32,656 nt of DNA from the NCBI GenBank assembly GCA_019414645.1, contig DXLP01000025.1, positions 1 through 32,656 on the forward strand, given 5' to 3'. The notes below the pieces were generated by a model. It ran no database searches. It was not told the origin of the DNA and worked only from the letters and a program-made list of their open reading frames with translations. Within the stretch, counting starts at the first letter, position 1, and every line of letters begins with the position of its first letter. The stretch comes from Collinsella sp. (GTDB taxonomy: Bacteria > Actinomycetota > Coriobacteriia > Coriobacteriales > Coriobacteriaceae). This document shows positions 1 to 32,656 of the stretch, one piece after another. The translations under genes were made by a program, and so were the position numbers.

Positions 1-274
1 CGGGCGTGGTGGGGGTGCCGTCGGCGCTTTCCGTGTTGACTGCGCTGGCGCCGGTGGATGTTGCGGTGCTGTCCTCTGCGGTATCTGCTGTCGTATTTGT
101 GTTGGTGCCGTCTTCGGCCTTGCCTGTGTCGCTGCTCGTGGCGTCGGCTTGCGCTTGCTGCTCGGCGGTTTCTTGAGGCTGAATCGCCTCCGCGATGGCC
201 GCCATGGGCATCGTCGCGCCGATCATGGACGTGCATGCGATCGCGCAGAGCAGGTAGTAAAGGGGTCGTTTCAT
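1..274 (-). CDS. Secreted protein, N-terminal part (runs off window)
   Basis: Open minus-strand frame from an ATG at 272-274 to the window edge with no stop, so at least 91 residues. It begins MKRPLYYLLCAIAC followed by a hydrophobic Met/Ala-rich stretch and AxA-like sites, which is a typical signal peptide. After it comes a Gln/Ala-rich segment and then a Thr/Ser/Ala/Asp/Glu/Gly-rich low-complexity region, as found in the stalks of exported or cell-wall proteins. The same leader and signal peptide occur again at 2550-2696. The mature domain lies outside the window, so function cannot be given. Secretion is read from sequence; a surface role is inference. Confidence 0.75.
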   Translation of the reverse strand, partial: MKRPLYYLLCAIACTSMIGATMPMAAIAEAIQPQETAEQQAQADATSSDTGKAEDGTNTNTTADTAEDSTATSTGASAVNTESADGTPTTP

Positions 275-413
275 AGCGGAGTCTCTCGGTGAGCAGCCAA
301 TAGGGTCCGAAGGCAGCTCCAGGCCAGCACTCCGCACATATTTTGTAAGGGCTAATTTTACGGGAACCCCAGTCAACATCAGCGAACTTTCTGGGGGATT
401 GTTGGGGAGGGGA
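148..413. repeat. Direct repeat copy A (leader plus signal-peptide region)
   Basis: About 265 bp that recur in the same orientation at 2570-2833 with scattered substitutions. The unit covers the signal-peptide codons of the minus-strand secreted gene and about 140 bp of its upstream region. The two copies bracket the toxin-antitoxin-chaperone operon. Similarity ends abruptly inside the coding region, after the QQAQA codons, and in the G-rich stretch at 401-413. Confidence 0.8.
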
Positions 414-473
414 GGGGCGGCGGTCCGTCGTCGACGTTGTGATTTGCGCCGCGAGACTCGACACGGGCACCTT

Positions 474-593
474 CTAGAAATAGTCTGTAAGGCTACGCTC
501 TGGGTCTAGCTCTGTACGCTTGTGCTCTTCGATTATGCAGTCAGAGTTGTATTTGTCGGGCCTAAGACGCCATCCGGTCGATCGCTTACGTTG
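474..593 (-). pseudogene. Relic of a small protein with a CIIEE motif
   Basis: A minus-strand frame ending at a TAG (474-476) reads RPDKYNSDCIIEEHKRTELD and then RSLTDYF. It aligns over about 27 residues with the ORF at 9989-10273 (PDENHPGCIIEEYGHAELD, then SLTDL); C, IIEE, ELD and SLTD are shared. No start codon is evident and the mqsR promoter lies upstream in the opposite direction, so I read it as the 3' remnant of a gene. The family is not recognised. The rest of the 276-658 gap holds repeat copy A and the mqsR control region. Confidence 0.4.
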
Positions 594-608
594 GTGCGCT
601 GAATGTAG

Positions 609-637
609 TTGCCAATTGGCGACTATACGAATATAGT
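609..637 (+). promoter_or_regulatory. mqsR operon promoter
   Basis: TTGCCA (609-614), a 17-bp spacer and TATAGT (632-637) form a good sigma-70-type promoter 28 bp before the toxin start. The -35 element overlaps the perfect palindrome GCCAATTGGC (611-620). Confidence 0.6.
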
Positions 638-654
638 TAGCATGATGCTAACTA
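634..654. promoter_or_regulatory. Operator dyad of the mqsRA operon
   Basis: Perfect inverted repeat with 10-bp arms (TAGTTAGCAT / ATGCTAACTA) and a single central base. It overlaps the -10 box and ends next to the ribosome-binding site. MqsA-family antitoxins repress their own operons by binding palindromes through the C-terminal HTH, so this is the likely autoregulatory site. The dyad is seen; the binding protein is inferred. Confidence 0.6.
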
Positions 655-664
655 AGGGGTGCTC

Positions 665-1012
665 ATGAACCGAACCAAGTTTCGGCCGACATATTCTCTA
701 GACGAGGCCAAATCCTTGGCCTGCTCGGGAGAGATGGTTGTAAACGGCAAGGTGCGCAGGCACCTGATCAACCACTATGGCTATTTGGATATTGATCGTT
801 TTCTCGCCGATCTATTTGATTACCTAAAGCCCAGCGATTTCAGGAAATCCATCGCACTCGATATGGATGGGCCTTTGCACGATGTTTACGCAGACGTCTA
901 TGTTTGTCGGGATTTTGAATGTGAGGATTGGTACGTTAAGTTTTCAATCGATTCTGAAGGCAAGGCGCATTTAAACGTCTTGTCTGCGAACATCGATGGA
1001 TATATTCATTAA
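665..1012 (+). CDS. mqsR: MqsR-like toxin (putative mRNA interferase)
   Basis: 115 residues. The ATG at 665 is chosen over the GTG at 659 because AAGGGG (654-659) sits at normal spacing from it. The central part, DFRKSIALDMDGPLHDVYAD and the following VYVC...WYVKFSID strand, matches the MqsR core (DFYKSMTTYSDHTIWQDVYR in the E. coli protein as I recall it), and length fits the family. MqsR toxins have a RelE-like fold and cut mRNA independently of, or associated with, translation. First gene of a three-gene operon; its stop abuts the ribosome-binding site of the antitoxin gene. Toxin-first order is as in E. coli mqsRA. Family assignment is from motif and context; activity is inferred. Confidence 0.75.
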   Translation: MNRTKFRPTYSLDEAKSLACSGEMVVNGKVRRHLINHYGYLDIDRFLADLFDYLKPSDFRKSIALDMDGPLHDVYADVYVCRDFECEDWYVKFSIDSEGKAHLNVLSANIDGYIH

Positions 1013-1022
1013 AGGAGGAGTC

Positions 1023-1535
1023 ATGCGTTGCATGGAATGTGGCAAGGAAATGCAATTTACCACGGCGCCAATGACTGAAATTTACCGTGGCGAGAAAATT
1101 ACTGTTGAAGGAATTGGGCATTATATTTGTGAGTGCGGCAATGATGAAATGACCGCTGCGGAGGCGACTAAACTCGCCCATGCGCTTGCCGCGCAATACG
1201 CCAAGGCTCATGAGCTTCTATCTCCCTCGGAAATAAAGCATTTGCGCTCAGATCTAGGCTTAACTCAGCATGAATTTGAGTCACTTTTAGGAGTTTCAAA
1301 ACCAACGTCATCTCGATGGGAGAACGGAGCGTCTCAGCAGACTGTTACTGCCAATATCCTTATGAGGCTCATTCGCGATGTTCCCGGGGCGCGCGAATAC
1401 CTGGGCTTGGCTCTCCATGAGAGGACCGCAACTCTTAGCTCGCCGCTTTTGTCTGTAATACCAGGAGGAAAAGCCCCTGCTTATAGGGATTCTGATCCTT
1501 TGGTTGATGAGAATTCCTTCCGATTGGAGATGTAA
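1023..1535 (+). CDS. mqsA: MqsA-like antitoxin with C-terminal extension
   Basis: 170 residues from ATG 1023, directly after AAAGGAGGAG. An N-terminal zinc domain (C3, C6, C36, C38; second pair CxC where E. coli MqsA has CxxC) with the conserved YRGEKITVEGIGHYIC pattern is followed by an Xre-type HTH (about residues 74-128, LGLTQHEFESLLGVSKPTSS). E. coli MqsA is about 131 residues; here roughly 40 extra residues follow, rich in Leu/Ser/Pro. In TAC systems such a tail is the chaperone-addiction (ChAD) segment that makes the antitoxin unstable unless a SecB-like chaperone binds it, and a SecB-like gene is next door. The protein should neutralise the toxin and repress the operon through the dyad at 634-654. 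Confidence 0.8.
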   Translation: MRCMECGKEMQFTTAPMTEIYRGEKITVEGIGHYICECGNDEMTAAEATKLAHALAAQYAKAHELLSPSEIKHLRSDLGLTQHEFESLLGVSKPTSSRWENGASQQTVTANILMRLIRDVPGAREYLGLALHERTATLSSPLLSVIPGGKAPAYRDSDPLVDENSFRLEM

Positions 1536-1961
1536 ATGGACTCGTTGAAGAAGCAGCGCATTGAGTCTTCGTCGATTACATGCGTGTCTAAAAAAGTCGA
1601 TAGGTTTTCATTTGATGGCGGAATGGCCCCGAAGGAGGGAGTTAATAAGTCAGACGGTGAGTTTAACGTTAGAAATGACATAACGAGTGCCTTCTTTGAT
1701 GAAAACGGAGTTAGATTTCGGCAGCTCAACCTTGTCATAGAGCTCATTCCCAGTGATGAGGGCCACTATTATCGTTCCGAAATATCCGTGTCCGGTATCT
1801 ATCGTGCTCCGTCTGATTTAGACGATGAGGCATTTGATAGGGAGGCGCTTAGCTTCGGCATGCAAGACCTGTATTCCTTTGCAAAGGGCATCATTGAGAA
1901 TGTTGCTGCCGGTGGGGTATGGGGGCCGCTTTATCTGCCACAGATCAGCTTTTCTATGTAG
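1536..1961 (+). CDS. SecB-like chaperone of a TAC system
   Basis: 141 residues; the ATG follows the antitoxin stop with no gap, so translation is likely coupled. The C-terminal half resembles SecB: a beta-strand segment LNLVIELIPSDEGHYYRSEI, then LYSFAKGIIENVAAGGVW and PLYLPQISF, which lines up with the SecB pattern of a helix (LFPYARECITSMVSRG in E. coli) followed by a P-hydrophobic-x-P-x-x-F motif. SecB is normally absent from Gram-positive bacteria, and solitary SecB-like genes there are known as the third gene of TA modules (the M. tuberculosis TAC paradigm). The likely job is to fold and protect the antitoxin. The N-terminal 50 residues show no clear match. Confidence 0.7.
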   Translation: MDSLKKQRIESSSITCVSKKVDRFSFDGGMAPKEGVNKSDGEFNVRNDITSAFFDENGVRFRQLNLVIELIPSDEGHYYRSEISVSGIYRAPSDLDDEAFDREALSFGMQDLYSFAKGIIENVAAGGVWGPLYLPQISFSM

Positions 1962-2068
1962 CTCGACCTTTGTCCCCAAACCTGAAAAATGATTGATCAC
2001 AGCCCGACTCTTCCGTAAAGTAACCCTTGATGAGGCCTAGCGACGGTACGTCCGGCTTGGTCCGTGGG

Positions 2069-2089
2069 AACCGCCGAAAGGCGGTTTTT
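2069..2089 (+). terminator. Terminator after the TAC operon
   Basis: AACCGCC GAAA GGCGGTT hairpin with a tight GNRA-type loop followed by a short T run, about 110 bp after the chaperone stop. Confidence 0.7.
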
Positions 2090-2157
2090 GCGTTTAGTGG
2101 GCTGTTTTCCGAGGAGCAATTGTCGTGTTTCCGCTTCAGACACTCGCTTTTACCGCG

Positions 2158-2293
2158 TTTTTCCGGAAGTGCGGGGAAAAATCGGAAACCGCCGAGCGCA
2201 ACTCGATTTTCGGTAACAAAACCGCAGGTCGTCGAAGCTTAAAACAGGGGTCTGGTCGGCAGTTCTCGGTTTTTCACCGCACTTTCGGAATTG
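2158..2293. repeat. Long imperfect inverted repeat
   Basis: Arms 2158-2195 and 2256-2293 (38 bp each, 29 identical when one is reverse-complemented, with several mismatches allowing G-U pairs) enclose about 60 bp. The shared core reads CCGGAAGTGCGG / CCGAAAGTGCGG and GAAAAATCGG / GAAAAACCGA. The stretch 1962-2549 otherwise shows only the terminator at 2069 and short open frames without ribosome-binding sites, which I do not call genes. It could be a structured RNA or a decayed mobile repeat. Confidence 0.55.
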
Positions 2294-2549
2294 CCCGCCG
2301 GAAGTATGCGGCAAATTCTAGAATCCTCGAGCACACCGCCGTTTTTGCGTAAAGAAAACGCAGGTAGAAGCGTTGTGGCATTCCGGTGTGCTTGGCAGGT
2401 TTTGGATTTGCCGCTTACTTCCGAATTTGGCCCCTGCTGCAGGCTTCATTCCGCTATTGAATCAGTTAGATAATGGACAATATTGCCAAATCTTTCTCCC
2501 TGCTTAAATGCCGGCAGGGACGAAATCGTTCATGTCGGCAATTGGTTCG

Positions 2550-2696
2550 TCAGTTTGTGTTGTTTACGGCCTGCGCCTGCTGCTTCGCGGTTGCCTGAGG
2601 CTGGATGGCCTCCGTGATGGCTGGCATAGGCATCGCGGAGCTGACCATGGACATGCACGCGATCGCGCAGAGCAGGTAGTAAAGGGGTCGTTTCAT
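2550..2696 (-). pseudogene. Truncated signal-peptide copy of the secreted gene
   Basis: 48 residues from ATG 2694-2696, MKRPLYYLLCAIACMSMVSS onward, nearly the same as the start of the gene at 1-274, including TEAIQPQ. Similarity stops after QQAQA and a stop codon follows within six residues, so only the signal peptide remains. The upstream region is also conserved (repeat copy B). Either a relic of a duplicated secreted gene or a silent promoter-plus-signal cassette; the former is simpler. Confidence 0.65.
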
Positions 2697-2833
2697 AGCG
2701 GAGACTCTCGGTAAGCAGCCAATGGGGTCCGGAGGCAGCTCCAGGCCAGCACTCCGCACATATTTTGTTGGGGTTTATTTTACGAGAACCCCAGTCAACA
2801 TCAGCGAACTTTCTGGGGAATGTTGGGGAGGGG
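2570..2833. repeat. Direct repeat copy B
   Basis: Second copy of the leader/signal-peptide repeat found at 148-413. Its right end falls where the terminal inverted repeat of the IS256-like element begins, so the element appears to have landed at, or caused, the repeat boundary. Confidence 0.8.
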
Positions 2834-3483
2834 TACCGTCAAGATTCTTTTGCAAATTGATTTTGCTGTCCTCGGCCCCGTCCTCTTCTAGCCCTCCTAC
2901 TTTCCTTTCAGTTCGTCCATCTCGTCCAGATTCGACATATCCAGGTGCCTCCTCTTGCCCCGCTCGTGCTCCACTATGTACTTCAGCCTCGCCGTCACCA
3001 GCATGAGGGCCGAGTTGCCGTCCGGGAAGGTCCCGACGACCCTCGTCTTCCTCCTGATCTCGCGGTTGATGCGCTCGATCCCGTCGCTCGTCCTAATCTG
3101 GCTCCAGCGATCCGGCGGGAATTCCGTGTAGGCAAGCGTCTCGGCGAACCCGTCGCGCATCGTCCTAGCGGCTGCCCCGCGGAGCTTCGACACGCTGAGC
3201 TCGACTTCCCTGGCGCCCGTGACGAGCTTTCTCGCGTAGTGGCCGCCGCGGTAGGCCTCCCGGCCCGCCGTCCTCTCATAGCGCTCGGCCCCGACAAGCT
3301 TGGACGCCTCCTCGTCGAGCAGCGCGTCGAGCGACCCATCGTCGATCGATGCGATGTTTGCGGACTCGGCTCGCGCCCCTTTCGTCGATGATTTGTTGTT
3401 TACTCGCCTGAAATCATATGACGACGCGTGGACCGTGTTCCTCTATGTGTTTGTCAATTTGTGAAAGTAATTATGCGTTACCC
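2831..3483. mobile_element. Internally deleted IS256-family element
   Basis: Ends form imperfect inverted repeats of about 31 bp: GGGTACCGTC...CTTTTGCAAATTGAT on the left (2831-2861) against GGGTAACGCA...CTTTCACAAATTGAC read inward from the right (3453-3483). Between them is one minus-strand frame with only the two ends of an IS256-type transposase. At about 650 bp it is roughly half the size of a complete element. No target duplication is visible. It could move only if a complete relative acts on it elsewhere. Confidence 0.65.
2897..3442 (-). pseudogene. IS256 (Mutator) transposase, internal deletion
   Basis: The open frame runs from a stop at 3443-3445 to the stop at 2897 with no ATG, GTG or TTG until the GTG at 3191-3193. 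It reads an N-terminal part (DALLDEEASKLVGAERYERT, GREAYRGGHYARKLV) joined in frame to the C-terminal hallmark (PPDRWSQIRTSDGIERINRE, RRKTRVVGTFPDG). The middle some 200 residues, which carry the DDE catalytic core, are missing; the join lies near VELSVSKLRGAAARTMRD. Complete enzymes are about 400 residues. Certainly inactive as a transposase; the DNA-binding part may remain. Confidence 0.75.
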
Positions 3484-3531
3484 GGCTTCGTCGTTTGGCT
3501 CGGAAGTGTTGTTTGGGTGCGGCTATCATTA

Positions 3532-3560
3532 TTGATGGACATCGGATGGACATCTTAATT
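3532..3560 (+). promoter_or_regulatory. Candidate helicase promoter with period-11 repeats
   Basis: TTGATG (3532-3537), 17-bp spacer, TTAATT (3555-3560). The spacer region carries two tandem copies of GATGGACATC (3534-3543 and 3545-3554), one helical turn apart, a plausible regulator site. About 70 bp before the helicase start. Confidence 0.4.
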
Positions 3561-3628
3561 GATGTAAAGATTTCTTGGCCGTTAAGCCATATTGGGGGGT
3601 CGAAAATTACGATGGAGGAGCGAGGCTT

Positions 3629-6349
3629 ATGAGAAACCCTCTTAAGGAGCTTTACAATGCAAACGACGCTGTAGAGCATTCAATTGATAGACTTGAATTC
3701 GAGGGCAGGTCAGCCGTTTCAAGAGACGTTGTGGGTTATCTGCGTCATCTTGTTGAGCACATTGCAATGTATGCAACTTATGGCAACAGGCCCATCGAAG
3801 GCGACTACTTTAAATTATGTTCGGTTGCTATTAAAGATATGAGCAAGAACAGCGAGACTCGGTTTATTGCTAAGTTCCATCATTATTTACAAAAGGTCGT
3901 TTCGCACTATGTTCCAAGTGAAGATTCTGCAGAGCGCCTTTTGTTGAAGTATTACGAAAATTTGCTGTGCTTGAAACGTTATGCATTCGATAAACTCGGC
4001 CTTACAATTCTTGCCAATTTGAGTAAGATTCCTCTGGACACCGATCCCGGCTTGGCTAAATACCATGAAGAGATAGCTCATAAAATCAATGATTTCATGA
4101 GTGCCAATGCTGTTGAAATTGAGAAGGACCGTTTTTACGTTAGAGCTGCTAAGCCTTTCTTTGTTGGGGATTCTGTCTATTATGAGGCGACACTTGTCCC
4201 CGCATTCGATTCTTGTAGCAAATTTGATCGTATACTTGTTTATTCATCTTTCAGAATGCCCACTAATTATTCAGTGGTGGTTTCGACTAAGCGCACGAGT
4301 ATCGACGGTCTTGGCTTTACTCTTCCTGTTACGATTGTTGATGCATATGCGGTTTCAGTACGCCCCTGTGAGTTGAATAATCTTATAAAGATACTTAGAG
4401 GCCCTGATGCAGTGTGGCTTACTGGCCAATACACTAGCTATAGATCACTTATGAACCTAATGACCCATACCGGGATGACGCTTTGCGACATTGCTCTACT
4501 CCCTGATGACGAGTTTATTTCTGTGATGGGGGAGATAGCATCTTCGGGAAATGCCTGTCCGGTACACACCTTGCTTAGCTCTGCGCATGAGTTTTTGAGT
4601 GCTGGCTCAAATGGATCTAATGTTCTAAAGTATCTTTTGTCTAAACCTCGTAACAGGGTTATAGAGGAACAATTGACTGTAAGTCCGAATAGCCGTCTCG
4701 GTGACCTTTATTTGAAAAACGGCTGTGCCCCCTTTGATCGGCAGCCGTATTGCACGAGTCTTATTGGGCATGTAGTCGCTGTCGAGGATTTGTATCAATG
4801 TATTGATCCAGATCCGTATGAAGATAACTTTCTTGCTCGTAGGGTGACCGCGGAGACAATCGATTCTAATGCTCTGTATCTTAGGGATACCGAAATTACA
4901 ACCTTCTCGGATGTTGATGAACTGATTGCCTCATTTAATAGCGCTTTGTATTTTAGACATCATTCAAGGGATCTCGTGCATGAGAACGGGCATCTATTTG
5001 TTAAGGGAGTCGAAGACGAACTCACTTGTATTATACGCGGGCTTTTAAAACTGTCTGGTGCCGGGGTCAAAGGCTATACTGCTTTATGTGAATCATGGCT
5101 TAAAGATCCAAGCTGCAAGTTGGATGATTCAGAAAAAATAGATGCTCTAAAGTCCATGTTTGCCGAAACGAGCGTCGCGTTCATCTACGGTTCGGCTGGT
5201 ACCGGAAAAACAACCATGGTCAACATCGTTTGCGCTTTTCTGCAAAATGAAAGCAAACTTGCTATCGCTAATACAAATCCTGCCGTAGATAGCCTTAGAA
5301 GAAAAATAAATGATAAGAATTGCGAATTTATGACCGTCGCGAAGTATTTGAATCGTGTGCCAGATTGCGACATCTTAATCGTTGACGAATGCAGCACTGT
5401 CTGCAATAGCGATATGAAATCTATTATTGATTCTAATCGGTTTAAACTGCTATTGCTTGTTGGCGATGTGAGACAGATTGAGTCCATTAAGTTTGGAAAC
5501 TGGTTTTCATTGGCTCGAGACTTCTTGCCTGATAAGTGCATCCATGAATTTGATAAACCATGGCGCACGAAGAATGATGATTTGCTAAAACTATGGCATG
5601 CTGTCAGGAATGTGAGTCCTGATATCGCTGAAATTCTTATTTCTTGCGATTTTACGTCGAATCTTGATGACTCTGTAATTAGCAGAATGAATGATGATGA
5701 GATTGTCTTATGTCTCAACTATGATGGCCTCTATGGCATTAATAATATGAACAAAATCTTGCAGTCGGGAAATAAGAACGAGGCCGTTGTCTGGAATTAT
5801 CATACGTATAAAGTCGGCGACCCAATTTTGTTCAATGAGTCTGAGCGGTTTTATCCGTTGTTATATAACAATCTAAAAGGGCGTCTTGTGGGAATGGAAG
5901 CAATTTCCAAAGACGAGATGCAATTTACGGTTGCTGTTCCCATTATCGCCTCCGAGCTTTCCGTTCTTCATTACGACGGGTTGGAGTATTTAGATTTTCG
6001 TGATGGAGAGACGTATCTGCGCTTTTCAGTTAAGAAAGCCAAGGATCGAGACGGTGAGGATGTTGGCGAGGACTGTATCGTGCCGTTTCAGGTGGCGTAT
6101 GCGGTGTCTGTCCATAAAGCGCAAGGACTAGAGTACTCATCCGTAAAGCTGATTATTACGAAGGACGTTGAGGAGCGCATTACTCACAGTGTGTTTTATA
6201 CGGCAATAACGAGGGCGCGAGAAAGACTTCATATTTATTGGTCGCCTGAATCTCAGAATAAGATTCTCTCAAGCTTCGAAATCTCTAAGGAGCATAAAGA
6301 TGCTTACCTCCTTAGTAATCGGAGGGGCCTTAAGATTCAGCGGAAATAA
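3629..6349 (+). CDS. SF1 helicase with large N-terminal domain
   Basis: 906 residues from ATG 3629, which has GGAGGAG eight bases upstream; the frame could also open at TTG 3575. The C-terminal 390 residues carry the SF1 motifs of the RecD/TraI/Upf1 type: Walker A GSAGTGKT (521-528), DEC of motif II (586-588), GDVRQ of motif III (612-616), KPWRT (643-647), SVHKAQG (827-833) and TAITRAR of motif VI (858-864). Residues 1-500 match no domain I know. Base composition is much AT-richer than the core genes, which points to horizontal acquisition. Neighbours (TAC operon, IS remnant, zinc-ribbon cluster) suggest a defence role, but this is inference; DNA or RNA as substrate is open. Confidence 0.8.
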   Translation: MRNPLKELYNANDAVEHSIDRLEFEGRSAVSRDVVGYLRHLVEHIAMYATYGNRPIEGDYFKLCSVAIKDMSKNSETRFIAKFHHYLQKVVSHYVPSEDSAERLLLKYYENLLCLKRYAFDKLGLTILANLSKIPLDTDPGLAKYHEEIAHKINDFMSANAVEIEKDRFYVRAAKPFFVGDSVYYEATLVPAFDSCSKFDRILVYSSFRMPTNYSVVVSTKRTSIDGLGFTLPVTIVDAYAVSVRPCELNNLIKILRGPDAVWLTGQYTSYRSLMNLMTHTGMTLCDIALLPDDEFISVMGEIASSGNACPVHTLLSSAHEFLSAGSNGSNVLKYLLSKPRNRVIEEQLTVSPNSRLGDLYLKNGCAPFDRQPYCTSLIGHVVAVEDLYQCIDPDPYEDNFLARRVTAETIDSNALYLRDTEITTFSDVDELIASFNSALYFRHHSRDLVHENGHLFVKGVEDELTCIIRGLLKLSGAGVKGYTALCESWLKDPSCKLDDSEKIDALKSMFAETSVAFIYGSAGTGKTTMVNIVCAFLQNESKLAIANTNPAVDSLRRKINDKNCEFMTVAKYLNRVPDCDILIVDECSTVCNSDMKSIIDSNRFKLLLLVGDVRQIESIKFGNWFSLARDFLPDKCIHEFDKPWRTKNDDLLKLWHAVRNVSPDIAEILISCDFTSNLDDSVISRMNDDEIVLCLNYDGLYGINNMNKILQSGNKNEAVVWNYHTYKVGDPILFNESERFYPLLYNNLKGRLVGMEAISKDEMQFTVAVPIIASELSVLHYDGLEYLDFRDGETYLRFSVKKAKDRDGEDVGEDCIVPFQVAYAVSVHKAQGLEYSSVKLIITKDVEERITHSVFYTAITRARERLHIYWSPESQNKILSSFEISKEHKDAYLLSNRRGLKIQRK

Positions 6350-6650
6350 CGGCTGGCCGTCTGTTTGTCATTGGTTAAGACTAAGGCGAAACTTTGTTAG
6401 TTCTTGCGCGCTTGAGTACAATTTAATATTGCGAAACAGTGCCGACATTATTGTGCTTGGGCACCTGAATCGGCAAATAGTCCATTGTCGTTTTTTGTCA
6501 GCGGCTGACCTTATGTCGTTGTCAAATGCTGGTCTTGACCATGCCGATACTGACCGTGTTGATTCGCAATATTTAGCGGTGCTTATGCGGGCAAATACTC
6601 ACTCACTCGCAGCTGCCGATACCACCTTATGGACGTTAATAATAATCTAG
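6300..6650 (+). CDS. Possible small protein overlapping the helicase end
   Basis: 116 residues in another frame, starting 50 bases inside the helicase gene with AAGGAG (6286-6291) well placed before the ATG. The part after the helicase stop reads as plausible protein (ADIIVLGHLNRQIVHCRFL, then DHADTDRVDSQYLAVLMRAN). Its stop shares the bases CTAG with the stop of the convergent gene at 6647. No family recognised. It may be a coupled helicase partner, a frameshifted C-terminal segment, or chance. Confidence 0.45.
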   Translation: MLTSLVIGGALRFSGNNGWPSVCHWLRLRRNFVSSCALEYNLILRNSADIIVLGHLNRQIVHCRFLSAADLMSLSNAGLDHADTDRVDSQYLAVLMRANTHSLAAADTTLWTLIII

Positions 6651-7048
6651 AGAGATTTTTTCGCATGCTTATCGAAACTCTTCATTGCTTTTTTGTAAGC
6701 TTTTGGATGGTTGAGATAATAAGTCGCCTTAGCTTCGACTTCCTCTTGATTGGGTTCGTAAGGTAAAACGGCCCCGCATCGAGAGCAAAACCAGTTCAGT
6801 GTTCCTGGCGGCGAGTAAAAGAGCGGGCTAACTTGAACACTATTATCATCACGAGGAATAAAATCCAAATGCGGGCAGTAGCTCTGTGCTAACTTTCGGT
6901 GTCGTTCTTTGCGGCTTGCAATATACATATTGATGTCGAATTTGATGCCAAAATGCAAGATCGCAATTATTGCAAGAACGAATATTACAACGAGAAAGAC
7001 CATCACTCCGTATCTCTCTATTAGTAATTTTGAAACAGAGTCGCTCAT
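6647..7048 (-). CDS. Membrane-anchored Cys/His-rich protein
   Basis: 133 residues; the ATG is preceded on its strand by AAAGGAG at good spacing. One hydrophobic segment (about residues 15-33, MVFLVVIFVLAIIAIL) precedes a cytoplasmic-looking domain with CPHL and, 30 residues on, CSRCG, which could bind one zinc ion. The last 35 residues are Lys/Glu-rich. No family recognised. Last gene of the minus-strand cluster, separated from the upstream gene by a dyad. Confidence 0.65.
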   Translation of the reverse strand: MSDSVSKLLIERYGVMVFLVVIFVLAIIAILHFGIKFDINMYIASRKERHRKLAQSYCPHLDFIPRDDNSVQVSPLFYSPPGTLNWFCSRCGAVLPYEPNQEEVEAKATYYLNHPKAYKKAMKSFDKHAKKSL

Positions 7049-7091
7049 TTCACACTCCTTTTGTTGTGTAGAGATATTTCGAATGTGGGCA

Positions 7092-7120
7092 GTTGACCGG
7101 AATGTTCAATTCCGGTCAAC
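7092..7120. promoter_or_regulatory. Perfect 12-bp dyad between two minus-strand genes
   Basis: GTTGACCGGAAT, five bases, ATTCCGGTCAAC. It lies 66 bases after the stop of the gene at 7187 and 43 bases before the start of the gene at 7048, both minus strand. Without a T run it is a weak terminator candidate; it could equally be an operator, as it contains TTGACC in a -35-like place. Confidence 0.5.
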
Positions 7121-7186
7121 GCCTTGAATATGCCATCTCAAATTGATTGGAAACGCCATGGGGGGCTAGGGACGACCATACTTAGT

Positions 7187-8008
7187 CTATCCGATAATTC
7201 CAGGAAGAATAGGGGCGATGAGTACGCCCAGCTTCGTTACGTTCTCAATAAACGTAGCCCCTTCGTTGATGCCCTTTAGGGTGTTCCATAGCGACTTTAG
7301 TATTGACGGTTTAGGCTGCGGAGTCTCAAAAACGTCTTTCATCGCGGCGATTGCATCCGCAGCAATTGTCCTGTTCTCACTGGAAAGCTCGTGGAGGGAG
7401 CTTTCCAGTTTTCCGATTATGTCGTTGAGCGCGTTAACGTCTATGCCGTTTGACTGATTGATGGTCGTACTTGACCCGTTCGTTGTCTGGGAAGCGATGG
7501 CGGCTCCCGAGTTGCCGAAATTGTTTACCTGTGTCACGGATTCATCCAATCCTAGTTCGATGCCCTTTAGTGTGATGGCCTGATTGACTCCGTTTACGAG
7601 GCGTCTCGCTACGTCATTCAGGAAGCCTTCGGCCATATCGTCATATTTCCTTGAACCGTGTGCATAGCCTAGAAGGAGGTGAAACGACTGGCATAGCTTT
7701 CTGTCGACTATTGCTTTGAGTACGAGATACGTTACGGCGCTTTCGCCCTCGCAGCTAGGCGGGAAGTTAAATATGGTATATGGGTCCGAATTTACTTCAT
7801 CGATTTCGGCGTTTTTGTCGAACCCGCTAGGCAAATGGTTTGCCACGCAATCCTCAATGAACGCTCGTGTTACAGGCTGCCCATCAATAAAGTTGAGGTA
7901 GCGAGTGAGGGCTGTGTTGAGGTCATTGTAGTCAGACCTTAAAAGATTGCTGGCTTCAGCACTATGCTTGAAGAGTAGTTTTCGCAGCTCAATCTTCTCA
8001 GAATCCAT
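7187..8008 (-). CDS. Two-domain protein with Gly/Asn/Ser/Thr linker and hydrophobic tail
   Basis: 273 residues. A helical N-terminal domain (about 1-155) is followed by a polar low-complexity linker (about 160-190, with VNNFGNSGAAIASQTTNGSS), a predicted coiled-coil or helical segment (190-235), and a C-terminal helix ending in a hydrophobic Gly/Pro/Ile tail (LGVLIAPILPGIIG). The order, domain then beta-prone polar linker then helices, resembles abortive-infection proteins such as those with AbiTii domains, but I do not see the AbiTii domain itself. Its start overlaps the zinc-ribbon gene by 11 bases, so the two are translationally coupled and probably act together. Candidate membrane-acting effector; inference. 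Confidence 0.65.
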   Translation of the reverse strand: MDSEKIELRKLLFKHSAEASNLLRSDYNDLNTALTRYLNFIDGQPVTRAFIEDCVANHLPSGFDKNAEIDEVNSDPYTIFNFPPSCEGESAVTYLVLKAIVDRKLCQSFHLLLGYAHGSRKYDDMAEGFLNDVARRLVNGVNQAITLKGIELGLDESVTQVNNFGNSGAAIASQTTNGSSTTINQSNGIDVNALNDIIGKLESSLHELSSENRTIAADAIAAMKDVFETPQPKPSILKSLWNTLKGINEGATFIENVTKLGVLIAPILPGIIG

Positions 8009-8456
8009 TGAATTGTCCTATTCCGCAGTAGGGGCATGTGTATAAAGACATCGCAAGTGCAGGGGACACCTTTGATATGCGCTTGCAGTCCTTGCAGGTT
8101 ACCTTCTGAAGGGCTTCGATTGCTTGCCGGATGGGAATCTCGGGTTCCTCTTCATTGTATGATTTCACACTGAAAGAGACGTGATCATTGCCCTTTCCGC
8201 CAAGCTCCTTCTTAAGCAGTTCTTCTAGCTCCGGCACGACCACATTCGCTGTTTTTGATAAGGCCAGGTCGATGACGTCCGGTGTGAAGAAGTTGTCCGA
8301 GATAAGGCCGCACAGAGGGCAGTGGATATCTAGGACGGAATCACTCTCATACTCATCAACGACGACTTTGAATAGCTCTCCGCAGTTCGGACATTGGAAA
8401 AGTACGCAGCCGTCTTCATCGGAAGGTATCGAGATGTTGAACCGAAGGTTGTCCAT
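7998..8456 (-). CDS. Double zinc-ribbon protein
   Basis: 152 residues; strong AAAGGAGG site four bases before the ATG. Two CxxC pairs near the N-terminus (C22/C25, C46/C49) and two near the C-terminus (C121/C124, C141/C144) make two zinc ribbons joined by an acidic, helical middle. Such proteins often bind nucleic acid or a partner. It overlaps the downstream gene by 11 bases, and the frameshifted gene upstream ends 20 bases before its start, so all three look like one operon. No named family recognised. Confidence 0.7.
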   Translation of the reverse strand: MDNLRFNISIPSDEDGCVLFQCPNCGELFKVVVDEYESDSVLDIHCPLCGLISDNFFTPDVIDLALSKTANVVVPELEELLKKELGGKGNDHVSFSVKSYNEEEPEIPIRQAIEALQKVTCKDCKRISKVSPALAMSLYTCPYCGIGQFNGF

Positions 8457-8476
8457 ATTGCCTCCTTTCAGGAAAT

Positions 8477-8946
8477 CTAATCGATAATATCTTGACTTCG
8501 GGGTAAATAACGTAACGCCTCAAGGCGTCCGTGGAGCTCGGAATCGTCGTTAATTCGCCCAACGAATCCAAGGGCCTCGAGCAGCTTTCGGACCCTTGTT
8601 ATATCCGCGCATGGGGTGCCTCACGTATTGATTGTAATGGGAAACCGCTGCTACCGTAGTGGATTGATGTTTCGGTTTCGTCCATAGAATCGCACAGTTT
8701 AAACAGCCTGGAGCGATCTATTGTCTGATATGCGACTTCGTTGAGCTCTTTCATCATGAGGCGATTAAGTATGAACAAGGCACCCATTGATTCAATTACG
8801 ATCGCGTCGGAAATGTTGGTGTAACCGCACGGCTGCTTCATCCATCCTTTCCGAGTGATCTCGCCAAATTGCCCGTCCGGGAGAACAATGGATCGAGCGT
8901 TGCGCCCCGCTCCCAGGGGTGCGGCGCTCCTGATTAAACTGTTCAC
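8477..8946 (-). pseudogene. Frameshifted gene heading the zinc-ribbon operon
   Basis: From GTG 8944-8946 (AGGGG about 11 bases upstream) the frame reads protein-like sequence through ITRKGWMKQPCGYTNISDA and SIHYGSSGFPLQSIREAP, then stops at 8599. The adjacent frame continues convincingly: ADITRVRKLLEALGFVGRIN, then ELHGRLEALRYLPRSQDIID and a stop at 8477. One missing base in the GGGG run at 8613-8616 would join them into a protein of about 156 residues. Either a real pseudogene or a sequencing error. Family not recognised. Confidence 0.55.
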
Positions 8947-8952
8947 TTTTAA

Positions 8953-9150
8953 ATGACCCCTGTGCTCAATTCTCTGTGGCTATTTGAGGAGGATGAGCTC
9001 GATTTAAGTGAGTTGCTCGAGTATCTGAGGGCGCTCATCACGGACGATCGCAAGATAATCCACGGTAATAGCGAGCTAAAACGGCTTATTAGAATGTATG
9101 ATTTTCTTAAGTACAAGAAGGCCTTCGACATATCGGCTACTAGTGAGTAA
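8953..9150 (+). CDS. Small acidic protein, uncertain
   Basis: 65 residues with natural-looking composition (LWLFEEDELDLSELLEYLRA, then LKRLIRMYDFLKYKK): an acidic helix followed by a basic one. An in-frame TAA lies directly before the ATG and no ribosome-binding site is visible, so it could be the 3' end of a broken gene. It is divergent from the frameshifted gene whose start is seven bases away. No family recognised. Confidence 0.4.
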   Translation: MTPVLNSLWLFEEDELDLSELLEYLRALITDDRKIIHGNSELKRLIRMYDFLKYKKAFDISATSE

Positions 9151-9156
9151 TCCCAC

Positions 9157-9441
9157 CTAGCGTCTATGAAGAAGGCCGTCTTTGTAAACTATGGCATCTG
9201 AGCGTATAGTGCGAACACCACGTGCAAATGCATACTTAATATAACGCTTTCTGCTTGAAATCACAATGGTGTCTGTTTCGACCTGCCAATCAAGGGAAGA
9301 TGGTGTAGAGTATCTTCCTGCAATACAAAAGCTCTTTGGGAGCTTTAAGGGTGACGCTTTCAAACTGAGAGTCTTGCCCTTTTTTATGCGTGCAATGCCT
9401 GATATGCTAGCCAGACATCGTTTGATTTGGTTGAAAATCAT
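9157..9441 (-). CDS. Small hypothetical protein, uncertain
   Basis: 94 residues, basic (KRYIKYAFARGVRTIRSDAI, then VYKDGLLHRR at the end). No clear ribosome-binding site before the ATG at 9439-9441. The composition favours this strand over the opposing frame. It may be a fragment. No family recognised. Confidence 0.3.
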   Translation of the reverse strand: MIFNQIKRCLASISGIARIKKGKTLSLKASPLKLPKSFCIAGRYSTPSSLDWQVETDTIVISSRKRYIKYAFARGVRTIRSDAIVYKDGLLHRR

Positions 9442-9518
9442 GTGTGTCTTGATTTGAATTACATGATTGTCGCTTGCCTCAAATTTGCAGCTTTGACTTA
9501 CGGATTGATAATCAGTAG

Positions 9519-9615
9519 CCTATCTAAAAAGCGGTATTGACGAGGGTAACCTACGGGTCCCGCGTCCAGAGGAAAGGCGGCTGTCCTTCTTGGGATGGCT
9601 GCCTTTCCTCTTTTT
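9519..9615 (+). ncRNA. Candidate short transcript 1
   Basis: Preceded by TTGCAG (9485-9490), 16-bp spacer, GATAAT (9507-9512), and closed by the strong terminator at 9568-9615. The roughly 95-nt product has no convincing ORF. It could be a small RNA or a leader. Promoter and terminator are seen; transcription is inferred. Confidence 0.35.
9568..9615 (+). terminator. Intrinsic terminator
   Basis: Perfect 11-bp stem AGAGGAAAGGC / GCCTTTCCTCT with a 22-base loop, followed by a T run (TTTTTA). Confidence 0.65.
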
Positions 9616-9625
9616 AGGAACCGCG

Positions 9626-9778
9626 ATGGCGGCTGACCGGGAGACCTACCGCGGCGACCTCTCTGGCGTCCCTGAAGATTTGCATGGCCCCCTGTCTTCT
9701 TTGGACTTTCATGAGATAGAAACGACTGGGGTTGGGAACAAGATGGATGCGCTTCTTAGTTACATAGCTGCTTTTTAA
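9626..9778 (+). CDS. Doubtful 50-residue ORF
   Basis: ATG 9626 with an AGGA at usable spacing; the sequence (MAADRETYRGDLSGVPEDLH...) looks protein-like, but it starts right after a terminator and no family is recognised. Kept as a possibility only. Confidence 0.2.
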   Translation: MAADRETYRGDLSGVPEDLHGPLSSLDFHEIETTGVGNKMDALLSYIAAF

Positions 9779-9826
9779 GAGCTGCTCCCTAAAAGTGAAG
9801 ATAATTTCTACTTGTGGCAGAGCCTG

Positions 9827-9854
9827 TAGACAAACAAGGGATATCGGCTAAATT
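9827..9854 (+). promoter_or_regulatory. Promoter of short transcript 2
   Basis: TAGACA (9827-9832), 16-bp spacer, TAAATT (9849-9854). Confidence 0.4.
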
Positions 9855-9860
9855 AAAGTC

Positions 9861-9921
9861 AATTGCGGTGGGAGCCTTCGGGCGACACCTGAAGAGGGTT
9901 GATGCGTCGGCCCTCTTTTTT
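9861..9921 (+). ncRNA. Candidate short transcript 2
   Basis: About 60 nt between the promoter at 9827 and a terminator. It would fold into two adjacent hairpins: GGTGGGAGCC TTCG GGCGACACC (UUCG tetraloop) and the terminator stem AAGAGGG / CCCTCTT. There is no downstream gene on this strand for several hundred bases, so an independent small RNA is as likely as an attenuator. Confidence 0.35.
9892..9921 (+). terminator. Intrinsic terminator
   Basis: AAGAGGG (9892-9898), 12-base loop, CCCTCTT (9911-9917), then TTTT. Confidence 0.7.
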
Positions 9922-9988
9922 GTTTGGATGTAAGATTCGGCCTGTCAAAACTTACATCTCAATTGAGAATAGGCGAAATTGCGTGCGA

Positions 9989-10273
9989 TTATCTGCTTGT
10001 ATGCAACTTTGCTGACGTGTTGTTGGTAAGTCTAAGTTCGCAACGGGTTCTTGGCAGAGGATTGACCGGGATTGTGAATTGCGACTCTTCGAGACGCGGC
10101 ACCGAGGCCTTCCTGGATAAGTCCGTGAGGCTGCCGCTCAGGTCAAGTTCTGCATGGCCGTATTCTTCGATTATGCAGCCAGGGTGATTCTCGTCTGGTA
10201 AAACTGGCCGCGAAGTGATTATCACTCGACGTGTCTCAAGTGACTCATTAGTTTCCACGCGTTTCTCTATCAT
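9989..10273 (-). CDS. Small protein with CIIEEY motif
   Basis: 94 residues from ATG 10271-10273, no clear ribosome-binding site. The central part (VIITSRPVLPDENHPGCIIE, EYGHAELDLSGSLTDL) matches the relic at 474-593 over about 27 residues, which supports real coding origin. The last 40 residues are less protein-like, so it may be decayed. It is divergent from the scrR gene. Family not recognised. The 9442-10343 stretch otherwise holds the two short transcripts and the doubtful ORF at 9626. Confidence 0.4.
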   Translation of the reverse strand: MIEKRVETNESLETRRVIITSRPVLPDENHPGCIIEEYGHAELDLSGSLTDLSRKASVPRLEESQFTIPVNPLPRTRCELRLTNNTSAKLHTSR

Positions 10274-10314
10274 GTAATCGCTACGTCATGCGGTCGTTCG
10301 CACGGGTATCATGT

Positions 10315-10328
10315 TGAAAGCGATTTCA
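10315..10328. promoter_or_regulatory. ScrR operator before its own gene
   Basis: TGAAAGCGATTTCA, a near-perfect palindrome around a central CG, as LacI-family regulators use. It resembles the two operators before the transporter gene, so the regulator likely controls its own gene. Confidence 0.55.
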
Positions 10329-10343
10329 ACGACGGGGGTACTC

Positions 10344-11324
10344 GTGGTAAAGATGAAGGATGTCGCCGAGCTGGCGGGTGTTTCGAACGCCGCGGTTTCG
10401 CGCTATCTCAACGGTGGATATATCTCGGCTGATAAGGCCGAGCGCATTAAACAGGCGATCGAGCAGACCGGCTATGTGCGGTCCAACCAGGCTCGTGCCT
10501 TGCGTACCGGCTCTACCAAGCTCATCGGTGTCATCGTGCCTAAGATTAACTCCGAGTCGGTGAGCCGAATTACCGCAGGCATTGGCCAGGTGCTTGGTCG
10601 CCGCGGGTATCAGATGTTGCTCGCCAACACCGACAACGTTGCCGAGCGTGAGCTCGAGTACCTCGACTTGTTCCAGAACCACCCGGTCGATGGCATCGTG
10701 CTGGTAGCGACCATGATTACCGATGAGCATCGTGCGGCTATTGCATCGTGCCGCGTGCCCATTGTGCTGATTGGCCAAAACGTCGAGGGCGCGGCCTGCG
10801 TCTACCATGACGATTACGAGGCGGCATATGAGCTGGGCCATGCGCTCGTGGGGCGCGTGGAGGGAAAGATCGCCTACATCGGTGTTACCGAAGAAGACCG
10901 CGCCGCGGGCTACGACCGACGCCGTGGCTTTGAGGCAGGCTTGCTGGCTGCGGGGGTTGTGCTCGATCCCCACCTGGTGCGTCGTGGCTCCTTCACGCTC
11001 GACTCGGGATATCGTGCGGCGCGCGAGTTGTTGGCCGACGTGCCCGACGTCTCGTTTATCGCCTGCGCGACCGATACCATGGCCGCCGGCGCCCTGCGCG
11101 CTCTTGATGAGGCGCGTGGCGTGGGCGAGGGCTTACATCGCGTGAGCGGATTTGGCGACAACGCGTTTTTGCGCGCGCTGACGGGCGGCATTCCCACCGT
11201 CCATTATGGCTATCTGACCAGTGGCGTCGAGGCCACCAATATGCTGCTCGACACGCTCGATGGCGTGGAAGGGGAGGGCGGCCTGCGTACGCTCAAGCTC
11301 GGTCATCAGCTTATGAATGTCTAG
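10344..11324 (+). CDS. scrR: LacI-family repressor of the sucrose locus
   Basis: 326 residues from GTG 10344, chosen because GGGGG lies six bases upstream and an ATG at 10311 would place the operator inside the coding region. The N-terminus MVKMKDVAELAGVSNAAVSR is the canonical LacI HTH, followed by the hinge helix (ALRTGSTKLIGVIVP) and a periplasmic-binding-type sugar-sensor domain to the end. Next to sucrose transport and hydrolysis genes, so it should release DNA on binding sucrose-6-phosphate or fructose; the ligand is inferred. Operators at 10315 and at 11412/11438. Confidence 0.85.
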   Translation: MVKMKDVAELAGVSNAAVSRYLNGGYISADKAERIKQAIEQTGYVRSNQARALRTGSTKLIGVIVPKINSESVSRITAGIGQVLGRRGYQMLLANTDNVAERELEYLDLFQNHPVDGIVLVATMITDEHRAAIASCRVPIVLIGQNVEGAACVYHDDYEAAYELGHALVGRVEGKIAYIGVTEEDRAAGYDRRRGFEAGLLAAGVVLDPHLVRRGSFTLDSGYRAARELLADVPDVSFIACATDTMAAGALRALDEARGVGEGLHRVSGFGDNAFLRALTGGIPTVHYGYLTSGVEATNMLLDTLDGVEGEGGLRTLKLGHQLMNV

Positions 11325-11411
11325 GTTTTGGGCGCCCGCCGCTATCTTCGGACCACTGTTATTTGTCCCAAACTACCTTTCACCGGCGAAAATCTACCGT
11401 TTACCGCTATA

Positions 11412-11451
11412 TGAAAACGATTACAGTAATATGAAACTGAAAACGATTACA
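11412..11451. promoter_or_regulatory. Twin operators before the PTS gene
   Basis: Two identical copies of TGAAAACGATTACA at 11412-11425 and 11438-11451, 26 bp apart, 56 bp before the transporter start. The second is extended to ACTG...CAGT symmetry. Same class as the site before scrR. The spacing would place two dimers on roughly the same face of the helix. Confidence 0.7.
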
Positions 11452-11506
11452 GTGTAAGTGTCAAAGATGGCCAGGTGTAAAACGCCCGTTAGACGAAAGG
11501 GAAGTC

Positions 11507-12907
11507 ATGGACTACCGCAAATCAGCCCAAGAGGTGCTCGACAACATCGGTGGCGCCGGCAACGTCGTGTCGGCCGCGCATTGCGCCACGCGTCTGCGCC
11601 TGGTGATTGCCGACAACGCAAGGGTCGACAAGGAAGCCATCGAGAATATCGACGGTGCCAAGGGCGTCTTTGAGGCCCAAGGCCAGCTCCAGATTATTTT
11701 TGGCACCGGTACCGTCAACAAGGTCTATGACGAGTTCATCGCCCTCGGCGGCATCAATGCTGCTTCCAAGGCTGAGGTCAAGGAGGCCGCGGCGCAGCAG
11801 CAGAACATCTTTATGCGCGCCATTAAGGTCCTCGGCGATATCTTCGTTCCCATCATTCCCGCCATCGTGGCTTCGGGCCTGCTGCTGGGCATCATGAGCG
11901 CCCTCAACTTTATGGCCTCCAACGGCTTTATCGCGCTCGACACCAATAACTGCATCTACAAGATTGCCGACCTGGTCTCGGGTACGTCCTTTGGCATCCT
12001 GCAGATCCTGATTGGCTACTCCGCGGCCAAGGCTTTCGGCGCTAATCCGTACCTGGGCGCCGTCGTCGGCGGCGCGTTCATCAACTCCTCGCTGCAGAGC
12101 TCCTACACGGTCGCCTCCGAGGGCGTGCAGACCATGGTCACCGTCATCCCCGGCGTGTACAGCTTTGAGTGGGTTGGCTATCAGGGCCACGTCATCCCCA
12201 TCGTCATCGCTTGCGCGATCCTTGCCTTCCTCGAGAAGCGTCTGCACAAGATCGTTCCCGAGATGTTCGACCTCTTTGTAACCCCGCTTGTCTCCGTGTT
12301 CGTGACCGTGCTCGTGACGCTTATCGCTGTCGGTCCCGTCTTTGTGTGGGCCGAGAATGCCGTCCTCGGTCTGATCCAGGCTCTGCTCACCCTGCCCTTT
12401 GGCATCGGTTCCTTTATCGTCGGCCTGTTCTATGCCCCCACGGTCGTCACCGGTATTCACCAGATGTACACCGCCATCGACCTGGGCCAGCTTGCCCAGT
12501 ACGGCGTGACCTATTGGCTGCCCATTGCCAGTGCCGCCAACATCGCCCAGGGCGGCGCCGCGCTTGCCGTTGCCTTTAAGACCCACGATGCCAAGATCAA
12601 GGGCCTAGCGCTTCCTTCGGCTCTGTCCGCCTTCATGGGTATTACCGAGCCTGCCATCTTTGGTGTGAACCTGCGCTTCTTTAAGCCCTTCATCGCTGGC
12701 TGCATCGGCGGCGGCTGCGGCGCCCTGGTCTGCGCGCTCACCTCGCTCGCCGCTTCCGGTACGGGCGTTACGGGTATCTTCGGTATCCTGCTGTGCCTGG
12801 CCCAGCCCGTGCAGTACGCGATCATGTTTGCGGTCGCCGCGCTGGTTTCCTTTGGCGTCTCGTTTGTCCTGTACAAGGACGAGCCCAAGGCTTCCGAGCA
12901 GGCCTAA
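11507..12907 (+). CDS. scrA: PTS EIIBC, sucrose type
   Basis: 466 residues. The EIIB domain (1-90) has the phosphorylated cysteine C26 in SAAHCATRLRL. The EIIC domain (about 105-455) has some ten hydrophobic segments and the conserved GITEPAIFG (378-386). The protein imports and phosphorylates sucrose at the membrane, giving sucrose-6-phosphate. There is no EIIA domain, so phosphate must come from a separate EIIA (glucose type) encoded elsewhere, as in other ScrA proteins. AGGGAAG precedes the ATG. The sucrose assignment rests on family resemblance and on the GH32 gene next door; a related beta-fructoside is the alternative. Confidence 0.85.
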   Translation: MDYRKSAQEVLDNIGGAGNVVSAAHCATRLRLVIADNARVDKEAIENIDGAKGVFEAQGQLQIIFGTGTVNKVYDEFIALGGINAASKAEVKEAAAQQQNIFMRAIKVLGDIFVPIIPAIVASGLLLGIMSALNFMASNGFIALDTNNCIYKIADLVSGTSFGILQILIGYSAAKAFGANPYLGAVVGGAFINSSLQSSYTVASEGVQTMVTVIPGVYSFEWVGYQGHVIPIVIACAILAFLEKRLHKIVPEMFDLFVTPLVSVFVTVLVTLIAVGPVFVWAENAVLGLIQALLTLPFGIGSFIVGLFYAPTVVTGIHQMYTAIDLGQLAQYGVTYWLPIASAANIAQGGAALAVAFKTHDAKIKGLALPSALSAFMGITEPAIFGVNLRFFKPFIAGCIGGGCGALVCALTSLAASGTGVTGIFGILLCLAQPVQYAIMFAVAALVSFGVSFVLYKDEPKASEQA

Positions 12908-12926
12908 GAGCTTTTGATTGAAGGGT

Positions 12927-12951
12927 GCCCGCGGGTTGTATGCTCGCGGGC
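12927..12951 (+). other. Intercistronic hairpin
   Basis: GCCCGCG / CGCGGGC stem with an 11-base loop but no T run, 20 bases after the transporter stop. More likely an mRNA-stability element than a full terminator, since no promoter is visible before scrB. Confidence 0.45.
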
Positions 12952-13013
12952 GTTTCCCGTATCCGGTGTCGATCTCTGGCGCCTTGTTACTTTCGATCCG
13001 TTAGGACTTTGAT

Positions 13014-14552
13014 ATGTCTAATGCACTTGGCCGCGACCTTGCAAAGCTGGTTGCCGCTGTTGACGCTGCCGCCTCTGAGTGCGGCCATGGCGCGTATGGC
13101 CAGCGCTTCCATATTATGCCGCCGGCGGGCTGGCTCAACGACCCCAACGGTCTTTGCCAAGCGGGCGGCGTGTTTCACGCGTACTTCCAGTATGCCCCGT
13201 TTGATGTGAACGGTGGCGTAAAGATGTGGGGCCATGCCACAAGCCGCGACCTTATGAACTGGGAATATGTTGGCGCCCCGCTGCTGCCCGACGAGCCGTT
13301 CGATTGCCATGGCGTGTATTCAGGCTCCGCGCTTGCCGAGGACGGCCGCATTCGCGTGCTCTATACGGGCAACGTTAAGCTTTCCGATGCGGACGGCACG
13401 TACGACTACGTCAATACCGGCCGTCGCGCCGATACTGTTTATGTCGAGAGCGTTGATGGCCTTGCCGGTCGGGAGTTCAGCCAAAAGCGCGTGGTGCTGG
13501 CGTCCGATGATTATCCCGAGGATTTGACCTGCCACGTGCGTGACCCCAAGGTGTGGCGCGATGATGACGGGCGTTACCACATGGTGCTGGGCGCGCGTCG
13601 TCGCGTGGATGGGCCGCATGCCGATAGTCGATTTTGCGCCATGCACGGCGAGGGTGCCGGGCGCGATGTGGGCGAGATCCTGGTGTATGGCTCGGCCGAT
13701 ATGCTGAGTTGGGAGCTCGAGAGTCGTGTGTCTACGCCCGAGCGCTTTGGCTTTATGTGGGAGTGCCCCGGCTATATCGAGCTCGATGCGAATGGCGATA
13801 CCGCTGCATTTTTGTCGTTCTCGCCCCAGGGGCTCGAGGGCGGTCGTTGGGACCGCGGCAATGTGTATGCAGCGGGCTACATGCCTGTAACGGGCGACAT
13901 TACGGGTGGTGACGGTGTCTATGAGCTGGGCGAGTTCCGCCTGTGGGACGCCGGTTTTGACTTCTATGCTCCGCAGGAGTTCACGGCCGAGGACGGTCGC
14001 CACATTCTGATTGGCTGGATGGGTATGTCCGATGAGCCGACCTATGGCAACGCGCCCACCGTGGCGTGCGGCTGGCAGCACTGCATGACGGTGCCGCGCG
14101 AGCTTACGGCCGGTGACGGCGGCGTGGTGCTGCAGCAGCCGGCGTGCGAGATCGAGCGCCATTATGCCTCGGTGCGTGTGGGGGAGGGCTCGTTGGAGGT
14201 TGACGGCGATACCTGCTTTGACCTTGCTGTCGACGGTGTCGACGGCGCGTTTACCGCGATTGTTGATGGCGAGCTGAAGCTGGCGTATGTGCCCGCCGAG
14301 GGCGGACTGCCCTCGCGCTTTGAGATGCGATTTACCGATGAGGGTCGCGCTTCTGCCGGCTGCGGTCGTACCGTGCGCTGGGAGCCCGTCAACGAGGTTC
14401 GTAACGTGCGCATTGTTGGCGATGTCTCGTCGGTCGAGGTGTTTGTGAACGATGGCGCGCTCGTGTTTTCGACGCGCATCTATCCCGAGACCTATGGCGT
14501 GTCCGTTGATGCTCCGGGTGCGAGCGTGACCTACCACGCGCTCAACATCTAG
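13014..14552 (+). CDS. scrB: Sucrose-6-phosphate hydrolase, GH32
   Basis: 512 residues. The five-bladed propeller carries the three GH32 hallmarks: WLNDPNG with nucleophile D43, RDP with D177 (transition-state stabiliser), and WECPGY with acid/base E250. A beta-sandwich C-terminal module follows from about residue 370. It splits sucrose-6-phosphate made by the PTS into glucose-6-phosphate and fructose in the cytoplasm; there is no signal peptide. AGGA lies eight bases before the ATG. It is probably cotranscribed with scrA and ends at the terminator at 14591. Activity on fructo-oligosaccharides cannot be excluded. Confidence 0.9.
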   Translation: MSNALGRDLAKLVAAVDAAASECGHGAYGQRFHIMPPAGWLNDPNGLCQAGGVFHAYFQYAPFDVNGGVKMWGHATSRDLMNWEYVGAPLLPDEPFDCHGVYSGSALAEDGRIRVLYTGNVKLSDADGTYDYVNTGRRADTVYVESVDGLAGREFSQKRVVLASDDYPEDLTCHVRDPKVWRDDDGRYHMVLGARRRVDGPHADSRFCAMHGEGAGRDVGEILVYGSADMLSWELESRVSTPERFGFMWECPGYIELDANGDTAAFLSFSPQGLEGGRWDRGNVYAAGYMPVTGDITGGDGVYELGEFRLWDAGFDFYAPQEFTAEDGRHILIGWMGMSDEPTYGNAPTVACGWQHCMTVPRELTAGDGGVVLQQPACEIERHYASVRVGEGSLEVDGDTCFDLAVDGVDGAFTAIVDGELKLAYVPAEGGLPSRFEMRFTDEGRASAGCGRTVRWEPVNEVRNVRIVGDVSSVEVFVNDGALVFSTRIYPETYGVSVDAPGASVTYHALNI

Positions 14553-14590
14553 GCGATTCGTCGCATATCGGCGCTATACTGCAGCCGTTG

Positions 14591-14626
14591 CCCACGATGC
14601 GGGGAACATCCGTATCGTGGGTTTTT
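14591..14626 (+). terminator. Terminator of the sucrose operon
   Basis: CCCACGATGCGG / CCGTATCGTGGG, a 12-bp stem (one G-U pair) with a 7-base loop, then TTTTT. Confidence 0.85.
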
Positions 14627-14648
14627 GTTTCTGAAGGGACGGTACCGT

Positions 14649-15641
14649 ATGGGCGTACAGCAGCTAGAAGATACCTGGGCTTTGAGAGCCGGCGCGCGTG
14701 AGGCGCGTCTTGTTGCGGCCTCGCATGTACCGGCGGCGCTGTCGCTGCTGGGAATCGTGCGTCCCGGTGACCGCCTGGTGGCCTTTGCGGACGACTTTGC
14801 CGATGCGTTTGCTCGTGGCTTTGATGGCCGCGATGTTGTGCTGGTGGGGGAGCCATCGGCTGCAGCGTTTTCTGCTGCGTCCGAGGGATTTGATGCTTCG
14901 TTTGATGCTGAGGGACCGCACCTGTGGTGGTTTGTGAACTCAATCGGTGGCTTTGGCCTGCGTGTGCCCGATCTGCGTGCGCTGGGTCGGGCGGCGCGTG
15001 AGGCCCATGCGCTGCTGGTTGTGGACAACACCGTGGCTGACGTCTTTGGCTGCGATCCGCTGCGGCTGGGTGCTGTGCTGTCCCTTGAGGCGCTCGACCG
15101 TGTGTGTGCCGGTGAGGCTCCACGCAAGCTCGTTGCCGCTTCGGTCGCGCGCTCGCAGCTCAAGCGCCATCGCGTGGACGCTGCGGCCGAGTGCGCGCAT
15201 GCGCTGCTCGAGTGGTGCGGATTGGCCGCGCTCGACTTGTCCTCCGATGAGGCCGAGGTTCTAGAGCACGGGCTCGACACGCTCGACACCCGCATGCAGG
15301 CACATTTCGATCGCGCCCGTGCGCTGGCTGAATATTTGGCCGCGAACGAGATGGTGCGCAACGTGCGCTATCCCGGGCTGACCTCGCATCCCGACCATGT
15401 GGCTGCAACGGGAATTCTCGAGCACGGCTTTGGCCCGGCAGTAGAGTTCGATCTTATCGAACGTAGCGCGGGCGAGCTGTTCGATGCTTTGCCTGGGGAG
15501 TTTCGCACATCGCCCGCAGGCGGCGCAACAACGCGCCTTTCGGCTCCACGCAGCAAGCAGGGGGGCACCATCCGCCTCTTCGCCGGCACCGACAACCCCC
15601 TGGTTGTAGCGTCCGCCCTAGACAACGCCCTCCGCAAGTAG
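14649..15641 (+). CDS. Cys/Met-metabolism PLP-fold protein lacking the lysine
   Basis: 330 residues from ATG 14649 (AAGGGA nine bases upstream; the frame extends back into the terminator). Overall it follows the cystathionine gamma-synthase/lyase family: VVDNT (D126 is the PLP-pyridine aspartate), then a conserved LGAVLSLEALDRV where the family has LGADLVLHSCTKY, and a C-terminal GTIRLFAGTDNP in place of the usual LRLSxGxE. The Schiff-base lysine position is R151. It is also shorter than the usual 380-400 residues and lacks the N-terminal substrate tyrosine region. Probably not a PLP enzyme of the normal type; perhaps a regulatory or binding protein. No operon partner on its strand. Confidence 0.65.
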   Translation: MGVQQLEDTWALRAGAREARLVAASHVPAALSLLGIVRPGDRLVAFADDFADAFARGFDGRDVVLVGEPSAAAFSAASEGFDASFDAEGPHLWWFVNSIGGFGLRVPDLRALGRAAREAHALLVVDNTVADVFGCDPLRLGAVLSLEALDRVCAGEAPRKLVAASVARSQLKRHRVDAAAECAHALLEWCGLAALDLSSDEAEVLEHGLDTLDTRMQAHFDRARALAEYLAANEMVRNVRYPGLTSHPDHVAATGILEHGFGPAVEFDLIERSAGELFDALPGEFRTSPAGGATTRLSAPRSKQGGTIRLFAGTDNPLVVASALDNALRK

Positions 15642-15659
15642 CTAAATCATCCTCGACTC

Positions 15660-15734
15660 CATAAGTTGCGGTGAAATAGGGATTGATTTACGACTTTAGC
15701 GGCATAAACAGCCCCTATTTCACCGCAACTTATG
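15660..15734. repeat. Perfect 22-bp inverted repeat between convergent genes
   Basis: CATAAGTTGCGGTGAAATAG and two more bases (15660-15681) are mirrored exactly at 15713-15734 around a 31-base loop. It lies between convergent genes, so it can serve as a two-way terminator although no T run follows. The perfect arms suggest a recent or selected repeat. Confidence 0.75.
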
Positions 15735-15774
15735 AGAAGGGGTTGTGTGGCTATAAGGCCCCGTCCCAAATGGG

Positions 15775-16119
15775 CTACTCTTTGATGCTGGCGATGAGAT
15801 CGTTGGCTTTGGTGGCGATGACGTTGTTGATGTCGGTCTGCAGCTCCTCGTAGACCGCTATGGCTCGCTCGCCGGCGGGGGTGAGGGTGGATCCGCGGGC
15901 GCCGTCGCGCTCGATGAGCTTGCAACCCAGCTGACCTTCGGCCTCGTTCACAATGCGCCAGGCCTTGGAATACGCCATGCCCATGCTCTTGGCGGCGCGG
16001 TTGAGCGAGTGCTCGCGGGCAATACCCTGCAGCAGCAAGACGCAGCCGTGGCCGAAGACGCCCGGTAGATCTTTGTCGCACGCTTGAATGACCAACTTTG
16101 CCGTCGTCTTGTACTCCAT
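15775..16119 (-). CDS. ModE/LysR-type HTH regulator
   Basis: 114 residues from ATG 16117-16119 (a GTG three codons upstream is the alternative). The winged HTH is typical of the ModE N-terminal domain: LLQGIAREHSLNRAAKSMGM, AYSKAWRIVNEAEGQLG, then KLIERDGARGSTLTPAGERA. There is no C-terminal molybdate-binding (TOBE) domain, so what it senses is unknown. Short single-domain ModE-like proteins commonly regulate molybdenum or other metal-enzyme genes; no such genes are nearby. Divergent from guaB. Confidence 0.75.
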   Translation of the reverse strand: MEYKTTAKLVIQACDKDLPGVFGHGCVLLLQGIAREHSLNRAAKSMGMAYSKAWRIVNEAEGQLGCKLIERDGARGSTLTPAGERAIAVYEELQTDINNVIATKANDLIASIKE

Positions 16120-16312
16120 GTGCTCCACGTCTCCCCGCTAAAGTGTTTGCTGGGCAAACGCAAAGCCTGCGTCAAACCCTCGTGTGCTCTTCTTAAATCA
16201 TGCATTGTAGCAGTCAAAGTGCGTTAAGATACTTCCCCAGTATTGGGCGCCCAAGGTTGGGCTGGGTCCTACGAGGCCTGCAGCCGACCGGTCGCATGGA
16301 AAAAGGAGAAAC

Positions 16313-17824
16313 ATGGCTACGTTCTTTCCCGGTGAGTCCCACACGTTTTCGGAGTATCTGCTGGTCCCTGGCTACTCGTCCTCGCAGTGCATCCCCAACA
16401 ACGTCTCTCTTAAGACGCCGCTGACCCGCTTCAAGCGCGGTGAGAAGCCGGCAATCACCCTGAACATCCCCATGGTTTCCGCCATCATGCAGTCCGTCTC
16501 GGGCGTCGACATGGGTGTCGCGCTCGCTACCGAGGGTGGCCTGTCCTTCATTTACGGTTCCCAGAGCGCCGAGTCCGAGGCCGCTATGGTCAAGGCCGTC
16601 AAGGATCACAAGGCTGGTTTCGTTCAGTCCGATTCCACGCTGACCCCCGACATGACCATGGAGCAGGTCATCGAGCTCAAGGAGAAGACCGGTCACTCCA
16701 CCATGCCGGTTACCGACGACGGCACTCCCAAGGGTAAGCTCCTGGGCATCGTCACCAGCCGTGACTATCGCCCCAGTCGCGATGACCACCAGACGAAGGT
16801 CTCCGAGTTCATGACCCCGCGTGAGCAGCTCATCGTGGGCGACAAGAACATCAGCCTTAAGGTTGCCAACGACGTCATCTGGGACAATAAGCTCAACGCC
16901 CTGCCCATCGTCGACGACTACGATCACCTCATGGGCATCGTCTTCCGCAAGGACTATGACAGCCACAAGACCAACCCCAACGAGCTGCTCGACGGCGACA
17001 AGCGCTACATGGTCGGTGCCGGTATCAACACCCGCGACTATGCCGAGCGCGTGCCGCTGCTCATCGAGGCCGGTGCCGATGTCCTGTGCATCGACTCTTC
17101 CGAGGGCTTCAGCGAGTGGCAGAAGCGCACCATCGAGTGGATCCGCGCCAACTACGGCGAGGACGTCAAGGTCGGTGCCGGCAACGTCGTCGACGCCGAG
17201 GGCTTCCGCTTCCTGGCCGACTGCGGTGCCGACTTCATCAAGGTTGGTATCGGCGGCGGCTCCATCTGCATCACCCGTGAGACCAAGGGCATCGGCCGTG
17301 GCCAGGCCACCGCGCTGATCGACGTCTGCCGCGCTCGCGACGAGTACTACGAGGAGACCGGCGTCTACGTGCCCGTGTGCTCCGATGGCGGCATCGTCTA
17401 CGATTACCACATGACGCTCGCCCTTGCCATGGGTGCAGACTTTATGATGCTGGGTCGTTACTTCGCCCGCTTTGACGAGAGCCCGACCGAGCGCGTCAAC
17501 GTGAACGGTCAGTACATGAAGGAGTACTGGGGCGAGGGTTCTGCGCGTGCTCGCAACTGGCAGCGCTACGACCTGGGCGGCGCCGCGAAGCTTAGCTTCG
17601 TCGAGGGCGTCGACTCCTACGTTCCCTACGCCGGTTCCCTCAAGGACGGCGTGGGCGGCACGCTCTACAAGGTCAAGTCCACGATGTGCAACTGCGGCGC
17701 CCTCTCAATCCCCGAGCTCCAGGAAAAGGCGCGCCTAACGCTGGTCAGCTCCACCTCCATCGTCGAAGGCGGCGCCCACGACGTAGTCGTCAAGGATTCC
17801 CAGCAGAGCGTTTCCTATCGATAA
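16313..17824 (+). CDS. guaB: IMP dehydrogenase, Tritrichomonas-like type
   Basis: 503 residues; AAAAGGAG precedes the ATG. It oxidises IMP to XMP with NAD, the first committed step to GMP. The barrel is interrupted by two CBS domains (about 105-220). The catalytic loop reads [18 protein letters not shown] with nucleophile C319, and the flap has ARNWQRYD with R418-Y419 as the base dyad. Numbering and sequence of these loops agree with the protozoan Tritrichomonas foetus enzyme, rather than the usual bacterial GPGSICTTR form. Monocistronic by position. Assignment is firm. Confidence 0.93.
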
Positions 17825-17926
17825 GCGGCTTTCCCAGGCACCGCACCTTGCCGTTCAAACCGTCGCTCGCGTACCAAAGTACGCGTCGCTCCTCTTTCAC
17901 GGCAATCTGCGGCACTTGGAAAACCC
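17825..17926. repeat. Long imperfect palindrome after guaB
   Basis: Two arms of 49 bp (17825-17873, 17878-17926) around a CAAA centre share about two thirds of positions; the best parts are CGCGTAC / GTACGCG in the middle, TTGCCGT / ACGGCAA, and CCGCA / TGCGG. It may terminate guaB, but the size suggests a palindromic repeat element. Confidence 0.5.
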
Positions 17927-17983
17927 GACCATGCTTGGGCTGGTAACAATTAGCGGTTGATTCACAACCACGTTATTAAGATA

Positions 17984-18018
17984 AAGCGAGATGCCTGCAA
18001 GTTGCAGGCATCTCGCTT
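17984..18018. terminator. Strong hairpin between guaB and leuS
   Basis: Perfect palindrome with 17-bp arms (AAGCGAGATGCCTGCAA) and a single central base; followed by TTGTTGTATTT, a poor T run. Likely terminator or processing site. Confidence 0.55.
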
Positions 18019-18053
18019 GTTGTATTTGCTATCATCATGCGAGTTAACGATGT

Positions 18054-18171
18054 GGCGGGGCGTTCTTACCTTTGCTCGCTGCAAGTTCCGCACGAGCCGA
18101 AGAGCACTTAATGTGCTCTTCGTGCGAGCAGGACTGTCCGCAGCAGCGAGTAAAGGTAAGAACGCCCCGCC
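18054..18171. repeat. Very large hairpin in the leuS leader
   Basis: Arms 18054-18082 and 18143-18171 (29 bp, 28 identical after reverse complement; begins GGCGGGGCGTTCTTACC) enclose a second hairpin GAAGAGCAC TTAAT GTGCTCTTC (18099-18121). The right arm ends 16 bases before the leuS ribosome-binding site. No T-box motif is visible. Either an RNA control element or an inserted palindromic repeat. Confidence 0.75.
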
Positions 18172-18197
18172 CCAACCCAGCTAACAAAGGAGCTGAT

Positions 18198-20774
18198 ATG
18201 TGCGATTGCACAGATCATAAGGACGAGATCCCTGTCTACGACGCGCAGGCCATTGAGTCCAAGTGGATGAAGGCCTGGGAGGACTCCAACCTCTTTGCCG
18301 TCGACACCGACGACAGTAAGCCCAAGAAGTACGTGCTCGAGATGTTCCCGTATCCGTCGGGCGACCTGCACATGGGCCACGCGCGCAACTATACCATCGG
18401 CGATGCCATGGCCCGTCAGGCCCGCATGCGCGGCTACGATGTGCTGCATCCCATCGGCTTCGATGCCTTTGGCCTGCCCGCCGAGAACGCCGCCATCAAG
18501 CACAACACGCAGGCTGCCGCCTGGACGTATAAGAACATGGATCAGGCGCTTTCCACGATGAAGCGCATGGGCTTCTCCTACGATCTGGATCGCATGGTCA
18601 AGACCTGCAGCCCCGGCTATTACCGCTGGGGCCAGTGGATCTTTGAGAAGATGTGGGAAAAGGGCCTGGTCTACCGCAAGAAGAATCCGGTCAATTGGTG
18701 CCCCACCTGTAAGACCGTTCTGGCTAACGAGCAGGTTACCGAGGGCAAGTGCTGGCGCTGCGGCACCGAGCCCGAGAAGCGCGACCTGGAGCAGTGGTAC
18801 TTCAAGATTACCGAGTACTCCCAGGAGCTGCTCGACGACCTGGAGAAGCTCCCCGGCTGGCCCGAGCGCGTCAAGCAGATGCAGGCTAACTGGATCGGCC
18901 GCTCCGAGGGCGCCGAGGTCGACTTTACCCTGTGCGACAAGGATGGCGAGCCTATCGAGGGCGACGAGGGTAAGATCACCGTCTTCACCACACGTGCCGA
19001 CACGCTCTTCGGCGTCTCCTTCTTTGTCCTGGCTCCCGAGTATGAGCGCCTGCACGAGCTCGTCGAGGGCACGGAGTACGAGGAGGCCGTCACCAAGATC
19101 GTCGAGGACTCCAAGCATATCTCTGCCGTCGAGCGTGCCCAGGGCACCCTCGAGAAGCACGGTGCCTTTACCGGCCGCTATGTGGTGAACCCCGTCAACG
19201 GCGAGAAGGTCCCCGTGTGGGTTGCCGATTATGTCGTTGCCGACTACGGCACCGGCGCCGTCATGGCCGTTCCCTGCGGCGACCAGCGTGACTTTGAGTT
19301 CGCCCGCAAGTACGATCTGCCTATTGTGCCGATCATTCTGGACGATGACGACCGCGCTGCCGTCGAGGCCAGCGGCGAGACCATCGATACCTTCCATGCC
19401 GAGAACGTCGACTGGGATTGCGCCCACGCTGCCGAGGGCACGCTCGTCCAGTCCGGCAAGTACACCGGCATGCGCGGCGGCAAGCACTCCGAGGGCGAGG
19501 CTGCCATCGTGTCCGACCTCGAGGCCATGGGCTGCGGCCGTCGCAAGGTCGAGTTCCGCCTGCGCGACTGGCTCATCAGCCGCCAGCGCTACTGGGGCAA
19601 CCCCATCCCGGCCATCCACTGCGAGCACTGCGGCATCGTGCCCGTGCCCGAGGACCAGCTGCCGGTGACGCTGCCCGAGAACCTGGACCTGGGTGCCGGC
19701 GAGACCCTCGCCGAGTGCAAGGAGTTCTACGAGACCACCTGCCCGGTGTGCGGTCGCCCGGCTAAGCGCGAGACCGATACCATGGACACCTTCACCTGCT
19801 CTAGCTGGTATTACCTGCGCTATACCGACCCGCACAACACCGAGCTGCCCTTCTCCCGCGAGGCGGCAGACCGTTGGATGCCCGTCGATAACTATATCGG
19901 TGGCATTGAGCACGCCATTCTGCACCTGCTCTACAGCCGCTTCTTTACCAAGGCGCTGCGCGACCTGGGCCTGCTGAGCGTTGACGAGCCCTTCACCAAC
20001 CTGCTGTGCCAGGGCATGGTCAAGGACGAGAACGGCGACACCATGTCCAAGTCCAAGGGCAATGTCGTGCCCCCGAGCTCGGTCATCGAGCCCTACGGCG
20101 CCGACACCATGCGTCTGGCGATCCTGTTTATCGCCCCGCCCGAGAAGGACTTCGACTGGGATCCCAAGGCCGTCGAGGGCGCTAACCGCTTCATTAAGCG
20201 CGCCTGGCGTATCGTGTGGCAGCTCGTCCAGTCCGGCGACGCCAACGTTGCCTTTGACAAGTCCGCGCTCGACGAGGTCGCGATGAAGCTCTACCGCGAG
20301 CGCCATCGCACCATTGCCAAGTGCACCGAGGACTTCGACCGCGGCCAGTTCAACACCGCGATCTCGGCCGTCATGGAGCTCGTCAACGCGGCGAGCGCCT
20401 ACCTCAACGCCACCGAGGGCGCTGACCGCGACAAGGCCCTGTGCTACGGCGTGGCCAAGGACATCGTAAGCGTCCTTGCCCCCATCTGCCCGTTCTGGGC
20501 CGACGAGCTGTGGCACGAGGCACTCGGCTGCGAGGGCAACGCCTACACCGCCGCCTGGCCCGAGTTCGACCTGGCCGAGTCCATCGAGGACACGGTGCAG
20601 ATCGTCGTCCAGGTACTCGGCAAGGTCCGTGGCCGCATCGACGTCGCCCGCGATGCCTCCAACGAGGAGATGCAGGCTGCCGCCGAGGAGGCCGTTGCCA
20701 AGTGGCTCGAGGGCAAGACGGTCGTCAAGGCCATCTGCGTGCCTGGCAAGCTGGTTAACCTGGTGGTTAAGTAA
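18198..20774 (+). CDS. leuS: Leucyl-tRNA synthetase
   Basis: 858 residues from ATG 18198, chosen because AAAGGAG (18186-18192) sits just upstream and the extension back to 18072 runs through the leader hairpin. Class I signatures HMGH (58-61) and MSKSK (616-620) are present; the CP1 editing domain shows TTRADTLFG and GTGAVMAVP; a zinc module with CPTC and CWRCG lies at about 173-195 and another Cys set (CEHCG...CPVCG) before the second half of the catalytic domain. The C-terminal anticodon-binding helices and a LeuS C-terminal domain end in VNLVVK. Normal family length. It charges tRNA-Leu with leucine in the cytoplasm. Confidence 0.97.
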
Positions 20775-20804
20775 GCGCTGCGCGCATAGCTGACATGAAA
20801 AGGC

Positions 20805-20838
20805 GAGGGACGATTCCGCAGGAGTCGCCCCTCTTTTT
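20805..20838 (+). terminator. leuS terminator
   Basis: GAGGGACGATTCC / GGAGTCGCCCCTC stem around GCA, followed by TTTTT. Confidence 0.85.
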
Positions 20839-20922
20839 GGTTATGGATACTTGCGACACACCCAATTATCCATTTCTTGTGGAGAACCTGTGCTCACGCT
20901 GACCTGCGGGTTTGTGTTGTGG

Positions 20923-20951
20923 TTGCACGTTTGTGCAGGTATTGGTATAGT
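20923..20951 (+). promoter_or_regulatory. Promoter of the rimP-nusA-infB operon
   Basis: TTGCAC (20923-20928), 17-bp spacer, TATAGT (20946-20951). Predicted start near 20958, some 70 bases before rimP. Confidence 0.7.
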
Positions 20952-20978
20952 TTGCTTGCAAATGAAGTTGTAATTGAA

Positions 20979-21009
20979 AGAAGTGGGGTTTCGGCCCCGC
21001 TTCTTTTTT
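20979..21009 (+). terminator. Leader terminator (attenuator) before rimP
   Basis: AGAAGTGGGG / CCCCGCTTCT around a 6-base loop, followed by six T. It lies between the promoter and the rimP ribosome-binding site (GGAGG, starting about ten bases after the T run), so transcripts reaching rimP must read through it. NusA, encoded by the second gene, enhances pausing and termination at such hairpins, so feedback control is plausible. Confidence 0.75.
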
Positions 21010-21029
21010 GTATGGATGGAGGTGCCGCA

Positions 21030-21524
21030 ATGGTCAAGACCAAGACCGAGCAGGCGATCATCGACGCGCTCGAGGCCGTTGCTCCCCAGCACGATGTCGA
21101 CATCGTCGACGTTGAGCTCGTGGGTGCCACCAAGGCCCCCTGTGTGCGTGTGCGTATCGAGGGTGCCGAGGGTCAGAGCCTGTCGCTCAATGACGTCACG
21201 GCCAACACCAAATGGGTCGGCGATGTGATTGAGGAGCTCGACCCCATCTCTTCGAGCTATACGCTCGAGGTTTCGAGCCCGGGTATGGCGCGCCCGCTGC
21301 GCCGCCCGCGTGACTTTGCCCGCTTTGTGGGCGAGAACTGCGAGCTCACCTCCACCGCCACCGAGGGCCGTCGCAAGTACGCCGGCAAGATTGCCGCCGC
21401 CACCGAGACGAACGTGACCCTCGAGCTCGAGGACGGCGAGTCCGTTACCCTCGATTTCTCTGATGTTAAAAAGTGCAAGTTGAAGCCCACCTATGACTTC
21501 AAGCCCGCGAAGGAAGGAAAGTAA
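21030..21524 (+). CDS. rimP: Ribosome maturation factor RimP
   Basis: 164 residues from ATG 21030 (GGAGG upstream; the longer frame would start before the leader terminator). The RimP N-terminal alpha/beta domain has DVDIVDVELVG and the conserved LEVSSPGMARPLRRPRDFAR; a C-terminal SH3-like barrel follows. It assists 30S subunit assembly. First gene of the operon; a single base separates its stop from the nusA start. Confidence 0.93.
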   Translation: MVKTKTEQAIIDALEAVAPQHDVDIVDVELVGATKAPCVRVRIEGAEGQSLSLNDVTANTKWVGDVIEELDPISSSYTLEVSSPGMARPLRRPRDFARFVGENCELTSTATEGRRKYAGKIAAATETNVTLELEDGESVTLDFSDVKKCKLKPTYDFKPAKEGK

Positions 21525-21525
21525 G

Positions 21526-22773
21526 ATGGCAGCATCCGACATGATGTCCGCCCTGATGGAGCTTTGCCAGGAGAAGCACATCGACCAGCTCTACCTGATC
21601 GACCGCCTGGAGCAGTCGCTCGCCAAGAGCTATGCCGAGATCCTGCATCTTGAGTGGGGCGCCAAGGTGACCATCGACCGCACCACCGGCAAGATCTACG
21701 TCTACCGTCTGGAGCCGATCGACGATTCAATGGACGAGGAGGGCAACTTCACCGAGTTCGAGGAGATCGACGTCACTCCCAAGAACACGAGCCGCATCGC
21801 CGCCCAGCACGCCAAGGCCGAGATCAACGCCATCGTGCGCAACTCCGCCCGCGAGCAGATTTACGAGGAGTTCTCCGGCCGCATCGGTGACCTCATCAGC
21901 GGTACCGTGCTGCAGTCCACACCCGACTTCACGATCGTCAAGATTCGCGAGGGCGTCGAGGCCGAGCTTCCGCACTTCGACCAGCGCCGTTACGAGAACG
22001 AGCGCAACGAGCGTCCGATGGGCGAGCGCTACCTGCACAACCAGCACATCAAGGCCGTGATTATCGACGTTCGCGACCCCAACTCCAACCTGCAGCCGGT
22101 CCGTGGCGAGCACAGCCGTCCGCCGATTGTCATCTCCCGTACCCACCCCGAGCTCATGCGTCGTCTGTTTGAGCAGGAGGTGCCCGAGATCTATGAGGGC
22201 ACCGTCCAGATCAAGTCGATCGCCCGCGAGCCCGGCCAGCGCTCCAAGGTCGCTGTCCACTCGCTCGACGATCGCCTGGATCCCGTGGGCGCCTGCGTCG
22301 GCCCTAAGGGCAGCCGTGTTCGCGCCGTCGTGGGCGAGCTCCGTGGCGAGCGCGTCGACGTCATCCTGTGGGATGCCGATCCGGCAGTCTACGTCGCAAA
22401 CGCCCTGTCGCCCGCAAAGGTCACGCGCGTCCTCATCGACGAGGAGAAGGCCTACGCCGGCGTTATCGTGCCCGACGACCAGCTGTCCCTCGCCATCGGC
22501 AAGGAGGGCCAGAACGCCCGCCTCGCCGCGCGTCTGACCGGCTGGCACATCGACATTAAGTCCGAGACCCTTGCCGCCGACATCCTCAAGAATGTTCCCG
22601 TTCACGAGGAGCCCGCCGCCGACCTGATCGGTGACGAGGAGGACGAGGACGTCCGTCGCTGCGAGTTCGTGTCCGAGGACGGCATCCAGTGCCGCAACCA
22701 GGCCCGTCCCGGCTCCCGTTTCTGCGGTGTCCACGACACCGACGCCTTCGATGATGCGGAGGACCTGATCTAG
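21526..22773 (+). CDS. nusA: Transcription factor NusA with zinc-like C-terminal tail
   Basis: 415 residues from ATG 21526. N-terminal RNA-polymerase-binding domain (1-125), S1 domain (about 130-200, [16 protein letters not shown]), KH1 and KH2 (about 205-350, with [11 protein letters not shown] and [16 protein letters not shown]). It modulates pausing, termination and antitermination. After an acidic linker comes an unusual tail with C379, C389, C400 and H403 (CEF...[16 protein letters not shown]), which looks like a small zinc site. No ylxR gene follows, although it usually sits between nusA and infB. GGAAGGAAAG provides the ribosome-binding site inside rimP. Confidence 0.95.
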
Positions 22774-22864
22774 CGCGCGGTCGCGCCGGGCGGGTCCCAG
22801 CGCATACCCCACGCTCGTTCAGTCTCTAGGCACCCAAGGTGCCAGAAAGGGTAGGTGAAGTCAT

Positions 22865-25579
22865 ATGGCAAAAGTCCGTGTGTCCACCCTGGCCAAAGAG
22901 TTCGGCATGACCTCCAAGGAACTGATGGGTCATCTCGCCGAAATGAAGATTCCCGCTAAGTCCGCTTCCTCCGCTCTGGAGGACGCATACGTCGCCATGG
23001 TCCGCAAGCAGCTCGCCTCGGTGATCGAGGCCCGCGCCCAGGAAGTCGAGGCCGCCAAGCTGGCCGAGGAGCAGGCCGCTGCCGCCGAGGAGGCAGCACG
23101 CGCTGCCGAGGCAGAGCGCGAGCGCATCGCCGCCGAGAAGGCCCGCGAGGAGGAGCGCCGCCAGTTTGCCGCAGCCCAGGCTGCCGAGGAGGCTGCCCGC
23201 GCCGAGGCCGAGGCCAAGAAGAAGGCCGAGCAGGAGCGCCTTGCCCGCGAGAAGGAGGAGGCTGCCCGCGAGGCCCAGCGCCGCGCCGTTCCCGCTTCCG
23301 ACTCCGGTTCGCGCTTCCGTTCGCTGCTCGACCAGATCGCCGCACAGGAGACCGTGCTCAAGGAGAAGAAGGACGCCGAGGACAAGGCCAAGGCCGAGCG
23401 CGCCGCCGAGCGCGGTAACCGTCGTGGCGGCAACAACGACCGTCGTGGTGGCCGTCGAGGCGACCGCAACGCCTCCGACAGCAACTCCGAGCGCAACGCC
23501 TCCGAGAACCGTCCCCACAGCCATCGCACCAACGCCAGCAACAACGTCGCTGCCGGCATGGACTTCCCCAACCCCGACAAGCAGGGCAAGGGCAAGAAGC
23601 GCAAGGGCGGTCACAACAACGAAGAGGACCACTACAGCCGCATGGCTCGCGAGGCCGAGGAGTACAGCCGCGAGAAGGTGCTCGAGGAGGCTCGTGCCGC
23701 CGTCGAGGAGGCCTCTCGCGAGTCCACTGGTCGCCGCAAAAAGCGCAAGGAGAAGCGCGAGCGCGAGGCCGCAAAGGCTCAGGAGGAGCGCAAGATAGAG
23801 GAGGCGCTGGCCCAGGGCGTGAACCCCGAGGACCTTGACGCCATCAAGGTCTCCCAGGGCGTTACCGTCCAGGAGCTCGCCGAGGCGCTCGACGTTCCGG
23901 CCAACGACATCATCAAGCGCCTGTTCCTGCTGGGCACGCCGCTTACCATGACGCAGTCCATGTCCGACGACCTCGTCGAGCTCGTTGCCGACGACCTGGG
24001 CCGTCAGATCAAGATCATCACCCCCGAGGAGGAGAACACCTTCTCGTTCTACGACGATCCCGCCGACCTTAAGCCGCGTGCCCCGGTCGTCACCGTCATG
24101 GGCCACGTCGACCACGGCAAGACTTCGCTGCTCGACGCCATCCGTCACACCGGCGTCGCTGCCGGCGAGGCGGGCGGCATTACGCAGGCCATCGGCGCTT
24201 CGCAGGTCATGATCAACGACCGCAAGATCACCTTCATCGATACCCCCGGTCACGCCACCTTTACGGCCATGCGTGCCCGCGGCGCCAAGGTGACCGATAT
24301 CGTCATCCTGATCGTGGCTGCCGACGACGGCGTCATGCCCCAGACCATCGAGTCGATCAACCACGCCAAGGCCGCCGGCGTACCCATCGTCGTCGCCGTC
24401 AACAAGATCGATAAGCCGGGTGCCAACCCCGACCGCGTGCGCCAGGAGCTCACCGAGTACGGCATCATCCCCGAGGAGTGGGGCGGACAGAACATGTTCG
24501 TCAACATCTCGGCCAAGCAGAAGATCGGTATCGACGACCTGCTCGAGACCGTGCTGCTCCAGGCCGACGTGCTCGAGCTCAAGGCCAACCCCGATACGTT
24601 CGCATCGGGTAACGTCCTCGAGGCTAAGCTCGACAAGGGCCGCGGCTCGGTTGCCACCGTTCTCGTGACCCGCGGCACCCTGCGCGTGGGCGACACGCTG
24701 GTCGCCGGCCTCACCTATGGCCGCGTCCGTGCCATGCTCGACCCCAAGGGCAACGCCGTCACCGAGGCCGGTCCTTCCGACGCCGTCGAGATCCTGGGCC
24801 TGCAGTCCGTCCCCAACGCCGGCGATGAGTTCCGCGTGTTCGAGGACGAGCGCGAGGCGCGTGCGCTGGCCGACGAGCGTTCGCTCAAGGCCCGTATCGA
24901 GGAGCAGAGCCGCGTGAAGCACGTGACGCTCGAGAATCTCTTCGAGACCATCGCCGACGCCGAGGTCAAGGAGCTCAACCTGATCATCAAGGCCGACGTC
25001 CAGGGCTCCATCGAGGCCCTTCAGGACTCTCTCGACAAGATGGATCAGTCCGAGGTGCGCATCAACACGATCCACTCCGCCGTTGGTGCCATCAACGAGA
25101 CCGACGTCGTCCTGGCCGACGCCTCCAACGCCATCATCATCGGCTTTGGCGTCCGTCCCGACGGCAAGGCCCGCTCCGCTGCCGAGCGCGAGGGCGTCGA
25201 GATCCGTTGCTACGACGTCATCTACAAGTGCCTCGAGGACCTCGACGCTGCCCGTATCGGCATGCTCAAGCCCACCGAGGTTGAGGTCTCCACGGGCACT
25301 GCGACCGTCCTGGACACCTTCAAGGTGCCCAAAGTCGGCATCGCCGCCGGTGTCCGCGTCGAAGAGGGCGAGATCGCCGCGACCGATTCCGTACGCCTGG
25401 TGCGCGACGGCATCGTGGTCTTCAACGGTAAAATCGCCTCGATGCGCCACTACAAGGACGAGGCCAAGAGCCTCAAGAGCGGCTCCGAGGGCGGTATTGG
25501 CCTGGAGAACTTCCAGGACATCAAGCCTGGCGACACCATTGAGGGCTACCGCATCGACCAGGTTGCCCGTACCGAGTAG
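22865..25579 (+). CDS. infB: Translation initiation factor IF-2
   Basis: 904 residues; AAGGGTAGGTGAAG precedes the ATG. An N-terminal IF2N module (about 1-55, [19 protein letters not shown]) is followed by a long Glu/Ala/Arg/Lys-rich helical region (60-310), a second IF2N module (about 320-375), the GTPase domain with GHVDHGKT (413-420), DTPGH and NKID, and the beta-barrel domains III and IV. It positions fMet-tRNA on the 30S subunit and promotes subunit joining. The middle region is Arg/Asn/Gly-rich in part ([19 protein letters not shown]) and may touch RNA. Confidence 0.97.
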
Positions 25580-25590
25580 GGGGTAGCGCT

Positions 25591-26001
25591 ATGAAGCAAA
25601 CGCAGGCAACCCGCCGTCTGGGCGAGCAGCTTCGCGAGAAGCTCGGTTATATCCTGCTCTTTGAGGTTTCCGATCCGCGTCTCGACCTGGTCACCCTGAC
25701 CGCGGTCGAGGTCGCGGTGGACCGCTCGTTCGCGCGCGTGTACGTGTCGTGCGACGCGAGCCGCTACGACGAGGTCATGGAGGCGCTTGCCAGCGCCAAG
25801 GGCCGCATCCGTAGCCTGTTGGCCCGCTCGCTCGATTGGCGCGTCACGCCCGAGCTCGATTTTTGCATCGATCGCTCGACCGATGAGGCCGAGCGCATCA
25901 CGCGCGCGCTGGAAAACGTTCCCGCCACGCTTGCGATCGAAAAGGACGAGGACGGCTATCCCATAGCGGATGCCGCCCAGGAGGCAGCTTTAGATGAGTA
26001 A
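25591..26001 (+). CDS. rbfA: Ribosome-binding factor A
   Basis: 136 residues, KH-like fold: RLGEQLREKLGYILLFEVSD, VAVDRSFARVYVSCD, then VTPELDFCIDRSTDEAERI, the typical RbfA core. It matures 16S rRNA 5' end on the 30S subunit. Overlaps nrnA by eight bases (ATGAGTAA), so the two are coupled. GGGGG lies upstream of the ATG. Confidence 0.93.
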   Translation: MKQTQATRRLGEQLREKLGYILLFEVSDPRLDLVTLTAVEVAVDRSFARVYVSCDASRYDEVMEALASAKGRIRSLLARSLDWRVTPELDFCIDRSTDEAERITRALENVPATLAIEKDEDGYPIADAAQEAALDE

Positions 26002-27037
26002 TTCCGCCGACCTCGCATCGTGCGAGTCTGCAGATATTCAGCGACGCATCCTCGAGCTTATCGAGGGTGCGTCCTCCATTGCGATTTCGGGACATACGTC
26101 TCCCGATGGTGACGCCCTGGGCTCCGTGCTGGGTCTGGGCCTCTCGCTTATGAAGTTTTTCCCCAACAAGGACATTGCCCTGCTGCTGGCAGACGATGAC
26201 CCGGTTCCGCGTATTTACCGCTTTATGGAGGGCGCCGACCGTCTGGTGCCGGCATCTGCGTATACCGGCAATCCGGACCTGTTCATCTCGGTGGACGTGC
26301 CGGTCGTCGAGCGTCTGAACAACTCAGCCAAGGTGCTCCGCCGCTCGTCGCATGTGGTGTGTTTCGATCACCATCCGGCGCGCGAGGAATTTGCCGAGCT
26401 GAGCCTGAGGTGCGTCGGCGCCGCGGCCTGCGCCATGATCATCGACCGCTTTTTGGACAATTGCGGCATTGTGGCTCGCGATGGTGTCGCGACCTGCCTG
26501 CTGTGCGGCCTGGTGACCGATACCGGTCGTTTTCAGTACCAAAACGCCGATGCCGCTGCGTTCCATGCCGCCTCGCGCCTGGTCGCGCACGGTGCCGATC
26601 CGGCGCGCGTCGCGCTCGAGGTCTACCAGAGCATGCGCGTAGAGTTCTTGCATCTCAAGTCCATCGTTATGGGTCGTATCAAGACCGTGGCGCACGGTCG
26701 CGTGGCATATAGCTATGCGTACCAGAGCGACCTCGAGGCTTGCGGCGTCACTTCGGATGAGTGCGACGGCCTGGTCGATGTGGTGCGTTCGGTGATGGGC
26801 GTGGAGGTCTGCCTGTTCCTGAAGGGCATTGAGGGCGATACCAAGGTACGCGGTAACCTGCGCTCCAAGGGTGACCTCGATGTGTCCGAGATCGCTGCCA
26901 ACTTTGGCGGTGGCGGGCATCATGCCGCCGCCGGTTTTTCCAACAACGGAACGATTCGCGAGACGCTCGCCGTGGCACTTCCCATGCTGGCCGAGCTGGT
27001 AGGGGAGGATCCCGCTTCGGTGACCGTCGAGCTCTAA
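25994..27037 (+). CDS. nrnA: DHH phosphoesterase, nanoRNase/pAp phosphatase
   Basis: 347 residues. DHH domain with SPDGDALGS (D38, D40), a VDVP motif, and FDHHPA (D125-H126-H127), then a DHHA1 domain ending in GGGGHHAAAGF. These bind two manganese ions. The family degrades 2-5-nt RNA fragments and dephosphorylates pAp, and stands in for Orn in many Gram-positive bacteria. The position between rbfA and truB is common in Gram-positive genomes. Confidence 0.9.
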   Translation: MSNSADLASCESADIQRRILELIEGASSIAISGHTSPDGDALGSVLGLGLSLMKFFPNKDIALLLADDDPVPRIYRFMEGADRLVPASAYTGNPDLFISVDVPVVERLNNSAKVLRRSSHVVCFDHHPAREEFAELSLRCVGAAACAMIIDRFLDNCGIVARDGVATCLLCGLVTDTGRFQYQNADAAAFHAASRLVAHGADPARVALEVYQSMRVEFLHLKSIVMGRIKTVAHGRVAYSYAYQSDLEACGVTSDECDGLVDVVRSVMGVEVCLFLKGIEGDTKVRGNLRSKGDLDVSEIAANFGGGGHHAAAGFSNNGTIRETLAVALPMLAELVGEDPASVTVEL

Positions 27038-27052
27038 CATTTTGGATGGTAC

Positions 27053-27985
27053 ATGGCTCGTCGTACGCCTTCTCAATTGAATATGCTGCTCGCCGTCGAT
27101 AAGCCGGTGGGCTGTACATCCCACGACGTGGTATCGCAGTGCCGACGCGCCCTCCATGAGCGACGCGTCGGCCATGCCGGTACGCTCGACCCCATGGCCT
27201 CGGGTGTCATGGTGGTGGGCGTGGGCCAGGCGACCCGTCTGCTGGGCATGCTAACCCTCGATACCAAAAGTTATGTCGCCGACATTTCGTTTGGCGTCGA
27301 GACCAACACCGATGACGCGGAGGGCGAGGCCGTTCGCACGGTGCCCGTTGCCCCCGAGCTGCACGATCTCGCTTACGTCCGTGTGCAGCTTGCCGCTATG
27401 CTTGGTCCGCAGTTGCAGGTGCCGCCAGCTTTTTCGGCCATCTCGGTCAATGGTGTTCGCGCCTATAAGAGTGCTCGCGAGGGTAATGCGGTAGACTTGC
27501 CTCCGCGCCCCGTCGAGATCTATGCCGCCGACCTGATCGCCGTGAGCGGCGAGGGCGATACGTGCGTCTGGACCGTGGCGTTTTCGGTAAGCAAAGGCAC
27601 CTACATTCGCGCGCTCGCTCGCGATCTGGGTCGTGCCTGCGATAGCGCTGCACATATTTCCGCGCTGCGCCGTACGGCCTCCGGCGTGGTTTCCATTGGC
27701 GCCTGTCATGCGGTAGAGGAGCTCTCTGCCGAGACCGCTGCCGGTTTCGCTCTGGATCCCATCGCCGCCCTAGGTGCCACGCGTGTCGATTTGCCGGGTA
27801 ATCTTGCAGACGACCTGCTTTGTGGCCGCCGCATTCCCGTCGAGCGTGCGCTTGTGGACTTCGATGCGTCGAAGGCGCCGTTTGCGCTGGTGCTCGATGG
27901 TGGATTGAAGGCGCTTGCTCGTATCGAGGGCGGCCGCTTTGTGATGGAGCACGTCTTTCCGCAGGCGATCGGCGGTGTTCGATGA
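27053..27985 (+). CDS. truB: tRNA pseudouridine-55 synthase
   Basis: 310 residues. The TruB start LLAVDKPVGCTSHDVV and the catalytic GHAGTLDPMASG with D46 are intact; later KGTYIRALARDLG is the family's second motif. It makes psi55 in the T-loop of all elongator tRNAs. Its stop overlaps the ribF start as ATGA. The C-terminal 80 residues form a small extra domain as in other actinobacterial TruB. Confidence 0.95.
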   Translation: MARRTPSQLNMLLAVDKPVGCTSHDVVSQCRRALHERRVGHAGTLDPMASGVMVVGVGQATRLLGMLTLDTKSYVADISFGVETNTDDAEGEAVRTVPVAPELHDLAYVRVQLAAMLGPQLQVPPAFSAISVNGVRAYKSAREGNAVDLPPRPVEIYAADLIAVSGEGDTCVWTVAFSVSKGTYIRALARDLGRACDSAAHISALRRTASGVVSIGACHAVEELSAETAAGFALDPIAALGATRVDLPGNLADDLLCGRRIPVERALVDFDASKAPFALVLDGGLKALARIEGGRFVMEHVFPQAIGGVR

Positions 27986-28989
27986 TGCTGGCGCCCCACG
28001 AGCTCGCGCGTATTTTTTTCGCGGGTGAGTTGGATGAGGCCCGTATCGTTTCTGCCGATGCTTTTGATGGGTGCGAGTTCTTGGGTGCCGCTTCAATCGC
28101 CATTGGCGTGTTCGATGGCGTACATCGTGGGCACCAAGAGCTGATCGATGCGGTTATTCGCGATGCGCATGACCACGGCAGCAAAGCGGTCGTGGTCACC
28201 TTCGATCCTGATCCGGATGTCGTGGTAAGTCCATCGCCCGCTCAAAAATTGATGACGACGGCCGACCGCCTGCATGCCCTGGCTCAAACCGGGGTCGATG
28301 CGGTGGTGGCCGTTCCCTTTACGCCCGCCGTGGCGGCACTCGACCATGTCGGGTTTCTGGCGCTGTTGTCGCGCGTTGTCGATATTCGCTCCATTCGTGT
28401 AGGCAGCGACTTTAGGCTCGGCCGCGGCGGCGCTTCGGGCGTTGCCGAGATGCGTGTCTGGGGCACCGGGCGTGGGGTTGACGTTTACGGTCACGACCTG
28501 CTCTGCGTTAACGGGCAGTCCATCTGCGCCACGCGTATCCGCCATGAGCTGGGTCAGGGTCATGTGGAGCTGGCCGCAGAGCTTCTCGGCCGTCCCTATA
28601 TGCTGCGCGGCGTTGTGGCGGCTGGCCGTCACGAGGGCTCCGACATGGGCTTTCCCACGGCAAACATCCAGGTGCCCGACGGCATCCAAGTGCCTGCCGA
28701 TGGCGTCTATGAGGGTCTGGTGCTGGTCGACGATACCGTATGGCCTGCTGCCGTTAACGTCGGCCTGCCGCCGACCTATGCCGATGATGCCGCCTCGGCG
28801 CATCTCGAGGCCAACTTGATCGGCTATGCGGGCGACCTGTATGGCGCTTCCGTGTCGCTGGCGTTTACGCGCTGGCTGCGTCCGTCTCGCGTGTTCGATT
28901 CCCTGGACGAGCTTATCGCGACCGTCGAGGGTAATATCGACGATATCCGTCATAACTTGGGTGAGCAGGGGGTGAGTATCCGTGATTAG
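27982..28989 (+). CDS. ribF: Riboflavin kinase / FAD synthetase
   Basis: 335 residues from ATG 27982, chosen for the ATGA overlap with truB; the open frame extends further back only as a shadow of truB. FAD-synthetase domain with GVFDGVHRGHQELI, then VVVTFDPDP and a RIRHELGQG motif; the riboflavin-kinase domain starts at about 208 with LRGVVAAGRHEGSDMGFPTA and PADGVYEG. It turns riboflavin into FMN and FAD. Overlaps dnaG by eight bases. Confidence 0.95.
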   Translation: MMLAPHELARIFFAGELDEARIVSADAFDGCEFLGAASIAIGVFDGVHRGHQELIDAVIRDAHDHGSKAVVVTFDPDPDVVVSPSPAQKLMTTADRLHALAQTGVDAVVAVPFTPAVAALDHVGFLALLSRVVDIRSIRVGSDFRLGRGGASGVAEMRVWGTGRGVDVYGHDLLCVNGQSICATRIRHELGQGHVELAAELLGRPYMLRGVVAAGRHEGSDMGFPTANIQVPDGIQVPADGVYEGLVLVDDTVWPAAVNVGLPPTYADDAASAHLEANLIGYAGDLYGASVSLAFTRWLRPSRVFDSLDELIATVEGNIDDIRHNLGEQGVSIRD

Positions 28990-31111
28990 CGATGAGGAAA
29001 AAGATCAGGTACGCGCGGCGTCAGACTTGGTTGCCATCGTGCAGGAAACGGTTGAGCTCAAGCCCCGCGGCCATGAGTTTTGGGGCTGCTGCCCGTTTCA
29101 TGGCGAAAAGACCCCATCGTTTCACATTATCCCTGCTACGCAGGTGTGGCACTGCTTTGGCTGCGGCGAGGGCGGCGACGTCTTTACCTATATCATGAAG
29201 CGCGAGAACCTGAGTTTTCCCGATTCGATCCGCTATTTGGCTGATCGTGCGGGCATTGAACTGCACGATACCGGCGCGCAGCGCGATCGCGGCACCAAGC
29301 GCGCTCGCATCTATGACCTGTGCGCCGAGACGGCTCAGTTCTACCACACCATGCTTATGCGCGGTAAGGACAGCCGTCCGCGCGAGTACTTTGCCAGCCG
29401 CGGTATGGGTGGCGATGTCTGCCGACGCTACTGCCTGGGTTTTGCGCCTGGTCGCAACGCGCTGGTTTCGCACCTGTCTCAGGCGGGCTTTACCCCGCAG
29501 GAGATGATCGACGCCAACGTGGCCGTAAGCCGTGGGCGCGGACAGCTCGCGGACCGCTTTTACGACCGTGTGATGTTTCCCATCTTTGATGAACAGGGTC
29601 ACAATATCGCCTTTGGCGGGCGCATCATGGGCGATGGACAGCCCAAGTACCTCAACACCGCCGAGACGAGCGTGTTTCATAAAAAACGAAACCTCTATGG
29701 CTTTAACTGGGCCAAGGAGTTTATCGTCGCGCAGGATACCGCCATCGTGGTGGAGGGCTATACCGACTGCATCGCCTGCTGGGAGGCGGGGATCAAAAAC
29801 GTCGTCGCCACGCTGGGCACTGCGCTGACGGAACATCACGTAAAGACGCTTACCCGCTTTGCCAAGCGCATTGTCTATATGTTTGACGGCGACGCCGCCG
29901 GTCAAAAGGCTGCTCGCCGCGCGATTCAGTTTATCGAGCAGGATTCGATGGACCTGCGCTGCGTGGTGCTGCCCGACGGTAACGACCCCATGGAGTTCAT
30001 CACGGCGCATGGCGGTCAGGAGCTTCAGGCGCGCATTGACGCGGCCGAGCCCCTCATGGACTTTGTCTACCGTTCGCTGCAGGAGTCGAGCGACATTACC
30101 ACACCGGGCGGTCGTGCCAAGGCGCTCGAGGATGCGCTGACGCTCATCTATCCGCTGCGTGACAGCTATATGATCGACACGTACTTTATCCAGATTGCCG
30201 ACCTGTTGGGTTTGGACCTGGAGACCGTGCGCGCGAGTTCGGGCCGCGTGTTTCGCGATGTCGCCAAGCGTGAGGATGCCGAGCGCCGGCGTGAGCAGAA
30301 CTACGAGCGTCAACGCGCGCAAGCTGAGCGCGCGGGCGGTTCGCAGGGACGAAGCTCGGGCGGCGGTGCGGCTGGTGCGCGCAGTGCCGGTCGCGGTGCC
30401 TGGGCCGCGGGTGCGACGCCGCCGGTGTCCGCACCGGTCGAGGAGGACCCGTACGACTACGTTCCGCTTGATGCCTATGGGGCCGCACCGGTGGAGGTCG
30501 TCGAGGACCTGCCGCCAATCGATGTGCCGGCGGGAATGGAAAGCGCTGCGCCCGTTGCCGATAGTCCAAGCGCGGCGTCAGCTCCGTCGATGCCGATTGT
30601 TTTGACCGATCTGGAGCGGAAATCCCTGGCGGGGGAGCGCGAGCTGCTGACGATGCTCACGAGCTACCCCGATTTGTTCCGCACGTATGCCGATCGCATT
30701 TGTTCTATTGAGTGGGTCGACCCGCGTCACGAGTCCATTGCGTGGGCCGTGCTGGCAACGCCGCCGGGAACCGATCCTGCGGCATGCATGGATGCGGCAC
30801 GCGCGGTGTGTCCCGAGGCGGCATCGCTTGTCAGCGCCGGGCGCATCTCGGCAACGAGTAAGCACCCGACCGAGACGAACATCGTCTTTATGCTCGATAC
30901 GCTCGAGCTCTACACCATCAAACGTCGCATGCGAGCCGCGCAGGCCAAGTTGCGTCAGGACCGTTCACTCGACGATGAGGCCCGTCGCGTGCTGACTGTG
31001 CAGGCGGTGCAAGATTCACAGCGCCAGCGCGAGCTCCAAAAGTCGATCGGTGGCGTGGCCGACCCGTTCCGTTTGATCGGTTTGGAGACCGCGGGTGCCG
31101 ATCAGGCCTAG
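28982..31111 (+). CDS. dnaG: DNA primase
   Basis: 709 residues from GTG 28982, with GGGGG nine bases upstream inside ribF. The zinc finger is C37-H40-C58-C61 (CPFHGEKTPSFH, HCFGCG). The catalytic TOPRIM domain has VVEGYTDC (E258) and FDGDAAG (D302, D304). A Gly/Ala/Arg-rich and then acidic Pro-rich linker at about 430-540 joins the C-terminal helicase-binding domain. It makes RNA primers for replication. The linker is longer than in E. coli DnaG. Confidence 0.95.
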   Translation: MISDEEKDQVRAASDLVAIVQETVELKPRGHEFWGCCPFHGEKTPSFHIIPATQVWHCFGCGEGGDVFTYIMKRENLSFPDSIRYLADRAGIELHDTGAQRDRGTKRARIYDLCAETAQFYHTMLMRGKDSRPREYFASRGMGGDVCRRYCLGFAPGRNALVSHLSQAGFTPQEMIDANVAVSRGRGQLADRFYDRVMFPIFDEQGHNIAFGGRIMGDGQPKYLNTAETSVFHKKRNLYGFNWAKEFIVAQDTAIVVEGYTDCIACWEAGIKNVVATLGTALTEHHVKTLTRFAKRIVYMFDGDAAGQKAARRAIQFIEQDSMDLRCVVLPDGNDPMEFITAHGGQELQARIDAAEPLMDFVYRSLQESSDITTPGGRAKALEDALTLIYPLRDSYMIDTYFIQIADLLGLDLETVRASSGRVFRDVAKREDAERRREQNYERQRAQAERAGGSQGRSSGGGAAGARSAGRGAWAAGATPPVSAPVEEDPYDYVPLDAYGAAPVEVVEDLPPIDVPAGMESAAPVADSPSAASAPSMPIVLTDLERKSLAGERELLTMLTSYPDLFRTYADRICSIEWVDPRHESIAWAVLATPPGTDPAACMDAARAVCPEAASLVSAGRISATSKHPTETNIVFMLDTLELYTIKRRMRAAQAKLRQDRSLDDEARRVLTVQAVQDSQRQRELQKSIGGVADPFRLIGLETAGADQA

Positions 31112-31163
31112 ATGTTGTGGTCAACCAGCGTATTCTCGCCTATATCCTGTCTTTATTTTGGGT

Positions 31164-31189
31164 ATAGACGTCTATGTGTGTGCTAAAGT
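31164..31189 (+). promoter_or_regulatory. rpoD promoter region
   Basis: Extended -10 TGC TAAAGT (31181-31189) without a convincing -35. A perfect 12-bp palindrome ATAGACGTCTAT (31164-31175) sits where an activator or repressor could act. Confidence 0.45.
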
Positions 31190-31221
31190 AATGAGTCCTG
31201 TGGACTACGAAGGGAGAATCT

Positions 31222-32562
31222 GTGCCAAAAAAGACTGAGAGCACGGGTACTGGGCTGGAATCCTACGTTGCAAAGCTCATGGGCAACGGCTCAAACAGGA
31301 CTTCGGTAACCGAGGACGAGATTCAGGTCGCCCTGAAGGATATCGATGTCTCTGATGAGCAGCTCAACGCGGTGTATTCCGCGCTGCGCAACAGCGGCAT
31401 CCAGATTATCTCCGCGAGCGGAAACGACGACGCCCCGATGGACGTCGACGATGACGATAACGATACCGATGATTTCGACGATGACGAGCACGATTCCGGC
31501 TCGCTTGACGATCACGAGCTTAAGATGGCCCGCCAGGCCGATGCCGAGATGGGCTCTTCCAAGAGCAAGAAGAAGCGCACCGTGCGCACGTCTCGTTCGC
31601 GTTCGCGCGTGCGCGGCATCGATGCCTCCACGGTGATGCTGACCGGCGATCCGGTTCGTATGTACCTCAAGGAGATCGGTAAGGTCGACCTGCTGACCGC
31701 ATCTGAAGAGGTCGATCTGGCCATGAAGATCGAGGCCGGTCTCGAGGCTACCGAGAAGCTCGAGGCTGCCGATGCGGGCGAGATTGAACTCACGCGCGCC
31801 GAGATGCGTCGTCTTACGCGTATCGAGAACGTTGGTCTTGAGGCCAAGCAGGCGCTCATCAGCGCAAACCTGCGTCTGGTCGTCTCCATCGCCAAGCGCT
31901 ATGTTGGCCGTGGCATGCTGTTCCTGGATCTGATCCAGGAGGGCAACCTCGGTCTGATCCGCGCCGTCGAGAAGTTCGACTACCAGAAGGGCTTTAAGTT
32001 CTCCACGTACGCCACGTGGTGGATCCGTCAGGCCATTACGCGCGCTATTGCCGACCAGGCCCGCACCATCCGTATTCCCGTGCACATGGTCGAGACCATC
32101 AACAAGCTCGTCCGCGTGCAGCGCCAGCTCCTCCAGGACCTGGGTCGCGACCCGACTCCCGAGGAGATCGGTGCCGAGATGGACATGAGCGCCGACCGCG
32201 TCCGCGAGATCCAGAAGATTTCGCAGGAGCCCGTGTCGCTCGAGACCCCGATTGGCGAGGAAGAGGATTCCCAGCTGGGCGACTTCATCGAGGACTCCCA
32301 GGCTATCGTCCCGCCCGATGCCGCCAGCTTCTCCATGCTGCAGGAGCAGCTCACTCAGGTGCTCGATTCGCTTGCCGATCGCGAGCGCAAGGTTATCGAG
32401 CTGCGCTTTGGCCTTGTCGACGGACATCCCCGCACGCTCGAGGAAGTCGGTCGCGAGTTTGGCGTCACGCGCGAGCGTATCCGCCAGATCGAGTCCAAGA
32501 CCCTGGCCAAGCTCCGCCATCCCAGCCGCAGCAGCAAGCTTAAGGACTACATCGAAAGCTAG
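31222..32562 (+). CDS. rpoD: Primary sigma factor RpoD/SigA
   Basis: 446 residues from GTG 31222 (GAAGGGAG upstream). Region 1.1 is followed by a very acidic stretch (about 72-96, mostly Asp) and a Lys/Arg/Ser-rich one; then region 1.2 ([11 protein letters not shown]), region 2 ([31 protein letters not shown]), region 3, and region 4.2 ([20 protein letters not shown]). It is the housekeeping sigma factor. It follows dnaG as in the classical macromolecular-synthesis operon but has its own promoter here. Confidence 0.97.
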
Positions 32563-32571
32563 TCAAGCAAG

Positions 32572-32608
32572 AAGCGCCCTCAGGTACATCCGCTCGGGGG
32601 CGCTTTCA
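32572..32608 (+). terminator. rpoD terminator
   Basis: AAGCGCCC / GGGCGCTT stem with an 18-base loop ten bases after the stop, followed by a short T-containing tail. Confidence 0.65.
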
Positions 32609-32618
32609 TGTAGTCATT

Positions 32619-32656
32619 GGGGACGTTCTTGAATGACTAGTCGTTTAAGAACGTCC
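32619..32656. repeat. Palindromic repeat at the window end
   Basis: GGACGTTCTT (32621-32630) and AAGAACGTCC (32647-32656) flank GACTAGTC, so the whole 36 bases fold as one hairpin. It may continue past the window edge. Confidence 0.6.

What the first reader, a model, noticed from the sequence alone, without database searches (positions are those of the whole stretch)
609..2089. MqsR-MqsA-SecB-like toxin-antitoxin-chaperone operon in a Gram-positive gut actinobacterium
Three abutting genes encode an MqsR-like toxin, an MqsA-like antitoxin and a SecB-like protein, with one promoter, an operator dyad and a terminator. TAC systems are known from mycobacteria and Proteobacteria (HigBA and MqsRA types with SecB-like chaperones); a complete MqsRA-type one in this lineage would be a notable addition. 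The SecB-like gene has no other obvious reason to exist in a single-membrane organism.
Basis: partly seen in the sequence, partly recalled or inferred. Interest (0 to 1): 0.8.

Follow-up and report, generated by a model that had tools for sequence, protein, structure and literature searches.

The report
Chaperone-guarded toxin–antitoxin operon in Collinsella
A gut bacterium carries a compact three-gene switch, made of an RNA-cutting toxin, its antidote and a SecB-like helper protein that probably keeps the antidote alive; this is a known kind of system in a lineage where I saw no earlier description, and it sits beside other suspected phage-defence genes.

The parts
607..1964 (+). Whole TAC cassette: the stretch shared with two other genomes of the genus, operators to three bases past the third stop codon
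   Evidence: blastn against L050 (G015) and L040 (G020) gives one match each over exactly 607-1964, 82.5% and 83.2% identity
606..625 (.). Palindrome 1 (operator candidate), overlaps the -35 hexamer
   Evidence: inverted repeat I4; core conserved in G015 and G020
609..637 (+). Promoter candidate TTGCCA-17-TATAGT
   Evidence: 10 of 12 consensus matches; conserved
634..654 (.). Palindrome 2 (operator candidate), overlaps the -10 hexamer and runs toward the mqsR start
   Evidence: inverted repeat I5, 100% complementary, 1-base centre; conserved, one mismatch in G020
665..1012 (+). mqsR: MqsR-family RNase toxin, 115 aa; residues matching E. coli catalytic Lys56 and Tyr81 present (K61, Y90)
1023..1535 (+). 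mqsA: MqsA-family antitoxin, 170 aa, N-terminal zinc-knuckle and HTH domains plus a C-terminal extension
   Evidence: PF15731, TIGR03830; phmmer to E. coli MqsA 3gn5 over residues 2-117, E 3.6e-5
1386..1532 (+). C-terminal extension of MqsA (residues 122-170), chaperone-addiction (ChAD) candidate
   Evidence: long tails found only in MqsA proteins followed by a SecB-like or same-size ORF; fastest-evolving part, dN 0.27 against 0.03-0.05 for the core
1536..1961 (+). SecB-like chaperone gene, 141 aa
2063..2092 (+). Hairpin able to act as terminator; outside the shared cassette, in a genus-wide repeat
   Evidence: fold -20.1 kcal/mol, z -3.27; repeat matched in 22 of 43 genomes

Best explanation
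It is a toxin-antitoxin-chaperone (TAC) operon of the MqsRA type. In growing cells the SecB-like chaperone, encoded directly after the antitoxin, binds the antitoxin's C-terminal extension and keeps it folded and safe from proteases; the antitoxin's zinc domain then keeps MqsR from its RNA substrates, and its HTH domain represses the promoter through the two palindromes. When something draws the chaperone away (most likely a phage structural protein, possibly accumulated unfolded proteins), the antitoxin is degraded, MqsR cuts mRNAs, and growth stops. SHOWN by computation: the gene set, folds, catalytic residues, conserved operators, selection on all three genes, and the link between tail and chaperone gene. 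INFERRED from studied relatives: chaperone dependence, proteolysis, RNase activity, the trigger, and the phage-defence role.
Against: No wet-lab test. The SecB-like protein scores below Pfam's cut-off, and the MqsR model has no Foldseek match at E 1e-3. PADLOC itself has no match for the MqsR or SecB-like protein and only weak RmrA hits (E 6e-4 or worse) for MqsA. The window's MqsA ends in RLEM, not in the LAA/AA end of CmdA and of 6 of the 12 chaperone-linked MqsA proteins read here (one more ends in VA, five otherwise), so the protease route may differ. For two of the eight class cases (G206, G372) the third ORF is SecB-like by position and size only. Of 18 distinct metagenomic MqsR relatives, 9 read out of frame near the C-terminus, judged by eye.
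Confidence: 0.83

Rival explanations
1. The operon is a working TAC, but it serves to keep the genomic island in place or to react to stress, and not to stop phages.
For: It is a sharply bounded cassette in a variable region with a duplicated flank and a Mutator-family transposase remnant nearby; classical TA modules stabilise mobile DNA (recalled). TAC modules were described as stress-responsive before the phage work (PMC5105189 passages; PMC4257090 abstract).
Against: Three genes to its right in the window match candidate defence families. In three other close loci I scanned one upstream gene each: AbiD in L040, PDC-M68B in L041, none in L042; the neighbours in G015 were not scanned with PADLOC. 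No background rate for such proximity was measured.
Confidence: 0.35
2. An ordinary two-gene MqsRA module sits by chance in front of an independent SecB gene that works in protein export.
For: SecB genes without TA partners exist in Firmicutes (PMC4257090).
Against: The gene starts on the base after the mqsA stop and is shared with mqsRA as one cassette; the antitoxin carries the long tail seen only with such ORFs; the protein's last residue aligns with residue 137 of E. coli SecB, so it has no counterpart of the remaining end, and SecB's C-terminal helix makes SecA contacts (PMC6377645 passages).
Confidence: 0.06
3. The locus is a decayed or coincidental arrangement without function.
For: SecB and MqsR scores are weak by sequence alone; 9 of 18 metagenomic MqsR relatives are out of frame near the end.
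Against: dN/dS of 0.04-0.08 outside the antitoxin tail, all three genes open in three genomes, operators conserved.
Confidence: 0.03

Closest known systems
MqsRAC of E. coli C496_10 (PMC9519451, PMC10783111; passages read)
   Same: Same three families; the toxin needs both antitoxin and SecB-like chaperone for neutralisation; blocks phage T2.
   Different: Host is a Gram-positive actinobacterium here. No direct sequence comparison with the C496_10 proteins was made, so the distance is not measured.
Vcho-MqsRA/SecB-TA of Vibrio cholerae RC385 (PMC5105189; abstract and passages read)
   Same: MqsRA-type TAC, reported functional in E. coli as a TA controlled by its SecB-like chaperone.
   Different: Proteobacterial; TAC antitoxin extensions are reported to be highly variable in length and composition. 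No direct sequence comparison was made.
HigBA1-Rv1957 TAC of Mycobacterium tuberculosis (PMC6377645, PMC5105189; passages read)
   Different: Toxin and antitoxin are of the HigBA family; the chaperones share about 12% identity in the structural alignment.
CmdTAC of E. coli ECOR22 (PMC11618068; passages read)
   Same: SecB-like chaperone is drawn away by phage capsid protein and the toxin is released; homologues reported in Gram-positive species.
   Different: Toxin is an mRNA ADP-ribosyltransferase, the antitoxin is of another kind; CmdA ends in LAA, the window's MqsA does not.

Membership tests
TAC (toxin-antitoxin-chaperone) system | Type II toxin, antitoxin and SecB-like gene in one operon | tested here: met
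   Three abutting ORFs, one conserved promoter region, shared as one cassette
TAC (toxin-antitoxin-chaperone) system | Antitoxin carries a C-terminal extension absent from chaperone-free relatives | tested here: met
   Tail 73 residues in the window; 65-104 with a following SecB-like or same-size ORF (9), 36-58 without (20)
TAC (toxin-antitoxin-chaperone) system | Chaperone binds the extension and is needed for toxin neutralisation | not testable with these tools
   Needs co-expression and pull-down
TAC (toxin-antitoxin-chaperone) system | Antitoxin ends in a ClpXP-type LAA signal (reported for CmdA and other TAC antitoxins, PMC11618068); common, not obligatory | tested here: not met
   Window, G015 and G020 MqsA end in RLEM
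MqsR toxin (PF15723) | Family profile and MqsR fold | tested here: met
MqsR toxin (PF15723) | Catalytic Lys56 and Tyr81 of E. coli MqsR | tested here: met
   K61 and Y90 in the matching motifs (residues from PMC9636575 passages)
MqsR toxin (PF15723) | RNase activity and toxicity | not testable with these tools
   Wet-lab only
MqsA antitoxin (PF15731) | N-terminal zinc domain plus HTH | tested here: met
   53.5 bits against a cut-off of 30; 3gn5 E 3.6e-5. The second cysteine pair reads C-x-C instead of C-x-x-C
SecB (PF02556) | SecB fold | tested here: met
SecB (PF02556) | Pfam gathering score 26 | tested here: not met
   19.4 bits
SecB as export chaperone | C-terminal end beyond E. coli residue 137, with SecA contacts | tested here: not met
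   The protein's last residue aligns with residue 137
SecB as export chaperone | Acidic SecA-binding cluster on the sheet | not tested
   No residue-level comparison was made

The most novel reading that the evidence does not exclude
In Coriobacteriia the MqsA-SecB pair is a transferable phage-sensing unit, with a fast-evolving tail and chaperone, that has been coupled to different killers: MqsR in the window, and in G041, G042 and G142 a HEPN/DUF499 ATPase and a DNA methylase of an Hma-like defence operon that carries the pair with no mqsR beside it.
Probability: 0.25. Interest if true: 0.7.

Novelty: new member of a known kind. Interest (0 to 1): 0.45.

Why it matters
It places a complete MqsRA-type TAC in a Collinsella-related gut lineage and in Atopobiaceae, for which I saw no earlier description in the library searched (one search listed only 10 of 88 papers). 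Pfam's SecB model at E 0.001 missed 7 of the 8 candidate TAC chaperones next to MqsRA in this class (two of the eight are doubtful), so TAC counts in Gram-positives may be too low. The short chaperone, lacking the export-related end, and the sharp link between antitoxin tail and chaperone gene give a clean comparative set for testing how chaperone addiction arises, and whether tail and chaperone are the part that evolves against phages.

Tried and rejected
Sequence searches against the PDB with the single window SecB-like and MqsR proteins gave nothing; profile and fold comparisons were needed. A profile of the close SecB-like relatives alone reached only E 0.65, to H. influenzae SecB; a broader profile reached 4.6e-6 to E. 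coli SecB, driven partly by members that Pfam already recognises. Foldseek listed no MqsR match at E 1e-3. Viral contigs gave no relative of the SecB-like protein or of MqsA (13 pattern matches each, none confirmed); distant blastn of the cassette and tblastn of the SecB-like protein against plasmids, and tblastn of MqsR against phages, gave none. The terminator as an operon part was rejected. A claim that all eight class ORFs are SecB was rejected: G206 scored at noise and G372 no better than an unrelated ORF. Identities of antitoxin tails between distant systems were dropped, since some rested on very few aligned residues. In the tail comparison, of 34 MqsR genomes two were left out because the DNA stops at or just after mqsA (G100, and G137 with 47 bases left; G137 was first counted as 'without' and removed on checking) and four because MqsA is fused to other domains or not comparable (G300, G297, G037, G337). 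Of the 20 'without', 8 have some other ORF of 200 or more residues starting within 60 bases of the mqsA stop; none was hit by the SecB-like profile. One search's pattern missed the antitoxins of the window, G015 and G020; these were added by hand and measured for G015 and G020. Whether an empty site exists was not resolved: the flank 1-420 matches 10 of 43 genus genomes, two of them weakly, but I did not compare junctions. A gut TA survey (PMC7354421, passages) lists MqsR and Collinsella but has no mention of SecB or chaperones.

Full report
What is there. The window holds three same-strand ORFs that touch or nearly touch: 665-1012 (115 aa), 1023-1535 (170 aa) and 1536-1961 (141 aa); the third ATG follows the second stop codon directly. 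Pfam calls them MqsR (E 1.9e-5, 0.8 bits below the cut-off), MqsA (3.5e-14) and SecB (0.001, below the cut-off); NCBIfam gives TIGR03830 at 1.3e-24 for MqsA, nothing for the first and only sub-threshold SecB models for the third. Ribosome-binding-like sequences (AAGGGG, AGGAGG) precede the first two (seen).

Organism. The window's own assembly is not held; the nearest genome, G001, shares 47% of sampled words. G020, in the same genus as G001, has a contig of the same length and match position as Collinsella sp. TF06-26; NCBI places Collinsella in class Coriobacteriia. The right part of the window carries housekeeping genes such as leucyl-tRNA synthetase and IMP dehydrogenase, so it is chromosomal.

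Control region. A promoter-like pair (609-637) is straddled by two palindromes, 606-625 and 634-654. Promoter-like sites alone are not above chance (3 found, 1.6 +/- 1.6 expected), but in G015 and G020 this block is conserved while the DNA just upstream is not. blastn of the left 10.5 kb of the window against the G015 and G020 loci gives one TAC match in each, over 607-1964 exactly. So the cassette runs from the first operator to three bases past the last stop. The hairpin at 2063-2092 lies outside and belongs to a repeat matched in 22 of 43 genus genomes.

Selection. Between the window and G015 or G020, dN/dS is 0.04-0.06 for mqsR, 0.06-0.08 for the first 121 codons of mqsA, about 0.4 for the remaining 49, and 0.07 for the SecB-like gene; outside the tail most differences are at third codon positions. 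The chaperone is kept as strictly as the antitoxin core, and the antitoxin tail changes fastest.

Distribution. The SecB-like protein is found in 2 of 43 genus genomes (G015, G020), and 36-40% identical ones lie in two Atopobiaceae MAGs. Pfam MqsR hits 34 of 396 genomes of the class, 3 of 65 in the family and 5 of 140 in the family of G319, an Atopobiaceae MAG. Of the 34, 8 have an ORF of 141-162 residues that overlaps or abuts the mqsA stop: G015, G020, G021, G155, G206, G275, G319, G372; 20 have none of that size (8 of the 20 have some longer ORF there); 2 are cut off by the end of the contig (G100, G137); 4 have fused or non-comparable MqsA. Pfam's SecB model at E 0.001 found only one of these eight (G155). 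A profile built from seven better-recognised members supports G021 (E 5e-7) but not G206, and G372 only at noise level.

Chaperone addiction signature. Bordes et al. report that TAC antitoxins carry C-terminal extensions absent from chaperone-free homologues and that these confer chaperone dependence (PMC5105189, abstract and passages). Measured from the WExG motif of the HTH, the MqsA tail is 65-104 residues in the 9 cases with the following ORF (window included) and 36-58 in the 20 without: no overlap. Kinship inflates the p-value (1.1e-5). Of 12 chaperone-linked MqsA proteins (these 9 plus the MqsR-less pairs in G041, G042, G142), 6 end in AA, one in VA and five otherwise; none of the 20 others, nor G137, ends in AA. 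CmdA and other TAC antitoxins are reported to end in LAA, a ClpXP signal (PMC11618068 passages). The window's lineage ends in RLEM, so it may use another degradation route.

SecB in this class mostly belongs to TA-like systems. Seven Pfam SecB matches lie in 6 of 396 genomes, three of them over Pfam's cut-off: four beside MqsA (L004, L005, L006, L009), one beside a HicB antitoxin with a weak HicA match (L008), one beside an HTH protein with a weak Gp49-family match (L007), and one, the only strong one (84 bits), standing apart in the ORF listing (L003).

An unexpected relative. In G042 the MqsA-SecB pair lies between genes matching PADLOC HmaB (1220 bits) and HmaC (1029 bits; Pfam HEPN_Swt1 and DUF499). 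The same two genes flank the pair in G041 (99% identical) and, more distantly, in G142 (71% and 65%). No MqsR was matched in G041 or G042 at E 0.001; G142 has one on another contig. This is the basis of the novel case.

Context. To the right of the cassette lie a truncated Mutator-family transposase remnant (2832-3482; PF00872), then genes matching PADLOC candidate families PDC-S53 (3575-6349, 1110 bits), PDC-M14B (7187-8008, 429 bits) and PDC-M14A (7998-8456, 150 bits); a fourth ORF (6647-7048) and the MqsR and SecB-like proteins have no PADLOC match, and MqsA only weak RmrA hits. Ten ORFs further right gave one match at E 1e-6 (MzaA, partial). A 267-base direct repeat (87%) brackets the cassette at 145-411 and 2567-2833. 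In other loci, one upstream gene each was scanned: AbiD in L040, PDC-M68B in L041, none in L042. This fits a defence setting, but no background rate was measured.

How it likely works, and certainty. That this is an MqsRAC-type TAC is well supported (0.83). That its role is phage defence is plausible from E. coli MqsRAC (PMC9519451, PMC10783111 passages) and CmdTAC (PMC11618068 passages), and I put it near 0.5. The trigger is unknown.

Novelty. MqsRA-type TACs, SecB-like genes in Gram-positives, and an actinobacterial TAC of the HigBA type are all published (PMC5105189, PMC4257090, PMC11618068, PMC6377645). PMC9519451 says in passing that MqsRAC was characterised in mycobacteria, citing the work that PMC5105189 describes as HigBA. 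I found no paper in the library on a TAC in Collinsella or Coriobacteriia (listings; one gut survey looked at by passages; subscription journals and preprints are mostly not held, and the survey of Sala 2013 was not available). It is a new member of a known kind.

Noticed in passing
L048:6935-11111 (G042); L005 (G041), L006 (G142): An MqsA-SecB pair with no mqsR beside it sits between HmaB-like methylase and HmaC-like HEPN/DUF499 ATPase genes, an apparent Hma-type defence operon; the same flanks are found in G041 (99%) and G142 (65-71%).
   Followed up: partly
L036 / L049 (G021): A second TAC type in the same genus: its SecB-like protein is only 17-22% identical to the window's while MqsR is 45% and the MqsA core 52% identical, so chaperones diverge faster or were acquired separately.
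   Followed up: partly
L008:1483-2687, L007:1456-2775: Candidate HicAB-SecB and Gp49/HTH-SecB tripartite systems in other members of the class; toxin and SecB matches are below Pfam's cut-offs.
   Followed up: partly
window 3575-6349: 924-aa helicase matching PADLOC candidate PDC-S53 at 1110 bits; 43 genus genomes gave only weak matches in the helicase region (best E 9e-5).
   Followed up: partly
window 7187-8456: Two-gene match to PADLOC candidate system PDC-M14 (A and B) on the minus strand.
   Followed up: no
window 145-411 and 2567-2833: Direct repeat of 267 bases (87%) on both sides of the TAC, covering the start and upstream region of a signal-peptide-like gene (label by eye); 1-420 is matched in 10 of 43 genus genomes, two weakly, and twice in some.
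   Followed up: partly
window 2020-2460: Genus-wide interspersed repeat with hairpin arms (matches in 22 of 43 genomes, several in most of these), carrying the terminator-like hairpin.
   Followed up: partly
window 2832-3482: Truncated Mutator-family (PF00872) transposase remnant; G015 has a longer, open copy just upstream of its own TAC.
   Followed up: partly
metagenomic proteins among P0014-P0026: 9 of 18 distinct MqsR relatives read out of frame near the C-terminus at differing points (by eye); their clusters are small (1-5 members) beside the intact ones (166-754), so sequencing error and toxin loss cannot be told apart.
   Followed up: no
window 1023-1535: The second MqsA zinc pair reads C-x-C instead of C-x-x-C in the window, G015 and G020.
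   Followed up: no
L035, L039, L044, L046: MqsA-like proteins with long C-terminal additions next to MqsR in four other genomes (G300, G297, G037, G337).
   Followed up: no
window 31222-32562: Partial match of the C-terminal half to PADLOC MzaA at 228 bits.
   Followed up: no
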